From: Ochrovirga pacifica
Lineage (GTDB): Bacteria; Bacteroidota; Bacteroidia; Flavobacteriales; Flavobacteriaceae
DNA length: 64,000 bases
Direction: 5' to 3'
Assembly (NCBI RefSeq): GCF_000220525.1
Contig: NZ_AFPK01000014.1
Location: forward strand, 124,001 to 188,000
Shown: positions 1 to 64,000 of the stretch, one piece after another
How the letters are laid out: each line of letters starts with the position of its first letter
Position numbering within the stretch: the stretch's first letter is position 1
Notes under the pieces: generated by a model
Databases searched by the model: none
Told to the model about the DNA's origin: nothing
What the model saw: only the letters and a program-made list of their open reading frames with translations
Translations under genes and position numbers: made by a program

Positions 1-1
1 T

Positions 2-2785
2 TTAGACTCTGTAGCCAACATTGAAGGTGTTTTAGGTTTTGGAAAATATACCTACAACGACATCAAAGACAAAGAAATTAACCTAGGTTTGGATTTAAAA
101 GGAGGAATTAATGCAACCTTACAAGTATCTGTAAAAGATATTTTAATTGGGTTGTCTAATGATTCTAAAAATCCAATTTTTACTCAGGCATTAAATGCAG
201 CTTCCGAAGCTCAAAAAAACTCATCAGACAATTATTTTGATTTATTCTATAAAGAGTTTGAAAAAATTGCTGGAAAAACAAAATTGAGTGATCCTTCTAT
301 TTTTGGAACCAAAAACCTACAAGAAAAAATTGGGTTTGACACTCCTAACAGCCAAGTAAAAGAAGTATTGGCTAGCGAAATTGATGCCTCTATCTCTACT
401 GCTTTTCAAGTATTACGTTCACGTATTGATAAGTTTGGGGTAACACAACCTAACATTCAACGTATAGGAACTTCTGGTAGAATTTTAATTGAGTTGCCAG
501 GTGCCAAAGACGTAGAACGTGTAAAAAAATTATTACAATCTACTGCAGAATTGCAATTTTGGGAAGTATACACAGGACAAGAATTGGTTCAATTTTTAGT
601 AGCTGCAAACCAACAAGTAGCAGAAACTATTGAGGTTGACGAACCAACTGTAACTGAAAACAAAACCAAAGAAGGAGATCAAGAAATTGATGATTTACTA
701 GGTGATGTAGAAGAAAACGACAGCATTAAAAGTGCCAAAACAGTTAGCTTGTTTACTTACTTACAACCTACAGGGCAACCTTCTTCTGTAATTGGTTATG
801 CACAGGTAAAAGATACTGCTAAGGTAAACGAGTACTTAAACAACCCTAAAGTAAAATCGTTATTAACAGGAGATTTTAAATACACTAAGTTTTTATGGGA
901 TGCCAAAGCAAATAACGATTTCTTATCGTTATACGCCATCAAATCTAACAGAAGAAACCAAGCTCCTATAGAAGGAGATGTAATTGCTGATGCAAGTCAA
1001 CAGTTCGATCAATTAGGAGCAAATCCTGAGGTTAGCATGACCATGAACGGAAACGGAACCAAGTTGTGGGCAAAAATGACAGCACAGAATGTTGGAAAAT
1101 TTGTTGCCGTTGTATTAGACAATTACGTGTATACTGCTCCTAGAGTAAACGATGCTATTACAGGAGGAAGAACTTCTATTTCTGGTAACTTTACAGTAGA
1201 AGAAGCAACCGATTTAGCCAATGTATTAAAAGCTGGTAAATTACCAGCTGCAGCTCATATCATCCAATCGGAAGTAGTTGGACCATCATTAGGACAAGAA
1301 GCCATCAATGCTTCTATGATTTCTTTTGCCATTGCAATCTTATTAGTTTTAGCATGGATGATTTTGTACTACGGTAAAGCAGGATGGTATGCCAACATTG
1401 CCTTATTGGTAAACATCTTGTTCATTTTTGGAGTATTGACATCCTTTGGTGCCGTATTAACGTTACCTGGAATTGCCGGAATTATCTTAACCATAGGTAT
1501 GTCTGTAGATGCAAACGTAATTATTTTTGAGCGTATTAAAGAAAATTTAAAAAGTGGGCAAGGAATTAAGGCAGCTATCGATAACGGGTTTAGTGTAAAA
1601 GGAGCTTTATCTGCAATTATTGATGCCAACATTACTACATTATTAACAGGAGGAATTTTATATGTTTTTGGAACAGGACCTATACAAGGTTTTGCATTTA
1701 CCTTAATCGTAGGTATTTTAACCTCTTTATTTACAGCAATCTTTATTACACAAATTTTGTTGGATGGAGCTACATCAAAAGGAAAAACATTGGCATTTGC
1801 AACTCCTACCACTAAAAACTGGTTTGCTAATATTGATGTAGATTTCTTAAAAAAACGAAAAATTGCTTACATCGTTTCAGGAACTATTATTGTTATTGGT
1901 TTGATTTCTTTATTTACTAACGGATTGAACTATGGAGTAGATTTTGTAGGAGGTAGAACTTATACAGTTCGTTTTGAAAAAGCAATGAATCCATCGGATG
2001 TTGCCGCAAGTTTAAAAGAAGTTTTTGGATCTGCACCCGAAGTAAAAACATACGGAAGCAACAACCAATTAAAAATTACTACCAAGTATTTGATTGAGCA
2101 AGAAGGACCAAAAGTTGATGCACAAGTTCAAAAAGCTTTGTTCGATGGGTTGACAACCTATTTGCCTTCTGGAACTACTATAGAAGATTTCAAAGGAGGG
2201 TTTGACGGTCAGACTATCGGAATTTTATCTTATGCAAAAGTAGAACCTACCATTGCTGATGATATTAAAAAATCTGCAGGATGGGCAATCTTAGGTTCTT
2301 TATTGGTTGTATTGTTATACATTAAATACAGATTTAAAGGATGGGACTTCTCTTTAGGAGCAGTAGCTGCAGTATTCCACGATGTATTGGTCGTAATGGC
2401 TGTATTCTCTATTACTTATAAAATTATGCCTTTTGACATGGAGATTGGGCAGTCTTTTATTGCTGCCATCCTAACAGTAGTAGGTTACTCTCTAAACGAT
2501 ACCGTAGTTATTTTTGATAGAATTCGTGAATTTAACTCTGAACACAGCAAGTGGTCTTTTACAGATATTGTAAACAGAGGTTTGAGTTCTACTTTAGGAC
2601 GTACTATTAACACTTCTATTACTACTTTGGTTGTATTGTTAGCCATCTTTATTTTTGGAGGTGATAGTATTAAAGGGTTTATGTTTGCGTTAATTGTTGG
2701 AGTTGTAGTGGGTACTTACTCTTCTTTATTTATTGCATCACCAATAATGCACGATATCAAAGCTAAAAAAGAGCTAAAAAGCTAA
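2..2785 (+). CDS. secDF: Protein translocase subunit SecDF (fused), 5' partial
   Basis: This is the inner-membrane SecD-SecF fusion that uses proton motive force to help the SecYEG translocon release exported proteins. The frame is open through the left edge, so the true start lies outside the window; 927 residues are visible, with probably some 60-70 missing by comparison with usual SecDF lengths. Visible signatures are GLDLKGG near the left edge (SecD periplasmic start), GMSVDANVIIFERIKE (SecD transmembrane 4 region), then the SecF half with VDFVGGRTY and GYSLNDTVVIFDRIRE. Each half has a large periplasmic domain followed by a cluster of hydrophobic helices. The fusion is normal for Bacteroidota. 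A strong hairpin terminator follows the stop. Confidence 0.97.
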   Translation, partial: LDSVANIEGVLGFGKYTYNDIKDKEINLGLDLKGGINATLQVSVKDILIGLSNDSKNPIFTQALNAASEAQKNSSDNYFDLFYKEFEKIAGKTKLSDPSIFGTKNLQEKIGFDTPNSQVKEVLASEIDASISTAFQVLRSRIDKFGVTQPNIQRIGTSGRILIELPGAKDVERVKKLLQSTAELQFWEVYTGQELVQFLVAANQQVAETIEVDEPTVTENKTKEGDQEIDDLLGDVEENDSIKSAKTVSLFTYLQPTGQPSSVIGYAQVKDTAKVNEYLNNPKVKSLLTGDFKYTKFLWDAKANNDFLSLYAIKSNRRNQAPIEGDVIADASQQFDQLGANPEVSMTMNGNGTKLWAKMTAQNVGKFVAVVLDNYVYTAPRVNDAITGGRTSISGNFTVEEATDLANVLKAGKLPAAAHIIQSEVVGPSLGQEAINASMISFAIAILLVLAWMILYYGKAGWYANIALLVNILFIFGVLTSFGAVLTLPGIAGIILTIGMSVDANVIIFERIKENLKSGQGIKAAIDNGFSVKGALSAIIDANITTLLTGGILYVFGTGPIQGFAFTLIVGILTSLFTAIFITQILLDGATSKGKTLAFATPTTKNWFANIDVDFLKKRKIAYIVSGTIIVIGLISLFTNGLNYGVDFVGGRTYTVRFEKAMNPSDVAASLKEVFGSAPEVKTYGSNNQLKITTKYLIEQEGPKVDAQVQKALFDGLTTYLPSGTTIEDFKGGFDGQTIGILSYAKVEPTIADDIKKSAGWAILGSLLVVLLYIKYRFKGWDFSLGAVAAVFHDVLVVMAVFSITYKIMPFDMEIGQSFIAAILTVVGYSLNDTVVIFDRIREFNSEHSKWSFTDIVNRGLSSTLGRTINTSITTLVVLLAIFIFGGDSIKGFMFALIVGVVVGTYSSLFIASPIMHDIKAKKELKS

Positions 2786-2810
2786 ATTTAACTCAGCTTT
2801 ACACATACAA

Positions 2811-2850
2811 AAACACCCAAAATGCAGTAGCATTTTGGGTGTTTTATTTT
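2811..2850. terminator. Bidirectional intrinsic terminator after secDF
   Basis: A perfect 15-bp inverted repeat (2811-2825 and 2830-2844) with loop AGTA is followed by a T-rich run on the plus strand and preceded by an A-run, so it can also serve the convergent ABC-F gene. Confidence 0.9.
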
Positions 2851-2917
2851 AAAATTGTTTTGTATTACAGTAAAAACTACAAGCATTTACCATCACAAAC
2901 TAAAAAAGCAAAGTATA

Positions 2918-4783
2918 TTATGCTCCTTCTAGTTTTTCTGACAACTCAAACCATCTCATCTCTTTGTACTCTATATCCTGAATGATTTTTTGTAACTCTA
3001 ACGATTTCTTTTCAATATCCTCTCCTTCAAATTTACCTTCCGAAAAATCAGCTTCTATCAATTCTTTTTTACGTTGTAACTTGGCAATATCACTTTCTAG
3101 ATTAATGTATTCTTTATTTTCGCTATAACTAAGCTTACTTCCTGTTTTTGGTTTTTCTTTGCTTGTGTTTTCTTTTTCAGGTTTGCTTTCAGGTATTTCT
3201 TCAACAGAATCTTCATAAGTTCTAAAGTCTGAATAATTTCCTGGAAAGTTTTCTATAACTCCATCACCTCTAAATACAAACAAACTATCTACTATTTTAT
3301 CCATAAAATAACGATCGTGCGAAACAACCACTAAGTTCCCTGGATAATCTAATAAGAAACTTTCTAACACATTTAGCGTTACAATATCTAAATCGTTAGT
3401 GGGTTCATCTAAAATTAAAAAGTTAGGATTCTGAATTAACACCGTACACAAATACAGTCGTTTTCGTTCTCCTCCGCTTAGTTTTTCTACAAAATCGTAC
3501 TGTTTTTTTCTGTCAAATAAAAAACGTTCTAACAACTGGCTGGCCGAAATTTTATGCCCTTTAGCCAAGGGGATAAACTCACCAAATTCTTTAATTACAT
3601 CAATAACTTTTTGGCCTTCTTTAATCACAATTCCTGATTGATGATAATAGCCAAACTTTACAGTTTCTCCTACAACTACTTTACCCGAATCTACAGGAGT
3701 TGCTCCTGTTAAAACGTTTAAAAAAGAAGATTTTCCGGTTCCATTTTTTCCAATAACACCTATGCGTTCACCACGCTTAAAATTATACTCAAACTGATCT
3801 AACATTACTTTATCATCCCAAGACTTAGAAATTTTATGTAACTCTACAATCTTGCTTCCCAAACGCTCCATATTAATTTCTAACTGGACTTTGTGATTCT
3901 GTCTTCTATTTTTTGCTCTTTCTTTTATTTCAAAAAAGTCATCAATTCTAGATTTAGATTTGGTGGTACGTGCTTTGGGTTGTTTCCGCATCCAATCTAA
4001 CTCTTTCTTAAACAAATTTTTTGCTTTTGCTTGTACCGTTTGTTCCAAAGCCATTCGTTCTTCTTTTTTTTCTAAGTAGTACGAGTAGTTCCCTTTGTAA
4101 CTATACAGCTGTCCCTGATCCATTTCTATAATTTCATTGCAAACACGTTCTAAAAAATAACGATCGTGAGTTACCATAAATAAAGTCATTTTTTCTTTGG
4201 CAAAAAAAGACTCTAACCACTCTATCATTTCTAGATCTAGGTGGTTGGTAGGCTCGTCTAAAATTAACAAATCGGGCTTGCTGATAAGCACTGTCGCCAA
4301 GGCCAAACGTTTTCTTTGACCTCCAGACAAATCGCTAACTTTTAGACTTAAATCTTCTAGTTTTAATTTAAAGAGTATTTGCTTGTATTGAGTTTCAAAA
4401 TCCCATGCATTGTATTGATCCATTTGGTCGAATGCAGTTTGGTAGGCATCTGCATCTTCGGGGTGTAACAATGCTTTTTCATAGTTTTTTATCACCTTTA
4501 ATACTTGATTGTCTGATGCAAAAATGACATCTTCAATCGTTGTATTTTCATCAAAAGAATCTTCTTGAGCTAGATAGGCAATATGGATGTCTTTTCGTTG
4601 AATTACCTGCCCCGTATCGGGTACATCATTCCCCGCAATAATTTCTAACAATCTTGTTTTTCCTGTTCCATTTTTGGCAACAAAAGCTATTTTTTGATCT
4701 TTATTTATTCCAAAAGATAAGTTTTCAAACAACACGCGTTCTCCAAATGCTTTGGAGACATTTTCTATAGATAGGTAATTCAC
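2918..4783 (-). CDS. ABC-F family ATPase (Uup/EttA type)
   Basis: Soluble protein with two ABC ATPase domains and no membrane helices, so it belongs to the ABC-F group that acts at the ribosome (translation factors or antibiotic protection) rather than in transport. Walker A motifs are AKNGTGKT (residues 36-43) and GKNGTGKSS in the second half; signatures are LSGGQRKRLALA and LSGGERKRLYLC; Walker B regions end in LDEPTNHLDL and LDEPTNDLDI. A basic linker with KQPKARTTKSKSR separates the domains, and a charged coiled-coil C-terminus resembles Uup. I place the start at GTG 4783 (VNYLSIENVSKAFGE), where homology to the family begins; a longer frame to 4885 exists but adds a non-homologous segment and would cross the likely promoter. 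Confidence 0.9.
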   Translation of the reverse strand: MNYLSIENVSKAFGERVLFENLSFGINKDQKIAFVAKNGTGKTRLLEIIAGNDVPDTGQVIQRKDIHIAYLAQEDSFDENTTIEDVIFASDNQVLKVIKNYEKALLHPEDADAYQTAFDQMDQYNAWDFETQYKQILFKLKLEDLSLKVSDLSGGQRKRLALATVLISKPDLLILDEPTNHLDLEMIEWLESFFAKEKMTLFMVTHDRYFLERVCNEIIEMDQGQLYSYKGNYSYYLEKKEERMALEQTVQAKAKNLFKKELDWMRKQPKARTTKSKSRIDDFFEIKERAKNRRQNHKVQLEINMERLGSKIVELHKISKSWDDKVMLDQFEYNFKRGERIGVIGKNGTGKSSFLNVLTGATPVDSGKVVVGETVKFGYYHQSGIVIKEGQKVIDVIKEFGEFIPLAKGHKISASQLLERFLFDRKKQYDFVEKLSGGERKRLYLCTVLIQNPNFLILDEPTNDLDIVTLNVLESFLLDYPGNLVVVSHDRYFMDKIVDSLFVFRGDGVIENFPGNYSDFRTYEDSVEEIPESKPEKENTSKEKPKTGSKLSYSENKEYINLESDIAKLQRKKELIEADFSEGKFEGEDIEKKSLELQKIIQDIEYKEMRWFELSEKLEGA

Positions 4784-4799
4784 AAAAATTGATTTTATA

Positions 4800-4807
4800 C
4801 AAAAGTA
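4800..4807 (-). promoter_or_regulatory. Promoter -7 box for the ABC-F gene
   Basis: Minus-strand TACTTTTG matches the Bacteroidota -7 consensus TAnnTTTG and ends 16 bases before the proposed GTG start. A -33 TTG is not obvious. Confidence 0.55.
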
Positions 4808-4878
4808 GTTCTTTATTAGCAGATAGTTAAAATTGTTCTCTGCTTTTAGTATTATAAAGCAGAGGTTAGGATTGATGT

Positions 4879-5748
4879 TTACCAAACGTCTTCGAACTCT
4901 TGATGTTCTATGTACAATTGCTTTGCTAATTTGTTAGCTCCTACATTTCTATATATGCTCATTACTTTTCTTGGCCAAGAGTTTCTAAAATTAAAAGAAT
5001 TGGGTTTCCCTCCAATGGTGTAAATAAACTTTCGGTTTAAGTCGTCTGTAAACAAAGCTTCTATTCCTTCTTTTTGCAGGGTTTTGTCTAACAATTCTCG
5101 TGCTTGTCTATACGCTTTAATACTGCTGGTTTTAGAAATAAACCTACTTACAAAATCGGACACGTTTTGTAAGTTAGCTTTTGTCATTTCTTCGGGATGT
5201 TTTAATAGAAAATCTAAGTTTTTAGTACTTCCGGCAATACTGTCGGGTCGATAGTCTTTTTTTAACGAAGGAGGCCTGTCTTCCCAAACAATATTCGCTT
5301 CAGGAATTTTTGATAACTGGTCTGAATCTAGTATGGTTTTGCCCGTAATAAGATCTTTTGGCATTTGCAAAGCAGGCAACTCTACCTCACTTTTGGTGGC
5401 GTTTAAACTTAAAAAGTTTCCTGTTATTTGGCCAATATAACCTTGCCCCCATCCAGACTCTAAAGACAAAATACTCAACACAGCACCTGGTGGTACTTTG
5501 TATTTTACACACAATTCCGTTACTGGCAAAGCCAATCTTTGGTAAAAACGAGTTACATGAGTGTATTTTCGGTATTTGTACTTTAAACTTGGTTGTACTT
5601 TTTTAGACTTTCGTGGAGTTTTCTTCTTCTCTATTTTACTAGGTATTGTAACCGTTTTGTTTTTTTGCTTGGTAGCAATGTCCAAACAAATAAAATACAA
5701 AATCGTAAAACAAGTAATGATAAAAAAGTATTTCCTCCTTCGATTCAT
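4879..5748 (-). CDS. Glucosaminidase domain protein (peptidoglycan N-acetylglucosaminidase)
   Basis: Predicted cell-wall hydrolase of the FlgJ/LytD glucosaminidase family, cleaving the glycan strand of peptidoglycan. An N-terminal basic stretch is followed by one hydrophobic segment (residues about 8-25, FFIITCFTILYFICL), which reads as an uncleaved signal anchor. The catalytic region contains VPPGAVLSILSLESGWGQ, where the Glu of LESGWG is the expected acid, and then GNFLSLNA, equivalent to the usual NxFGIK segment. The C-terminal half (SRFISKTSSIKAYRQARELL) matches the helical end of the domain. 289 residues is normal for an anchored single-domain enzyme. It is the only gene between the ABC-F gene and the divergent ABC transporter gene. 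Confidence 0.82.
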   Translation of the reverse strand: MNRRRKYFFIITCFTILYFICLDIATKQKNKTVTIPSKIEKKKTPRKSKKVQPSLKYKYRKYTHVTRFYQRLALPVTELCVKYKVPPGAVLSILSLESGWGQGYIGQITGNFLSLNATKSEVELPALQMPKDLITGKTILDSDQLSKIPEANIVWEDRPPSLKKDYRPDSIAGSTKNLDFLLKHPEEMTKANLQNVSDFVSRFISKTSSIKAYRQARELLDKTLQKEGIEALFTDDLNRKFIYTIGGKPNSFNFRNSWPRKVMSIYRNVGANKLAKQLYIEHQEFEDVW

Positions 5749-5793
5749 ATCCTCGTAAAATTAGGCTGATAAAATCAAATATATAGAAATTAA

Positions 5794-5819
5794 TTTGAAG
5801 TCCTTTTTTAGGTACTTTG
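5794..5819 (+). promoter_or_regulatory. Promoter for the double ABC ATPase gene
   Basis: TTTG at 5794-5797 and TACTTTG at 5813-5819 resemble the Bacteroidota -33 and -7 boxes. The -7 box is one base short of consensus. The ATG follows at 5835. Confidence 0.45.
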
Positions 5820-5834
5820 CTTATCTTTACTTTT

Positions 5835-7517
5835 ATGAAGCCTTTATTAAGCGTTAAAAATTTAGCAATCTTTTTTAAAAACAATCACCAACAAAAAAAA
5901 GTGGTATCAAACATCAATTTTGATGTTTACCCCAATCAAATTGTGGGGATTGTAGGAGAATCAGGAAGTGGTAAATCGGTTACTTCCATGGCCATCATGG
6001 GGTTGTTGCCTGCTACAATTAGCACGGTTTCTGGAAGTATTTTTTACCAAGACTTAGAACTTTTAAAACTGTCTAATACTAAGCTTAGAAACATTGTAGG
6101 AAAAGAAATTAGTATGATTTTTCAGGAACCTATGACTTCATTAAACCCCAGTCTAACTTGTGGTTTTCAGGTTGCAGAGGTTTTAGAACAACACACTACA
6201 TTGTCTAAACAAGAAATTGCACAAGAAGTTTTACAATTGTTTCAGAAAGTAAAACTTCCTAGAGCTAAAAAAATGCTAAAGCAATATCCTCACGAACTTT
6301 CTGGAGGACAAAAACAGCGTGTAATGATTGCCATGGCATTGGCTTGTAAACCCAAACTTCTAATTGCAGATGAGCCTACTACAGCCTTAGATGTTTCGGT
6401 GCAACACGATATCATTTGCCTCCTAAAAGAATTGCAACAAGAATACGCTATGAGTATCTTGTTTATTTCTCATGACCTAGCATTGATGTCCGAAATTGCA
6501 AATCACTTAATTGTAATGCAAAAAGGTACTTTAATAGAGCAAGGTGAAGCCAAAGAATTGTTTTTACATCCTAAAGAAAGCTATACCAAAGCGCTTTTAA
6601 ACGCAAAACCTAAACTAAGTTTTCGCTATAAAAAATTACCTTCGGTAAATAGCTATTTGCAAAACGATTTTGTAGAAGAAATATATACCCCTAAAGAACG
6701 AGCAAAGTTCCATCAACAGCTATATAGTCAACCTCCTTTACTAGAGGTAAAAAATCTAAAAACATATTATTTTTCAAAAAATAATTGGTTTTCAAAACCC
6801 TCTGTGGTAAAAGCGGTAGACAATGTTTCTTTTCAGGTTTACAAAGGAGAAACCATTGGACTAGTGGGAGAATCGGGAAGTGGTAAATCGACTATTGGAA
6901 GAACCATTTTAGGATTGGAAAAAGCTACTGGCGGAGAAATTTGGTACCAAGGAGTAAATTTGGAAGCACTAAACACCTTGGAAAGAAAGAAATACAGCAG
7001 ACAGATTCAATTAATTTTTCAAGACCCTTATTCATCGCTAAATCCTGTTCTAAAAGTAGGTGATGCTATTTTAGAACCTATGGAAAAACATAAAATTTTA
7101 GCTTCAAAAAAAGAACGTAAAGCATACATTTACCAATTGCTAGAAAAAGTAGGATTAGACAAAGAGCATTACCACCGTTATCCGCATGAGTTTTCTGGAG
7201 GACAAAGACAACGTATTGGAATTGCTAGAGCTTTGGCTTTGCAACCCAAACTTATTATTTGTGACGAATCGGTATCGGCTTTAGACGTTTCGGTACAAGC
7301 ACAAGTATTAAACTTACTAAACGAATTAAAACAAGAGTTTGATTTTACTTGTATTTTTATTTCGCATGATTTGTCTGTTGTAAAATTTATGTCCGACCAA
7401 CTTATTGTGCTTCATCAAGGAAAAATTGAAGAGCTCGGAGATGCAGATAACATCTACCAAAATCCGAAAAGCAGTTATACCAAAGCATTGATAGAAGCCA
7501 TTCCTAAAGGGATATAA
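5835..7517 (+). CDS. Peptide/nickel-type ABC transporter, fused double ATP-binding protein (DppD-DppF/GsiA-like)
   Basis: 560-residue protein with two complete ABC domains of the oligopeptide/dipeptide class, energising import through permeases that are not in this window. The first half has GESGSGKSVTSMA (Walker A), LSGGQKQRVMIAMAL and LIADEPTTALDVSVQ. The second has GESGSGKSTIGRTI, FSGGQRQRIGIARAL and IICDESVSALDVSVQ; the Walker B of the second half reads CDES where CDEP is usual, a known variant. Each half ends with the oligopeptide C-terminal region containing a PYTKAL-like motif (SYTKALL, SYTKALI). I use ATG 5835 (MKPLLSVKNLAIFF) rather than the upstream TTG at 5817, which lies on the promoter. 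It is followed 29 bases later by a lipoprotein gene. Confidence 0.9.
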   Translation: MKPLLSVKNLAIFFKNNHQQKKVVSNINFDVYPNQIVGIVGESGSGKSVTSMAIMGLLPATISTVSGSIFYQDLELLKLSNTKLRNIVGKEISMIFQEPMTSLNPSLTCGFQVAEVLEQHTTLSKQEIAQEVLQLFQKVKLPRAKKMLKQYPHELSGGQKQRVMIAMALACKPKLLIADEPTTALDVSVQHDIICLLKELQQEYAMSILFISHDLALMSEIANHLIVMQKGTLIEQGEAKELFLHPKESYTKALLNAKPKLSFRYKKLPSVNSYLQNDFVEEIYTPKERAKFHQQLYSQPPLLEVKNLKTYYFSKNNWFSKPSVVKAVDNVSFQVYKGETIGLVGESGSGKSTIGRTILGLEKATGGEIWYQGVNLEALNTLERKKYSRQIQLIFQDPYSSLNPVLKVGDAILEPMEKHKILASKKERKAYIYQLLEKVGLDKEHYHRYPHEFSGGQRQRIGIARALALQPKLIICDESVSALDVSVQAQVLNLLNELKQEFDFTCIFISHDLSVVKFMSDQLIVLHQGKIEELGDADNIYQNPKSSYTKALIEAIPKGI

Positions 7518-7546
7518 AATTGTATATTGCAACAAAATTCAAACCT

Positions 7547-8359
7547 ATGCAATGTAGATTTTTGGCTTTGCTAACAGCCTTAGTTTTGATGATTTCTTGT
7601 AAATCAAAAAACATATCGGATTCTGCTGTTGTACCTGAAATAAGCAAATCTTCTCTGTACAAAAAAAACCTAAACGTTTCTTTTCAAAACGCAGACATAA
7701 CAACACTAAAAATCGATGCAAAACTAAATTATAAAGATGCTCAAAAATCTCAAAAAATTGGCTTAAAAATTAGATTGGAAAAAGGTGAAAAAATTTGGAT
7801 GAGTGGGGAGTTTTTAGGATTGCCCATAGCCAAATTGCTGATAGAAAATGATAGTGTTTTTTACTATAATAAGTTTGATAAAACATATTTTAAAGGTTCT
7901 TTTGATTTTATTCATCAACTTATAGGAACCCAGGTAAACTATACAACCTTAGAACAATTGTTATTAGGCGATTTGATTATTCCCAATAAAAAGTTTAAAA
8001 GTTTTGATTTAGAAATAAAAGACAATGCTTACTTTATAACAGATAAAAAATCTTCCGTTTATACCAAACAAGCTAGTATTTATCCTTTGGTATTTAAAAC
8101 CAAACAACAAAGTATTTACAATCAAATTACCCAGAGTTTGTTTCAAGCATCTTATAAAAGCCATCAGGCAGTTGATGGATTTTTATTTCCCAAAAAAATG
8201 GAGTTTACAGGAACGAAACAAAACAAAAATTCGTTTATATATATAGAATATCAAGATATTGTCGTAAATACCAAATTGGGTTTTCCTTTTAAAATTCCGA
8301 GTAGCTGTAACAAACAAATTGTAATTCCATCTAAAACAGACTTGCAAAATGCCTTTTAA
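7547..8359 (+). CDS. DUF4292 lipoprotein
   Basis: 270-residue predicted outer-membrane-associated lipoprotein. The signal peptide MQCRFLALLTALVLMISC ends in a lipobox with the acceptor Cys at residue 18. The mature part (ADITTLKIDAKLNYKD, GEFLGLPIAKLLIENDSV, LQLLLGDLI-like LEQLLLGDLIIP) has the LolA/LppX-like pattern of DUF4292, a Bacteroidota family of unknown precise function, probably handling lipid or lipoprotein in the periplasm. ATG 7547 is chosen because the signal peptide starts there. The 3' end overlaps the next gene by 11 bases, so the pair is probably co-translated; DUF4292 next to an M23 envelope protein is a common flavobacterial arrangement. Confidence 0.85.
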   Translation: MQCRFLALLTALVLMISCKSKNISDSAVVPEISKSSLYKKNLNVSFQNADITTLKIDAKLNYKDAQKSQKIGLKIRLEKGEKIWMSGEFLGLPIAKLLIENDSVFYYNKFDKTYFKGSFDFIHQLIGTQVNYTTLEQLLLGDLIIPNKKFKSFDLEIKDNAYFITDKKSSVYTKQASIYPLVFKTKQQSIYNQITQSLFQASYKSHQAVDGFLFPKKMEFTGTKQNKNSFIYIEYQDIVVNTKLGFPFKIPSSCNKQIVIPSKTDLQNAF

Positions 8360-9581
8360 AAAAATACTTTTTGGTTGCTGTTTTTTGTTCATCACCTTAG
8401 GGTGTTGGGGGCAATCTGCTGAACAAAGAGCTTTGGAAAAAAAACGAGAGCAACTGCAACAAGAAATTGCTAGGGTGAACAAACTACTTTTTAGCACTCA
8501 GAAAAAACAAAAAAATTTACTGAGTAATTTAGAAGATTTAAACAAAAAAATTGAAGTTAGAGAAGAACTAATTAAAGCTATAGAAGCAGAGATTGCCTAT
8601 CTTGATAATAAAGTGCAACAGCAGCAAAAAGAAATTGCCAAACTAAATAAAGAACTAGAAGCGCTAAAAGCAGATTATGCCGAGATGATTTTAAAATCGT
8701 ACAAAAGCAAATCTGAACAAAGCAAATTGATGTTTTTATTATCTTCCGAAGATTTTTTTCAAGCTTACAAACGCTACCGATACATGCAACAATATGCTGC
8801 TTTTAGAAAAAAACAAGGTGATTCTATTCAACTAAAAACTACACAAATCAATCAACTAAAAAGATCTTTAGAAAATCAGAAAAAAAGTAAAGAAAAATTA
8901 GCAGAAGAAAATCGTGCCGAGGCCAATCAAATAAAAAAAGAAAAAGCCAATCAGAATGAACTGATTCGACAAATAAAATCTAAAGAACGAAGCTATGCTA
9001 AACAAATAAAAAAGAAGCAACTAGAAGAAAAACAAATAGAACGTGAAATAGAACGTGTTATTAAGGCTGCAATTGCTGACGCTAACAAAAAAAACAAAAG
9101 CACCAAAAAAACAGTTGATGTTAATGCCAAATCTGAGGGATTTGCACTAACTCCAGAAGGAAAAGCCTTAGCTTCTAGATTTGAACAAAACAGAGGAAAA
9201 CTTCCTTGGCCTGTTTCGGAAGGAATTGTTACTAGAAAATACGGTGTAATTCCACACCCTACCCTTAGGGGAATTAAAATAGACAGCAAAGGGATACACA
9301 TTACTACTAAACAGAATGCTATTGCTCGTACGGTTTTTAAAGGCACAGTGCTGGCTATACAATCTGTTAGCGGTAGACATGCGGTATACATACAACACGG
9401 AAACTATATTTCGCTATACAACAACCTAGATAAAGTTTATGTAAACAAAGGGCAAGAAGTTGTCTTAAAACAATCTATAGGAACTGTTTTTACCGATAAA
9501 GTTACAGGCAAAACAACCTTAAAATTCCAAATTTGGAAAGATACACAAAGACAAAACCCACAATATTGGCTTAGCAAATAA
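8349..9581 (+). CDS. EnvC-like murein hydrolase activator (coiled coil plus degenerate LytM/M23)
   Basis: Exported protein of 410 residues: signal peptide (residues 1-22, ending WGQS), a long charged coiled coil (about 25-255), a short linker and a C-terminal M23/LytM fold (about 285-410). The LytM part starts LPWPVSEGIVTRKYG and ends TLKFQIWKD, as in EnvC. The metal ligands of active M23 peptidases are not complete: the HxxxD position reads GIHI and the terminal HxH reads IQHGNY. This fits an activator of amidases during cell separation rather than an enzyme. It overlaps the DUF4292 gene by 11 bases, implying translational coupling. Confidence 0.88.
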   Translation: MPFKKILFGCCFLFITLGCWGQSAEQRALEKKREQLQQEIARVNKLLFSTQKKQKNLLSNLEDLNKKIEVREELIKAIEAEIAYLDNKVQQQQKEIAKLNKELEALKADYAEMILKSYKSKSEQSKLMFLLSSEDFFQAYKRYRYMQQYAAFRKKQGDSIQLKTTQINQLKRSLENQKKSKEKLAEENRAEANQIKKEKANQNELIRQIKSKERSYAKQIKKKQLEEKQIEREIERVIKAAIADANKKNKSTKKTVDVNAKSEGFALTPEGKALASRFEQNRGKLPWPVSEGIVTRKYGVIPHPTLRGIKIDSKGIHITTKQNAIARTVFKGTVLAIQSVSGRHAVYIQHGNYISLYNNLDKVYVNKGQEVVLKQSIGTVFTDKVTGKTTLKFQIWKDTQRQNPQYWLSK

Positions 9582-9585
9582 CGCT

Positions 9586-9617
9586 TATGACTTTAGTCAT
9601 AGATTGTTCTTTTTTAG
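9586..9617 (+). terminator. Possible weak intrinsic terminator after the EnvC-like gene
   Basis: TATGACT (9586-9592) and AGTCATA (9595-9601) form a short hairpin, followed a few bases later by a T-run. The stem is AT-rich, so the call is tentative. Confidence 0.4.
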
Positions 9618-9646
9618 TCTTTGTCTTTAAGTTCTAAAAAACAATA

Positions 9647-9987
9647 ATGACGTCTTCTTTATTACACCGCTTAGAGTATACAAATAAAAAACCTGTTATA
9701 TCTGTTCTTATAGACACTCCTTTTAGCAAAGAAATTAGAGTTTTGCAAAAAAAGAATAAGAGTTAACAGAACATAAAACTTCATTCCCTATAGTTGTAGA
9801 AGTTTTTAAAGGAAGTCTTAACTTTTGGATAGAGGACTCCTAAGATCAGATAATTGAAGGTGATTTGCCTGCTTTAGAAGCTTACCTGTACCACCGTTTA
9901 AAGGTTACATCCAACAGTATTGTACGTTTGTCTTTGCACAAACAAACACCTATTAAAAGTATAGAAGATTTAATTGCTGCAAACTAA
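9647..9987 (+). pseudogene. Decayed cupin-domain gene
   Basis: This stretch would otherwise be a 400-base gap. From ATG 9647 a frame reads into a stop at 9764. A second frame, offset by two, is open from 9760 with ELTEHKTSFPIVVEVFKGSL, then a stop at 9841, then EGDLPALEAYLYHRLKV, SNSIVRLSLHK and a natural end at 9985-9987. Read together these resemble a small cupin (an FPIVVEV-FKGSL strand pair and the EGD-L turn before the second cupin motif). The metal-binding His of the second motif (usually PHxL) is now YHRL. One frameshift near 9757-9766, beside a run of seven A's, and the internal stop at 9841 make it non-functional. Family assignment is by pattern only. Confidence 0.7.
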
Positions 9988-9989
9988 AC

Positions 9990-10502
9990 TTATTCTACAA
10001 ACAAAGCTTTTAGTTCCAAAGCATCTTTGGGTGATAGTTTTCCGGCTACAACTAAGCTTAACTGTCTTCTTCGCAAGGCACTGTCATAACGTTGTTTTTC
10101 TAATTCTGTTTCGGGTATAATTTCTGGAATAGCTTGTGGTTTTCCATTTTTATCAACCGCTACAAAAGTATAAATCGCTTCATTTACTTTGGTTACTTTT
10201 CCAGAATCTCTGTCTTCTAAAAACACATCAGCAATAACTTCCATAGACGAAGTAAAAGCTCTAGAAACTTTTGCCTCTATGGTCATCATGCTTCCTAGAG
10301 GAATTACCTGTCCAAAAGAAACATTGTTTACAGCAACTGTAACACAAATTTGATGCGAATGTCTTTGAGCAGCAATACAGCAAATTCTGTCTACACGTGC
10401 TAACAACTCTCCTCCAAACAAACCGTTTAGAGCATTGGTATCACTAGGCAAAATAATGTCGGTAGTAATGGCAAGAGATGCCGAAGATGTTTTGGGTTTC
10501 AT
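9990..10502 (-). CDS. Acyl-CoA thioesterase (hotdog fold, YciA/ACOT type)
   Basis: 170-residue cytoplasmic single-hotdog thioesterase hydrolysing acyl-CoA to free acid and CoA. The family pattern is visible: LPSDTNALNGLFGGELLARV near the start (equivalent to the catalytic N-x-x-G-x-x-hGG region), then RHSHQICVTVAVNNVSF for the central strands, and a C-terminal tail rich in charged residues (EKQRYDSALRRRQL). The length matches bacterial members. It converges on the cupin pseudogene with two bases between the stops. Confidence 0.88.
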   Translation of the reverse strand: MKPKTSSASLAITTDIILPSDTNALNGLFGGELLARVDRICCIAAQRHSHQICVTVAVNNVSFGQVIPLGSMMTIEAKVSRAFTSSMEVIADVFLEDRDSGKVTKVNEAIYTFVAVDKNGKPQAIPEIIPETELEKQRYDSALRRRQLSLVVAGKLSPKDALELKALFVE

Positions 10503-10547
10503 AAAAATAGGGTACTGACAATTGTTGCCCCTAAGATAGTCGATAAT

Positions 10548-11441
10548 TTATTCATTCACCAACAACCAAGCATACTTATTATCTTCTCTTTTGATTTTAT
10601 TTAGCGTATTGATTGCAGTTCTTTTGTCTTGAAAAGATGCATAACACACTTCTGTTAACCCCCACTTGTTAACTCTAAGAATACGAGCTTCATATCCTTT
10701 TTGTTGTAAGATAGCTACTTTTTTTTTAGCATTTTTAGCTTCTTTAAAAGCTCCTGCTACAATATGATATTTGTATTCAATTTCTTTGACTTCTGCTACT
10801 TCCTTTTCTACCGTAACAGTAACACTTGGCAAAGGTTTTAAAATATCAAAAGAAGCTTTTTGTATTTTAGCTGTTAATGCCTGTTGATGTGCTACTTCTT
10901 GTTGATGCTGAGCATAATTTACTGCCAAAGAACCTCCTAACAACAAACCAGAAACAACAGCAGCAGCAGCAATGTATTTACCATACGTCTTTTTTGTAGA
11001 AATTGCTGGTGAACTGATTTTGTTTTGTCTTAAAATGTAATTAGCATCTACATCACTTAATCCAAAAGAGCTTGTTAAATAATTGATTTTATCTATAGGT
11101 TCAAAACTTAGCTGTCCGTTTATCAAAGTCAATTGCCCAATGTTTTGAAGCAGTAATGGAGCATTCTTTAAATCAGATTTCCATCTTACAACTTCTTTTT
11201 GAATAATTTTTAGAGCTTCGTCGTAAGATATTTTTAACGAAGTTGCTAAATGATTTACCAACAAACCATCGTTTTGCTGCAAGTTTACATTAAATGAAAC
11301 GATTTTAGAAGGGGGAGTAAACCGTTGTTGCTCCGCATTGATTTTACTCGGTACGGTATTGCTTACAAATCCTCCAAAGTTTGGCACCATTACACAATCG
11401 TACCTAAACAACAATTCACTTATGTATTTTGATAACTGCAT
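10548..11441 (-). CDS. HU-CCDC81-type and SPOR domain protein
   Basis: 297 residues with an N-terminal CCDC81-like bacterial HU region in two parts (MQLSKYISELLFRYDCVMVP and the SFNVNLQQNDGLLVNHLA segment, about residues 1-130), a transmembrane helix (YIAAAAVVSGLLLGGSLAV, about 155-175) and a C-terminal SPOR domain (KYHIVAGAFKEAKNAKKKV, about 222-297). SPOR domains bind denuded glycan strands at the division septum, so the protein probably links a cytoplasmic HU-like domain to septal peptidoglycan; the HU part may bind DNA or another partner. It is transcribed divergently from dprA, and its -7 box sits four bases before the ATG. Confidence 0.85.
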   Translation of the reverse strand: MQLSKYISELLFRYDCVMVPNFGGFVSNTVPSKINAEQQRFTPPSKIVSFNVNLQQNDGLLVNHLATSLKISYDEALKIIQKEVVRWKSDLKNAPLLLQNIGQLTLINGQLSFEPIDKINYLTSSFGLSDVDANYILRQNKISSPAISTKKTYGKYIAAAAVVSGLLLGGSLAVNYAQHQQEVAHQQALTAKIQKASFDILKPLPSVTVTVEKEVAEVKEIEYKYHIVAGAFKEAKNAKKKVAILQQKGYEARILRVNKWGLTEVCYASFQDKRTAINTLNKIKREDNKYAWLLVNE

Positions 11442-11445
11442 TTCA

Positions 11446-11453
11446 CAAAAATA
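11446..11453 (-). promoter_or_regulatory. -7 box abutting the HU/SPOR start codon
   Basis: Minus-strand TATTTTTG matches TAnnTTTG and ends exactly four bases before the ATG at 11441. With the usual Bacteroidota start-site spacing this predicts a leaderless transcript. Confidence 0.6.
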
Positions 11454-11535
11454 TCAAAAAAATAAATTTTGTCCAACCACACCCCTACTTTTTACTAACA
11501 AACAATTTTGTAACTTATTGATCAAAAAAATCGCA

Positions 11536-12639
11536 ATGAATCATCAAGAGTATCAATATGTACTGGCTTTACAAGAGGTAAAAGGAATTGGATTTGTAAA
11601 CGCTAAGAAACTAATTAACAATTATGGGAGTGCTACCAATTTATTTTTAGCACATCAAAGCAAAGAGGGAATTAAAGAATTAAAACCCGCAATATCTCAA
11701 CAATTGTTCAACATGCAAACTTTACTTAAAGCCGAAAAAGAAATTGAAAAAGCGATTGCTAACAACCTAAATATCCTGTATTTTAAAGAGCCTGATTTCC
11801 CTGAGTTACTGCTAAATTGTAGCGACGGTCCCTTGTTGCTTTTTTATGATGGAGTAAAAAAACTAAATAGTTTTAACAAAACCATCAGTATTGTAGGCAC
11901 CCGAAACATTACTCCTTACGGACGTGCTTTTTGTGAAGAACTGATTGCGGCTGTAAAAGACTATCGCCCCTTAATTGTTAGTGGATTTGCTTTTGGAGTA
12001 GATATTGCAGCACATACAGAAGCGTTAAAAAATCAACTGCCAACATTGGCTGTGTTGGCTCATGGCTACGGAACTTTATATCCTAAAGAGCACAAACGTT
12101 TTTATCCAGATGTAAAAGAAAGTGCAGGGTTTTTAAGTGAATTTACTTACAATGAAGCTCCGCTTAGAGAAAATTTCTTAAAACGAAACAGAATTGTAGC
12201 AGGGATTAGTCAAGCTACCATCGTAGTAGAATCTGCAGCCCGAGGAGGAGCTTTGGTAACGGCAGATATTGCTAACTCTTACAACAAAGATGTATTTGCC
12301 GTTCCTGGTAAAACAACAGATCCTTATAGCAAAGGCTGTAATAATTTGATTAAAAATCACAAAGCAGCACTCATTACCTCGGGACAAGATTTAATTACTC
12401 AGTTAGGTTGGAAACAACAAACAACAACTACACAAGTAAAACAAACAGAATTGTTTATCACACTTGAGGGAGAAGAAAAAACACTTTATGATTTACTAAC
12501 TTACGAAGCCTTGCATTTAGATCATTTGTCTAGAACCAGTGGTATTCCCATTTACAAAGTTTCCAATCTTGTATTTCAGTTAGAAATGAAAGGTTTGATA
12601 CAGGTGCTTCCAGGAAAACTAATCAAAAAAACTTCTTAG
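11536..12639 (+). CDS. dprA: DNA-processing protein DprA
   Basis: 367-residue DprA/Smf, which loads RecA on incoming single-stranded DNA during natural transformation. An N-terminal helical SAM-like region (VKGIGFVNAKKLINNYG) is followed by the Rossmann fold with SIVGTRNITPYGRAFCEEL and VSGFAFGVDIAAHTEAL, the loop NRIVAGISQATIVVESAARG and PGKTTDPYSKGCNNLI. The C-terminal winged-helix domain is present (LLTYEALHLDHLSRTSGIP). ATG 11536 (MNHQEYQYVLALQEV) is the family start; the frame extends upstream to 11338 but that part overlaps the divergent gene. The 3' end overlaps the convergent permease gene by four bases. A comF-family gene lies elsewhere in the window (32.3 kb). Confidence 0.95.
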   Translation: MNHQEYQYVLALQEVKGIGFVNAKKLINNYGSATNLFLAHQSKEGIKELKPAISQQLFNMQTLLKAEKEIEKAIANNLNILYFKEPDFPELLLNCSDGPLLLFYDGVKKLNSFNKTISIVGTRNITPYGRAFCEELIAAVKDYRPLIVSGFAFGVDIAAHTEALKNQLPTLAVLAHGYGTLYPKEHKRFYPDVKESAGFLSEFTYNEAPLRENFLKRNRIVAGISQATIVVESAARGGALVTADIANSYNKDVFAVPGKTTDPYSKGCNNLIKNHKAALITSGQDLITQLGWKQQTTTTQVKQTELFITLEGEEKTLYDLLTYEALHLDHLSRTSGIPIYKVSNLVFQLEMKGLIQVLPGKLIKKTS

Positions 12640-13499
12640 ACTTTTTTGCTGATAAAAGTTTCTAAAATTACGGCTGACAAAATTACACTTCCGCCAATTG
12701 CAGTAGATACGGTAGGAACCTCATCTAAAAAGAAAAAAGCCAACACAATTACATACAAAGGCTGAATACAACTAAACAGCGATGCAGTGGTTGCCGAAAA
12801 GTACTGAAATGCTCTTACATAGATAGTATGTCCTATGGCTGTAGAAACCATTCCTAAAAAAACTAAAAAAGGCAATTGCGATTGATAATGCTTAAAGTCC
12901 CAATCTAACAAAAATAAAGCTGGAAAGGCAAGTACGACAATCCATCCTGTTTGATAAAACATTAACATACTTGCGTTATAGTTGGCAACGCTTTTTTTCA
13001 TTAATATATTTCTAGTAGCAAAGAATACTGCAGATAAAATTCCAAATAAAATTCCCAAGGATGTTTGATTTCCTAAACTTAATTCTGGTGTTAAAATATA
13101 CAACCCTACCAAAACCAAAAGTCCTAGCAATAAGTGTTTGGGATTGAATTTTGTTTTTAGAATTAAGGGCTCTAGCAACGTTGTAAAAATAGGAAATGTA
13201 AACAACGAAATTACCCCTAGCCCAGCACCTGCCATTTGTAAGGCATAAAAATAAGTTACCCAGTGAATTCCCTGCAGCAAAGCTGCCAAAGCAAAAATAC
13301 CTGTGTGTTTTTTATAATTGTAAACAAGTGAAACTTTGGTAATTATACAAAAAACGGCAACAGCAAAAAAGGCAAAAAAGCATCGAGACCAAGCACTAAT
13401 TTCTGGCGGTAACAAAATATAATTTCCTAAAGGAGCAGATGTGGCAATGATTAACAAAGCCAAGTTCAGTTCTAAAAAATTTTTTAGTTCCTTGTTCAT
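12636..13499 (-). CDS. EamA/DMT family permease
   Basis: 287-residue integral membrane protein with ten predicted transmembrane helices in two EamA repeats (first repeat about 1-140, second about 148-280). The second repeat shows FATRNILMKKS and IGHTIYVRAFQYFSATTASLFS, typical of the drug/metabolite exporter superfamily. Substrate cannot be inferred. It ends downstream of dut with six bases between, so dut and this gene are probably one transcript, read in the order dut then permease. Confidence 0.87.
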   Translation of the reverse strand: MNKELKNFLELNLALLIIATSAPLGNYILLPPEISAWSRCFFAFFAVAVFCIITKVSLVYNYKKHTGIFALAALLQGIHWVTYFYALQMAGAGLGVISLFTFPIFTTLLEPLILKTKFNPKHLLLGLLVLVGLYILTPELSLGNQTSLGILFGILSAVFFATRNILMKKSVANYNASMLMFYQTGWIVVLAFPALFLLDWDFKHYQSQLPFLVFLGMVSTAIGHTIYVRAFQYFSATTASLFSCIQPLYVIVLAFFFLDEVPTVSTAIGGSVILSAVILETFISKKV

Positions 13500-13505
13500 T
13501 TCTTT

Positions 13506-13940
13506 TTATTTAGTACCTGTACTTCCAAAACCACCCGAACCACGCTCGGTTGTACTTAAAACCTCTACTTCTTGCCAAGCAACTTGTTCGTGTTTTGCAA
13601 TCACCAATTGAGCAATACGTTCTCCGTTGGTTATCTCAAAATTTTGATTGGATAGATTTACAAGAATAACACCTATTTCTCCTCTATAATCTGCATCTAT
13701 TGTTCCAGGAGCATTTAAAACCGTAATTCCTTTTTTAGCTGCCAAACCACTTCTGGGTCTTACCTGTGCTTCGTATCCTTGGGGCAAAGCAATAAATAAG
13801 CCTGTTTTTACAATGGCTCTTTCTAAAGGTTTTAACAGAATCGATTCAGAAATATTCGCTTTTAAATCCAGCCCTGCTGCACCCTCTGTTTCATATTGTG
13901 GTAAAGCATGTTCAGAATTATTGATGATTTGTACTTTCAT
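13506..13940 (-). CDS. dut: Deoxyuridine 5'-triphosphate nucleotidohydrolase
   Basis: Trimeric dUTPase (144 residues) converting dUTP to dUMP and pyrophosphate, keeping uracil out of DNA and feeding dTMP synthesis. The five motifs are visible: AGLDLKA (1), [11 protein letters not shown] (2), [17 protein letters not shown] with the catalytic Asp-Tyr pair (3), [10 protein letters not shown] (4) and the C-terminal [10 protein letters not shown] (5), which closes over the active site. Full length. It lies first in a short transcript with the EamA permease. Confidence 0.97.
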
Positions 13941-13958
13941 GACAAATTAGGTTTACTG

Positions 13959-13966
13959 CAAAAGTA
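13959..13966 (-). promoter_or_regulatory. -7 box for dut
   Basis: Minus-strand TACTTTTG, a full TAnnTTTG match, 18 bases before the dut ATG. Confidence 0.55.
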
Positions 13967-13972
13967 AAATCT

Positions 13973-15418
13973 TCATGAACGTTTTAAGAACTTTTGATGG
14001 ATAAATTTTTGTTCTACCTTATAAATTCCCCACAAAGTAATCAATAAAAACACAGTGTTAATCCAAAAATGATTTCTAAAAACATAAAAAGAAACAAAAC
14101 TAATTGCCATTGTCCAAGCTAGCAATCCTAAAATTTTGTTTACCTCGTAAGGAGTTTTGTAGTGCTTTTGTCCAAACACATAGGAACTCATCATCATTAC
14201 AAAGTAAACAACAAAAGTAACCCAAGCAGCTCCTACATATCCCAAAACAGGGACTAAAGCAAGTAAGCCTATAATGGTTAAAATACCTCCTAAAACAGAA
14301 AAATACATTGCGTATTGTGTTTTTTCGGTGTTTTTGTACCAAACAGACAGATTGTTGTAAATACCTAACATTAGGTTGGCAATTAAAATAATAGGTACGA
14401 TAGACAAGGTCTGAAAATAAGCTTCTTTTTTAAGTAATAGACTGGCAAAAAAATCAATATAAGCTACTATAAACAACACAATAAAAGCTCCTAAAACACT
14501 AAACCATTTTAAGATAAGTGCATAAGTCTCTTTGGCATTTTTTTGATTGGAAATATTAAAAAAGAAAGGTTCTGCTCCCAACTTAAATGCAGTGATAAAC
14601 AAAGACATAAAGACTCCTAGTTTATAGGTTCCGGCATAAGCCCCTGCGATGGATTTGTCTAAATATCTAGGTAAAATTAACTTATCCAAGTTTTCATTGG
14701 TAATATAAGCCAAACCTGCTACTAAAATAGGCCAGCTATAGCGTAACATCTTTTTCATCAACAAAAAATCTAATTGCCATTTAAAGCCTAAGAACATAGG
14801 AAATACCATTAAAAAAGTAACTCCAGACCCGATTAAATTTGCTAAAAAAATATAGCCTACTTGAGTTTCTGTGGGATAAAATTGTAGATACTGCATGCCT
14901 CCATAAGTTGGAAAATACCACAAAAACAATACATTTAAAACGGCATAAACAGTAATATTCAGCACACGATACAATGCATAATTAATTGCTCTATTAGTAA
15001 CCCGTAAATATGCAAATGGAATAACAACAAAGGTGTCGAAAAGCAAAATTCCTAATAGAGTTTTAAAGTGTAAAACCTGAGAAAAACCTAAATAACTAGA
15101 CACTTCCGATGCATACCAAAACAATGGCAACACCAACAACAAAGCCCCTGTGGTAACCATAGTAAGTGTGGTACTAACCACTTTTTGTTTACTTTTTTCA
15201 GAATTGTAAAATCTAAAAAAAGCTGTTTCCATACCAAAAGTTAACAGTACATTAAAGTAAGCAGCCCAAACAAAAAATTCGGAATTGGTATTAAACTGCT
15301 TTGTATCAGGAAGTATTTTGGTGTGTAACCCAACTAAAAAAACGTTTACTGCCTTGGGCAATACAGCAGCAACACCATAAACAATTGTGCGTTTTAAAAA
15401 AGAGTTAAGTGTACTCAA
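13973..15418 (-). CDS. Polysaccharide biosynthesis (MATE/MOP-type) flippase
   Basis: 481-residue membrane protein with about 12-14 hydrophobic helices, in the MOP exporter superfamily (Wzx-like or MurJ-related lipid-linked sugar flippases). Family features include the start SFLKRTIVYGVAAVLPKAVN and loops such as METAFFRFYN and YTNTEKTQ-like WYKNTEKTQYAM. No ATG fits the family start; I propose TTG 15418 (LSTLNSFLKRT). The upstream part of the frame to 15646 overlaps the divergent gene and lacks homology features. There are 32 bases between its stop and the dut ATG on the same strand. Confidence 0.85.
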   Translation of the reverse strand: MSTLNSFLKRTIVYGVAAVLPKAVNVFLVGLHTKILPDTKQFNTNSEFFVWAAYFNVLLTFGMETAFFRFYNSEKSKQKVVSTTLTMVTTGALLLVLPLFWYASEVSSYLGFSQVLHFKTLLGILLFDTFVVIPFAYLRVTNRAINYALYRVLNITVYAVLNVLFLWYFPTYGGMQYLQFYPTETQVGYIFLANLIGSGVTFLMVFPMFLGFKWQLDFLLMKKMLRYSWPILVAGLAYITNENLDKLILPRYLDKSIAGAYAGTYKLGVFMSLFITAFKLGAEPFFFNISNQKNAKETYALILKWFSVLGAFIVLFIVAYIDFFASLLLKKEAYFQTLSIVPIILIANLMLGIYNNLSVWYKNTEKTQYAMYFSVLGGILTIIGLLALVPVLGYVGAAWVTFVVYFVMMMSSYVFGQKHYKTPYEVNKILGLLAWTMAISFVSFYVFRNHFWINTVFLLITLWGIYKVEQKFIHQKFLKRS

Positions 15419-15445
15419 AACATAAAATTTAGTGCTAAGATATTT

Positions 15446-15453
15446 TAATTTTG
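15446..15453 (+). promoter_or_regulatory. -7 box for the DUF6973-like gene
   Basis: TAATTTTG, a full consensus match, 20 bases before ATG 15474. Confidence 0.55.
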
Positions 15454-15473
15454 TAGATAAATACGAGTTACCT

Positions 15474-16151
15474 ATGTTTTTGAATCCTAAAAAAAAAATT
15501 TTTATCCTTATCCTTTCATTGGGTTTCTTAGGCGTTATAGCAACAGCTGTAGCACAAAGCCCTAAAAAAGCTTTTAAAACACTAAGCAAACCTGAAAAGT
15601 ACTGGGTATATTTCCATCCATTTAGAGCCCAAAAAGCGTATCGCATTTCTAAATCTATAGAAAAGGTTGTAGACTCTATTGCTCATCAAAACACACTAGG
15701 AAAAGTAAAAGTAGGAAATCAACTAGATGCTTTTAAACACTCCTTTTGGATGTGGTCTTTAGCCGAAGAAATTGGCTGGAGGGCTGCTAAAAGCTTAGGT
15801 AAAGCTCATGAAAAAGGGAATTACCAAATGTACTTAAACAAAGAGTTAGAAGACGGTAAACTACCCGACAAAGCAAGTTCTGAAATGGATGCTTTTAACA
15901 ATCAAATAGGTATTACTCTTTACAAAACACACAAGCATCAACAACTAAGCAAACAACAAAGAATTGCTTTGGTTATAAAAGCGGTGTTGCAGGGAAAAAC
16001 AAGAATGTTATCGCAAACAAAAAAAGGGGTTTTCTTAAATTCAAAAAAACAAATTATCTTGCCAAAGAACTATATCGGAAAGTGGGAAAATGAACGTCAC
16101 TTGGTTCCCTCAAAGTCCAGCAATATTATAGATGATAATTTATTGAAATGA
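15474..16151 (+). CDS. Exported DUF6973-like protein
   Basis: 225 residues with a signal peptide (MFLNPKKKIFILILSLG... ending TAVAQS near residue 28). The core NQLDAFKHSFWMWSLAEEIG followed by AAKSLGKAHEKGN resembles the DUF6973 family, in which conserved His and Asp/Glu residues suggest a hydrolase-like helical fold; function is unknown. The mature protein is basic. The frame opens upstream at GTG 15432, but that lies before the promoter. The next gene starts 29 bases later. Confidence 0.65.
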   Translation: MFLNPKKKIFILILSLGFLGVIATAVAQSPKKAFKTLSKPEKYWVYFHPFRAQKAYRISKSIEKVVDSIAHQNTLGKVKVGNQLDAFKHSFWMWSLAEEIGWRAAKSLGKAHEKGNYQMYLNKELEDGKLPDKASSEMDAFNNQIGITLYKTHKHQQLSKQQRIALVIKAVLQGKTRMLSQTKKGVFLNSKKQIILPKNYIGKWENERHLVPSKSSNIIDDNLLK

Positions 16152-16180
16152 TTAAATTTGCAGTATCAAAATAATCAACC

Positions 16181-16603
16181 ATGAAAACAGTACACTCCAT
16201 TTTAGCAGCAGCCGTTTTAATTTCTTTAGGAATGGCTTTATTTAATGCCATTATTAGTGCCAAAAGAGAAGAAAAATTTAAAAAAGGAGATCGAACTATT
16301 GGTTTGATAGCTTTAATTTTAACTCACATCCAATTTATTGTTGGTTTGATTACTTACTATATCTCTCCGTGGTACAAAAGTATGAGAAATGTAGGAATGG
16401 CTAAAGCGATGAAAGATGCAGAATTGAGATTGATGAGCGTAGAACACCCCTTAACCATGATTATTGCCATTGTATTGGTAACTATAGGGTGGTCTCGTCA
16501 TAAAAAACTAACCCAAGACAAAGCTAAGTTTAAATCTTTTGCCATATTTTATGGTATTGCTTTGTTGCTAATTTTATCAAGAATTCCTTGGGCTCAATGG
16601 TAA
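16181..16603 (+). CDS. Four-helix membrane protein of unknown function
   Basis: 140 residues with four predicted transmembrane helices (about 5-25, 42-62, 88-106, 119-138). Four histidines lie in or near the helices (MKTVHSILA, LTHIQFIVG, SVEHPLTMII, GWSRHKKL), a pattern that could ligate b-type haem, so a cytochrome-b-like role is possible but unproven. It is very likely real: it sits in a same-strand run with short spacing (12 bases to the acyltransferase gene) and has normal codon use. Confidence 0.6.
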   Translation: MKTVHSILAAAVLISLGMALFNAIISAKREEKFKKGDRTIGLIALILTHIQFIVGLITYYISPWYKSMRNVGMAKAMKDAELRLMSVEHPLTMIIAIVLVTIGWSRHKKLTQDKAKFKSFAIFYGIALLLILSRIPWAQW

Positions 16604-16615
16604 TAAATTAAGCAT

Positions 16616-17377
16616 ATGTCTAAACACAAAAAAATGCCAATTCGCAAACGCTTATTGGCATATCCTTTATCCGTTCTTTTTTATTTTGTTTACGCCTTGT
16701 TGTTGTGTATTTTTCACCCCATTCAATGGTTGGCACTAAAACTAGGTGGCTATCAGGCTCATAAAAAAGTGGTCGATGTCTTAAACGCTTGCCTGGTTTA
16801 CAGTTTAAGAATACTTGGGACCAGAGTTACTTTTATCAACAAGCATCAGTTTAATCCTAAAGAACCTCACATAATTGTTTCCAATCATCAAAGCACACAC
16901 GAAATTCCACCATTAGGTTGGTTTTTTAGAGAATTGCATCCAAAGTTTATTGCAAAAAAAGAATTAGGAAAAGGAATTCCTAGTGTTTCTTTTAACTTAA
17001 AATACGGTGGATCTGCTTTGATTGATAGAAAAGATGCCAGACAATCTTTATCTGCTATTGGTTTCTTTGCCAAATATATAGAAGAAAACAGAAGAGCTGG
17101 AATTATTTTTCCTGAAGGAACGAGAAGTAGAGACGGAAAACCCAAACGCTTTTCTGAAAATGGTTTAAAGATTTTAACCAAATTCTCACGATCTTCGGTA
17201 ATTATTCCGGTAACCATTAACAACTCTTGGAAACTATGGGAATATGGTCAATTTCCTATGAATATCGGAATTGAAATGACTATAGAAACACACGAACCAA
17301 TCCGTGTTGCAGACCATTCTTTTGAGGAGCTTTTTCAAAAAATTGAAACAAATGTAAAAAGCAAAATCCATCAATAA
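16616..17377 (+). CDS. PlsC-like 1-acyl-glycerol-3-phosphate acyltransferase
   Basis: 253-residue membrane-associated acyltransferase expected to make phosphatidic acid from lysophosphatidic acid. An N-terminal hydrophobic helix (residues about 15-37) precedes the PlsC domain. Motif I reads SNHQSTHEIP, so the catalytic HX4D is HX4E here. Motif II is GGSALIDRKDARQS, motif III FPEGTRSRDGKPKRF and motif IV VIIPVTINNSW. The Asp-to-Glu change in the catalytic dyad is unusual and may mean altered activity or a subfamily. The last seven bases overlap the convergent SusD-like gene. Confidence 0.85.
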   Translation: MSKHKKMPIRKRLLAYPLSVLFYFVYALLLCIFHPIQWLALKLGGYQAHKKVVDVLNACLVYSLRILGTRVTFINKHQFNPKEPHIIVSNHQSTHEIPPLGWFFRELHPKFIAKKELGKGIPSVSFNLKYGGSALIDRKDARQSLSAIGFFAKYIEENRRAGIIFPEGTRSRDGKPKRFSENGLKILTKFSRSSVIIPVTINNSWKLWEYGQFPMNIGIEMTIETHEPIRVADHSFEELFQKIETNVKSKIHQ

Positions 17378-18816
17378 TTTGGATTTTGCTTTGCATTGAT
17401 ATTGTAATCTAATTCTGATTGTGGTATTGGTAAAATTAACTGATAGTCTTCTATTCCCAATTCTTGTTTAGCAGCTCCCATACTTTTTAGCATAAAAAAC
17501 CGGAAGACTCCATAAGGCTGTTGCTTTAGCTGTGCTAACAACAATTGATGAAACTCTTGAGTATTTACAGTATTTACCTCATCCAAACCACTATTTTTCC
17601 TCAAAAAATTTAATACTTCTATTGCTTGTGTTAACTGGTTATTTTGGGCATAAGCTTCTGCCAACAATAGCATTAACTGAGAATTATTTGCCAAAGGTAC
17701 TTCTTCAATTTCTGAAAAAAATCCTACTAATTTTTGATCTCCATTAAAGTTTACTTTGTACGCCCAATCTAAGGAGTTTGTATCAAACCCATTAGAAGCC
17801 AACAACGTTATTACTTTGCTGTATTTTTTTTGTGACAATGCTATTTTAGCCCATAAAAACTTAGCAAAATCCTGAGTCAATCCTTCCGTATTTTCTTCTT
17901 TAGTTTCTGGTAAATTCTGAATAGCAAATTCTAAATCTTTACTTATTTGTGCTTGTATTTCTTCGGTATTATGGAATATAGGATACCTGTCAGAAGGAGC
18001 TAATGGAAACTCTAACAACAAAGGAGAATTTCCAAACCAATTGACTAAACTACTATATACATATGCTCTGTAACAAAGCACTTCTGCTATTTTTTGATTC
18101 ATCTGATAAGCATCATCATCGTAGTAGGTATGCAAAGATGCTTTTAAAGTATTTACATAACGTATTACCTGAAAATGCTTGTTCCAAAAATCAAGTAACG
18201 TTTTACTAGAAGGTTTTACAGTATTATTTCTTATTTCCGGAAAACCAACATCCAACTGATGGGTATAATAAGTATTGTACACCAATTGACTGCGAACCAA
18301 GGCTTTTAAATTTTCGTTTAGGTGGTATCTTGCACTAGAAATCTCTTGTTCTAGAAATTCTATTGGGTTTTGATCCGAAACATAATCCTCTAGTTTTAAA
18401 TTTTTAAACTCTTGATTTTCTATCTCTTTTTGAGTTCCATTATCGCTTTGCATTGCAATGCTAAATTGCCCTGAGATTAGTGAATCTTTTATAACAAGCT
18501 CTAATATTCCTGAAGTACTTTTGTAATCTTCTTTGCTATTTTGAATGCGAGCCACCGCTTGTTTTGCTTCCAAAGCGTTGGCATAAGAAACAAACGTATA
18601 CGCCCCGCTAATTGTATCCGAAGTTTCTATACTTAACTCATCACCTGCAAGAGTTCTAAAGCCTAGGTGTAGGGAATTTGTTTTTGTCTTAGATGCATAG
18701 CTTACTGCACTCAGGTCCAAATTTATGGTTTCTTTAGCTTCTTCATTTGAAGATTCTGGAGTACAGCTTGTTATCCAAATAGAAAACAAAAAGACTAGGG
18801 GAATTATTTGTTTCAT
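17371..18816 (-). CDS. SusD/RagB-like lipoprotein without a SusC partner
   Basis: 481-residue lipoprotein: signal peptide with lipobox (LFSIWITSC, Cys 18), an N-terminal region of about 110 residues (LDLSAVSYASKTKTNS to AMQSDNGTQKE) that looks like a small beta-rich domain, then a helical TPR-like body and the classical SusD ending LPIPQSELDYNINAKQNPNY. SusD proteins normally bind glycans at the surface beside a SusC TonB transporter; no susC lies next to it, the neighbours being an acyltransferase and an omega-amidase gene. The extra N-terminal domain and missing partner are atypical. Substrate is unknown. Confidence 0.75.
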   Translation of the reverse strand: MKQIIPLVFLFSIWITSCTPESSNEEAKETINLDLSAVSYASKTKTNSLHLGFRTLAGDELSIETSDTISGAYTFVSYANALEAKQAVARIQNSKEDYKSTSGILELVIKDSLISGQFSIAMQSDNGTQKEIENQEFKNLKLEDYVSDQNPIEFLEQEISSARYHLNENLKALVRSQLVYNTYYTHQLDVGFPEIRNNTVKPSSKTLLDFWNKHFQVIRYVNTLKASLHTYYDDDAYQMNQKIAEVLCYRAYVYSSLVNWFGNSPLLLEFPLAPSDRYPIFHNTEEIQAQISKDLEFAIQNLPETKEENTEGLTQDFAKFLWAKIALSQKKYSKVITLLASNGFDTNSLDWAYKVNFNGDQKLVGFFSEIEEVPLANNSQLMLLLAEAYAQNNQLTQAIEVLNFLRKNSGLDEVNTVNTQEFHQLLLAQLKQQPYGVFRFFMLKSMGAAKQELGIEDYQLILPIPQSELDYNINAKQNPNY

Positions 18817-18847
18817 CTATCTGTCTTATTATGAGTGCAATTTACAA

Positions 18848-19639
18848 CTATTTCAACTCAAAATTATCTCTGTCTTCTAAAAATTTAAATTGACTTCTAG
18901 CTTTTTCAAGAGTTTGCTTATCAATGACCAATTGTCGCATTATGGGCAAATTTTCACACTGTGTTATCAACTCTCCCAAAGGTCCAATTACCTGAGAATC
19001 TCCCTGATAATGTAATTTATTTCCATCAATCCCAAGCCTATTTACAGCCACCACATAGCACATATTTTCTATAGCTCTTGCGGTTAATAAAGCATTCCAT
19101 GCAAACGCTCTTTTAGCTGGCCAATTTGCTACATAAATTGCGATATCATATAAATGGGTGTTGCGCGACCAAACAGGAAACCTAAGATCGTAACATACAA
19201 AAGGTCGAATAACATAACCTTTGTAAGATATGGTAACCCTTACATTTCCTGCTTCAAAAACATCTTGTTCTCCTCCATAACTAAAAAGATGCTTTTTGTT
19301 ATAATACACAGTTTTTCCAGATGGTTCTACCCAAACAAAACGATTGTAATACTCTTCCTCCTCTTTCACGCATAGAGAGCCACAAATAGCAGCATTTAAC
19401 GCTTTAGATTTTTGCAGCATCCATTGCACCGTTTGCCCTTGCATCGTTTCTGCAATAGCACTGGGCTGCATACAAAAACCAGTGTTAAACATTTCTGGCA
19501 ACACAATTAGGTCAGTTTTGATGTTTTGAATCTGACTCTCTAAAAAATTCAGATTGCTTTTGCTATCCATCCATTCAATATCGGTTTGTATAAGTGTGAT
19601 ATTTAATTTTTCTTGGCTTCGAATAGAGTTGTCTTTCAT
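18848..19639 (-). CDS. Omega-amidase/nitrilase family hydrolase (YafV/Nit2-like)
   Basis: 263-residue C-N hydrolase, probably hydrolysing 2-oxoglutaramate or 2-oxosuccinamate to the oxo-acid and ammonia. The Glu-Lys-Cys triad is visible: Glu in VLPEMFNTGFCM, Lys in YYNKKHLFS and Cys in FVCYDLRFPVWSR. The NWPAKRAFAWNALLTARAIE segment is typical of the YafV subgroup. ATG 19639 (MKDNSIRSQEKLNITLIQ) is preferred over an upstream alternative at 19672. It lies 31 bases upstream of the SusD-like gene on the same strand. Confidence 0.88.
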   Translation of the reverse strand: MKDNSIRSQEKLNITLIQTDIEWMDSKSNLNFLESQIQNIKTDLIVLPEMFNTGFCMQPSAIAETMQGQTVQWMLQKSKALNAAICGSLCVKEEEEYYNRFVWVEPSGKTVYYNKKHLFSYGGEQDVFEAGNVRVTISYKGYVIRPFVCYDLRFPVWSRNTHLYDIAIYVANWPAKRAFAWNALLTARAIENMCYVVAVNRLGIDGNKLHYQGDSQVIGPLGELITQCENLPIMRQLVIDKQTLEKARSQFKFLEDRDNFELK

Positions 19640-19722
19640 TTGATTAGCTCTTTTGAGTGTTAAAATTACCAATAGATTTTGGATTTAAATTAAAATTGAA
19701 AGGCTAATCTCATTAGAAATCT

Positions 19723-19730
19723 TATTTTTG
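19723..19730 (+). promoter_or_regulatory. -7 box for gpsA
   Basis: TATTTTTG, full consensus, 26 bases before ATG 19757; a TTG at 19696-19698 could serve as the -33 element, with slightly long spacing. Confidence 0.5.
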
Positions 19731-19756
19731 AAAAACTTGAAAAGTTTTATTTTTTG

Positions 19757-20752
19757 ATGAAGAAAAACATACATGTTGCCGTTTTTGGAGGAGGTAGTTG
19801 GGCAACCGCTATAGTAAAAATGTTATCTGAGAATGTAGAAAAAGTAGGTTGGTATATGAGAAATACTGCCGCTATTGAATACATCAATGAACACAACCAC
19901 AACCCAAATTACTTAACCTCTGTAGAATTTAAAACCGATCAGCTAATTATTTCTGACGATATCAATGCAATTGCTAGCAATGCCGATTTAATTATTCTAG
20001 CCATCCCTTCTGCATTTTTAAACAAAGAGCTTTCTAAACTTACCACATCTATTCAGGATAAAATTTTGTTTTCTGCCATTAAGGGAATTGTACCTGAAAC
20101 TGGACTGATTGTAGGGGAGCACTTGCACGAAACCTATCACATTCCATTAGAAAACATCGGAGTTATTACAGGGCCATGTCATGCCGAAGAGGTTGCTATG
20201 GAACGCTTATCTTACCTAACCATCGCCTGTCAGGACGAAGAAAAAGCAAGCCAACTTGCCAATTGCCTAAGCTCAGACTATATTCTATGTAAAACTTCAG
20301 ATGATATTATTGGTACCGAATACGCAGCCATGTTAAAAAACATTTATGCAATTGCAGCAGGAATAGCTCATGGCCTAGGTTATGGCGACAATTACCAAGC
20401 TGTACTTATGTCTAACGCTATTAGAGAAATGAAGCAATACATAAAAAAGGTACATAAAATGAAACGTAACATTAACAATTCTGCTTACTTAGGAGATTTG
20501 TTAGTTACAGGCTATTCAACATTTAGTAGAAACCGTATGTTTGGAAATATGATTGGTAAAGGCTATACCGTAAAAGCAGCCATGATGGAAATGAAGATGG
20601 TTGCCGAAGGATATTATGCTGTTAAATCTGCTTTTGAACTAAATCAAAAAAATGGAGCCACTACACCCATTATAGATACTGTTTATCATATTGTATACAA
20701 AGGAGGAAGTCCAAAAAAATGTTTTAAAAACCTGTCAGAACAATTAGACTAA
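19757..20752 (+). CDS. gpsA: NAD(P)H-dependent glycerol-3-phosphate dehydrogenase
   Basis: 331-residue cytoplasmic enzyme reducing dihydroxyacetone phosphate to sn-glycerol-3-phosphate, the backbone for phospholipids. The nucleotide-binding motif is VFGGGSWATAIVKML; LFSAIKGIVPETG, GVITGPCHAEEVA and GTEYAAMLKNIYAIAAGIAHG (with the catalytic Lys) are family hallmarks, followed by MLGDLL-like AYLGDLLVTGYSTFSRNRMFG. Full length. A TTG at 19754 directly precedes the ATG; ATG is chosen. It converges with the PAP2 gene, three bases apart. The same window holds a PlsC-like acyltransferase that uses the downstream product. Confidence 0.95.
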   Translation: MKKNIHVAVFGGGSWATAIVKMLSENVEKVGWYMRNTAAIEYINEHNHNPNYLTSVEFKTDQLIISDDINAIASNADLIILAIPSAFLNKELSKLTTSIQDKILFSAIKGIVPETGLIVGEHLHETYHIPLENIGVITGPCHAEEVAMERLSYLTIACQDEEKASQLANCLSSDYILCKTSDDIIGTEYAAMLKNIYAIAAGIAHGLGYGDNYQAVLMSNAIREMKQYIKKVHKMKRNINNSAYLGDLLVTGYSTFSRNRMFGNMIGKGYTVKAAMMEMKMVAEGYYAVKSAFELNQKNGATTPIIDTVYHIVYKGGSPKKCFKNLSEQLD

Positions 20753-20755
20753 GAT

Positions 20756-21337
20756 CTATGATTCTACTGCAACTTTAAACCATTTTTGAAGCAGGTATTG
20801 CGCTAATTTTAAATACAAAACAGCCTCTAGAACTCCTAACGTAAAACCACATACTATGTCTAAAGGATAATGTTTTCCCATGTAAATTCTGCTGTAAGCA
20901 AACAACAAAGGGTAACTGTAAAATAGTACGGTCCATTTGTAACGTTTTCTAAACAACAAGTACACAAAAGTAGTAACAGCTGTAGATGTGGTTGCGTGCC
21001 CTGATACAAAACTAAAACTCTTAGAACAATTCAACACTCTAATCTGTTCTAGCACCCCTTCTTGCCAACAAGGTCTTGGTCTAGCTGTCGTATATTTAAT
21101 AATATTTACCAACACATCAGACAAACCTGCCATAGCACAAATAAACAAGAACAAGAACAAGCCTTGTTTCCATTTAAAATCTTTAATTAACAGCAGCAAC
21201 CAAAACACAAACAAAGGCCACCAATTTGCAGGCCTGGTAATATACAACCAAAAAGCATCGTAGGGTGTACTACCAAAATTATTTAAGTAAACTAACAGCT
21301 GCCGATCGGCTTGTATAATTGTGTCTAAAAAACTCAT
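20756..21337 (-). CDS. PAP2-family phosphatase
   Basis: 193-residue membrane phosphatase of the type 2 phosphatidic acid phosphatase family, with about five helices. The three catalytic motifs are complete: KYTTARPRP (KX6RP-like), FVSGHATTS (SGH) and SRIYMGKHYPLD (SRX5HX3D). Substrate may be phosphatidic acid, undecaprenyl pyrophosphate or a lipid A phosphate. Its ATG overlaps the tatA stop (TAATG), so the two are translationally coupled. Confidence 0.92.
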   Translation of the reverse strand: MSFLDTIIQADRQLLVYLNNFGSTPYDAFWLYITRPANWWPLFVFWLLLLIKDFKWKQGLFLFLFICAMAGLSDVLVNIIKYTTARPRPCWQEGVLEQIRVLNCSKSFSFVSGHATTSTAVTTFVYLLFRKRYKWTVLFYSYPLLFAYSRIYMGKHYPLDIVCGFTLGVLEAVLYLKLAQYLLQKWFKVAVES

Positions 21338-21609
21338 TATTTCATACGTTTGATGGGACCTGTCATCTTATCAATGTCTTCTTTGGCATCATCTATAGTT
21401 TTCTTGATGTCTTTAGTTACGTCAGTATCCAATCCTGCATCTTTAGCAGAATTGTTTATTTCACGTTTGATATCGTCTGTTGCATTTCTAATCTGAGCCA
21501 TTCCTTTTCCTAATCCTCTTGCTATTTCCGGAATCTTATCAGCACCAAACACCATCACTACAATTAACAAGATGATAATCACTTCTGGACCTCCAATAAA
21601 TAAATACAT
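21337..21609 (-). CDS. tatA: Sec-independent protein translocase TatA
   Basis: 90-residue TatA/E-type subunit of the twin-arginine translocase. One N-terminal transmembrane helix (PEVIIILLIVVMVFGADKIP) is followed by the amphipathic helix IARGLGKGMAQIRNATDDI and a charged tail. ATG 21609 (MYLFIGGPEV) is the family start; upstream codons in frame are not conserved-looking. It is coupled to the PAP2 gene through TAATG and separated from leuA by a terminator. Confidence 0.9.
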   Translation of the reverse strand: MYLFIGGPEVIIILLIVVMVFGADKIPEIARGLGKGMAQIRNATDDIKREINNSAKDAGLDTDVTKDIKKTIDDAKEDIDKMTGPIKRMK

Positions 21610-21660
21610 GTGCTTCTGATTTTTAACAAAGATACTAGGAATAAATGAATTTTTAATCAC

Positions 21661-21697
21661 AAAAAAGGCCTCTATAAAAGAGACCTTTTTTTATTGC
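21661..21697 (-). terminator. Intrinsic terminator after leuA
   Basis: An inverted repeat (aaaaaaggcctct against agaccttttttt, one mismatch) between leuA and tatA gives, on the minus strand, a GC-containing hairpin followed by a T-run. Confidence 0.85.
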
Positions 21698-21710
21698 TAT
21701 GTATAAAGAT

Positions 21711-22874
21711 TTAGCTTAGTTTGATGTTGTTTTGACTCATCAAAATATGTATATCTTCGTCTACAACTTCTTTTTTTGTATCTGCATAATCTAAAAATTT
21801 AGGATATACCGCATCTAGTTCTAGCTTGGTCAATTCGTATCCAACATTTTTAGCTCTGTAAGCCAAAGCAGCTCTACCACTACGTGCCGTTAATACAATA
21901 GCAGATTCGGTAACTCCTACCTCAGCAGGATCCATAATTTCATACGTTTCTCTGTTTTTAATAACCCCATCTTGATGTATTCCTGATGAGTGTGCAAATG
22001 CATTAGATCCTACCACCGCTTTGTTTGCCTGTACAAACATTCCCATGTGTTCTTGCACCATTTGAGAAGTACTGTACAACAATTTGGTATTTACATTGGT
22101 GTCTAAATTTAAATCTGGATGTTGTTTCATAATCATAACTACCTCTTCTAAAGACGTATTTCCAGCTCTTTCTCCTATACCATTAATAGTACACTCTATT
22201 TGACGAGCTCCGTTAATTGCACCAGCAATTGAATTTGCGGTAGCCAAACCTAAATCGTTATGACAGTGACAAGACAACGTTGCTTTTTCTATACCCGCAA
22301 CGTTTTCTTTTAGGTATTTTATTTTAGCACCATATTCATCTGGCAAACAGTACCCCGTAGTATCTGGAATATTTAATACCGTTGCTCCTGCTTTTACCAC
22401 AGCTTCACATACTCTTGCTAAATATTCGTTATCTGTTCTTCCTGCATCTTCTGCATAGAACTCTACATCCTCTACAAATGTTTTTGCAAATTTAACAGCA
22501 GCTACAGCTCTTTCTATAATTGCTTCTCTGTTAGATTTAAACTTAAATTGTATGTGTGAATCTGAAGTACCAATTCCTGTATGTATTCTTGGTCGTTTTG
22601 CGTATTTTAATGCTTCTGCAGCTACTTTTATATCATTTTCTACAGATCTTGTCAATCCACAAACGGTTGCGTTTTTAACCAATTTTGCAATAGCTTCAAC
22701 AGATTTAAAATCTCCAGGACTAGAAACTGGAAAACCTGCCTCAATTACGTCTACTCCTAGTAAATCTAAACGCTCTGCAATAATTAATTTTTGCTCTGTG
22801 TTTAATTTACATCCAGGGACTTGCTCCCCATCTCTAAGAGTAGTATCAAAAATCTGTACGTGTTCCTTAGCCAT
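21711..22874 (-). CDS. leuA: 2-isopropylmalate synthase, short form
   Basis: 387 residues; condenses acetyl-CoA with 2-oxoisovalerate in leucine biosynthesis. The TIM-barrel catalytic domain is complete: [12 protein letters not shown] (residues 10-21), [10 protein letters not shown], the metal-binding [28 protein letters not shown] and [10 protein letters not shown]. The roughly 120-residue C-terminal allosteric LeuA dimer domain of the 510-residue enzymes is absent, so leucine feedback may work differently; short forms are common in Bacteroidota. Related homocitrate or citramalate synthases share these motifs, so substrate is likely but not certain. No other leu genes are adjacent. Confidence 0.85.
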
Positions 22875-22904
22875 TTCTATTATATTTTAACTTAGTTGAG
22901 CTAA

Positions 22905-22933
22905 CAAAAATAAAGCTATGAGTAGTTATGCAA
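22905..22933 (-). promoter_or_regulatory. Promoter for leuA
   Basis: Minus-strand TATTTTTG at 22905-22912 and TTG at 22931-22933 are 18 bases apart, fitting the Bacteroidota -7/-33 pair, with a 30-base leader. Confidence 0.65.
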
Positions 22934-23054
22934 AAAGTCATTAAATATCCTTTCCTTTGGTCAAAAAAGAGTTTTTAGGTCAAACCCCAATAAATACAGT
23001 ACAAAAGAGAAATAAACTTTACGACATCCAACCTAAAAAATCTGAAGTTTTTTG

Positions 23055-23062
23055 TACTTTTG
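23055..23062 (+). promoter_or_regulatory. -7 box for the 513-aa unknown gene
   Basis: TACTTTTG, full consensus, 26 bases before ATG 23089. Confidence 0.55.
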
Positions 23063-23088
23063 ATTTGTTCTAGCTTACTTTACAACCC

Positions 23089-24630
23089 ATGAAAAAAGAG
23101 AAAAACGATCCCTTATTTTCCTTAATTAAATCGTTAAGCAAATCCGAAAAAAGACAATTTAAGTTGTATGCTGGTAGATTGGGAGGAAACACCGAGTCTA
23201 ATTTTATGTCGCTGTTTGTTTGGATGGACAAAATAAAGACGTACGACGAAAATTTGATTTTAGAAAAGACACAAATCAAAAAACAGCAAATTTCTAACAC
23301 AAAAGCTCATTTATACAGACAAATATTAATCAGCTTACGTTTAAGCCCAGTACACCAAAATAGCATTACACAAATACGCGAACAAATTGATTTTGCCACC
23401 ATACTATACACCAAAGGATTGTACAAGCAAAGTTTGCGATTGCTAGACAAAACCAAATTAGTGGCTGTTAACAAAGAACAGTATAACTTAGCGTACGAGA
23501 TTATTGAACTGGAAAAAGTAATTGAATCTCAATACATTACCCGAAGCATGAACGACCGTGCAGACACTTTAGCAATTGAGGCAAAAAACATCAATCAAAA
23601 AAATGTAATTACCAGTAAACTTTCTAACCTTTCTTTGCAATTGTACAGTTGGTTTTTAAAGCACGGATATGCAAGAAACGACAACGACACGCATTTGGTT
23701 GAGCAATACTACAAAGATCGTATTCCAAAATATACTTTTTCTGAATTAGGTTTTACAGGAAAAATGTACTTGTATCAAGCCAATTTATGGCAAGGATTTA
23801 TTACACAAGATTTTCTGTCTTGTTATCGAAATTCTCAAAAATTAGTACAATTGTTTCACGACCTACCTGACATGAAAAAACTTCATCCTGTTTTTTATTT
23901 AAAGGCAGTGAATTATTTATTAGAGTCGCTTTTTTACTTGCAGCGAAAAGATAAATTTCAGGAAACACTAAGTAGACTGACAAAAGAAATACGAGAAGAA
24001 AAAAAATTCTCTTCCGAAAACACACAAAACCTTTGTTTTTTATACTTATATCAACATAAAATTAACTCGTTCTACTTAACAGGAGAGTTTAACAAAGGTA
24101 CCGAGTTTGTAAAAGAAGTGGTGGTAGAACTAAACAAAACAGACAAAAAAATAGATGCACACCACGTAATGCTATTTTACTACAAAATTGCCTGTATGTA
24201 TTTTGGTGCCGGAGATTACAAAAACTGTATTGTTTATTTAAGTAAAATTATTAAAAATAAAGATTTAAAAATGAGAGAGGATTTGTTGTGCTACACACGT
24301 GTTCTAAATTTGGTGGCTCATTACGAATCTGGAGAAGATGAAAACATTGACGAGTTGATCAAATCAACCTATAAGTTTTTATTAAAAATGAACAACCTGT
24401 ACGAGGTACAGAAAAAGATGATTAAATTTTTAAGAAACTTAAGCAACTTATACCCACATCAGCTACGAAAATCTTTTAACGAACTGTATCAAGAACTAAA
24501 AATATACGAAGATCATCCATACGAAAAACGCTCTTTTTTATACTTAGATATTTTGTCTTGGTTAGAAGCAAATATCAAAGGTGTACCCGTAGAAGATATT
24601 GTAAAACAAAAAATAAAACGACTGAATTGA
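23089..24630 (+). CDS. Conserved helical-repeat protein of unknown function
   Basis: 513 residues, cytoplasmic, no signal peptide or membrane helix. The N-terminus (PLFSLIKSLSKSEKRQFKLY) is basic and amphipathic; from about residue 100 on the protein is made of helix pairs of TPR-like spacing (YTKGLYKQSLRLLDKTKLV, ACMYFGAGDYKNCIVYLSKI). I recognise it only as a protein common in Bacteroidota without a named function. Its stop overlaps the next gene's TTG start (TTGA at 24627-24630), so it is translationally coupled to the TruA-like pseudouridine synthase, which hints at an RNA-related role, as inference only. Confidence 0.75.
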   Translation: MKKEKNDPLFSLIKSLSKSEKRQFKLYAGRLGGNTESNFMSLFVWMDKIKTYDENLILEKTQIKKQQISNTKAHLYRQILISLRLSPVHQNSITQIREQIDFATILYTKGLYKQSLRLLDKTKLVAVNKEQYNLAYEIIELEKVIESQYITRSMNDRADTLAIEAKNINQKNVITSKLSNLSLQLYSWFLKHGYARNDNDTHLVEQYYKDRIPKYTFSELGFTGKMYLYQANLWQGFITQDFLSCYRNSQKLVQLFHDLPDMKKLHPVFYLKAVNYLLESLFYLQRKDKFQETLSRLTKEIREEKKFSSENTQNLCFLYLYQHKINSFYLTGEFNKGTEFVKEVVVELNKTDKKIDAHHVMLFYYKIACMYFGAGDYKNCIVYLSKIIKNKDLKMREDLLCYTRVLNLVAHYESGEDENIDELIKSTYKFLLKMNNLYEVQKKMIKFLRNLSNLYPHQLRKSFNELYQELKIYEDHPYEKRSFLYLDILSWLEANIKGVPVEDIVKQKIKRLN

Positions 24631-25421
24631 AATACGAAAACGACTCTTACTACTTAATTAAATTACAGTACCTTGGCTTTCGTTTTCATGGCTGGCAAAA
24701 ACAACCCAAGGTAAAAACTGTGCAAGGAACCTTAGAGAAAACATTGCGTTTTGTTTTTCAACATCACCATTTTAAGACATTGGCAGCTGGCCGAACGGAT
24801 GCTATGGTATCTGCCCAAGAAACTCATTGTCACTTAACCACCAAAACCGCTTACGCAACAGACTGGCTACTAAGTCAACTAAATCAAAACTTACCCCAAG
24901 ACATTCGTATATTAGACATTACTAAGGTCGATGCTACTTTTGACATTTTGCAACAAAATAAAGAAAAGGAATACCACTACTTGTTTTCTCACGGTGAAAG
25001 AAATCATCCTTTTTGTGCCAGCTTGATGACTGGAAAACATCAAGTACTAGACCTCCCGCTAATGCAGGAGGGAGCTAAATTGTTTGAGGGCATTCATAAC
25101 TTTAAAAAATACACCGTACGCGCTAACAAAAACACCCAATTTACAAGAAGTGTAAAAACCTCGATAATTGAAGAAAACACCTTGTACAAAGCCAATTTTT
25201 TCCCAAAAAAAAGCTACCTATACAAAGTTACTGGCAATGGTTTTATGAGGTACCAAATTCGAATGATGATGGGACAATTATTCTTATTAGGAATGCATGA
25301 AATTTCTATAAAAGACCTTCAGCACTCTCTTAGCCATTTTGATGACGGAAAGCTACTTACCGAAATTGCTCCCGCAAGCGGATTGATACTTTACAAAAAC
25401 AAGTTAAAAAATCATTCTTAA
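24627..25421 (+). CDS. TruA-like tRNA pseudouridine synthase
   Basis: 264-residue TruA-family enzyme expected to isomerise uridine in tRNA anticodon arms. The catalytic Asp is D58 in AAGRTDAMVSAQ, where the usual family string is GRTDAGVHA, so the residues after the Asp diverge. Other landmarks are LQYLGFRFHGWQ at the start, EKEYHYLF, FKKYTVRANKNTQFTRSV and NGFMRYQIRMMMG. The start is TTG 24627, overlapping the previous stop; the in-frame upstream part overlaps that gene and lacks homology. It may be a Bacteroidota paralogue rather than the primary TruA. Confidence 0.82.
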   Translation: MKYENDSYYLIKLQYLGFRFHGWQKQPKVKTVQGTLEKTLRFVFQHHHFKTLAAGRTDAMVSAQETHCHLTTKTAYATDWLLSQLNQNLPQDIRILDITKVDATFDILQQNKEKEYHYLFSHGERNHPFCASLMTGKHQVLDLPLMQEGAKLFEGIHNFKKYTVRANKNTQFTRSVKTSIIEENTLYKANFFPKKSYLYKVTGNGFMRYQIRMMMGQLFLLGMHEISIKDLQHSLSHFDDGKLLTEIAPASGLILYKNKLKNHS

Positions 25422-25515
25422 TTTTTCTGAGTAATACCACCATCTCTGCCTACGTAAAAACACCTAATTTACTTAATTATCAATAAGTTAACCACACAAA
25501 GAAAGAATTGTTTGC

Positions 25516-25523
25516 TATTTTTG
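25516..25523 (+). promoter_or_regulatory. -7 box for nhaA
   Basis: TATTTTTG, full consensus, 37 bases before the nhaA ATG. Confidence 0.5.
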
Positions 25524-25560
25524 ATGTTTTTAATTCTCAAATCTCATCAGGCAAAAACTT

Positions 25561-26724
25561 ATGAAAAACAACAAACTTTACAAAGAATTTTTTCAAAGCG
25601 AAAAAACAGGAGGATTGTTATTGATTGTTTGCACATTAATCTCATTAATTATTTCCAACTCTGATTTAGGAGAAATGTACAACGAACTTTGGCAAATGAA
25701 CATTGGAAAACTAAGCGTTACTCAATGGATCAACGACGGCTTGATGACCATTTTCTTTTTACTAATTGGATTAGAGTTAGAAAGAGAAATTTATCATGGA
25801 GAACTGTCTAACTTTAAAGATGCGTTACTTCCTATATTTGGTGCTTTGGGTGGAATTTTAGTTCCCGCAGGAATTTATCTATTTTTCAATTACGGCAGCT
25901 CTACACAGGTGGGTGCAGGAATCCCTATGGCAACAGATATTGCTTTTGCACTAGGAATATTATCTCTTTTAGGCAACAGGGTTCCTATGGGACTAAAGAT
26001 ATTTTTAACCGCGTTGGCTGTTATTGATGATTTGGGAGCAATTCTTATCGTTGCACTCTTTTATACCAAAACTATTTTATGGAACAACCTTTTGATTGCT
26101 TTAGCTATTTTTGGAGTTTTGCTACTGCTCAGTAAAAAGAGAGTTACCTCATTACGTGTGTATTTAGTAGGTGGAATTTTAATGTGGTATTTTATGCTAA
26201 ATTCAGGAGTGCATGCAACAATTACAGGGGTTTTACTAGCCTTTGCAATTCCATACAAAGATGGTAGTAAAACCTCTACATCATATAAACTTCAACATTT
26301 TTTACATATTCCTGTAGCATTTATTGTACTGCCTATTTTTGCTTTGGCCAACACCTCTATTGTGTTAGGCAGTTCTATAAACAACATTTTTTCCGAAAAC
26401 TATAGTTTAGGAATCTCTTTAGGATTATTAGCAGGAAAACCTATGGGGATTTTGCTGTTTGTGTTTTTGGCAGTAAGCATAGGTATCTGTACACTACCTA
26501 AAGATTTGTCATGGAAATCAATTACAGGTGTTGGTTTTTTAGGAGGAATAGGATTCACCATGTCCATTTTTATCACGCTACTTGCTTTTGAAGAACAAGA
26601 ACTCATTAACAAAGCTAAGCTTGTAATCTTAATCACCTCACTAGTAGCAGGTTTGATAGGCTACTTTAGTTTAAAAAAGATTCTTATCAAACCAGAAGGA
26701 AAGAAAGAATTAATCCATCAATAA
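25561..26724 (+). CDS. nhaA: Na+/H+ antiporter NhaA
   Basis: 387-residue inner-membrane sodium/proton antiporter with about 12 helices. Family landmarks are LLIGLELEREIYHGEL, GIPMATDIAFALGILSLLG with the TM4 unwound helix, ALAVIDDLGAILIVALFYT carrying the two adjacent Asp residues that bind Na+/H+, and GVGFLGGIGFTMSIFITLLAF near the end. Full length. A sodium antiporter suits a marine lifestyle. It is monocistronic, followed by rpsO with its own promoter. Confidence 0.95.
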   Translation: MKNNKLYKEFFQSEKTGGLLLIVCTLISLIISNSDLGEMYNELWQMNIGKLSVTQWINDGLMTIFFLLIGLELEREIYHGELSNFKDALLPIFGALGGILVPAGIYLFFNYGSSTQVGAGIPMATDIAFALGILSLLGNRVPMGLKIFLTALAVIDDLGAILIVALFYTKTILWNNLLIALAIFGVLLLLSKKRVTSLRVYLVGGILMWYFMLNSGVHATITGVLLAFAIPYKDGSKTSTSYKLQHFLHIPVAFIVLPIFALANTSIVLGSSINNIFSENYSLGISLGLLAGKPMGILLFVFLAVSIGICTLPKDLSWKSITGVGFLGGIGFTMSIFITLLAFEEQELINKAKLVILITSLVAGLIGYFSLKKILIKPEGKKELIHQ

Positions 26725-26727
26725 CAA

Positions 26728-26756
26728 TTGTAAATCAAATAATTAGTGTATCTTTG
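26728..26756 (+). promoter_or_regulatory. Promoter for rpsO
   Basis: TTG at 26728-26730 and TATCTTTG at 26749-26756 are separated by 18 bases, a textbook Bacteroidota promoter. The transcript would have a leader of about 50 bases. Confidence 0.75.
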
Positions 26757-26763
26757 CCGTCCG

Positions 26764-26780
26764 ATTACCAAAGAGGTAAT
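26764..26780 (+). promoter_or_regulatory. Hairpin in the rpsO leader
   Basis: ATTACC (26764-26769) and GGTAAT (26775-26780) form a six-base-pair stem with loop AAAGA within the predicted 5' leader. S15 autoregulates its own mRNA in other bacteria by binding leader structures; whether this one is such a site is inference. Confidence 0.35.
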
Positions 26781-26811
26781 TTGCATTATAATTATTTACA
26801 AAAATATTAGT

Positions 26812-27081
26812 ATGTATTTAACACCAGAAAAAAAAGCTGAAATTTTCGAAAAGTACGGAAACTCAGCAACTGACACAGGATCTGCAGAAGGTCAAATTGC
26901 ATTGTTCACTTACAGAATTGCTCACTTAACAGAGCACTTAAAAAAGAACAGAAAAGATTTTAACACACAACGTTCTTTGGTAAAAATGGTAGGAAAGCGT
27001 AGAGCTTTATTAGACTACTTAACTAAGACAGACATTTTGCGTTACCGTGCAATTGTAAAAGAATTAGGATTAAGAAAATAA
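26812..27081 (+). CDS. rpsO: 30S ribosomal protein S15
   Basis: 89 residues, the standard S15 length; binds 16S rRNA in the central domain. The sequence TDTGSAEGQIALFTYRI, LTEHLKKNRKDFNTQRSL and MVGKRRALLDYL is diagnostic. ATG 26812 (MYLTPEKKAEIFEKYG) is the start; the longer frame from 26746 begins inside the promoter. The rpsO-pnp order is widely conserved, though a terminator separates them here. Confidence 0.97.
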   Translation: MYLTPEKKAEIFEKYGNSATDTGSAEGQIALFTYRIAHLTEHLKKNRKDFNTQRSLVKMVGKRRALLDYLTKTDILRYRAIVKELGLRK

Positions 27082-27091
27082 TTCAGAATAT

Positions 27092-27120
27092 AAAGAGGCT
27101 TAATCGCCTCTTTTTTTTAT
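27092..27120 (+). terminator. Intrinsic terminator after rpsO
   Basis: AAAGAGGC (27092-27099) pairs with GCCTCTTT (27106-27113), followed by a run of T. Confidence 0.9.
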
Positions 27121-27344
27121 TTTAGACACTTCACATAGGCACAGCATTCTGCTTGGCCATTTTGAAAAAAATCAGATTGAATTCTGAATCCATTGTAAAC
27201 AAAAAGCCCAACAACAACACAACATTTTTTGTTTAACAATTTAGAGATTTAAATGATTAAACGTTTAAAAATTAAATGATTTGTCACAGCAAATTCTTTA
27301 ATTATTACATTATTTAGTCGTTGAATTTCACTAAACTTTATTTT
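27121..27344. other. rpsO-pnp intergenic region
   Basis: No ORF or clear TAnnTTTG box. It contains a 12-bp palindrome TTAAACGTTTAA at 27257-27268 flanked by two copies of TTAAATGATT (about 27249 and 27275), which could be an operator or simply AT-rich sequence. Confidence 0.3.
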
Positions 27345-29582
27345 ATGATACCAACGGTTTATACCGAATCAATTGAGCTAGCAAATGGTAAAACCATTAC
27401 ACTAGAAACAGGAAAATTAGCCAAACAAGCAGACGGTTCTGTTGTAGTAAAGTGTGGAAACACTATGTTATTAGCAACAGTTGTATCTAACAAAACAGCT
27501 GCTCCAGGTGTAGATTTTTTGCCTTTAACAGTAGATTACCGAGAAAAATTTGCTGCAGCTGGTCGTTTTCCAGGAGGTTTTTTTAAGAGAGAAGCTCGTC
27601 CTAGCGACCAAGAAATTTTAGTTATGCGTTTAATTGACCGTGTGTTACGCCCTATGTTTCCTAAGGACTACCATGCAGAAACGCAAATTATGATTCAACT
27701 AATGTCTTTAGACAAAGATGTAATGCCCGATTCTTTAGCAGGATTGGCAGCATCTGCATGTTTAGCCATTACAGACATCCCTTTTGAAGCTCCTATTTCT
27801 GAAGTAAGAGTTGCAAGAATTAACGGAGAATTTGTTATCAACCCAAGCCAGTCAGAGTTGGCCACTGCAGATATTGACATGATGATTGGTGCCTCTGCAG
27901 ATTCTGTTGCTATGGTAGAGGGAGAAATGAATGAGATTTCTGAAGAGGAAATGACAGAAGCTATTCGTTTTGCTCATGAAGCCATTAAAGTACAATGTGC
28001 TGCACAAGTAGCATTGGCAGAAAAAGTAGGAAAAAAAGAGGTTCGTGACTACGAAAAAGAAGAAGAAAACGAAGCAATAGAAGCCAAAGTTAAAGAACTG
28101 GCCTACGATAAATGCTACGAAATAGCAAAAGCAGGAACGTCTAAACAAGAAAGAAGCGAACAGTTTGCTACAGTAAAAGAAAGCATTGTTGCAGAATATA
28201 CAGAAGAAGAACTAGAAGAAGTAGGTGAATTTATTTCTAAGTACTTTAACAAAGTTCAAAAAGAAGCTGTACGTAATGTTGTTTTAGACGAAGGTTTACG
28301 TTTAGACGGACGTAAAACTACCGAAATTAGACCAATCTGGTGTGAGGTTGATTACCTACCTTCTGCTCATGGTTCTTCAATTTTTACTAGAGGAGAAACA
28401 CAAGCATTGGCAACAGTAACTTTAGGTACTTCTAGAGAGGCTAATGTAATTGATAATCCATCACAAGAAGGAGAAGAAAACTTTTACCTACACTACAACT
28501 TTCCTCCATTTTCTACAGGAGAAGCAAGACCTTTAAGAGGAACCTCTCGTCGTGAAGTAGGACACGGAAACTTAGCACAAAGAGCATTAAAAGGAATGAT
28601 TCCTTCGGATTGCCCCTACACAGTGCGTGTTGTATCAGAAGTTTTAGAATCTAACGGTTCTTCTTCTATGGCTACAGTTTGTGCAGGTACAATGGCTTTA
28701 TTAGATGCTGGGGTACAAATGAAAAAGCCTGTTTCTGGTATTGCAATGGGATTGATTACCGATCAAGAATCTGGGAAATGGGCTGTACTATCTGATATCT
28801 TAGGTGATGAAGATCACTTAGGAGATATGGACTTTAAAGTAACAGGTACTGCAGATGGTATTACAGCTTGTCAAATGGACATTAAAATTAAAGGACTGTC
28901 TTACGAAATCCTAACACAAGCTTTATTACAAGCACGTGAGGGACGTTTGCATATTTTAAGCAAATTAACAGACACTATTGAAGCTCCAAGAACTGACGTT
29001 AAAGAACATGCTCCGAAAATGGTAACCAGAGTAATACCTAACGAATACATTGGACAATTGATTGGACCTGGAGGTAAAAACATTCAAGAATTACAAAAAG
29101 TAACCGAGACTACTATTGTAATTAACGAAGACCCTGTTACCGAAGAAGGAATTGTGGAAATTTTAGGAACTGGTGCAGAAGGAATTAATGCTGTATTAGC
29201 TAAGATTGATGCCATGCTATTTAAACCGGAAGTTGGAGAAACTTACGAAGTTAAAGTAATTAAAATGCTAGATTTTGGTGCAGTGGTAGAGTATACTGAA
29301 GCTCCAGGAAACGAAGTTTTATTGCACGTAAGCGAATTGGCTTGGGAACGCACAGAAAATGTTTCTGATGTTGTAAACATGGGAGATGTATTTAACGTTA
29401 AATACTTTGGTACAGATCCTAAAACACGTAAAGAAAAAGTTTCAAAAAAAGCCTTGTTACCAAAACCCGAAGGTTTTAAATCTAGACCTCCTAGAGACAA
29501 CAACAAAGATGGCGGAGGACGTAGAGACAACAACCGTAGAAATGACAATAGAAAACCAAGAGAAGAAAAGAAAGCTGAATAG
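27345..29582 (+). CDS. pnp: Polyribonucleotide nucleotidyltransferase (PNPase)
   Basis: 745-residue phosphorolytic 3'-5' exoribonuclease, core of the degradosome. Two RNase PH domains (about 1-225 and 310-545; [20 protein letters not shown] and [20 protein letters not shown]) flank a helical linker. A KH domain ([20 protein letters not shown]) and an S1 domain ([14 protein letters not shown]) follow, then a disordered Arg/Asn/Asp-rich tail of about 35 residues. The GGKNIQ loop of KH is intact. I start at ATG 27345 ([15 protein letters not shown]), not the in-frame upstream codon at 27321. Confidence 0.97.
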
Positions 29583-29606
29583 TCTTATTTTTTCCCTATA
29601 ATAAAC

Positions 29607-29640
29607 AAAAGCCGATTAGAAATTCTAATCGGCTTTTTAC
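29607..29640 (+). terminator. Intrinsic terminator after pnp
   Basis: A perfect 14-bp stem (29607-29620 with 29624-29637) with a three-base loop, ending in a T-run. Confidence 0.9.
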
Positions 29641-29645
29641 TTTGT

Positions 29646-29680
29646 AAAAAAAAGGAATACTAAAATAGTATTCCTTTTAT
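29646..29680 (-). terminator. Intrinsic terminator after glyQS
   Basis: A perfect 13-bp stem (29650-29662 with 29666-29678); on the minus strand it is followed by a run of T, so it ends the convergent glycyl-tRNA synthetase transcript. Confidence 0.88.
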
Positions 29681-29697
29681 AAAACTTAGATATTAAT

Positions 29698-31242
29698 TTA
29701 TTTAGCTTTGCTTAACCAAACTCCCATGTTTACTTCTGCATCAATAATTGATTTTAATTCAGAAATTTTAACACGTTTTTGTTCCATGGTATCTCTGTGG
29801 CGTATGGTTACTGAATTGTCTTCTTTAGTTTCGTAATCAACGGCAATACAGAAAGGTGTTCCATTTGCATCCTGACGACGATATCTACGACCAATGGCAT
29901 CTTTTTCATCATAAGTTACGTTAAAATCAAACTTAAGTTGGTCAAAAATTTCTTTGGCAATTTCTGGCAATCCGTCTTTCTTTACCAATGGCAAGATAGC
30001 CGCTTTGTTTGGAGCAACTACTGCAGGTAATTTTAGCACTGTTCTTGTATTTCCGTCTTCTAATTCTTCTTCTTGCAGTGCATTAGAAAAAACAGCCAAG
30101 AACAAACGGTCTAAACCTACAGAAGTCTCTACCACATAAGGCACATAACTTTTATTGATTTCATTATCAAAATACTGTAATTTTTTACCTGAATATTCTT
30201 CATGTGCTTTTAAGTCAAAGTCTGTACGAGAGTGTATTCCTTCTAATTCTTTGAACCCAAACGGAAATTTGAATTCGATATCTGCAGCTGCATCGGCATA
30301 ATGAGCCAACTTATCATGGTCGTGGAAACGGTAATTTTCCATTCCTAAACCTAAAGACAAATGCCATTTTAAACGTGATTCTTTCCAGGTCTCATACCAT
30401 TCTTTTTGCGTACCAGGACGAACAAAAAACTGCATTTCCATCTGCTCGAACTCTCTTTGACGGAAAATAAATTGACGTGCCACAATCTCGTTACGGAACG
30501 CTTTTCCTGTTTGTGCAATTCCAAAAGGAATTTTCATTCTTCCTGTTTTTTGCACATTCAAAAAGTTTACAAAAATACCTTGTGCAGTTTCTGGTCTTAA
30601 ATACAAATCGGTTGCATGTTCTGCTGAAGCTCCTAGTTTTGTTCCAAACATTAAATTGAACTGCTTTACATCTGTCCAGTTTTTAGAACCTGACAAAGGA
30701 CATGCAATCCCCAATTCTTCTATCTGAGCTTTTACATCTGCTAAGTCTTCTGCTTCTAAAGATTTTCCCATACGGGTTAAAATCTCTTCTTTTTTAGCTC
30801 TGTAATCTAAAACTCTAGGGTTTGTGCTTAAAAATTGTGCTTCATCAAAAGCATCACCAAAACGCTTTGCTGCCTTTTTTACTTCCTTTTGAACCTTGTC
30901 TTCAAACTTTTCTGCAAAATCTTCTATCAGCACATCTGCTCTATATCGCTTTTTAGAATCTTTGTTGTCTATTAAAGGATCGTTAAAAGCATCTACGTGG
31001 CCAGAAGCTTTCCAGGTAGTGGGATGCATAAAAATTGCAGCATCCAAACCTACAATATTATCGTGCATTTGCACCATGGCTTTCCACCAATATTCGCGCA
31101 AGTTTTTTTTAAGTTCTACTCCGTTTTGTGCATAATCGTATACTGCACTTAATCCATCATAAATCTCACTTGACTGAAATACATATCCGTATTCTTTGGC
31201 GTGAGACAATACTTTTTTAAATTGATCTTCTTGATTTGCCAT
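29698..31242 (-). CDS. glyQS: Glycine--tRNA ligase (dimeric class II)
   Basis: 514-residue alpha2-type glycyl-tRNA synthetase, the single-chain kind, charging tRNA-Gly. Visible landmarks: SSEIYDGLSAVYDYAQNGVE and the WWKAMVQMHDNIVGLDA segment at the N-terminus, FNLMFGTKLGA, YLRPETAQGIFVNF (motif 2 region), IPFGIAQTGKAFRNEI, FRQREFEQMEMQFF and the motif 3 region EtSVGLDRLFLAVF. The anticodon-binding domain is C-terminal (PNKAAILPLVKKDG). The -7 box lies four bases before the ATG. Confidence 0.96.
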   Translation of the reverse strand: MANQEDQFKKVLSHAKEYGYVFQSSEIYDGLSAVYDYAQNGVELKKNLREYWWKAMVQMHDNIVGLDAAIFMHPTTWKASGHVDAFNDPLIDNKDSKKRYRADVLIEDFAEKFEDKVQKEVKKAAKRFGDAFDEAQFLSTNPRVLDYRAKKEEILTRMGKSLEAEDLADVKAQIEELGIACPLSGSKNWTDVKQFNLMFGTKLGASAEHATDLYLRPETAQGIFVNFLNVQKTGRMKIPFGIAQTGKAFRNEIVARQFIFRQREFEQMEMQFFVRPGTQKEWYETWKESRLKWHLSLGLGMENYRFHDHDKLAHYADAAADIEFKFPFGFKELEGIHSRTDFDLKAHEEYSGKKLQYFDNEINKSYVPYVVETSVGLDRLFLAVFSNALQEEELEDGNTRTVLKLPAVVAPNKAAILPLVKKDGLPEIAKEIFDQLKFDFNVTYDEKDAIGRRYRRQDANGTPFCIAVDYETKEDNSVTIRHRDTMEQKRVKISELKSIIDAEVNMGVWLSKAK

Positions 31243-31246
31243 TCCG

Positions 31247-31254
31247 CAAAAATA
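31247..31254 (-). promoter_or_regulatory. -7 box abutting the glyQS start codon
   Basis: Minus-strand TATTTTTG ends four bases upstream of the ATG at 31242; a TTG lies about 22 bases further upstream. This predicts a leaderless mRNA. Confidence 0.6.
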
Positions 31255-31348
31255 TAAAAGCTTTTGTTAATATGTTACAACTATTTGGTATTAAAAATTT
31301 TACTGTCAAGAATTGATAATCAGCAATTACTTCTCTTTGGTTAAAGCA

Positions 31349-32260
31349 TTAAAAAACGCCTAAAAAACTATTTTTTAACTCAAAAGATTCGTTGGCCAGC
31401 AAACCATCTGCACTGTAAAATTCTAACGTATAGATTCCTTTTTCTAAAGCAACGTTGTCTAAAGAAATGACATCGGTTACTGGCATCGTATTTCCGTTTA
31501 AGATTAAACGTGTTCCATCGGTAAATTTTTTATTCACTCCATTAAACAAAAAATCTCCTCTTGTTTTTAACACCAACCCCTCTTCATTTTTTAGAACATA
31601 GTAAATATCACACTCAACATCCTTTAGTGCTTTGTTGTTCAACACGTTATACACTACTTGAATTCCGTTGGCTTTTTTGTATTTTTTGGTTTCTTTTACC
31701 TCGCCAGATTCTTTTTGTTGCACTGCAAACACTTCTACATCTGCAATCTGCACTTTAGTTGCTTCGGATAGTTGAAGTTGTAATCTTTTACTCTGCAATT
31801 TCTCTGTGTTTAATTCTGATTTGGTTACAGCAATAGTTACCATTAAACTGTCGTTTAACGTTTTAATAGAATCTAAGCTACGAAATAACATTCTGTTGGT
31901 TAACTTTACTTCTAGCAAAGTGTTTTTTGCTTTTTGCAACTCTTTAAAACTGGTTGTTTTAGAATTTTCAAGTTGCTTTTTTAGAGCCAACACATCTTCT
32001 TTAGACTTTTTTAATTGATTTCGGATGCTTTCTAATTTGTCATTTGCTTCCTTAAAATCTTGAGTGATGGCTATATTTTTTTGCTGACTTGTGTTTAAAT
32101 CTTCTATCGCCAAATCAAATTCGGTTTGTAACGCTTGCTTTTGTTGCAATAAATCTTGTTTATAAGCTTCGTTCTCTTGTGTTACTGATGACATGTAATA
32201 CCACATTCCGCCTATAACCAGCAGTAAAACAACAATTAATACAATTTTTAAGTTTTTCAT
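31349..32260 (-). CDS. Membrane-anchored coiled-coil protein, unknown function
   Basis: 303 residues: a short cytoplasmic start, one transmembrane helix (IVLIVVLLLVIGGMWYYM, about 5-22), a coiled coil to about residue 165 and a C-terminal beta-type domain (IQVVYNVLNNKALKDVECDI to GIYTLEFYSADGL) that could be an immunoglobulin-like fold. Conserved-looking but unnamed; the topology suggests an envelope role. It follows 106 bases downstream of glyQS on the same strand, with no clear terminator between. Confidence 0.7.
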   Translation of the reverse strand: MKNLKIVLIVVLLLVIGGMWYYMSSVTQENEAYKQDLLQQKQALQTEFDLAIEDLNTSQQKNIAITQDFKEANDKLESIRNQLKKSKEDVLALKKQLENSKTTSFKELQKAKNTLLEVKLTNRMLFRSLDSIKTLNDSLMVTIAVTKSELNTEKLQSKRLQLQLSEATKVQIADVEVFAVQQKESGEVKETKKYKKANGIQVVYNVLNNKALKDVECDIYYVLKNEEGLVLKTRGDFLFNGVNKKFTDGTRLILNGNTMPVTDVISLDNVALEKGIYTLEFYSADGLLANESFELKNSFLGVF

Positions 32261-32325
32261 AAGTTGAAATATTTTATTGGATAGAATCCAGTCTAAAAAT
32301 ATTGTTTATTTTTAAAATAAAAGCT

Positions 32326-33012
32326 ATGATTCTACTGAAAGATATCATCTATTTGTTCTTTCCCAATAGATGTTTGCATTGCAAAAAAATTATTCTACCT
32401 AAACAAAATTATCTGTGTTTGGACTGCAGCTTAAATATAGAACAGGTAGAGTTTTTATCTTACACAAACAATAACGTACAACAAAAATTTAGAGGGAGAA
32501 TTGCTATAGAACAAGCTATCGCATTATTTGTGTATCAAAAAAACAGTCCTGCACAAACACTCTTAAGAACGTTAAAGTACAAAGGTATAGAGAAAATAGG
32601 TGAATATGCAGCACACTCAATTTTGCCTAAATTAGCAAACAGTTCCTTTTTTTATGGTATAGATGCTGTTGTTCCTATTCCGCTACACCCTAAAAAAGAA
32701 CAAAAGCGAGGTTACAACCAAATAGCTTTGTTTGGCACAACATTGGCTAACTATTTTAAGGTTGATTTTATTAAAGACGGCCTTATAAAAATTGACAACA
32801 ACAAATCGCAAACTACAAACACTAAAGACGAACGCTTTTATAACGTACAAAATGCCTATAAAATTAATCCCAAATACACCTTTGATCATCAACATATTGT
32901 TTTGGTTGACGATGTCATCACTACAGGAGCAACCTTAACCGCTTGTTGCCAAGTACTAAAAAAAGCATTTAACGTAAAAATCTCGGTGATTACCATTGCC
33001 TGCGTACCTTAA
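32326..33012 (+). CDS. comF: ComF-family phosphoribosyltransferase-like protein
   Basis: 228 residues with the ComF layout: an N-terminal zinc ribbon (RCLHCKKIILP and YLCLDCSLN, four Cys) and a phosphoribosyltransferase fold ending in VLVDDVITTGATLTACCQVL, the PRPP-binding loop. VVPIPLHPKKEQKRGYNQIA is a strong family signature. ComF acts in DNA uptake in competent bacteria, probably with PriA. ATG 32326 (MILLKDIIYLFFPNRC) fits the family. The next gene starts within 36 bases. Confidence 0.92.
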   Translation: MILLKDIIYLFFPNRCLHCKKIILPKQNYLCLDCSLNIEQVEFLSYTNNNVQQKFRGRIAIEQAIALFVYQKNSPAQTLLRTLKYKGIEKIGEYAAHSILPKLANSSFFYGIDAVVPIPLHPKKEQKRGYNQIALFGTTLANYFKVDFIKDGLIKIDNNKSQTTNTKDERFYNVQNAYKINPKYTFDHQHIVLVDDVITTGATLTACCQVLKKAFNVKISVITIACVP

Positions 33013-33047
33013 TTATGGTAAAAAATCTGTTTCTTTGTAACCAAATT

Positions 33048-34628
33048 ATGATCAAAAAAATCTTCATCATCAGCTTATGTATACTTGCGTTTAGACTGGC
33101 AAGTTGTGCAAGAATAGGAAGTCCGGACGGAGGTCCTAAAGACAGTATTCCTCCTGTAATGGCTTTGGCCAAACCACAAAACAAAACCACCTTGTTTAAA
33201 GCAAAAAAAGTAACCATTCTTTTTGATGAATACATTCGCTTTAACAACCTAAGTCAACAATTAATTATTTCTCCTCCGATGGAGAAAAAACCCGAAATAA
33301 AACCTTTGTCAGATGCTTCTAAAAAAATTACCATTGAATTTTTAGAGAAATTAAAGCCCAACACCACTTATACCATAAATTTTGGAAATAGCATTGTTGA
33401 CAACAATGAGAAAAATGAATTGGGTAGATTTTCTTACGTATTTTCTACCGGAGAATTGCTAGACTCTCTAAGTGTTAATGGTTTTATTTTTGACCCTTTG
33501 GCGGAAAAAGATGTCGAAGAAATTAGTGTAATGGGGTATAAAAACGCACACGATTCCCTAGTAGGAAACTATACTCCAGACTATTTAACCAATTCTTTAA
33601 AAAGTAATTTTTACAGCTTAGAAAATTTATCAGAAGCTACTTATACCTTAATTGCATTAGAAGATAAAAACAACAACTACAAATACGATAAAGGTTTAGA
33701 AAGAATTGGTTTTTTAAACGATTCTATTTACCTAAACAAACCTATTGACTCTTTAGATTTTATCTTATTTAAGGAGGCTAAAGATTTTAAAATTTTTAGA
33801 CCAAGTCAAACCAAAGGAAATCAAATTATATTGGGTTACAACGGAACAAAAGAACCCACATTGCAGCTAGAAGGCATCAAAAAAGACAACTATTTTATCA
33901 GCAAGGAAAAAGCACAAGACTCCTTATACATTTGGTTTAAAGAAATCCCTCAGGATACCGTTCATTTATATGTTGATTTGGACACTTTAAAAGAACATTA
34001 CAAATTATTACCTAGAAAATTAGCCATGGACTCTATTGCTATTTCTAGCAACATTGGAGGAACCTTACATCCTAGAGACACCTTTGCTATTAAAACAACG
34101 GTACCAGTAGCAGCCATTTTAAACGACAGTATTTCGTTATTAGAAAACGATTCGATACCTGTAGATTTTAAGTTGATCTCTAACCCAAAAGAGCATTTGC
34201 TTCAGCTTGATTTTGAGCGTAAAAACAACACATTTTACGCATTAAAATTAAAAGAATATGCTTTGGTAGACTTTTTAGGATTTCATAGTTATCCAAAAAA
34301 CTTTACTTTTAACATCACCAACCCAGAAGAATACGGAGAAATTGTACTCCACATTAACAATCCTAAAAAAATCAATTTAATCGTTGAGCTTAGAGACGCT
34401 AAGAAAAATAAAATTAGTCAATGTATTTCTGATTCTGGTGCTCTACGTTTTAAGGATCTAATTCCCGAAAAATACACTGTTCGAATTATTAAAGACCTTA
34501 ACAACAACAAGCAATATGATAACGGAAATTTTGCTTTAAAAATTCAACCCGAAGAAGTCATTAACATCGAAAAAGTTCTTACACTAAGAGCCAATTCTGA
34601 AATTAATGAAAACATAACTATTGAATAG
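33048..34628 (+). CDS. Ig-like domain (SbsA/Big_5-type) lipoprotein
   Basis: 526 residues. A lipoprotein signal peptide (MIKKIFIISLCILAFRLASC, acceptor Cys 20) is followed by RIGSPDGGPKDSIPPVMALAKP, and an SbsA-type Ig-like domain (about 30-135; ILFDEYIRFNNLSQQLIISP, LKPNTTYTINFG). The rest is beta-rich with paired DKNNNYKYDKG and DLNNNKQYDNG loops that look like Ca-binding or carboxypeptidase-regulatory-like repeats. A widespread Bacteroidota envelope family without a defined role. An alternative ATG at 33015 in frame is less likely because it would precede the signal peptide by 11 residues. Confidence 0.82.
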   Translation: MIKKIFIISLCILAFRLASCARIGSPDGGPKDSIPPVMALAKPQNKTTLFKAKKVTILFDEYIRFNNLSQQLIISPPMEKKPEIKPLSDASKKITIEFLEKLKPNTTYTINFGNSIVDNNEKNELGRFSYVFSTGELLDSLSVNGFIFDPLAEKDVEEISVMGYKNAHDSLVGNYTPDYLTNSLKSNFYSLENLSEATYTLIALEDKNNNYKYDKGLERIGFLNDSIYLNKPIDSLDFILFKEAKDFKIFRPSQTKGNQIILGYNGTKEPTLQLEGIKKDNYFISKEKAQDSLYIWFKEIPQDTVHLYVDLDTLKEHYKLLPRKLAMDSIAISSNIGGTLHPRDTFAIKTTVPVAAILNDSISLLENDSIPVDFKLISNPKEHLLQLDFERKNNTFYALKLKEYALVDFLGFHSYPKNFTFNITNPEEYGEIVLHINNPKKINLIVELRDAKKNKISQCISDSGALRFKDLIPEKYTVRIIKDLNNNKQYDNGNFALKIQPEEVINIEKVLTLRANSEINENITIE

Positions 34629-34636
34629 AAAATCAC

Positions 34637-34667
34637 AAAAAAAAACGAGCAACTGCTCGTTTTTTTA
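34637..34667. terminator. Intrinsic terminator between the Ig-like and DinB genes
   Basis: aaaaacgagc (34641-34650) pairs with gctcgttttt (34655-34664) around loop AACT; flanking A- and T-runs let it work in both directions for convergent genes. Confidence 0.88.
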
Positions 34668-34680
34668 AAATTATTTAATT

Positions 34681-35145
34681 TTATACTAACTTTCTTAACG
34701 CTAAAATAGCTCCCAAATGAATTCCTTCATGAAAAGTGTTAAAATCAATTGCTCTTTCTACATTGTTTAAACATACGCCTACACTGGTGGTATATTCTGT
34801 ATAATTCTCAAAAATCCCTTTTTGATAATCCGCTGCTAATTCATCAGCAAAAGACACAAATAAATCTAAAATCTGTTGCCATTCCTCGGCATTTATTACA
34901 TGTCCGTTTGGTGCAGTTCCTTTTCTGTACCTATTTACCATTTCATCAGAAATAGGCAATAACAGTCCAGACATTTTATAACACAACAAATAAGGAGTTA
35001 CAACCAAATGTGCAATATTCCACCCTATGTTGTTATTAAATCCTTGGGGAATTGTATTGATTTGCTCTAGAGTATAACCTTCTATAACTTTTAACATCAA
35101 GGCTCTTCCTTTTTTCAATCCGTCTATTTGATTGGCAATTTCCAT
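34681..35145 (-). CDS. DinB-family protein
   Basis: 154-residue four-helix-bundle protein of the DinB/YfiT-like metalloenzyme superfamily. The expected metal-ligand histidines are visible in NIGWNIAHLVVTPYLL and the C-terminal DFNTFHEGIHLGAILALRK. Some members are thiol transferases using bacillithiol or mycothiol; the substrate here is unknown. Monocistronic, flanked by a terminator and the divergent ArsC-like gene. Confidence 0.82.
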   Translation of the reverse strand: MEIANQIDGLKKGRALMLKVIEGYTLEQINTIPQGFNNNIGWNIAHLVVTPYLLCYKMSGLLLPISDEMVNRYRKGTAPNGHVINAEEWQQILDLFVSFADELAADYQKGIFENYTEYTTSVGVCLNNVERAIDFNTFHEGIHLGAILALRKLV

Positions 35146-35158
35146 TCGTTTATTTTTT

Positions 35159-35166
35159 TATTTTTG
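35159..35166 (+). promoter_or_regulatory. -7 box for the ArsC/Spx-like gene
   Basis: TATTTTTG, full consensus, 30 bases before ATG 35197. Confidence 0.5.
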
Positions 35167-35196
35167 ACTCCCTAAAGATAGAAAGACTCATCACTT

Positions 35197-35544
35197 ATGA
35201 AAAAAATTTACCATTTAAAAACCTGTGATACTTGTAAAAGAATTTTAGGACAACTGAACCTAAATGGATTTGAGTTGCAAGAAATAAAAAGCAATCCTGT
35301 TACAGAATTGCAATTGGCAGAAATGTATGCCTTTACAAACTCTTACGAAGCCTTATTTAACAAAAGAGCTCGTTTGTATAAAGAGCAGGGCTTAAAAGAA
35401 AAAAATCTAAGAGAAGAGGATTACAAAAACTATATTTTATCTGAATATACTTTTTTAAAACGTCCTGTAGCCATTGTTGATGATGAAATCTTTGTAGGAA
35501 ATAGTAAAAAAGTAGTTGAAGCTTTGGTTGCTAAAACAACATAA
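35197..35544 (+). CDS. ArsC/Spx-family reductase-like protein
   Basis: 115-residue thioredoxin-fold protein of the ArsC/Spx family. The N-terminal CDTC (Cys 10 and Cys 13) is the redox pair, followed by the family segment ALFNKRARLYKEQGLKEKN and FLKRPVAIVDDEIFVGNSKK. Whether it reduces arsenate or acts otherwise cannot be told; no ars genes are adjacent, which argues for the YffB-like housekeeping type. Confidence 0.85.
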   Translation: MKKIYHLKTCDTCKRILGQLNLNGFELQEIKSNPVTELQLAEMYAFTNSYEALFNKRARLYKEQGLKEKNLREEDYKNYILSEYTFLKRPVAIVDDEIFVGNSKKVVEALVAKTT

Positions 35545-35547
35545 AAA

Positions 35548-35577
35548 AAGGTCTCGAATTTTCGAGACCTTGTTCTT
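35548..35577. terminator. Bidirectional intrinsic terminator
   Basis: AAGGTCTCGAA (35548-35558) and TTCGAGACCTT (35561-35571) form a perfect stem between the convergent ArsC-like and DUF4254 genes. Confidence 0.85.
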
Positions 35578-36185
35578 TATTTTTTATTATATAACATCGG
35601 ATTTAGTTCCTCATCGTTGTACATTTTCATTTGCTTATAAACTTTCATGTATTTGTCACCATTTTCTATATCGGCAATTAAATCGTTTATGGCTGTAGAC
35701 AAATCTACACGTTGTTCTAAAAGAATGTCTAATTTTTTCTGACAAGCTGCTTTGTGGCTTTCAGAAGCAGTGGGTCTGTTTACTTCTTCTGCCATATGAT
35801 AAATTTTTAAAGCTAAAATAGACAGTCTATCAATAGCCCAAGCAGGGCTTTCAGAATTAATTTTAGCATTTTCTTTAGGTTGCACCTCTGCATATTTTTG
35901 CAAAAAATAACTATCAATATACTCTACCATATCCGTACGGTCTTGGTTAGATGTATCAATTTTTCTTTTTAAGGCCAAAGCCTCTATAGGATCTATTTCT
36001 GGCAAACGTATAATGTCTTCATAGTGCCATTGCACGGTATCAATCCAGCACTTTCTATACAGCAAATGCTCTAAACTAGCCGCATCGTATACATTTTCAA
36101 ATGGCTGATTGACATCATCAACTATATGATATTTTGCAATAACAGCATCAAATATCTTGTTAAAATCTTCCGCTTTTAAACTCAT
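35577..36185 (-). CDS. DUF4254 protein
   Basis: 202 residues, soluble and helical. The family core is recognisable: YDAASLEHLLYRKCWIDTVQ, WHYEDIIRLPEIDPIEALAL, IDTSNQDRTDMVEYID and the ending NDEELNPMLYN. DUF4254 is a Bacteroidota family of unknown function, often near cell-envelope or glycosyltransferase genes. It starts one base after the stop of the upstream acidic protein gene, so both are one transcript. Confidence 0.88.
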   Translation of the reverse strand: MSLKAEDFNKIFDAVIAKYHIVDDVNQPFENVYDAASLEHLLYRKCWIDTVQWHYEDIIRLPEIDPIEALALKRKIDTSNQDRTDMVEYIDSYFLQKYAEVQPKENAKINSESPAWAIDRLSILALKIYHMAEEVNRPTASESHKAACQKKLDILLEQRVDLSTAINDLIADIENGDKYMKVYKQMKMYNDEELNPMLYNKK

Positions 36186-36186
36186 C

Positions 36187-37011
36187 TTAATTGTATTTTC
36201 TATCGATTAACAAAAGTAGTCTTTCTTCGTACATTTCTTTTCCGCTCCAATTATACTCCTTTTTTATCATTTTTAAGAAAGTTAATGCTTCTTTTTCAGA
36301 CTCCATTGTATTTAACTGAGAAACAACACGGTTAAAATCTTCTTGACTGTTATCAAACAAATACTTAACAAAGGCTATTCTGTCATTTAAATCTATTTGC
36401 AATCCCTTTTTATGCATCACGCTATCGTTTAACGATTTTTTTGGAGTGATTCTTTGTGCGTTTTCAAATAAATTAGTGGTCATGTCTAACGAGACATTGG
36501 TTCCTAATTCTTTTTCTAAAGAAGCTTGTAAATTATAAGGTTCCTCTACAAACTCTGTAGTTTCTTTTACCACTTGGCTCTCCTCGGTAACTTCTGTTAA
36601 ACTAGTTGCTGGTTCTGGTTGTTTTTCCTGCTCTACCGTTTCGACTTGTGGTACAGGTTCGTTTACAGGTTTTTTTTCTATTTCGACAGCTGTTGTTGTA
36701 ACCTCAACGGTTTCTTCTTCTACCCAATTTTGTAATTCTTGAAGAGATTCCTTTTTCTCTTCCTGTGCTACTATTTCACTCTCTTGAGGTTCTGATGTTT
36801 CTGTTTTACCAAAAGTTTCATCAACCAGTTCTGTAACTGTTTTATTGTTTTGTGGTGTTTCTTTTACGTATGTTTCTATAAAAGACAAAACGGCTAATTG
36901 CTCGTATATTTTTTGTGCTTTTGCTGTTAAAACCTTTACATCGTCTCCTTTTTTCATTTTTAGAATACTATGAGCTAAACTCATCAATTCTGCTTCTAAT
37001 TTTTTCTGCAT
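36187..37011 (-). CDS. Acidic protein with conserved ends, unknown function
   Basis: 274 residues. The N-terminus is helical (MQKKLEAELMSLAHSILKMK); the middle (about 65-165) is a low-complexity Glu/Thr/Val/Pro-rich linker. The C-terminal ~90 residues are conserved-looking (LNDRIAFVKYLFDNSQEDFN, KKEYNWSGKEMYEERLLLLI). The architecture, two structured ends joined by a disordered acidic linker, suggests a scaffold. Coupled to DUF4254 by one-base spacing. Confidence 0.72.
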   Translation of the reverse strand: MQKKLEAELMSLAHSILKMKKGDDVKVLTAKAQKIYEQLAVLSFIETYVKETPQNNKTVTELVDETFGKTETSEPQESEIVAQEEKKESLQELQNWVEEETVEVTTTAVEIEKKPVNEPVPQVETVEQEKQPEPATSLTEVTEESQVVKETTEFVEEPYNLQASLEKELGTNVSLDMTTNLFENAQRITPKKSLNDSVMHKKGLQIDLNDRIAFVKYLFDNSQEDFNRVVSQLNTMESEKEALTFLKMIKKEYNWSGKEMYEERLLLLIDRKYN

Positions 37012-37056
37012 AGGTACTTAACTAAATTTAGGTTAGAGAGTAAGATTTTTATTTGA

Positions 37057-37064
37057 TAAATTTG
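37057..37064 (+). promoter_or_regulatory. -7 box for tdk-alr-mscL
   Basis: TAAATTTG, full consensus, giving a leader of about 60 bases before ATG 37126. Confidence 0.5.
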
Positions 37065-37125
37065 TGCCACTTATCTTATTGCAACACTAAAGACAAGTAA
37101 AAATTAACTCAGATAAAAGTACAAA

Positions 37126-37716
37126 ATGTTTCTTGAAAACACTTTAAATAACGAACAATTTGGATGGATCGAAGTGATTTGTGGATCGATGTTTTCGGGA
37201 AAAACCGAAGAGTTAATTCGCAGATTAAAACGTGCACAAATTGCCCAGCAACGTATTGAAATATTTAAACCTGCCATAGACACCCGTTACGATGAGGAAG
37301 ATGTGGTTTCTCACGACAAAAACAACATTCGCTCTACACCTGTTCCTGCTGCAGCCAACATTCGATTGCTTGCCAACGATGTAGATGTGGTTGGGATAGA
37401 CGAAGCACAATTTTTTGATGACGAAATCGTTAATGTTTGTAATGATTTGGCCAACAAAGGAATTAGAGTGATTGTTGCTGGCTTGGACATGGATTTTAAA
37501 GGACAGCCTTTTGGCCCGATGCCCAATTTAATGGCCACAGCAGAATATGTAACCAAAGTTCATGCTATCTGTGCAAAAACAGGAAGTTTGGCACATTACA
37601 GTCACCGAAAATCAACAGAAGACAAACAAGTAATGTTAGGAGAAAACGAAGCCTATGAACCGCTGAGCAGAGCCGCTTACTTTGAGGCCATTAAAAAAAA
37701 TGGAAATGGAAAATAA
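37126..37716 (+). CDS. tdk: Thymidine kinase
   Basis: 196-residue type II thymidine kinase phosphorylating thymidine for salvage. P-loop [18 protein letters not shown], the Asp box [34 protein letters not shown] and the lasso region are present. The zinc-ribbon Cys pairs of human/E. coli type enzymes are not kept: the segment reads [17 protein letters not shown] and lacks the C-terminal CxxC, a variant seen in Bacteroidota. It overlaps alr by 17 bases, forming a tdk-alr-mscL operon. Confidence 0.94.
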
Positions 37717-38830
37717 CCACGTTACGCAATTAGAAATCAACTTATCTGCATTAAAACACAATTATCATTATTTAAAAAATAAAACGCAACAAGGAACCAA
37801 AACATTAGCAGTTGTAAAAGCTTTTGCTTATGGACTAGAGGCTGAAACCATTGCATTAGAGTTAGAAAAAGAAGGTGTTGATTATTTTGGAGTCGCTTAT
37901 GCAGATGAAGGAATTCGATTGCGAAAAAAAGGAATTAAAACTCCTATTTTAGTATTGCACGCACAACCTAGCAATTATGCTTTGTTACATCAATATCATT
38001 TAGAACCTAATTTGTATTCTTTGCATACACTAAGATCTTTCTTGGCTTTTGCTCAACAAGAAAACCTTAGAGAATACCCAGTTCACTTTAAGTTCAACTC
38101 TGGATTGAACCGTTTGGGTTTTGATCCAGAAGAAGTAAGCGATATTGTTGCGTTGGTAACTAACAACTCTCACATCAGATTAACGTCCGTATTTTCTCAT
38201 ATTGCAGCCAGTGAAGATTTAAATGAAAAGGAGTTTACAGAAAATCAGATAGACAAGTTCAACGGAATAGTTAGGCAACTACGCTCTGAACTAAAACATC
38301 ACTTTGTGGTACATATGAGCAATACTTCGGGAGTAATTAATTACCCAAATGCACATTTTGATATGGTTCGTTTAGGAATTGGCTTGTATGGGTTTGGAAA
38401 TGATGAAGAAGAAACCCAACAACTAGAAAATGTTGCTGTATTAAAATCGGTAGTTTCTCAAATCAGAACCGTAAAAGCAGGAGAAAGCATTAGCTACAAC
38501 CGAGCTTTGATTACAAACAAAGAAGAAAAAATTGCCGTGATCCCTTTAGGACATGCCGACGGGTTTTCCAGGCCTATGGGTTGTGGCAACGGCTATGTAA
38601 CCATTAACGGACAAAAAGCATATACTGCCGGAAATGTATGTATGGACATGATTTTGGTAAATGTAACAAATATTGATTGCCAAGAAGGAGACCCAGTTGT
38701 GATTTTTGACAACCAACAAACCGTAGAAGAATTTGCGACTATTTGCAATACCATATCTTATGAAATATTGACAGCGATTTCTCAACGCATTAAAAGAAGT
38801 TTTGTAAAAACACCTCATTCTGTTTTATGA
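37700..38830 (+). CDS. alr: Alanine racemase
   Basis: 376-residue PLP enzyme interconverting L- and D-alanine for peptidoglycan. The PLP lysine is K40 in [12 protein letters not shown] (usually VVKANAYGHG, so the loop differs slightly). The second catalytic residue is the Tyr in [11 protein letters not shown], and [20 protein letters not shown] with [13 protein letters not shown] completes the C-terminal domain. ATG 37700 ([14 protein letters not shown]) is used; ATG 37706 two codons later is also possible. Its TGA overlaps the mscL ATG (ATGA). Confidence 0.94.
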
Positions 38831-39249
38831 AAAAACTAATCAACGATTTTAAAACCTTTTTAATGAAAGGTGATATTGTAAGCCTTTCTACCGCTGTTAT
38901 TATTGGGGGTGCTTTTAAAACCATTGTTAGTTCGTTTGCTCAAGATATCTTAATGCCAATTATAGGACTATTTTTAGCTGATAAAAGCATTAGCAACCTA
39001 TTTGTGGTACTGGGTAAAGGACGTTACGAAACCTTGGCTGAAGCCAAAAAAGCCAATGCAATTGTATTGACTTACGGAAATTTCATTCAGGCTGTTACTG
39101 ATTTTATCATCATCGGTTTTGTGATTTTTTTGTTTTTAAAAGCTTACGAAAAAATCAAAAAGAAAGAAGAACCCAAGGCAAAAGGACCGTCGCAAGAACA
39201 GTTGTTAACAGAAATCAGAGATTTGTTAGCTCAACAAAAAGAGCAATAA
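38827..39249 (+). CDS. mscL: Large-conductance mechanosensitive channel MscL
   Basis: 140-residue inner-membrane channel that opens under osmotic downshift. TM1 (IVSLSTAVIIGGAFKTIVSS), the periplasmic loop and TM2 (GNFIQAVTDFIIIGFVIFLF) are clear, followed by a charged helix (KAYEKIKKKEEPK) and a C-terminal bundle segment (TEIRDLLAQQKE). Overlaps alr by four bases, so co-translated. Confidence 0.95.
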   Translation: MKKLINDFKTFLMKGDIVSLSTAVIIGGAFKTIVSSFAQDILMPIIGLFLADKSISNLFVVLGKGRYETLAEAKKANAIVLTYGNFIQAVTDFIIIGFVIFLFLKAYEKIKKKEEPKAKGPSQEQLLTEIRDLLAQQKEQ

Positions 39250-39283
39250 ATCTTTTATCTTTTCAGACATCGGATTAAAAAAG

Positions 39284-39291
39284 TAAATTTG
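39284..39291 (+). promoter_or_regulatory. -7 box for aspS
   Basis: TAAATTTG, full consensus, 25 bases before ATG 39317. Confidence 0.55.
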
Positions 39292-39316
39292 TCACTTTAA
39301 AAATAACAAAATCAAC

Positions 39317-41074
39317 ATGTACAGAAGTCACACCAACGGAGAATTAAGAATGGAAAACGCTGGCCAAGAAGTAACATTGGCTGGATGGGTGCAAAAATCA
39401 AGAGATAAAAGATTTATGATTTGGGTAGATTTACGTGATCGCTATGGAATTACACAATTGATTTTTGATGAAGAAAGAACAGAAGCTTCTGTAATTGAAA
39501 AAGCAAAAACGTTAGGTCGTGAATTCGTAATTCAGGTAAAGGGAACTGTAATTGAGCGTGAAGCTAAAAATAAGAACATTCCTACCGGGGATATTGAGCT
39601 ACTTGTACACGAGCTAGAGATACTAAACGAGGCTAGCCTCCCTCCTTTTACGATTGAAGATGAAACTGACGGAGGTGAAGACATCCGAATGAAATACCGT
39701 TATTTAGACATTCGTAGAAATCCGGTTAAAAACAACTTGATTTTCCGTCATAAAGTAACACAAGAGGTAAGAAACTACTTATCTAACCAAGATTTTATTG
39801 AAGTAGAAACTCCTTATTTAATTAAATCTACTCCAGAGGGAGCTCGTGATTTTATTGTTCCATCGAGAATGAACCAAGGAGAATTTTATGCTTTACCACA
39901 ATCACCTCAAACTTTTAAACAGTTGTTAATGGTGGGGGGAATGGATAAATACTTTCAAATTGTAAAGTGTTTTCGTGATGAGGATTTACGTGCCGATCGT
40001 CAACCAGAATTTACTCAGATTGACTGTGAATTGGCTTTTATAGAGCAAGAAGATATTTTAAGAATTTTTGAAGGAATGACTCGTCATTTGTTAGAGAAAA
40101 TCAATAATGTAAAAGTGGGGAGTTTCCCTAGAATGACTTTTGAGCATGCCATGAAAACCTACGGAAACGACAAACCAGACATCCGTTTTGGAATGGAGTT
40201 CGGTGAGTTGAACGCTGTTGCACAACACAAAGAATTCAAGGTATTCAACTCTGCTGAATTGGTGGTGGGAATTGCAGTACCAGGAGGAGCTAGTTATACT
40301 CGTAAAGAAATTGACAAGTTGATTGACTGGGTAAAACGTCCACAAGTTGGAGCTTTAGGAATGGTGTATGTTAAATGCAATGAAGACGGTTCTTACAAAT
40401 CATCAGTAGACAAATTCTACGATCAAGAGGATTTAGCTGCTTGGGCAGAAGCTACAGGAGCTAAAGCAGGGGATTTAATTTGTGTATTATCTGGACCAGC
40501 AAATAAAACAAGAGCTCAATTATCTGCCTTACGTATGGAATTAGCAGAGCGTTTGGGATTAAGAAAATCGGATGAATTTGCTCCTTTATGGGTAGTTGAC
40601 TTCCCATTATTAGAGTGGGACGAAGATACAGAAAGATACCATGCAATGCACCATCCGTTTACAAGCCCAAAAACAGAAGATATTGCCTTATTAGACTCAG
40701 AACCAGGAAAGGTAAGAGCCAACGCTTACGACTTGGTATTGAACGGAAACGAAATTGGAGGAGGATCGATTAGGATTCATGACAAAGAAGTACAAGCGCT
40801 AATGTTTAAACACTTAGGATTTAGCGAAGAAGAAGCAAAAGAACAGTTTGGTTTCTTAATGAATGCATTTGAATACGGGGCTCCACCACACGGAGGTTTA
40901 GCCTTTGGTTTGGATAGATTGGTTGCTATCTTAGGAGGACAAGAAACCATTCGTGATTTTATTGCTTTCCCAAAAAACAATTCGGGTAGAGACGTTATGA
41001 TCAATGCACCTGCTGCAGTAGCCAACGAAGTTCTGGAAGAGTTGAGCATTGCAAGTAAGCCATCTGAAGATTAA
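39317..41074 (+). CDS. aspS: Aspartate--tRNA ligase
   Basis: 585-residue bacterial-type class II AspRS. N-terminal OB-fold anticodon domain ([20 protein letters not shown], residues ~15-105), motif 1 ([20 protein letters not shown]), motif 2 ([18 protein letters not shown]), the bacterial GAD insertion in the middle (about 290-400) and motif 3 ([15 protein letters not shown]). Full length. A ferritin gene follows 56 bases later, so the two may share a transcript. Confidence 0.97.
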
Positions 41075-41130
41075 TTTTGAAGTAAATTGCAAACTTGTTA
41101 CATTTACTATGTAACCCAAAAAGAGAGAAT

Positions 41131-41649
41131 ATGTTATCGGAAACTATAGAAAACGCATTAAATAAGCAGATTAAATTAGAAGCCAATGCTTGTATGAGAT
41201 ATTTAGCCATGGCAACTTGGGCCGAAGTAATTGGTTACAACGGAGTAGCAGGATTTTTTTACAAACAATCGGATGAAGAAAGAATTCATATGCTTAAACT
41301 GGTGAAATTTGTAAACGAACGAGGAGGAACTGCAGAAATTCCTAGCTTGGAAGCTCCAAAAAGCACTTACAAAGATTTGCACGAATTGTTTGGCAACTTT
41401 TTAGAAAGTGAAGAAGCCGTTACCGAAAGCATCAACCACTTGGTCTTTCAAACTTTGGAAGAAAAAAACTACACTGTGCACAACTTTTTGCAATGGTACG
41501 TTGCAGAACAAGCAGAAGAGGAAGCATTGGCCAGAACTATTCTGGATAAATTAAAAATTATTGGAGACGACAAAAGTGGAACTTATTTGTTTGATAAAGA
41601 CATTGAAGGTATTGTGGCTCAAACTGAACTAAACGAAGCTCAAGAATAA
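41131..41649 (+). CDS. Ferritin (FtnA-like)
   Basis: 172-residue iron-storage ferritin forming 24-mer cages. Ferroxidase ligands are visible: the first Glu in NKQIKLEANACMRY (helix A), the helix B pair around SDEERIHMLKLV (E..H) and the helix C Glu in VAEQAEEEALA. ATG 41131 (MLSETIENALNKQIKLEANA) is the family start; the in-frame upstream codon at 41095 is not conserved-looking. Confidence 0.94.
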   Translation: MLSETIENALNKQIKLEANACMRYLAMATWAEVIGYNGVAGFFYKQSDEERIHMLKLVKFVNERGGTAEIPSLEAPKSTYKDLHELFGNFLESEEAVTESINHLVFQTLEEKNYTVHNFLQWYVAEQAEEEALARTILDKLKIIGDDKSGTYLFDKDIEGIVAQTELNEAQE

Positions 41650-41678
41650 TTATTTAGATTAGATTAAAATAAAAAGTT

Positions 41679-41686
41679 TATATTTG
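41679..41686 (+). promoter_or_regulatory. -7 box before the small Cys/Lys-rich ORF
   Basis: TATATTTG, full TAnnTTTG match, 25 bases before GTG 41712. Confidence 0.5.
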
Positions 41687-41722
41687 CACTGATTATCAAA
41701 AACATAAATCAGTGCATTTTTT
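41687..41722 (+). promoter_or_regulatory. Hairpin covering the small-ORF start (or ferritin terminator)
   Basis: GCACTGATT (41687-41695) and AATCAGTGC (41707-41715) are perfectly complementary with an 11-base loop, followed by ATTTTTTATT. It follows the -7 box directly and its right arm holds the GTG start of the small ORF. It could be the ferritin terminator, an attenuator or a translation-masking structure. Confidence 0.5.
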
Positions 41723-41870
41723 ATTAAACAAACTTTCTATTACAGAGCAAACACAAGTAACTACTAGTGCTTGTACTGGTTATTCTTGTATGGGTAAAAA
41801 GAAAAAATGTTGCAAAAAATATAAAAAGAAAGGAAAATCACACTGTAAAAAGTGTCCTATACAGGCTTAA
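41712..41870 (+). CDS. Small Cys/Lys-rich peptide (52 codons)
   Basis: An ORF of 52 residues from GTG 41712 to TAA 41868. The first 20 residues (VHFLLNKLSITEQTQVTTSA) lack Cys; the rest has six Cys (positions 21, 26, 33, 34, 45, 48) and 12 Lys after residue 28, as in CTGYSCMGKKKKCC and HCKKCP. It has a consensus -7 box upstream and lies between ferritin and the ClC gene. Such composition suggests metal binding, nucleic-acid binding or a peptide with a leader and Cys-rich core; I do not recognise a family. The start codon is non-ATG and is not proven. Confidence 0.5.
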   Translation: MHFLLNKLSITEQTQVTTSACTGYSCMGKKKKCCKKYKKKGKSHCKKCPIQA

Positions 41871-41898
41871 ATCCTTTTATATTTTAAAGCAGAAATCC

Positions 41899-41906
41899 TA
41901 CTTTTG
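41899..41906 (+). promoter_or_regulatory. -7 box for the ClC channel gene
   Basis: TACTTTTG, full consensus, 20 bases before ATG 41927. Confidence 0.5.
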
Positions 41907-41926
41907 CCATCTAAACTAACTGCTTT

Positions 41927-43726
41927 ATGCCACATAGAAAAAGAAGTCTATTTAACCAATTTCTAATCTGGAAGTACAAGCATATCTCGCCAGAGAATTT
42001 TGTATATATTATTAGTGTTTTAGTTGGATTTTTGGCCGGAATTGGAGCGGTTACTCTTAAAAACCTTACTCACTTTATTTTTGAGTTTTTAAGAACAGGA
42101 TTCATTAAAGAAATCCATATGGGATTTTATTTCGTATTTCCAATCATTGGTCTATGTCTAACTTTACTGGTCATAAAGTTTGTGATTAGAAAAAAGATTG
42201 GGCATGGTATTCCATCAACCCTTTATGCTATTTCTAAGCGAGAATCTATTATGTATAGATACCAAATGTGGGCTTCTATTTTAACCGCCCCGCTAACCGT
42301 GGGGTTTGGAGGTTCTGTGGGATTGGAAGGCCCGACCGTAGCAACGGGTTCTGCTTTGGGCTCTAACTTTGCAAGATTGTTTCACTTAGATCAAAGAACA
42401 AGAACACTTTTGGTAGGTTGTGCTGCTGCAGGTGCAATGTCTTCTATCTTTAAAGCTCCAATTGCAGCCATTGTTTTTGCGGTAGAAATTTTTAGTTTAG
42501 AACTTACGCTAGCCTCTATGGTTCCATTGCTGTTGGCTTCTATTTCGGCAGTTATAACTTCTTATTTCTTTTTAGGAGGAGAAGTTTTATTACACTTTGA
42601 GATTCAGGATAAATTTCAGTTAGAAGACATTGCTTTCTACATTTTTCTGGGAATTATATGTTCCCTAACCTCAATTTACTTTACTAAGGTGTACTTTTGG
42701 ACTCACGATTTTTTTAAAAAAATTGAGAATCCATGGTACAAACTCCTTTTAGGGGGTGGATTAATTGGAATTATTGTTTATTTCATTCCTCCTCTTTTTG
42801 GAGAAGGTTTTGAAACTATTAATGGTGTTCTTCGTGGGGATGCTTCTACCATACTTAAAAACAATATTTTTCACTCTAAAGCAGACTCTATACTTATGAT
42901 AGTTGGCTTATTGGTAGGACTTATTATTTTTAAGGTGATAGCCATGGCTCTTACCTTTGGGGCTGGTGGTATTGGAGGTGTTTTTGCTCCTACTCTTTTT
43001 ATTGGTAGTGTTACGGGTTATGTGGTAGCAACGGTTGTAAACTATTCTAAAATTGTTTCGCACACAGTTTCTCAAAGTAATTTTGCTATGGTAGGTATGG
43101 CTGGTTTAATGGCAGGAGTGTTGCATGCTCCGCTAACAGCAATCTTTTTAATTGCTGAAATTACAGGAGGTTACGAATTATTTATCCCGTTAATGATTGT
43201 TGCAGCCATTTCATTTTTGGTTACCAAAAACTTTATTCCTCACAATATTTACGCTGCAGAATTGGCCAAAAAAGGACAGCTTATTACACACGACAAAGAC
43301 AAAAATGTACTAATGATGATGGATATAGATAAAGTTATTGAGACTGATTTTATTTCTACCACTCCTAAAATGACTTTGGGCGAACTGGTTCAAAAAGCGG
43401 TCGTTAAATCTAAAAGAAATAATTTTCCTGTAGTAAATAAAGACAATCAACTTATTGGTGTTTTGCATATGGATGATATAAGACCGATTATGTTTAACAC
43501 AGAGCTGTACGACTCTACTTTTGTTTCTGATTTAATGACCAGTCCACGAGATATTATTGACTACGATCAAGATTCTATGGAAGTCATTATGGAAAAATTT
43601 AAAATTACCTCTGCCTGGAACTTACCTATTATAAAAGAAGGCAAATATCTTGGTTTTATTTCTAAATCGCGATTATTAAACGCCTACAGGAGAAAATTAA
43701 TTATGGCTAGCGATTCTTTTTCTTAA
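41927..43726 (+). CDS. ClC-type chloride channel/antiporter with CBS domains
   Basis: 599-residue membrane protein. The ClC core (about 1-435) shows HGIPSTLYA, GSVGLEGPTVATGSALGS (GxEGP with the gating Glu; the usual Arg is Leu), FKAPIAAIVFAVEIF and GAGGIGGVFAPTLFIGSV. Two CBS domains follow (about 455-590; TPKMTLGELVQKAVVKSKRN and ITSAWNLPIIKEGKYLGFIS). It moves chloride, possibly in exchange with protons. Its last 126 bases (43603-43728) are duplicated at 48324-48449, on the far side of an inserted island, so the present C-terminus may have been brought in by the insert. The gene remains intact. Confidence 0.93.
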   Translation: MPHRKRSLFNQFLIWKYKHISPENFVYIISVLVGFLAGIGAVTLKNLTHFIFEFLRTGFIKEIHMGFYFVFPIIGLCLTLLVIKFVIRKKIGHGIPSTLYAISKRESIMYRYQMWASILTAPLTVGFGGSVGLEGPTVATGSALGSNFARLFHLDQRTRTLLVGCAAAGAMSSIFKAPIAAIVFAVEIFSLELTLASMVPLLLASISAVITSYFFLGGEVLLHFEIQDKFQLEDIAFYIFLGIICSLTSIYFTKVYFWTHDFFKKIENPWYKLLLGGGLIGIIVYFIPPLFGEGFETINGVLRGDASTILKNNIFHSKADSILMIVGLLVGLIIFKVIAMALTFGAGGIGGVFAPTLFIGSVTGYVVATVVNYSKIVSHTVSQSNFAMVGMAGLMAGVLHAPLTAIFLIAEITGGYELFIPLMIVAAISFLVTKNFIPHNIYAAELAKKGQLITHDKDKNVLMMMDIDKVIETDFISTTPKMTLGELVQKAVVKSKRNNFPVVNKDNQLIGVLHMDDIRPIMFNTELYDSTFVSDLMTSPRDIIDYDQDSMEVIMEKFKITSAWNLPIIKEGKYLGFISKSRLLNAYRRKLIMASDSFS

Positions 43727-43728
43727 AA
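43603..43728 (+). repeat. Direct repeat, left copy (3' end of the ClC gene)
   Basis: 126 bases matching 48324-48449 at 123 positions. It spans codons for ITSAWNLPII to the stop plus two bases. The three differences are T/C in the gattatt/gactatt stretch, C/A in cgcctac/cgcatac and G/T in atggcta/atgtcta. Sequence diverges sharply beyond both edges. Confidence 0.95.
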
Positions 43729-43744
43729 CTTGTTTTCTATATGT

Positions 43745-43772
43745 CTGGTGCTCGAATCCCTTCGAGTACCTA
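43745..43772 (+). repeat. REP-like hairpin, left inverted copy of the RAYT
   Basis: Contains GTGCTCGA and TCGAGTAC arms forming a hairpin. The 28 bases match the reverse complement of 44511-44538 at 26 positions, so the transposase gene is bracketed by inverted hairpins. Confidence 0.85.
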
Positions 43773-43812
43773 TCATAACCTAGCGTATTTATGCGAAAAA
43801 TTTCCTTCTTTA

Positions 43813-43845
43813 GTGCTCTCCCAAATTTTGGGACTTTTGAGTACC
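43813..43845 (+). repeat. Second REP-like hairpin left of the RAYT
   Basis: Has the same ends (GTGCTC ... GAGTACC) as the other hairpins but a different centre, TCCCAAATTTTGGGA, which itself folds. Confidence 0.6.
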
Positions 43846-43854
43846 AACCATAAA

Positions 43855-43870
43855 TTGCGTATATACGCAA
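43855..43870. repeat. Perfect 16-bp palindrome before the RAYT gene
   Basis: TTGCGTATATACGCAA, 50 bases upstream of the transposase ATG; could be a binding or folding site. Confidence 0.5.
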
Positions 43871-43919
43871 AAGACTCTCAATGACTATCACAAGTTTTTA
43901 TATCTTTAAAGAAAAAACT

Positions 43920-44477
43920 ATGTCAGAGAAATATAAGGTTATAGACAGCTCTATGCCTACCTTTATTACTTGCTCTTTTACCCAGTGGGCAGATATCTTA
44001 ACAAGACCAAATTATACATCTATATTAGATGAATCTTTACAGTTTTGTATCAATGAAAAGGGATTAAGGATTCACTACTATGTATACATGACAAATCATA
44101 TTCATTTGATAGCTACCTCTGCTAAAAACAAACTTCAAGAAATAGTTAGAGATTTTAAAAGATATACCAACAAAATGTTGATTCAAGCAATTGAAGATAT
44201 TGGTGAAAGTAGAAGAGAATGGCTACTAGCAAAGTTCAAATACGAAGCTAATAGAACCAAAAGAGCCAATCAATATAAAGTATGGAAAGATGGTTTTCAT
44301 CCTGTTATTTTAGATACTGCTAAGAAATTAGAACAACGAATCCACTACATACATGCAAATCCTGTGGATGAAGGTTTTGTATCTAGACCTGAATATTGGA
44401 AGAATAGTAGTTATAATTTTTATGCGGAAGAGCTGAATTACGATGGTGGTTTAGAACTTACTAATTTATTTGAATAA
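43920..44477 (+). CDS. REP-associated tyrosine transposase (RAYT, IS200-like Y1)
   Basis: 185-residue HUH single-strand transposase of the REP-associated group. The HUH motif is TNHIHLIAT (His 60 and His 62) and the catalytic Tyr is Y143 in QRIHYIHANPVDEG; VWKDGFHPVIL lies before it, as in RAYTs. Both active-site parts are intact. The gene is a single copy bracketed by inverted REP-like hairpins (43745-43772 and 44511-44538) that the enzyme would recognise. RAYTs are usually domesticated and spread short hairpins rather than themselves; a further copy of the hairpin lies at 46874-46895. ATG 43920 is preferred over an upstream ATG at 43881, which lacks family sequence. Confidence 0.88.
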   Translation: MSEKYKVIDSSMPTFITCSFTQWADILTRPNYTSILDESLQFCINEKGLRIHYYVYMTNHIHLIATSAKNKLQEIVRDFKRYTNKMLIQAIEDIGESRREWLLAKFKYEANRTKRANQYKVWKDGFHPVILDTAKKLEQRIHYIHANPVDEGFVSRPEYWKNSSYNFYAEELNYDGGLELTNLFE

Positions 44478-44510
44478 TGAGTATGTATCGTACATACGAT
44501 GTGGATGGTA

Positions 44511-44538
44511 TAGGTACTCGAAAAGATTCGAGCACCAG
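44511..44538 (-). repeat. REP-like hairpin, right inverted copy of the RAYT
   Basis: TAGGTACTCG ... GAGCACCAG; reverse complement of 43745-43772 with two mismatches in the loop. A separate 7-bp stem (GTATGTA/TACATAC, 44481-44497) lies just upstream. Confidence 0.85.
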
Positions 44539-44619
44539 AGTGGTAATTCTTTTAGTCATTCAGGAGGTAGAGCTGTTATCAATGGAGGATTGGAAGATTT
44601 GTTTACCTCACCATTTTAA
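44539..44619 (+). pseudogene. C-terminal remnant of a larger protein, possibly a polymorphic toxin
   Basis: Directly after the right hairpin an open frame reads SGNSFSHSGGRAVINGGLED then LFTSPF and a stop at 44617. It has no start and looks like the tail of a gene cut by the RAYT insertion. The SUKH immunity gene begins five bases after this stop, the normal toxin-immunity spacing. Toxin identity is inferred from position. Confidence 0.5.
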
Positions 44620-44624
44620 GATTC

Positions 44625-45185
44625 ATGATGAATAATTTAGTTTATAGTTTTTTATATTCTGAGAAAAAAGATTTAGATTTTTCTATTATTGAAAAAGAGA
44701 GAGGCATTGTTTTACCTCTCTCTTATAAAATTTTTTTGAATAAATATAAGGTTGGAGATGAAAGTCTTAATAAGCAGAGTTATTTAGATGAAGATATTGG
44801 ATTTAAATTACCTCTGGTTAGTTATCAATACAAACAAAATGAATTTCTATTGGAATTAGATTCATTTTTATCGTTAGAAACAGCTCTAGATGATAGACCT
44901 TATGACGACCCTGTTTTAGGTGATGATGGTTTAAATTTAATTAGAATTGCATATTCTTCTTTTCCTTCAGGAGGAGGAGTTTATCTAGGATTAAATCGAG
45001 ATAATTTTGGTTTTATTTATAGAGTAGACTGGGATGGAGATGAAAATACTACTGCTATAAAAATTTCAAATGATTTGTTTCAGTTCTTGTCGATTTTAGA
45101 GCCTGTTATAATAGATGATAATTTAGATTATACTAATTTTTATAAAAATTGGGGAGAAGATTTTTGGAGGAAAAAAGAGGTTTAA
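44625..45185 (+). CDS. SMI1/KNR4 (SUKH) family protein, likely immunity protein
   Basis: 186-residue soluble acidic protein. The SUKH pattern is visible: IIEKERGIVLPLSYKIFLNK at the start, a YSSFPSGGGVYLGLNRDN strand region and FIYRVDWDGDENTTAIK. SUKH proteins are frequent immunity proteins against polymorphic toxins and nuclease effectors. It follows a truncated toxin-like tail by five bases, so it is probably an orphan immunity gene kept after loss of its toxin. ATG 44628 is an alternative start one codon later. Confidence 0.8.
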   Translation: MMNNLVYSFLYSEKKDLDFSIIEKERGIVLPLSYKIFLNKYKVGDESLNKQSYLDEDIGFKLPLVSYQYKQNEFLLELDSFLSLETALDDRPYDDPVLGDDGLNLIRIAYSSFPSGGGVYLGLNRDNFGFIYRVDWDGDENTTAIKISNDLFQFLSILEPVIIDDNLDYTNFYKNWGEDFWRKKEV

Positions 45186-45229
45186 TAGCTGAACCATCCT
45201 TCAAAGTTGTGGTATCATAGGTTTTATAG

Positions 45230-45319
45230 GAGAAACAATGTAAAGGATATATTTATAAAATTAGATTAAGAACTACTACATCAGAAGACTGGCAATATTT
45301 AAAAATTACCAACCCATAA
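45230..45319 (+). pseudogene. Short gene-tail fragment of unknown origin
   Basis: A stop-bounded frame ends with YIYKIRLRTTTSEDWQYLKI and TNP before TAA 45317. There is no start codon in a sensible place; it may be another toxin or immunity tail left in the array. Family not recognised. Confidence 0.3.
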
Positions 45320-45343
45320 CAATACAATTAAAGACTTTATACC

Positions 45344-46006
45344 ATGAAAAAGATATTATTTATAATAGGATCTCTATTTTTTTTACTTGCTAGCTTTAAC
45401 AAAGCAAGTGATGATTGCGATTTAGTACTAAAAAAGGTTATTGATGAACTTAATAATCATCCAAAACTAGCAGAGGCTGTAAAAGAAAATCCAAAGTTGG
45501 TTGATGCGTGGAAGAAGCTAGACGATTTAGGAGCAGATAATGCTTTAAAGAATGATCCAAAGGTTCTAGATTATGTCAATAGTGGTAGAAAAAATGAAAT
45601 AAACTTAGATGTAGAAGAAGTTTTAGGAGGACATTCGAAATTTAGACATGGATCTCATTTAACATATAATGACATGAAATTGAGGGTTTTAAATAAACAT
45701 CCTGATTTTCCTCAATCACGATCTGCACTAAAGTTTGATTCGGATGCTGTTCATCAAGATGCTGTAAATAAAGCATTTAAACATCATAAGTCAAGTATAG
45801 AATCTCACTTTAGCTCTAGTGATGATTATTTAACTTTGGAATACGATTATGGAAGTAAAGTAGGGTCTGGTTATACAAATACAGGATCGAGAAACAATCC
45901 AGTCGCAGAGCATGTCGAGAGTAATAAAGTTGTAATTGCATTAAAAAGAGATAGTACTAATCCAGACGGTTATATTTTAGACTCTGCATATCCGTCTTTA
46001 AATTAA
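45344..46006 (+). CDS. Exported RNase A-like toxin (CdiA-CT type)
   Basis: 220 residues. A Sec signal peptide (KKILFIIGSLFFLLASF, cleavage near residue 20) is followed by a linker of the kind seen before polymorphic toxin domains (HPKLAEAVKENPKLVDAWKK, to about residue 80). The C-terminal domain (about 95-220) resembles the bacterial RNase A-like toxin domain: HGSHLTYNDMKLRV with the early catalytic His, an Ala-rich helix pair (DAVHQDAVNKAFKHH), LEYDYGSKVGSGY and the ending VVIALKRDSTNPDGYIL then AYP. Such domains usually sit at the end of CdiA or Rhs proteins; here it stands alone with its own signal. The putative immunity gene starts six bases after the stop. Assignment is by pattern, without a search. 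Confidence 0.7.
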   Translation: MKKILFIIGSLFFLLASFNKASDDCDLVLKKVIDELNNHPKLAEAVKENPKLVDAWKKLDDLGADNALKNDPKVLDYVNSGRKNEINLDVEEVLGGHSKFRHGSHLTYNDMKLRVLNKHPDFPQSRSALKFDSDAVHQDAVNKAFKHHKSSIESHFSSSDDYLTLEYDYGSKVGSGYTNTGSRNNPVAEHVESNKVVIALKRDSTNPDGYILDSAYPSLN

Positions 46007-46011
46007 AATTT

Positions 46012-46311
46012 ATGAATTTATTAGAGACTAAACTCAAAAGTGTTTTATCTCAGTTTTTTAGAGATCAATATTATTCTCAAGCTGTTAAAGAGTTAAGAAA
46101 ATCTTTAAGTAATCAATCTTCCTACGCTGAACATTGGGAGCAAATTGTAAGAATGATTTTAGCTAAAGAGCTTTCCAATCCTTTGGATTTTGTTCATAAT
46201 ATTGCAAACCAAGTTTTGGATGATAATAGTGATGATGAGGCTTATAAATGGCTTAACTTGATGCTAATTAATTCACTAGGTTCTGAAAACTCTATGATAA
46301 TTGAATATTAG
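46012..46311 (+). CDS. Putative immunity protein for the RNase A-like toxin
   Basis: 99 residues, mostly helical and acidic towards the C-terminus (LLETKLKSVLSQFFRDQYYS, YAEHWEQIVRMILAKE, VLDDNSDDEAYKWLNLMLI). No family recognised with confidence; size, composition and position directly after a toxin gene fit a CdiI-type immunity protein. A hairpin terminator follows. Confidence 0.62.
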   Translation: MNLLETKLKSVLSQFFRDQYYSQAVKELRKSLSNQSSYAEHWEQIVRMILAKELSNPLDFVHNIANQVLDDNSDDEAYKWLNLMLINSLGSENSMIIEY

Positions 46312-46320
46312 TAAAAACCT

Positions 46321-46337
46321 GATGGCTCGGATTTGCA
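46321..46337 (+). repeat. GGATTTGCAATCC palindrome-like element
   Basis: GGATT-TGC-AATCC in the sequence gctcggatttgcaatcc; a related ctcggattgcaaac occurs at about 46934. Small elements of this type recur in Bacteroidota intergenic regions; role unknown. Confidence 0.4.
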
Positions 46338-46368
46338 ATCCAAGTCTATAGTATAATACATAACAAGA

Positions 46369-46399
46369 AATGTCAACTATTGAGTAGTTGGCATTTTTT
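46369..46399 (+). terminator. Intrinsic terminator after the toxin-immunity pair
   Basis: AATGTCAACTA (46369-46379) pairs with TAGTTGGCATT (46385-46395) with one G-U, followed by a T-run. Confidence 0.85.
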
Positions 46400-46419
46400 A
46401 TTACTTTTAGAAAAATGCT

Positions 46420-46962
46420 ATGCCTTCCAGATACAAAGCTATAGAAAAGGATACGGGATATTTTATAACAATTACCCCAGATGGGTCAAGTACTACATAT
46501 ACGAGGCCTGGTTTAGTTCCGATGTTTTCACCTGCAGATCTTAGAGGTTTTTTAGATATGGTAAAGTATGCAGCAGAAGACGGCAACGATACTCATAGTG
46601 TTTATGGAATTGTGGTTACAGAAAAAGGGAATTATATGTTTACGTTTACGGGTACTGATGCAGATATAACTCATAACAATTCGCTATTAGCGAGTCATTT
46701 TCCTGACAAGGCTGCTCTAGATACCCGGAATGCGGAAATGAAAGATTTGAGTTATGGGCAAGTTAAACCTGATGGAGAAGGTGGAGATACTACCACACAA
46801 ACAAGCACCACAAATAACACGGAAACAAATGTAACTGAGTATACAGATGAAGATGGTAACAAACTCCTCTCTCGTGCTCGAATTATTTCGAGTACAGAGG
46901 GGGGTGTTTGCCTTTGTTTTAATTGTGTAAGAACTCGGATTGCAAACAAGGAGGAGGAGTAG
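46420..46962 (+). CDS. Disrupted toxin-like protein of unknown family
   Basis: 180 residues as read. Residues 1-115 look like a folded domain (DTGYFITITPDGSSTTYTRP, FSPADLRGFLDMVKYAAEDG, SVYGIVVTEKGNYMFTFTG); a Thr/Asn-rich linker follows. After GNKLLS the protein runs into a REP-like hairpin (46874-46895) and a junk tail ending NKEEE. Beyond the stop, a different frame continues to 47057 with DEGLIQMNKVTAVYEEVSPG and TFELLTMYPNK, which looks like the original C-terminus. The gene was therefore probably broken by the hairpin insertion. It precedes another putative immunity gene. No annotated family is recognised. Confidence 0.55.
   Translation: MPSRYKAIEKDTGYFITITPDGSSTTYTRPGLVPMFSPADLRGFLDMVKYAAEDGNDTHSVYGIVVTEKGNYMFTFTGTDADITHNNSLLASHFPDKAALDTRNAEMKDLSYGQVKPDGEGGDTTTQTSTTNNTETNVTEYTDEDGNKLLSRARIISSTEGGVCLCFNCVRTRIANKEEE
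46866..46900 (+). repeat. REP-like hairpin inserted in a coding region
   Basis: GTGCTCGA (46874-46881) and TCGAGTAC (46888-46895) form the same hairpin as those flanking the RAYT; outer CCTCT/AGAGG (46866-46870, 46896-46900) extend the stem. Confidence 0.8.
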
Positions 46963-47057
46963 ATGAAGGATTGATACAAATGAATAAAGTAACAGCTGTT
47001 TATGAAGAAGTATCACCAGGAACATTTGAATTGCTAACAATGTATCCAAACAAATAA
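46923..47057 (+). pseudogene. Out-of-frame 3' remnant of the disrupted gene
   Basis: In the frame two bases ahead of the upstream ORF, NSDCKQGGGVDEGLIQMNKV continues to TFELLTMYPNK and TAA 47055. The stretch is protein-like and lacks its own convincing start. It ends three bases before the next ATG. Confidence 0.45.
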
Positions 47058-47060
47058 TGC

Positions 47061-47792
47061 ATGGAAGTACCAAATTTAAAAATCTTATTTAGGTCTATAT
47101 TGCCCTTTAAACAATTAGGCTTTGGAGTTGATAAATGTTTTGAAAAAATAAGTAAAAGGAATGAAACATTCAATGTAGGTGATTTAAAGAAAGAGATAGA
47201 CCATATTCAAAACAATAAACAATATAATTTGGTTGCTTTGGCTTTAGAAACAGGGTTAATTACTTATAAAGAAAAGCCAAAATTGGATGTGGATAATTTG
47301 CTAATACGTGTAGGTAACTTGTACAGAGGTAGTTATTTAGGTTCTACATTTAATATTTCAGAACCTGAAAGGAACCTTTTCTCTGAAGTAATCAGAAGTA
47401 TCAATTTAGAAGACTTTGAAGATATTCATGCATTGGTTGATTATGAATACTTTGATTTTCTTAGGTTTGATACCAAAGTTATATTGAAAGAGTGTTTTGG
47501 CGAGGATGTATACGATAATGAAGATGTATTTTTATTTCTAAAAAAACTGGTTTGGGATTTTTTATATCCAGGATTGTATTCAGAGGAATTGATAAAAGCA
47601 ACGTCATTAGAATGTGAATACCTAATAAATGAAAATACTCAAAATGAAGGATGGTTTCCTCTTAGTTCTTTGAAAACACAATTAGGTATAGATAATTTTT
47701 TAGTTTCAAAATTAAAGTTTAAAAGTTCAATTCAACACCTGTATCATTACAACAATGATTTGAAGTTGGGTTTCGTAAAACAAATATCATAA
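47061..47792 (+). CDS. Putative immunity protein, unknown family
   Basis: 243 residues, soluble, acidic in the middle (INLEDFEDIHALVDYEYFDF). No known family recognised. It begins three bases after the end of the broken toxin-like gene, the same spacing as the other pairs in the island, so I infer an immunity role. Confidence 0.5.
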   Translation: MEVPNLKILFRSILPFKQLGFGVDKCFEKISKRNETFNVGDLKKEIDHIQNNKQYNLVALALETGLITYKEKPKLDVDNLLIRVGNLYRGSYLGSTFNISEPERNLFSEVIRSINLEDFEDIHALVDYEYFDFLRFDTKVILKECFGEDVYDNEDVFLFLKKLVWDFLYPGLYSEELIKATSLECEYLINENTQNEGWFPLSSLKTQLGIDNFLVSKLKFKSSIQHLYHYNNDLKLGFVKQIS

Positions 47793-47875
47793 TTTGTTCA
47801 CTCTTTGTTTTAAAAGGAAGGATTTATAAAAATTTAACAACATAATTATTGTCGAATGGATATAATCCAATATAG

Positions 47876-48130
47876 ATGGAGAAGATAGTGGAAAAAGTTA
47901 GGATAATTAATATCTTAACTTTCGTTATGTTGAGTCTAGTGAGGCATTTTGATAGCTTATATATCTTATCAATAATATTCTCTTATCTGCACGTTATTTT
48001 AATTATACTTCTTTCTGTAGTAGAAGTAATTTATTTAGTAGATAACAAAAAATATAAAACGGGTTGGAAGTCTATTTTAGGTTTTATAATATTAGTGTTT
48101 ACAATTACTAAGTTTTATATGAGTGCTTGA
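47876..48130 (+). CDS. Small membrane protein
   Basis: 84 residues with two to three hydrophobic helices (NILTFVMLSLV, ILSIIFSYLHVILIILLSVV, SILGFIILVFTITKFYM) and a basic loop (DNKKYKTGWKS). Unknown family; small membrane immunity proteins of this size accompany pore-forming or membrane-acting toxins, but no toxin is left beside it. Confidence 0.5.
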   Translation: MEKIVEKVRIINILTFVMLSLVRHFDSLYILSIIFSYLHVILIILLSVVEVIYLVDNKKYKTGWKSILGFIILVFTITKFYMSA

Positions 48131-48157
48131 CTTTTATTGCATGGAGTATTTTAATTT

Positions 48158-48197
48158 AGACCTTAATAGCCATTAAAAGCTATTAAGGTCTGTTTTT
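48158..48197 (+). terminator. Intrinsic terminator at the end of the island genes
   Basis: A perfect 13-bp stem (48158-48170 with 48179-48191) with an eight-base loop and a T-run. It overlaps the end of the XRE remnant on the other strand. Confidence 0.9.
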
Positions 48198-48320
48198 ATC
48201 AAAGAAATCTTTAAACTTCTTGGTGGTAAGCATTTTATAAATGATTTTAAAAACAGTTTACTTATCCTCTTCGTCAAGCTGTTGTATCAATCTCATTTGT
48301 TCTACTGCTCTTTTATTTTC
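48183..48320 (-). pseudogene. Truncated C-terminus of an XRE-type transcription regulator
   Basis: Minus strand reads ENKRAVEQMRLIQQLDEEDK, an in-frame stop at 48258-48260, then TVFKIIYKMLTTKKFKDFFD and a natural stop at 48183. This is the typical helical C-terminus of flavobacterial XRE (Cro/CI) regulators. The DNA-binding half is missing: the frame is cut at the boundary with the distal ClC repeat (48324). Family call is from pattern memory. Confidence 0.6.
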
Positions 48321-48323
48321 AAT

Positions 48324-48449
48324 AATTACCTCTGCCTGGAACTTACCTATTATAAAAGAAGGCAAATATCTTGGTTTTATTTCTAAATCGCGACTATTAA
48401 ACGCATACAGGAGAAAATTAATTATGTCTAGCGATTCTTTTTCTTAAAA
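48324..48449 (+). repeat. Direct repeat, right copy (displaced 3' end of the ClC gene)
   Basis: Second copy of 43603-43728 (three mismatches). It keeps the ClC reading frame to its stop at 48445, but is now fused to unrelated upstream sequence. The glpQ stop on the other strand (48428-48430) lies inside it. Confidence 0.95.
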
Positions 48450-49432
48450 TAAGAAACAGCTAAATCAGGATGGTCTGTGAAAATACCATCTAACTCCAAT
48501 TCTTCAGCTTTTTGGAGTAGGGCTTCGTAAGATTTAAAATCCGCTAGGTCATCCGCTCGGAACGTAAACGCATGCACTTTTAAATGTTGTTCGTGAGCCA
48601 ACTGTACAATCTTATCAAAATCTTTTATTTTTGACTGATTTTTACCTTCTAAAATTTGCTTGTACCAAGGGCCAATTCCATTGGCATAATCTGCTATATA
48701 ATTTACTATTTCTTGTGGTGTTTTGTTTCTAAACTCTTCGTCTAAATAACCTATTTCTAACAACTGTACCAAGAATAAATCTGATAAGTAATTTTTCCTA
48801 ATTTTCTTTAATTCCACCGCATCAAAACATTGTAAAACACACAAATCTTGCTGAGTTGTGTAACCGTATTTAGACAACAATTCTAATACAATTTTTGAGA
48901 TATCTTTTCCTTCATTTCTATGAAATTGGGGTTCTTTAATTTCTACATAAATTCCTACATCACGTTTCATGGTTTTGTTTAAACCTTGTATCATTTCTAT
49001 TTCATCACTTAACCGATGTAGTTTAAAGTACGATGTATGTATTGGGAATCTTTCTTTGTAAACAGGTTGTTTGGTTTGTGCATCAAAACGTTCTGAAACA
49101 TTTAAGCAACTTAACTCTTCCCAAGTAAAGTCAATTACGTAATATTTACCATCCTCTCTTTTTCTATCCGGAAAAATATCTTCTACGTTTGTGGTGGTTT
49201 CCAAACAAATATCGTGAATTACAATAGGAATGTCATCTTTGGTCAACACCACATCTTGTTCTATATAGTCAGGTTGCATTCCGTAAGCCAAAGCTTTTGC
49301 GGGCAAAGTATGTTCTGGTAAATAAGCAGAAGCACCTCTGTGAGCGATGACTAACATGTCCGATTCGGAAGAACTGCTACAAGACAAAACACTTAAACAT
49401 CCTATTAGAATTAAAAAATATTTCACATTCAT
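48428..49432 (-). CDS. glpQ: Glycerophosphodiester phosphodiesterase lipoprotein
   Basis: 334-residue GDPD, exported as a lipoprotein (LIGCLSVLSC lipobox, Cys 18), cleaving glycerophosphodiesters to glycerol-3-phosphate and alcohol. The active site is complete: VIAHRGASAYLPEHT, DYIEQDVVLTKDDIPIVIHD and the later Glu-Lys in YVEIKEPQFH. The C-terminal codons for FKKKNR lie inside the duplicated ClC repeat, overlapping the displaced ClC stop by 20 bases, which indicates that glpQ and the ClC gene were originally adjacent and convergent. Confidence 0.93.
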   Translation of the reverse strand: MNVKYFLILIGCLSVLSCSSSSESDMLVIAHRGASAYLPEHTLPAKALAYGMQPDYIEQDVVLTKDDIPIVIHDICLETTTNVEDIFPDRKREDGKYYVIDFTWEELSCLNVSERFDAQTKQPVYKERFPIHTSYFKLHRLSDEIEMIQGLNKTMKRDVGIYVEIKEPQFHRNEGKDISKIVLELLSKYGYTTQQDLCVLQCFDAVELKKIRKNYLSDLFLVQLLEIGYLDEEFRNKTPQEIVNYIADYANGIGPWYKQILEGKNQSKIKDFDKIVQLAHEQHLKVHAFTFRADDLADFKSYEALLQKAEELELDGIFTDHPDLAVSYFKKKNR

Positions 49433-49496
49433 AATACCTGTTCTTTATTTTCGGGTTCAAATTAACTAATTTTACTTTGTTTTGTAAGAAGATTAA

Positions 49497-49727
49497 ATGA
49501 AAATACTTTTAAGAATTTTAGGTTTTCTAGTACTTGCTTTGTGGGCAATAGGTGCTATACTACATTTTAGCAAAAATCCCAATAGCACTAAATTTATTGG
49601 TTTTGGGGTAATTCTTTTGGCTTTAATATTGATGCCTTTGTTTATTTACCATCGATACAAAGGAAAAGACTTAACTCAATATTCTTTAAAACACAACGAC
49701 CCTGATGCCAGTAAGGTAGAAGATTAG
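49497..49727 (+). CDS. Small two-helix membrane protein
   Basis: 76 residues: two transmembrane helices (LRILGFLVLALWAIGAILHF and IGFGVILLALILMPLFIYHR) and a charged tail (KGKDLTQYSLKHNDPDAS). Unknown function. The stop overlaps the convergent tadA gene by four bases. Divergent from glpQ, with an approximate TACTTTG promoter box upstream. Confidence 0.65.
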   Translation: MKILLRILGFLVLALWAIGAILHFSKNPNSTKFIGFGVILLALILMPLFIYHRYKGKDLTQYSLKHNDPDASKVED

Positions 49728-50173
49728 TTTTTGTTTCGCTTGGTTAAAAAAAACGCTTTTAGTAAATCTGCACATTCTTGTTCTAACACTCCAGAAACCA
49801 CCTTTGTTTTAGGGTGCAATTTGGTGTTTAACACTCGATACCCTCTTTGCAAATCTGCCGCTCCGTACACTATTTTTCCTAATTGTGCCCAATAACTAGC
49901 ACCTGCACACATCTGACAAGGTTCTAGCGTTACATACAAGGTACATTGAGGCAAATACTTACCACCTAAAAAATTAGCAGCCGCTGTAAAAGCTTGCATT
50001 TCAGCATGGGCTGTAACGTCGTTTAATTGCTCTGTAAGATTGTGACCTCTTGCTATAACTTGATCATTCATCACAATAATTGCCCCAACAGGAACCTCTC
50101 CTTTTTCTAAAGCGATATAAGCCTCGTTTAAGGCTTTTTTCATAAAATATTCGTCATCAAAAGGTTGAATCAT
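49724..50173 (-). CDS. tadA: Nucleoside deaminase, probably tRNA-specific adenosine deaminase TadA
   Basis: 149-residue zinc deaminase. The zinc site is complete: TAHAEMQAF (His and catalytic Glu) and TLEPCQMCAGASYWAQ (two Cys). The PVGAIIVMNDQVIARGHN start region and KIVYGAADLQRGY fit TadA, which makes inosine at tRNA-Arg position 34; guanine deaminases share the fold, so substrate is likely but not certain. ATG 50173 (MIQPFDDEYFMKKAL) is chosen; the upstream extension overlaps the dxs promoter. Confidence 0.88.
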   Translation of the reverse strand: MIQPFDDEYFMKKALNEAYIALEKGEVPVGAIIVMNDQVIARGHNLTEQLNDVTAHAEMQAFTAAANFLGGKYLPQCTLYVTLEPCQMCAGASYWAQLGKIVYGAADLQRGYRVLNTKLHPKTKVVSGVLEQECADLLKAFFLTKRNKN

Positions 50174-50243
50174 CTGAGTGTGATTAATTGTAAACGAAAC
50201 TACTTTATTCAACGATAAATTACAAGGACAACTCACAAAATTG

Positions 50244-50251
50244 TAATTTTG
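50244..50251 (+). promoter_or_regulatory. -7 box abutting the dxs start codon
   Basis: TAATTTTG, full consensus, ends four bases before GTG 50256, predicting a leaderless transcript. Confidence 0.55.
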
Positions 50252-50255
50252 CTTT

Positions 50256-52034
50256 GTGAAAAAAATATTAGATCAAATAAATAGCCCACAAGACTTAAAA
50301 CAATTGTCTGTTGATGAACTAACACAACTAGCTTATGAGTTGCGAGTTTTTATCATTAATATTGTTTCTACTAAAGAAGGCCATTTGGGTGCCAGTTTGG
50401 GGGTGGTAGAGCTTACCATTGCATTGCACTATGTTTTTAATACTCCGGATGATAAGTTAATATGGGATGTAGGACACCAAGCTTACGGTCATAAGATATT
50501 GACAGGTAGAAGGGCTAATTTTCACACCAATAGAAGGTGGAATGGGATTGCAGGTTTTCCTAATATTTTTGAAAGCGAATACGATGCTTTTGGAACAGGA
50601 CATTCTTCTACTTCTATTTCTGCAGCTTTAGGAATGGCCATGGCTGCCCAAATACAAGGAAAAAACAAACAACAACATATTGCCGTTATTGGAGATGCTT
50701 CTATTGCCTCGGGAATGGCTTTTGAAGCCTTAAATCACGCTGGGGTTACCGATGCCAATTTGTTAGTAATTTTAAACGACAATGCCATAGGGATTGATCC
50801 AAGTGTTGGTGCATTAAAAGAATATTTAACGACTACCAAAAAGGGAGAAAAAAAACAAGGTGATAATATTTTTGAGGCCTTAAATTTTGATTATTCTGGT
50901 CCTATAGACGGACACGATTTACTCAAAGTAATTCAGGAATTAGAACGTTTAAAAAACGTATCTGGGCCTAAATTTTTACACCTCATCACTGTAAAAGGAA
51001 AAGGACTAAGACAAGCCGAAGAGGATCAAGTTACTTACCATGCTCCTGGAAAATTTGATCCCCAAACAGGAGATAGAATTACAGAAACTAATCCTATTGT
51101 AAGTCCACCTAAATATCAAGATGTATTTGGAAAAACAATTGTAGAATTAGCAGAACAAAATCCTAAAATTGTTGGAATTACCCCTGCTATGCCCACCGGA
51201 AGCTCTTTAAAATACATGATAGAAAAAATTCCACAACGTGCATTTGATGTAGGAATTGCAGAACAACACGCGGTTACTTTGGCTGCTGGAATGGCCAAAG
51301 AAGGGCTAGTGCCTTTTTGCAATGTGTATTCTACCTTTTTACAAAGAGCCTACGATCAGGTAATACACGATGTGGCTTTGCAAAAATTACCCGTTATTTT
51401 TTGCCTAGACCGTGCTGGATTAGTCGGTGCAGACGGAGCAACGCATCATGGAGTTTTTGATATTTCATACTTAAACTGTATTCCCAATTTATTGCTTTAC
51501 GCTCCTATGAACGAGCTCGATTTAAGAAACATAATGTACACTGCACAACTGGGCTTAGAATTGCCTATAGCTGTCCGATATCCCAGAGGAATAGGGGTTA
51601 CTGTAAATTGGCAACAACCTTTTAAAAAAATAGAAATTGGAAAAGGAACCCAGCTAAAAAAAGGTTCTAAAATTGCCGTTGTAAGCACAGGTACAATTGC
51701 AAATACTGTTAATTTAGCCATTCAAGAACTTAATACCAAACAACAAGAACAGCTGGGACATTACTACCTTGGCTTTATCAAACCCCTAGACACAAAATTG
51801 TTGCATTTTATCTTTAAAGAATACAAACAAATTATTACCTACGAAGATGGAGTAAAGATTGGAGGTTTTGGTACGAGTATTGTAGCTTTTGCTAATCAAT
51901 ACCACTATAAAAATTTAATTGTAGTAAAAGGTATCGATGATGTTTTTGTCAATCATGGAAAAACAGAAATCTTAAAAAGTTTTTGTCAACTAGATCAAGC
52001 AGCTATTGTTAACACTCTTAAAGAAATATTATAA
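50256..52034 (+). CDS. dxs: 1-deoxy-D-xylulose-5-phosphate synthase
   Basis: 592-residue thiamine-diphosphate enzyme; first step of the MEP isoprenoid pathway, joining pyruvate and glyceraldehyde-3-phosphate. The TPP-Mg motif is GDASIASGMAFEALNHAG to NDNAIGID; the catalytic Glu lies in GIAEQHAVTLAAGMAKEG; the C-terminal transketolase domain is complete (YEDGVKIGGFGTSIV). VWDVGHQAYGHKILTGRR-type sequence (IWDVGHQAYGHKILTGR) confirms the family. Start is GTG 50256, matching the family N-terminus. The DUF3078 gene follows nine bases later. Confidence 0.96.
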   Translation: MKKILDQINSPQDLKQLSVDELTQLAYELRVFIINIVSTKEGHLGASLGVVELTIALHYVFNTPDDKLIWDVGHQAYGHKILTGRRANFHTNRRWNGIAGFPNIFESEYDAFGTGHSSTSISAALGMAMAAQIQGKNKQQHIAVIGDASIASGMAFEALNHAGVTDANLLVILNDNAIGIDPSVGALKEYLTTTKKGEKKQGDNIFEALNFDYSGPIDGHDLLKVIQELERLKNVSGPKFLHLITVKGKGLRQAEEDQVTYHAPGKFDPQTGDRITETNPIVSPPKYQDVFGKTIVELAEQNPKIVGITPAMPTGSSLKYMIEKIPQRAFDVGIAEQHAVTLAAGMAKEGLVPFCNVYSTFLQRAYDQVIHDVALQKLPVIFCLDRAGLVGADGATHHGVFDISYLNCIPNLLLYAPMNELDLRNIMYTAQLGLELPIAVRYPRGIGVTVNWQQPFKKIEIGKGTQLKKGSKIAVVSTGTIANTVNLAIQELNTKQQEQLGHYYLGFIKPLDTKLLHFIFKEYKQIITYEDGVKIGGFGTSIVAFANQYHYKNLIVVKGIDDVFVNHGKTEILKSFCQLDQAAIVNTLKEIL

Positions 52035-52042
52035 ACAAGCCC

Positions 52043-53128
52043 ATGCAACTATTGATGAACCCTTTTTTTAAAACAAACTTCAGAATTTTGTGTTTGATTG
52101 GCTTTATTTGCCTTGGTATTCAAACGTCTTATGCAGCTACAGAATTGGATACAGTACCTGTTCCAAAATCGGTTGCAAAGATAAAATCTAGTATCAAAAA
52201 AATATTTACAAAAAAGCAGAAAGATAGCATAGCCTCTTCTAAAGACTCTATTCAGAAAATACTTAAAGAGAGCGTTAAGAGAAATTACTGGACACATCAA
52301 AACAAACCCGGAATTTTATTTACCCAAACTTCTTTTGTAAACTGGACCAAAGGGGGAAATAATACGATTGCTGGAATTGCATCATTTAAAGGTGACTACG
52401 ATTACAAAAGAGGACAGTTTTTTTGGAAAAATGATTTTTTGATTAAATACGGGCTTAGCAAAGAAGACGATATAGACCATGCTTTAAAAACAGATGATAT
52501 TATTGATATCAAATCGGCAGTAGGATATAAAAAAGGGATTGAATCTAGGTGGTATTATTCAGGTGATTTTAGTCTAACAACACAGATTGCTAAAGGATAT
52601 AACGACAAAAAGAAAACCACTGTAATTTCCAATTTCTTTGCCCCTGCCAGAATGCGTATTGGTTTGGGTGCTGCGTATAGTGATAAAGACGATAACTTTA
52701 AGCTCAACATATCACCATTAACCAATCAGGTTACTTTTGTTATAGATCAAGAACTTGCTAATAAAGGAGCATTTGGGGTAGAACCTGCTAAGAAAGACGG
52801 AGAAGGAAACATTATTGAACCTGGAAAAAATGTCAATTCAGAATTTGGTACATTGATTAGCATAGAGTACAAAACCCTGATTATGAAAAACATAAACTTT
52901 GCCGTTAAAAGTTCTTTTTACTCCGATTACTTAAACCGTTTTGGTAATGTGGATAGTGACATAGAACTTAACATTAACATGAAAGTTAACAAATATATTC
53001 AATCAACCATTAGTTCTCATCTATTGTATGATGATGATACCAAAACCCCAAACGACGATGGAACCCAAGGAGGTCCCAAAGTACAGTTAAAACAAATTTT
53101 GGGTGTTGGGGTTAGTTATGTGTTTTAA
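52043..53128 (+). CDS. DUF3078 outer-membrane beta-barrel protein
   Basis: 361 residues: signal peptide (LCLIGFICLGIQTSYA), a basic helical segment, then a beta-rich body with WTKGGNNTIAGIASFKGDYD, WKNDFLIKYGLSK and an ending with aromatic last residue (ILGVGVSYVF), as in outer-membrane barrels. DUF3078 has no assigned function. The second ATG at 52055 is equally plausible as start. Probably co-transcribed with dxs; its stop overlaps that of the convergent gene. Confidence 0.85.
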   Translation: MQLLMNPFFKTNFRILCLIGFICLGIQTSYAATELDTVPVPKSVAKIKSSIKKIFTKKQKDSIASSKDSIQKILKESVKRNYWTHQNKPGILFTQTSFVNWTKGGNNTIAGIASFKGDYDYKRGQFFWKNDFLIKYGLSKEDDIDHALKTDDIIDIKSAVGYKKGIESRWYYSGDFSLTTQIAKGYNDKKKTTVISNFFAPARMRIGLGAAYSDKDDNFKLNISPLTNQVTFVIDQELANKGAFGVEPAKKDGEGNIIEPGKNVNSEFGTLISIEYKTLIMKNINFAVKSSFYSDYLNRFGNVDSDIELNINMKVNKYIQSTISSHLLYDDDTKTPNDDGTQGGPKVQLKQILGVGVSYVF

Positions 53129-55875
53129 TTGCTAACCACAATTCTTTGGCTGTAAGAGCTAAAGTTGTTAGATACTTTTACAATATACACTCCTGGGTTT
53201 AATGTTAACGGAATGTTTTGCAAACTTCCTTCGGAACTGTTTAATGTATGTTGATAAACATTTTGCCCGTTAATTGCAAAAAACATAAAATCTACATTTC
53301 CTTCTATTTCTTTCAATGCTACCTTTAACTCCTCTGTATTAACAATGGTATTTTTTAAAATTACTTTAGATTTTAAACCTCCTTGACCTATTGGATTAGA
53401 AACAGATAAAGACTCGCTAAAAGTTCCTGTAAAAAGTCCTCTTCCGTAAGTAGAAGCCAACACTGTGGTATCGGACAATCGCATGTCAAATTTAGTAACT
53501 TTTACGTTAGACATTCCGTTTTGAGATTGTACCCAACTAGGCGAATCGTCTAGAAAATTTTCTGTTCTCCAAACTCCTAAGTTCGTTCCTATAATAACTT
53601 CATTTTCATCATAGGGGTTCATCTTAATCGCTTTGACAGGAATATCGGGAAAATCTCCATCTTTTACCTGCCAAGTAGTACCCCCATCATTGGTAAAATA
53701 AATATTATTGATTCCGTAATTATGAAGCGTTACCAAAATTTCATTTTCATTGGTTCCAAAATCAATATCAGAAATAGCTCCAATGTTAATATCGGTATCT
53801 AATCGGTCTGCTTCTAAAGCTCCAAAACCTCCAATGGTTGTAAAAGAAGGAACTGTGTTAAAAGTTGTCGCTTTTAAAATGGTTCCGTTATTGGTTCCTA
53901 TAAATACTGTTGATGAAGTTGTGGTGTATGGAGAAACTTTTATTGCAGTGGGTTCATCTTCCAACTTTAGACTCGTAAAATTTCTTCGACTAGGACTGGT
54001 GGTTAAATCAGAATATCTAGAAATACGATAAGTTTCGCCTTCTGAGCCATTAGTGTATAAAATATCTAAGTTGTCATCTAAGTCTGCTACATTAATAAAG
54101 CTTCCTGTGTCTTCATCACTTTCTATTTCAATAGGCCTGCTTTCGTTACTTAAAGGCAACGTATAGGCTCCATAAGTATTAAACACATAAGATACCACTA
54201 CATAAGCATTGTCTTTGTCTATAAAGGTTTCTACTCCGTCTCCTCCATAAATATCAAAAAAGGAATTGACTCCATTTCTTGCATCTAATGCCAATAAAGA
54301 ACCATTGTCTTGAGAACCTCCTAGCAACATTGGGTTGGTGGTGCTTTGAGCAATAGCTCCTGAATAAAACTGAGTAATATTATAATTATTGTTTCGGCTT
54401 TGAATAGCGGTTTCGCTGGTTGGACTTGCACTTAAGCTATTTGCGTAATAAATTCCACCATCGTTAGCAAATACTCCTTTGTTACTATCTAAAGGATTAA
54501 AAGCTACTGCATGTTGATCTGCATGTACCAAAGAAACATCAAAATTTTCTAAGTCGTTATTGTTAGACCATTTAGAAATTTGTTGCCAACTACTACCTCC
54601 GTTTGTAGATCGAAATAAATCTATTCCTCCAGCATATAGAATTTCATCATTGCTTGGATCTACCTCTAGGGTTAAATTGTAAAAGGCTTGATTTCTTGCA
54701 AAGTCATTAGCTGAAATCCCTTGATCTACATCGTTGGGCTTGGCAATGCTTGTAAAATCTTGTCCGTTTGTTGTTTTTACTAGCTCTACTCCATTATTTA
54801 CCTCTGCCAAAACATAAACTTTATTAGCATTGGTTTTAGAAACCGATAGCTCTACTCTTTTACCTGTTGAAAAAGAATACTTTTCCGTAAAATTTTCTCC
54901 ATCCGTTGTTCTAAACACTTTTCCTCCTCCTCTACCGTAAACATTGTTTTTGGTAGCACACCATAAAGAATTGTCTGGTGCTATTTCTATATCACTAAAA
55001 ACATAGGGAGTTGCATTGGTTACCTCGGGGTCTGGATCTAGGTCTGGCGTAAAAAAGTCTATTCGATTGATATCATTTCCTTCTACTTTCCACCATCCTG
55101 ATAGACCATAACCAACAAAATCATAATCTATTCCTCCGTCTACCGCAAAGTAAAGCTGTGTAGTTCCTCCTACATTCCAAGCTACAATTTGGTTGATGTA
55201 ATAAGGGCGGAAAATAGCATCGTTTTCTAAATCTACCGACCAAAATTTTGACCATGAGTTACCACCATTAGTAGAAATCCAAATTCCATTTCCGACACCA
55301 TCATTCCCCGTATAAGCTTCTCCTGTTCCTACATACCAAATGTCTGAATCATTGGGATCTATTGCAAAACAAGATACAGAAAGATTTTCATCAATCCCTA
55401 CCCGACTCCATGATGAGTTTGAGTTGCTTACATCATCATTTACCCACAAACCCCCTGAAACACCTCCTGCAAAAACTCTTTTACCTGTAGAATCGTTTGG
55501 ATCGTAAAAAACCACTCTTGTTCTTCCTCCTATGTTGTTTGGACCTCTTTCTGTCCAATTATTGTTTGCATCTTGCCCAGGAGCCACAGAAAGTCTTACC
55601 AAACTTTTGGCTTGTGATTTTACAGCTTCTAAACTTTTAGGGTTTGTTTTTCCCGTTTTTGGATTCATTTCTAACAAATACTGAGCATCAAAATAAGCGT
55701 TGGGTGGAATTCCATTTTTCTTACGCTCTTTTTTTGTCATTTTTAATCTTGCCTGTAAAGGATGATTTTTAATCAATGCCCTGTAAGATGTTTGATGAGA
55801 TGTTTGATTTTGAACCAAGAACCATGCAGCAATAATGCTTAATGATAGGCTTGTAATAAGTAGTTTTCTTTTCAT
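53125..55875 (-). CDS. Large secreted beta-propeller protein with T9SS type A sorting domain
   Basis: 916 residues. Signal peptide (LLITSLSLSIIAAWFLV), a short pro-region, then multiple beta-propeller repeats of the BNR/Asp-box type: STNGGNSWSKF, STNGGSSWQQISKWS, FTNDGGTTWQVKDGDFPD and GGLWVNDDVSNS. The last ~75 residues form a type IX secretion sorting domain (FMFFAINGQNVYQHTL, NPGVYIVKVSNN, SQRIVVSN), so it is secreted or surface-anchored through T9SS. It may bind glycans or act as a sialidase-like or adhesive protein; no catalytic residues are identifiable by eye. Confidence 0.88.
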   Translation of the reverse strand: MKRKLLITSLSLSIIAAWFLVQNQTSHQTSYRALIKNHPLQARLKMTKKERKKNGIPPNAYFDAQYLLEMNPKTGKTNPKSLEAVKSQAKSLVRLSVAPGQDANNNWTERGPNNIGGRTRVVFYDPNDSTGKRVFAGGVSGGLWVNDDVSNSNSSWSRVGIDENLSVSCFAIDPNDSDIWYVGTGEAYTGNDGVGNGIWISTNGGNSWSKFWSVDLENDAIFRPYYINQIVAWNVGGTTQLYFAVDGGIDYDFVGYGLSGWWKVEGNDINRIDFFTPDLDPDPEVTNATPYVFSDIEIAPDNSLWCATKNNVYGRGGGKVFRTTDGENFTEKYSFSTGKRVELSVSKTNANKVYVLAEVNNGVELVKTTNGQDFTSIAKPNDVDQGISANDFARNQAFYNLTLEVDPSNDEILYAGGIDLFRSTNGGSSWQQISKWSNNNDLENFDVSLVHADQHAVAFNPLDSNKGVFANDGGIYYANSLSASPTSETAIQSRNNNYNITQFYSGAIAQSTTNPMLLGGSQDNGSLLALDARNGVNSFFDIYGGDGVETFIDKDNAYVVVSYVFNTYGAYTLPLSNESRPIEIESDEDTGSFINVADLDDNLDILYTNGSEGETYRISRYSDLTTSPSRRNFTSLKLEDEPTAIKVSPYTTTSSTVFIGTNNGTILKATTFNTVPSFTTIGGFGALEADRLDTDINIGAISDIDFGTNENEILVTLHNYGINNIYFTNDGGTTWQVKDGDFPDIPVKAIKMNPYDENEVIIGTNLGVWRTENFLDDSPSWVQSQNGMSNVKVTKFDMRLSDTTVLASTYGRGLFTGTFSESLSVSNPIGQGGLKSKVILKNTIVNTEELKVALKEIEGNVDFMFFAINGQNVYQHTLNSSEGSLQNIPLTLNPGVYIVKVSNNFSSYSQRIVVSN

Positions 55876-55903
55876 GTAAAAGGGTTGTAAAGCAAAAAAA
55901 AGG

Positions 55904-57244
55904 TTAGACTATAACCCCGCTTATTTTTTTATGAGTTAAAATAGCAAAACTATCCGACATACTAGCTATGTAACTGCAAATATTCATAATACGTTGGTAT
56001 TTACTTTCTGATAAACCCTGATATTCATGTGGCAAAAGCTGCATAACCAACCTATCGTAGTTAGAGTCTTTTCCTAAATAAGTGTTGTTTACAGCTCCTA
56101 TAAACACATCTAGTAAATCTGCAATTATTTTGTATCCTGCTACTTCTTTTTCTATAACACTTCGACTATGGTAAATTTTAGCTATGCTTAAACTTATAAT
56201 ATCATCAATTTGAGCTTTGTATTTGCATTTGTCTAACAAAGAGTAAGCAAATTCTCCATTTAAAATTGCTGTTTCGTTTTCCATAAACACAACTACTGCC
56301 TCCTGAATTAAAGTACTTATTGCCAAAGCACGGAGGTAACTAACACGATCTTTTTTAAATTTTAAGGAGTGGTATTTTTTTATATCCATTTTACCTTCTA
56401 CCACTCGAATCATGTTTTCTAGAGCAAATTCCTCATCAATCAAGCCTAAATTTATTCCATCTTCAAAATCGATAACAGTATAACAAATATCGTCTGCTGC
56501 TTCTACTAAAAACGTTAATGGGTGCCTGTGATGTGCAATGTTTTCTCCTGATCGCATTTCTTTTAACCCCAAGGAGCTAGCTACGTCTAAAAACTTTTCT
56601 TTTTCAGATTGAAAATATCCAAACTTTTTGTCTACAATATGTCTTGTGGATTTCTTGGGTAAAGATTCTTTAGGATACTTCATAAAAGCACCCAAAGTGG
56701 CATAAGACAAACGTAGGCCATCTTTTATTCCACCTCCATCTTGTGTTAATATTTTAAAACCATTGGCGTTTCCTTCAAAGTCAATCAAGTCTTGCCATTC
56801 TTTATCGGTTAAATCAGATTGAAAAACACGCCCTTTTCCTGAATTAAAATACTCTCCTATTGACTTTTCTCCACTGTGTCCAAAAGGCGGATTTCCAATG
56901 TCGTGAGACAATGCAGCTGCAGCTACAATAGCTCCAAAATCGTTAAACGTATATCCTAACTCTTTTAAATGTGGGTGTTTTATCAACAATTCTTTTCCTA
57001 CCATTCTTCCCAAAGAACGTCCTACTACAGAAACCTCCATACTGTGTGTTAGCCTTGTATGAACAAAATCTGTTTGAGACAAAGGAATAACCTGTGTTTT
57101 GTCTTGCATGCTTCTAAATGCCGACGAAAATACAATTCTATCAAAGTCTACCTCAAAACCTAGTCGGATTTCATCTTGTTCTTTTCTTTTTCTTTCTACC
57201 GTGTCTCCTGCTCTTTTTAGTGATAATAGTTGTTCCCACTTCAT
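55904..57244 (-). CDS. dgt: Deoxyguanosinetriphosphate triphosphohydrolase
   Basis: 446-residue HD-domain dNTPase splitting dGTP into deoxyguanosine and triphosphate. HD residues: VHTRLTHSMEVSVVGRSLGR and SHDIGNPPFGHSGE; EAADDICYTVIDFEDGI carries the later metal Asp. Start MKWEQLLSLKRAGD fits the family. It follows two bases after the barrel protein gene's stop on the same strand, so it is co-transcribed with it and the TPR gene. Confidence 0.93.
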   Translation of the reverse strand: MKWEQLLSLKRAGDTVERKRKEQDEIRLGFEVDFDRIVFSSAFRSMQDKTQVIPLSQTDFVHTRLTHSMEVSVVGRSLGRMVGKELLIKHPHLKELGYTFNDFGAIVAAAALSHDIGNPPFGHSGEKSIGEYFNSGKGRVFQSDLTDKEWQDLIDFEGNANGFKILTQDGGGIKDGLRLSYATLGAFMKYPKESLPKKSTRHIVDKKFGYFQSEKEKFLDVASSLGLKEMRSGENIAHHRHPLTFLVEAADDICYTVIDFEDGINLGLIDEEFALENMIRVVEGKMDIKKYHSLKFKKDRVSYLRALAISTLIQEAVVVFMENETAILNGEFAYSLLDKCKYKAQIDDIISLSIAKIYHSRSVIEKEVAGYKIIADLLDVFIGAVNNTYLGKDSNYDRLVMQLLPHEYQGLSESKYQRIMNICSYIASMSDSFAILTHKKISGVIV

Positions 57245-57246
57245 AT

Positions 57247-58938
57247 TTAAAATTTGTAGGACAAACCTCCTACTGCTTGTAACCCTTGTACCTGATAATT
57301 TTGATACGATTGGTATTGATTGTTAAATAAATTGTACAAGTTCAAATGTACATGAAAACGATTAGATATTGCATAATTGCTTTTTAGATTCAAATCCAAA
57401 AAGCCATCTACAGTAGTAGTAGCAGCGTTTACAAAATCTTTTCTAGCTCCTATGTAATTAATTCCTAACTGAGAAAAGAACTTTTGATAGGTATAGTTAA
57501 CGTAGGTTTCTAACTCAAAACTTGGCAGATTCCAAGCTTCATCTTGTTGGTCTGTTTGATACGAGTTAAAAGCAGCCGATAGTCCTCCTGTAACCTTTTC
57601 TACAAAATTAGTTTCTACAGAACCTTTAAAAGAAAAAACAGAAAGATCGTCGTAAAGAGCTGTAAAACTATTCCCCATTTCATAAGCCTTTGGGTTACTT
57701 AATACTACGGTGTTGTTTACAAACAACCTGTAATCTTTTGCTTGCTGATAACTTACCTCAGCAGCATAAGTCGTTGTTTTGGTTAGTTTTCCATCCAATC
57801 CTACAAAAACATCTACAGGAACTCTAGTTGTTTGTATATTTTGGGTTGGCGAAATCCAAGGATTTTCTTTTGATAAGCTAGCGTAGGTGTGTTGGTTTAA
57901 CTGACTTCTGATACCTCCATGCAACACCATAATCTCATCAACCAAAGGAAAATCTATTTGCACTTTGGGTAAAAAAACAAAGTTAGATTTAGATGCTTCT
58001 TGGTCTAAATTAACAAACAATCCTAGAGCAGCACTCAACTGAAAATAATCGGATTGATAATTGTACTTTGGTGTAATACCTGCATTGATAAAACTATAGT
58101 TAACCACTTGTGGAGAACTGTAGCCTTGCTCAAAACTTCCGTTTAAGTATTGAAAATCTACATCTAAAGCAATTAAATCTGCCAACATAGATTTGTTAAA
58201 AGATGTAGCTATTTGTATGTTGGCTTCAGAACTATCAAAAGCATCTGAAAACAACTGAATGCTAGGACGAATACTTTCAACAATCGCTTTTTGATAAGAC
58301 ATCTCTACCGAAACATCTACTTTGTTATACAACTGTTGTACGTCTGCTTGTTGGTAGTTTGTTTCTGGCACATTAGCATCCAAACCATACCAATGGGTTT
58401 GATTTCTTTGATAGTTGACACGGGCTATCCAGTCCGAATAACGATTTTGTTTGGAAAGAAATAATTCTGCTCCAGCGTTCCACTGTCCGTTAGCCACTCG
58501 TTCGTCATCAATTCCATTTTGGGCATTGTAACTAGACAAATCAATTCCGTATTGATATCCTGACCTAGAAGCTTCAGGTCTAAACATCAACTCAAACTCT
58601 CCATTTCCGTACAAACCATAAGCACCGTATACATAGCTAGAATATTGCTTTGCTTGGTCTTTTTCTATAGGAACATAAACAGCCTTTTTTGCCACAGGTA
58701 CAAAATCTGAAGCTACTTCTTTAGAGTTAATTTGGTATTGTACCGTTTTTTTAGGGAACTCTTCGGTTGGGTTTGGTATGCTCTTTAACTTAAAAACATT
58801 AGACAAAGTAGGGTTGAAAGAGAACTCTACCACAACGTCTTCTTTTTTTATTTCTGGTTGCTCTTGCTGAGCAGATAAGTTAAGGCCCAATAAAACCGCA
58901 AAGCAAGTCATCCATTTTTTAGATTTCTTAAAATTCAT
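57247..58938 (-). CDS. TonB-dependent receptor-like outer-membrane beta-barrel
   Basis: 563 residues: signal peptide (MTCFAVLLGLNLSAQQ) followed by a short periplasmic part and many amphipathic strands up to LQAVGGLSYKF, with aromatic C-terminus. It lacks a recognisable plug domain, so it is a plain barrel of the TonB receptor superfamily rather than a complete receptor. ATG 58938 is used; 58947 three codons upstream is possible. It overlaps the TPR gene's end by 11 bases. The TPR-barrel pairing suggests an envelope complex. Confidence 0.78.
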   Translation of the reverse strand: MNFKKSKKWMTCFAVLLGLNLSAQQEQPEIKKEDVVVEFSFNPTLSNVFKLKSIPNPTEEFPKKTVQYQINSKEVASDFVPVAKKAVYVPIEKDQAKQYSSYVYGAYGLYGNGEFELMFRPEASRSGYQYGIDLSSYNAQNGIDDERVANGQWNAGAELFLSKQNRYSDWIARVNYQRNQTHWYGLDANVPETNYQQADVQQLYNKVDVSVEMSYQKAIVESIRPSIQLFSDAFDSSEANIQIATSFNKSMLADLIALDVDFQYLNGSFEQGYSSPQVVNYSFINAGITPKYNYQSDYFQLSAALGLFVNLDQEASKSNFVFLPKVQIDFPLVDEIMVLHGGIRSQLNQHTYASLSKENPWISPTQNIQTTRVPVDVFVGLDGKLTKTTTYAAEVSYQQAKDYRLFVNNTVVLSNPKAYEMGNSFTALYDDLSVFSFKGSVETNFVEKVTGGLSAAFNSYQTDQQDEAWNLPSFELETYVNYTYQKFFSQLGINYIGARKDFVNAATTTVDGFLDLNLKSNYAISNRFHVHLNLYNLFNNQYQSYQNYQVQGLQAVGGLSYKF

Positions 58939-61900
58939 CTGCTGCATTTTTTACGTTTTTTATAGTTGAAGCTTTTTCAGTTTGATTTTTAGGAGCATAG
59001 TCTTTTAACAACTCCTGTGCTTTGGCAATTACCTCTGGGTATTGCTTGGCATTTTTAACAACATTGTTTAGAATAAAATTGGCTTGAAAATCATCTTCTA
59101 ATTCATGAAAGTTCTGAGCCATTAACAACAAACCTTTTACTCCCCAATACTTGTACTTTTGAAATTTACTAGCCAACAATTGTATTTGCTTGTTAGATGC
59201 TTCGTACTTTTTATCTTGATGCAACCAAAACGCTTTGTAATAATTTGCCTCGGCTTGAATTTCTCCTTTTCCTGTGGTTTCAAGTTTTGCATAATAGGTT
59301 TTAGCCTTGCTGTAGTCTTTTAACGCTACTGAACTTCTGGCTCCAAAAACATAAGCATCTGCAATGGCTTCTTTACTACTCTGCTTGGCATTTAGCACCT
59401 TTTCTGTATAGCTTAGTACTTTTTCATGGTTTTCTTTTTTGTAATAATATTTCATCAAATTACTTTGGGCATACACAATGCTTTGGGCATTTACTGCCTG
59501 TGTTTCTATTAGTTGTAGCAAAGGGCTTGCTTGTTCCCACTGTTCGTTTTCTAAATAAATTTGCGAAAGCCTGCTTAAAGCTACTTCGGTATACTCACTG
59601 TTTTTTACTTTTAGCACTTCTTGGTATTCCGGAACCGCACGATCTTTTGCATCTATGGCATAATACGCTTGTGCCAAATAAAAATGTACCGTAAGTGCAT
59701 AAATACCGTTTGGAAAATTAATCAGGTACTTTTTTGCATTGCTAATAGTGCCTCCCATATCGTTCGTCAAGAACTTGTTTTCAACAGTCTCGAACATCGT
59801 TTTGTCTATATCAGCATCTGTAATGTTTACAAACTCTAACTCTTTTACCCAAGCAGCATAAGCCTCTACTTGCCCCATATCTTTGTATACTTGTTCTCCT
59901 ATTTTTACCGCTTGTATAGCTTCTGCAGTTCCTGGATAACTTGCCACCAATTCTTTTAACACTGCTATTGCTTTTTGATTCGCACCTGTATTAAACAATA
60001 CCGTTCCTTTTTTTAACTTGGCTTTAGCAACCAAAGGGCTTTTAGAATATTTCTGAATCAAATCATTATAAGCGGCAATGGCCAAATTATTTTTATTTTG
60101 ATTTACATATAAATTTCCCAATTGGTAGTAAGAATCATCTAAGTAAGGTGATCTTGTAAACTGATTCTGCAATGCTTTTAGTGTCTCTATTTTTTTATCG
60201 TTTCTAGATAAAAAACCATATCCTAATGCTTTTTGATACAAAGCATAATCTACCTCTTCTTTGTTTTCATTAATAATTTGGTTATAATTTTCTAAAGCAG
60301 GCCAGTAAGATTTGCTTACAAAGTAGCAATCAGCAATTCTTAAAATTGCATTTCTACGTTTTACATTGTTATTGGCTAACTGCACATATTCTTGAAAAAT
60401 ACGTATGGCATTTTCGTATTGTTTTTGTTGATAGTAAGCATAAGCCAAACCATAAACCGCATCAGGATATTCTTCTAACATTTTATTAGCATCGTGCTGT
60501 ACAAAAGACTGATAATCGTACAAGGCAGATTGAAAATCATTTAGCTCTGATAAGCTTTCAGCTTTCCAAAACAAGGCTCTGTTTTTTAGCTCATCACTGG
60601 CATAAATTCTAGAAGCTTCAGCAAACAATCGGCTTGCTTCTGTATATTTTCTATTGTTAAAATATTCAAATCCTTTTTCTAACAACAAAGTTTGATACAA
60701 TTCATCTTTTATCAATCTTTGTTTTTGGTAATAATCAATAGCACCTTGGTAGTCTTTAAACTGCAAATAGGCGTTTACTATTAACTTTTCTATATAACTT
60801 GTGGCTTTGCTATTTGGATACGCATCCACATAAGCCTGCAATACCTCCGAACTACTTTGGTATGGGTTTCCGATGTCGTAACTTAGCTTGGCATAGTTTA
60901 AAAAAGCATCTTGCTGTATTTGTGCATCAAAATCCATTTCCGAAGCATTTTTAAACGCATTCAACGCTTGGGCTTTTTGATTTTTCTTTAGATAACAATC
61001 TCCTAAATGATAGTGTGCATTTTGAGAAACAGCCGTTTTTTGATCGGTAATTTTATTAAAATTCTCTATCGCTTTGTCATAATCTTGCGTTTTGTAATAC
61101 GCATATCCTAAAAAATAATAATCAACCTCTGTTAGCCCTTGTTTTAACTTTCCTCGGTATTGTAACAGGTACGAAATTGCTTGTTGGTAATCTCCCAAAT
61201 AAAAGTAACTCTCTCCTATAATTTTCGCCATTTGAGACTGTTCTAACCCTCTAGCTCTTTCAAAATTTTTAGCTCCTAATTCAATTGCCTCTTTGTACTT
61301 TTTTTGATGGTACAAAATCACCAAATTGTTAAAGTTAATCTCTTTTTGATATTGACGTTGATCTTGAATTTGATCAAAATACTCTTTAGCTGTTGCATAA
61401 TCTTTATTTTCTAAAGCTATATTTCCCAAATAATAGGTAGCTTCTTTTTGATAAGCCCCTTGTTGAGCCATAGGGATTAAATATTGCTTGGCTTTGCTGT
61501 AATTTTTTCTTTTGTAATTGGCAAAAGCTTGTTTGTAGTTGTAGTTGGTTTCTTGATCCGAGGTCAGCATTTTTACATCAATCTGATCAAACCATTTTAA
61601 AGCTTTTGCTTCGTACCCTTTGTCAAAATAATAGTTAGATAACGCTAAAATTAACGTATTCTTATTCGGAGAAAAAGGATGTGTTTGTAAGTAAGCAATT
61701 GCAGCAGCATCGGCATCCGATTTTTTTAGCTCTAAGGCAATGACTAGCAAATACGTTTCTACCAAAGACTTTTTGTAGTCTGGCACGTTTACTTTATCAA
61801 AATAAGCAGCAGCCAAGGCATAATTCTCGCTGTCAAACGCATAAATTGCTTTATTGTACCATTTGGCAATGTGGTTTTCTTTGTAACTGTTTTGAGCTTG

Positions 61901-61957
61901 CACAAAACTCCAAGCAAAAGCACAAAAACTAAACACAATCAGAAGTTGTTTTTTCAT
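58928..61957 (-). CDS. Large exported tetratricopeptide repeat protein
   Basis: 1,009 residues. Signal peptide (LLIVFSFCAFAWSFVQAQ) then tandem TPR/Sel1-like helix pairs along the full length, for example YYFLGYAYYKTQDYDKAIEN, FKDYQGAIDYYQKQ, QKQYENAIRIFQEYVQ and SYYQLGNLYVNQNKNNLAIA. The periplasmic protein probably scaffolds envelope partners, perhaps the adjacent barrel. ATG 61957 starts the signal peptide; ATG 61966 is in frame three codons upstream. Confidence 0.85.
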   Translation of the reverse strand: MKKQLLIVFSFCAFAWSFVQAQNSYKENHIAKWYNKAIYAFDSENYALAAAYFDKVNVPDYKKSLVETYLLVIALELKKSDADAAAIAYLQTHPFSPNKNTLILALSNYYFDKGYEAKALKWFDQIDVKMLTSDQETNYNYKQAFANYKRKNYSKAKQYLIPMAQQGAYQKEATYYLGNIALENKDYATAKEYFDQIQDQRQYQKEINFNNLVILYHQKKYKEAIELGAKNFERARGLEQSQMAKIIGESYFYLGDYQQAISYLLQYRGKLKQGLTEVDYYFLGYAYYKTQDYDKAIENFNKITDQKTAVSQNAHYHLGDCYLKKNQKAQALNAFKNASEMDFDAQIQQDAFLNYAKLSYDIGNPYQSSSEVLQAYVDAYPNSKATSYIEKLIVNAYLQFKDYQGAIDYYQKQRLIKDELYQTLLLEKGFEYFNNRKYTEASRLFAEASRIYASDELKNRALFWKAESLSELNDFQSALYDYQSFVQHDANKMLEEYPDAVYGLAYAYYQQKQYENAIRIFQEYVQLANNNVKRRNAILRIADCYFVSKSYWPALENYNQIINENKEEVDYALYQKALGYGFLSRNDKKIETLKALQNQFTRSPYLDDSYYQLGNLYVNQNKNNLAIAAYNDLIQKYSKSPLVAKAKLKKGTVLFNTGANQKAIAVLKELVASYPGTAEAIQAVKIGEQVYKDMGQVEAYAAWVKELEFVNITDADIDKTMFETVENKFLTNDMGGTISNAKKYLINFPNGIYALTVHFYLAQAYYAIDAKDRAVPEYQEVLKVKNSEYTEVALSRLSQIYLENEQWEQASPLLQLIETQAVNAQSIVYAQSNLMKYYYKKENHEKVLSYTEKVLNAKQSSKEAIADAYVFGARSSVALKDYSKAKTYYAKLETTGKGEIQAEANYYKAFWLHQDKKYEASNKQIQLLASKFQKYKYWGVKGLLLMAQNFHELEDDFQANFILNNVVKNAKQYPEVIAKAQELLKDYAPKNQTEKASTIKNVKNAADEF

Positions 61958-62090
61958 ATGTTCCATTAATTTTGGGCAATTAAAATTACGCAATATCCCA
62001 ATGAATTAACGAAAATATCATTCATTTATTTGATTTGAATTTAAAACCGATATTCAAATAGGTAAATTTTAGGATTCCCCTATTTTTAAA

Positions 62091-62098
62091 TAAGTTTG
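62091..62098 (+). promoter_or_regulatory. -7 box for ftsE
   Basis: TAAGTTTG, full consensus, 15 bases before ATG 62114. Confidence 0.5.
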
Positions 62099-62113
62099 TA
62101 CAAAACAAAAAGC

Positions 62114-62818
62114 ATGGCACAACCTGTACTTTATTTAAAAGATGCTCACGTTTTTCAGGACGATGTGTTGATCTTGAAAAATGTTGATTTTGAAATTCTA
62201 TCAGGTGATTTTTTTTACTTGATAGGAAAAACAGGAAGCGGAAAAAGTAGCCTGCTTAAAATCTTGTATGGTGATTTGTCCCTAAAATCTGGGATTGGAG
62301 AGGTTGTAGGTTTTGATTTGCCTTCGCTAAAAGAAAAACAAATTCCTTTTTTACGAAGAAAAATTGGAATTGTGTTTCAAGACTTTAAATTACTAAACGA
62401 TCGTACCATTCACGACAACTTGCTCTTTGTACTTAAGGCTACTGGCTGGAAAGACAAAGAGAAAATGAAACAAAAAATTAGTGAAGTTTTAAACAAAGTA
62501 GGACTAGAAGAAAAAGGATATAAAATGCCTTTTCAGGTTTCGGGTGGAGAGCAGCAACGCATTGCTATAGCACGTGCTCTGTTAAACGATCCTGAATTAA
62601 TTATTGCCGATGAACCCACAGGAAACTTAGACCCTAAAACATCTATGGAGGTAATGGAGTTGCTAAACGAAATTCATCAAAGTGGAAAAACCATTTTAAT
62701 GGCTACCCACGATTATGCATTAATTTTAAAATATCCACAAAGAACTTTTAAGGTAGAAAACGGAGAAGTGTTTGAAGTAGCACATCAAAACAAATCTAAT
62801 CAGAACACAAACGAATAA
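62114..62818 (+). CDS. ftsE: Cell division ATP-binding protein FtsE
   Basis: 234-residue ABC ATPase; with FtsX it controls peptidoglycan hydrolases at the septum. Walker A GKTGSGKSSLLKILYG, signature VSGGEQQRIAIARAL, Walker B LIIADEPTGNLD and switch His in MATHDYALIL. VFQDFKLLNDRTIHDNL is characteristic of FtsE. No ftsX is next to it, which occurs in Bacteroidota. Its 3' end overlaps the convergent glycosyltransferase gene by 23 bases. An EnvC-like activator, the usual FtsEX partner, lies at 8.3 kb. Confidence 0.9.
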   Translation: MAQPVLYLKDAHVFQDDVLILKNVDFEILSGDFFYLIGKTGSGKSSLLKILYGDLSLKSGIGEVVGFDLPSLKEKQIPFLRRKIGIVFQDFKLLNDRTIHDNLLFVLKATGWKDKEKMKQKISEVLNKVGLEEKGYKMPFQVSGGEQQRIAIARALLNDPELIIADEPTGNLDPKTSMEVMELLNEIHQSGKTILMATHDYALILKYPQRTFKVENGEVFEVAHQNKSNQNTNE

Positions 62819-63926
62819 TTTTTTTTGCATTGTCTACCGCATTAAAGTCTTGCAACAACTGCTTTCTTTGCTGTCTTTTTTCTTTGCTAAAAGGAGTACT
62901 CATTAACAACGATAATTGGTACTTTACTTGGGCAATTGTATTGGCCTCTACACAAAGACTTTCCAAGCCTGTATGCGCAATCATTTTTTGATTGGCAATC
63001 ACAAAACGACCTTTGATAAGAGTATTTAATAACTTTAACTTAATTCCCGTAGCCTGAAACGTAAACAAAAAATTTACTTGAGCTTTGGCAATTAGTGCTT
63101 CTAAAGAGTTTGATTGTTCCAAAGCATCAAACCTTACTTTTGAGTTTTTTTTGCAGGCTGCTACAACTTTGGGATGTTTTGTATTGCTAGCAATTACTAA
63201 CGAAAAAGGAGTGTTTTTTACAATTTCTAAAGCCCACAAAGCAGATTTTACATTATCGCTTACACGCAAATCTCCATGCCACAACACAAAAGGTTCTGCT
63301 GGTAGCAAAGGACTGAATTCGGTTTGGGTAAACACCGGAACATACACTGATTTTTTTCCAAAATGTTTATCAAAATACGCTTGTTCATTTGATGAGATTG
63401 ATAAAATCACATCTGCATGTGTCAATACTGATTCGTAATGTTTCAATTTAAATGCTTCAAAACCAAAAAAAAGTTTTTTCAACCAATTTTGTTCACTTTT
63501 TGCCAACCCCCAGTAATATGCATGTTCTATATTGTGCATTCTTACCAAAGTTTTCACCTTGAAACATTGATTTTTTAATCCTGATACCGTGTGGATGCCT
63601 TCGAATAAAATAGGCAAATTAGTGTTTTGCAATCTTTGTTGCAACAACTGTTGATCTCTAGACTTTACAATAAAGGGGCTTCGAGAAAAAAAAGAGTTGA
63701 CAAAGGAGTTTCGTGGGTAGTAATATACTTTTTCACATAAATTGTCTAATTCCAAAGACGTTCCTCTTCCGTATTCAAATGTATGTAGGTAAATCGTCAC
63801 TCCTAAATGGCTAAGTGCCTTTAGCTTGTAGTAAACATCTATCACTCCTCCATAGTTTGGAGGATCAGGAACATCAAAAGAAACTATTTGAATGCCATTA
63901 CAGATAGTTGACAAAGTTGATTTCAA
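62796..63926 (-). CDS. GT-B glycosyltransferase
   Basis: 376-residue glycosyltransferase-like protein. The GT-B N-terminus is IQIVSFDVPDPPNYGGVIDV then KLKALSHLGV; HNIEHAYYWGL lies at the domain junction and FVLWHGDLRVSDNVKSA precedes the donor-side half; IKLKLLNTLIKGRFVIANQK holds the region where GT4 enzymes have an E-x7-E motif, here without both Glu residues. Donor and acceptor unknown; related genes make lipopolysaccharide or exopolysaccharide. The start is TTG 63926, or a few codons downstream, since no ATG is close to the conserved N-terminus. Confidence 0.8.
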   Translation of the reverse strand: MKSTLSTICNGIQIVSFDVPDPPNYGGVIDVYYKLKALSHLGVTIYLHTFEYGRGTSLELDNLCEKVYYYPRNSFVNSFFSRSPFIVKSRDQQLLQQRLQNTNLPILFEGIHTVSGLKNQCFKVKTLVRMHNIEHAYYWGLAKSEQNWLKKLFFGFEAFKLKHYESVLTHADVILSISSNEQAYFDKHFGKKSVYVPVFTQTEFSPLLPAEPFVLWHGDLRVSDNVKSALWALEIVKNTPFSLVIASNTKHPKVVAACKKNSKVRFDALEQSNSLEALIAKAQVNFLFTFQATGIKLKLLNTLIKGRFVIANQKMIAHTGLESLCVEANTIAQVKYQLSLLMSTPFSKEKRQQRKQLLQDFNAVDNAKKIIRLCSD

Positions 63927-64000
63927 TCTCTTGGCTTTTGTATGCTAAGATGCGTATAATTTGTAAGTACGCAAACTCTTTTTGTAAAAACCTTCTGAAC

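Follow-up and report, generated by a model that had tools for sequence, protein, structure and literature searches.

We describe a short gene, lying directly behind a ferritin gene in the flavobacterium Ochrovirga pacifica, that is very likely a real gene and very likely linked to ferritin. Its 52 codons were found in a stretch of 64,000 nt (positions 124,001 to 188,000 of contig NZ_AFPK01000014.1; hereafter the window). The encoded Cys- and Lys-rich microprotein belongs to a conserved coding family that is apparently undescribed, as titles and abstract openings in the open-licence PMC literature yielded no description of it. In Flavobacteriaceae, a conserved palindrome precedes the microprotein gene and rarely precedes ferritin itself. 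Because linkage to ferritin in two phyla is combined with a Fur-type palindrome and a ferric-reductase-type Cys motif, we suggest a role in iron mobilisation. Our preferred reading, to which we give slightly less than an even chance, is that an iron-starvation-induced, probably Fe-S microprotein helps to release iron from non-heme ferritin.

A short coding gene behind ferritin

The open reading frame (ORF) occupies the gap between the ferritin gene (41131-41649) and a gene for a ClC-type chloride channel (41927-43726). ORF 39317-41074, 5' of ferritin, we take from its sequence to be aspS. The ferritin scores as the non-heme type: it matched NCBIfam NF007638 at E 1.6e-34 and 119 bits, not reaching that model's equivalog cut-off of 178, and the bacterioferritin model TIGR00754 at only E 0.011. 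An earlier note, made from the sequence alone, had pointed out a Cys/Lys-rich ORF of 52 codons with six Cys after a Cys-free start of 20 residues. Direct reading bears this out, with Cys at residues 21, 26, 33, 34, 45 and 48, none in residues 1-20, and a Lys-rich core; the sole in-frame ATG is residue 27. Features of the locus are collected in Table 1.

Table 1. Features of the ferritin-microprotein locus (window coordinates)
Feature	Position	Strand	Remarks
Ferritin gene, non-heme type	41131..41649	+	Recurrent upstream neighbour; Pfam PF00210, E 1.6e-34
Fur-box-like palindrome TTATTTAGATTAGATTAAAATAA	41650..41672		Begins right after the ferritin stop; 19/21 to consensus
Bacteroidota-type -7 box TATATTTG (TAnnTTTG)	41679..41686	+	Direct reading
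Inverted repeat (perfect, 10 bp) overlapping the -7 box and GTG start, then T6	41685..41716	+	Arms 41685-41694 and 41707-41716, loop 12
Microprotein gene, 52 codons	41712..41870	+	GTG start, TAA stop; read from sequence
Extra N-terminal Cys pair, Cys21 and Cys26	41772..41789	+	Trait of the window's subfamily
Core CC-x10-C-x2-C, Cys33/34/45/48	41808..41855	+	FhuF-like; invariant in aligned members

Farther downstream, shortly 3' of the ClC gene, the window holds a small transposase-like ORF (43881-44474; Pfam Y1_Tnp, E 3.7e-6). Beyond it, an ORF with weak SUKH/SMI1 similarity (44625-45182; E 0.00057, under the cut-off) and another matching a bacterial CdiA-CT RNAse A domain (45344-46003; E 6.4e-9) together resemble an immunity/toxin pair (44625-46003).

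The gene family and its conservation

Searched against 60 relatives up to E 10, where many rows are attributable to chance, the window microprotein alone yielded relatives sharing the pattern CC-xn-C-x2-C. A 14-row profile (E <= 0.01) then matched 146 of 299 genomes sampled from the same family, with exactly one match per genome; we take this family to be the Flavobacteriaceae, judging by named matches in Polaribacter and Tenacibaculum. The Cys pattern is kept in all 146 loci examined, the profile itself having been built on that pattern. The family core reads CC-xn-C-x2-C-P in Lys-rich surroundings, with n being 10 in 128 members, 8 in 10, 11 in six and 9 in two. Across 46 aligned members picked for diversity, Cys33, Cys34, Cys45, Cys48 and Pro49 are invariant. 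The earlier note had named the synonymous/nonsynonymous pattern as a check, and the core codons pass it: pN was lower than pS in 2016 of 2016 pairs (means 0.13 vs 0.77), all non-independent pairs of equal length and 70-97% identity. By this measure, purifying selection on the core codons is strong.

Two subfamilies can be told apart. That of the window (36 of 146 members) lacks an FDL-like tail, and a C-x2..4-C stands ahead of the core in 20 of the 36, compared with 5 of the 110 in the other. The larger subfamily (B; 110 members) has CP-x-FDL-like tails and often a GKKK start. Ferritin is a neighbour in both (24/36 and 78/110). Non-ATG starts are common in the family, as the start-codon counts of both subfamilies indicate. 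Probable start codons among the 110 were TTG (42), ATG (30), GTG (25) and GTT (1), with 12 unassigned, so that TTG or GTG starts 67 of the 97 subfamily-B members with an assignable usual start codon. In the 36-member subfamily, 28 have a candidate ATG 12 or more codons ahead of the core, and the other eight, which include the window microprotein, have GTG or TTG only. Since the gene is short and a TTG or GTG start is frequent, we surmise that it frequently escapes gene callers.

Gene order around ferritin in two phyla

Neighbouring ferritins were called by the best tblastn hit within the ~1.5 kb seen per locus. The tie to ferritin, from which the earlier note had suggested metal handling, extends to the relatives: 102 of the 146 family loci have a ferritin gene directly upstream and in the same orientation, and none of the 146 has one downstream or on the other strand in that ~1.5 kb. 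At two loci (L004 and L131) the ATG of the microprotein gene overlaps the ferritin stop as TAATG. The closest relative found (L160) has the same order as the window, aspS-ferritin-microprotein-ClC, with a ferritin 88% identical to the window's. At three other loci (L178, L190 and L207) aspS, the microprotein gene and ClC are kept with no ferritin between them.

The linkage is incomplete, and the exceptions count against a role in iron release. There is no adjacent ferritin in 44 of the 146 loci, nor does ferritin stand beside the gene in four named Polaribacter/Tenacibaculum loci. We also tallied an FtnA-like ferritin, at a cut-off of our own choice (E <= 1e-50), against the microprotein in the 299 genomes, kinship ignored as in our other genome counts: 121 have both, 18 only the ferritin, 135 neither, and 25 the microprotein without such a ferritin, which again tells against iron release. 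Inspection of the 18 ferritin-only genomes revealed a microprotein gene missed by the profile behind the ferritin in two (L246 and L252) and none within 500 bp behind it in the other 16; a palindrome scoring above 15/21 was found behind the ferritin in none of the 18. As a separate observation, a ferritin-less group with CC-x8-C-x2-C (L137, L139, L158, L173 and L174) was seen by eye near a 2Fe-2S-ferredoxin-like gene, in L137 and L173 also with an apparent ferredoxin-NADP reductase fragment.

The gene order recurs outside the Flavobacteriaceae. A profile search of genome contigs placed a locus from a Thiohalocapsa MAG (Chromatiales, Gammaproteobacteria) among the six loci listed, and there the microprotein gene comes just after a ferritin gene whose product is 33% identical to the window's. 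Profile matches occur in 18 of 99 genomes of this order. A same-strand ferritin was immediately upstream in 11 of the 15 loci inspected and absent in four; as one of the 11 is the seed locus (L241), 10 of 14 new loci have it. The distance from ferritin stop to start codon, read in 10 of the 11 linked loci (L269 gave no reading), is 24-38 bp in eight and 93 and 157 bp in two. The microprotein is only 24 residues long in five loci (L265-L268 and L271). The flavobacterial palindrome was not found in the 15 loci, the best score being 12/21, which speaks against the proposed role. At the level of gene order, linkage to ferritin therefore holds in both Bacteroidota and Gammaproteobacteria, on the Proteobacterial side by way of the Thiohalocapsa order. 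A phylum-wide Bacteroidota sample gave profile matches in 27 of 296 genomes, 18 of them from the same family. In other Bacteroidota families, ferritin was beside the gene in one of 12 readable loci (L009) and not in 11, a distribution that speaks against iron release; one further locus (L237) has no motif.

Upstream elements and putative iron regulation

Immediately 3' of the ferritin stop, at 41650-41672, is a palindrome that does not appear in the earlier note. Scored against the consensus TTATTTAGATTNNATCTAAATAA with a threshold of at least 17 of 21 positions, it is present upstream of 118 of 146 members; shuffled sequences reached the threshold in 4 of 730 cases and downstream controls in 3 of 146. 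Loci with ferritin carry it in 92 of 102 cases and those without in 26 of 44. Most members have a degenerate right half. A clear box is missing in 28 of the 146, which weakens the case for Fur and for iron release. Ahead of ferritin itself a box was found in 3 of 101 cases at 17/21 (12 at the looser 16/21).

The microprotein gene appears to have a promoter of its own, as the earlier note had proposed: the promoter-like -7 box TATATTTG is indeed present at 41679-41686. Of the 118 homologous loci with a box, 88 have a TAnnTTTG motif 3' of the palindrome (control, 4/118), starting 24-25 nt from the start of the box in 77 of the 88 and 29 nt from it in the window. We regard the palindrome as part of the microprotein promoter, because TAnnTTTG follows it and it is rare before ferritin. 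Judged by the distance to TAnnTTTG, the palindrome overlaps the -33 region.

The regulator that we propose for the palindrome is Fur. For Riemerella anatipestifer, also of the Flavobacteriales, a Fur box ATTTAGAATTATTCTAAAT has been predicted, and gel shifts showed binding of Fur to four promoters (PMC5609570). The family consensus ATTTAGATTNNATCTAAAT fits that box at 15 of 17 positions, so that a Fur box overlapping the promoter is seen, with the conserved palindrome, as a feature of the family. The window copy ATTTAGATTAGATTAAAAT fits at only 13 of 19, a score reached by 84 of the 127964 19-mers of the window. As this fit is not decisive by itself, the case for Fur rests on the family consensus, and we consider Fur control of the putative box upstream of the microprotein gene probable. 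Our first and second guesses for the palindrome, a DtxR-type and an Irr/ICE-like operator, were dropped for Fur after comparison with the R. anatipestifer box (PMC5609570).

Genome-wide occurrences of the box were then considered. Of 60 genomes, 18 contain boxes at most one mismatch from the consensus and none contains the reversed pattern at that level, and we read their neighbours in 20 loci. These include TonB receptors (L080, L085, L089, L090), AraC regulators (L081, L090), imelysins (L077, L087), a solute-binding protein (L076), DUF4856 genes (L075, L079), porins (L073, L078, L092, and L086 by eye) and the microprotein family itself (L084, L086, L088); four of the 20 (L074, L082, L083, L091) show no clear iron link. 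TonB receptors and imelysins are also among the R. anatipestifer Fur targets (PMC5609570). The near-perfect Fur-type boxes adjoining the porin-like (L073, L078, L092) and DUF4856 (L075, L079) genes suggest iron roles for these as well. The O. pacifica genome contains five Fur-family ORFs and three other sites with at most three mismatches, one of them between a TonB receptor gene and an AraC gene (L033) and the other two with no iron link. Two matches to the reversed pattern in this genome, together with the single iron-uptake neighbour among the three sites, argue against the Fur assignment.

The earlier note had further described a perfect 9-bp hairpin that includes the GTG start. The repeat is perfect and the GTG does lie in its right arm, but it is 10 bp long rather than 9. 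Its folding energy is -12.5 kcal/mol (z -4.5). Such perfect repeats are not rare on their own: comparable ones begin at 34 positions of the window, nested ones included, compared with 3-7 in six Markov-resampled copies. Because the hairpin begins inside the -7 box, RNA from that promoter would hold part of it at most; a transcript from 41688 would keep 7 bp (-4.8 kcal/mol). The T6 on its 3' side lends the hairpin a terminator-like look, and in L160 the arms are identical, the loop differs and the T-run is missing. A terminator scan admitting loops of 3-8 nt listed none at this hairpin, whose loop is 12. It might serve as a ferritin terminator, as a second operator or as a 5' stem.

Cysteine motif and comparison with FhuF and Bfd

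When compared with NCBIfam, the window microprotein gave two matches only, both at the very end of FhuF-type ferric-siderophore reductase models: TIGR03950 (positions 199-222 of 223; E 0.0048, 16.7 bits vs a cut-off of 137.9) and TIGR03951 (positions 157-181 of 182; E 0.06, 13.4 bits vs a cut-off of 63.85). Of 14 members, 12 match the former (best E 7e-4) and five the latter (best E 0.06). None of ten shuffles, five with Cys fixed, matches either model, and one full shuffle gave an unrelated NCBIfam match at E 0.1. Direct comparison with FhuF gave E 3e-4 by blastp (a single comparison) and E 0.0044 with probability 7.8 by hhalign. In Pfam, FhuF_C (PF11575) was matched neither by the window protein nor by the 14 members, and the full FhuF domain (PF06276 and PF11575) was not matched by the window protein. 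A search of solved structures returned no match up to E 10. The AlphaFold2 model is poor (mean pLDDT 63.6), with a helix predicted at low confidence at residues 27-39.

FhuF is a 2Fe-2S ferric-siderophore reductase, Fur-controlled and derepressed at low iron, whose cluster is ligated by an otherwise unprecedented C-C-x10-C-x2-C (PMC8068687). The spacing CC-x10-C-x2-C is common to FhuF, the window protein and 128 of 146 relatives, whereas 18 have 8, 9 or 11. Also shared is CCx[KR]Y, found as CCQRYRLPDVQQCGDC near the end of E. coli FhuF and as CCKKYKKKGKSHCKKC in the window. Fur control, known for FhuF from the same source, is presumed for the microprotein. FhuF has a 200-residue domain, whereas the microprotein is stand-alone, Lys-rich and variable in spacing. 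We speak of likeness to FhuF and not of membership, since scores fall far under the cut-offs, FhuF_C is not matched and the spacing varies.

A functional parallel is Bfd, which releases iron from bacterioferritin via its heme (PMC7762939, PMC12363616) and whose gene is differentially expressed from the adjacent bfr (PMC7762939). Like Bfd, the microprotein is very small, and its gene adjoins one of the ferritin type from which it seems to be regulated separately; for the microprotein, the [2Fe-2S] cluster and iron release are presumed. Its neighbour in the window scores as a non-heme ferritin, not a heme bacterioferritin, and its partner would therefore offer no heme relay. The Bfd Cys spacing also differs from that of the microprotein. 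Fer2_BFD (PF04324) was matched neither by the window protein nor by any of the 14 members. In the O. pacifica genome its matches are confined to two large open frames, of 1181 and 855 aa, so that a classical stand-alone Bfd apparently does not fill the role.

Discussion

We propose that the microprotein gene is repressed by Fur and expressed when iron is short. The Lys-rich CC-xn-C-x2-C core would probably bind a [2Fe-2S] cluster, as the FhuF C-terminus does, and the charged, basic microprotein would dock on the shell of the neighbouring non-heme ferritin. Once docked, it could pass electrons to the ferric core, from which Fe2+ would be released. The microprotein would thereby do for a non-heme ferritin what Bfd does for the heme-containing bacterioferritin. 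We infer the cofactor and the reductase role, like the binding of Fur to the palindrome, induction by iron starvation, docking and electron transfer, from sequence features. Published accounts of ferritin expression disagree: iron restriction raises it in R. anatipestifer (PMC5609570), and in B. thetaiotaomicron it is lowered (PMC10434189).

Other roles can be envisaged for a conserved protein at this position. The four Cys might accept Fe2+ or a cluster from ferritin for delivery to apo-proteins or the machinery of Fe-S assembly, making the microprotein an iron or Fe-S chaperone and not a reductant. Ferritin linkage and the palindrome would fit this equally well, a protein this small, with only 24 residues in some relatives, suits a carrier, and persistence without an adjacent ferritin (44/146) would agree with a wider iron role; according to a 2016 review, no iron chaperone had been reported from prokaryotes (PMC4771812). 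Against this, the vicinal Cys and C-x2-C recall a redox-active cluster site, as in FhuF (PMC8068687), and an acceptor protein is purely hypothetical in our data; we consider a chaperone unlikely, though worth keeping in mind. Somewhat less likely again is an adaptor that binds zinc or has no cofactor, in which a zinc knuckle or disulfides would hold a Lys-rich protein that binds the ferritin shell or nucleic acid and controls access to the core, its assembly or its location. The strongly basic sequence, the predicted helix and the tolerance of spacings from 8 to 11 would all be compatible with it, whereas the Fur-type box and FhuF-like match point to iron and not to zinc.

Two further explanations we hold to be very improbable. 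The layout of a Cys-free N-terminal stretch before a Cys-rich part had led the earlier note to think of modified peptides, and a RiPP precursor would look like this. That idea was rejected: N-termini differ between subfamilies and are missing in the 24-residue relatives, leaving no conserved leader, the recurrent neighbour is ferritin, and no modifying enzyme is encoded among the immediate neighbours aspS, ferritin and ClC. It is just as improbable that there is no protein at all, and that the region is a ferritin 3' end with a terminator and a chance ORF. The hairpin and T6 right after ferritin, with the GTG start inside the hairpin, would be expected on that account; the pN/pS result in every pair and the invariant Cys and Pro lead us to reject it, and the gene has its own palindrome and -7 box. 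We retain iron release from non-heme ferritin as our preferred reading.

Iron exit from ferritins is generally poorly understood, bacterioferritins being a notable exception (PMC12363616). A microprotein beside a non-heme ferritin in two phyla, preceded in Flavobacteriaceae by its own Fur-type box, is a concrete and testable candidate for the missing exit step. More tentatively than the role itself, we suggest that this may be the first dedicated partner family of a non-heme bacterial ferritin: an Fe-S microprotein of 24-60 residues with a bare FhuF-type motif, induced by iron starvation, reducing the ferritin core and kept next to ferritin in Bacteroidota and Gammaproteobacteria. If so, few natural Fe-S redox proteins would be smaller, and the unusual vicinal-Cys [2Fe-2S] site of FhuF would have a minimal scaffold of natural origin.
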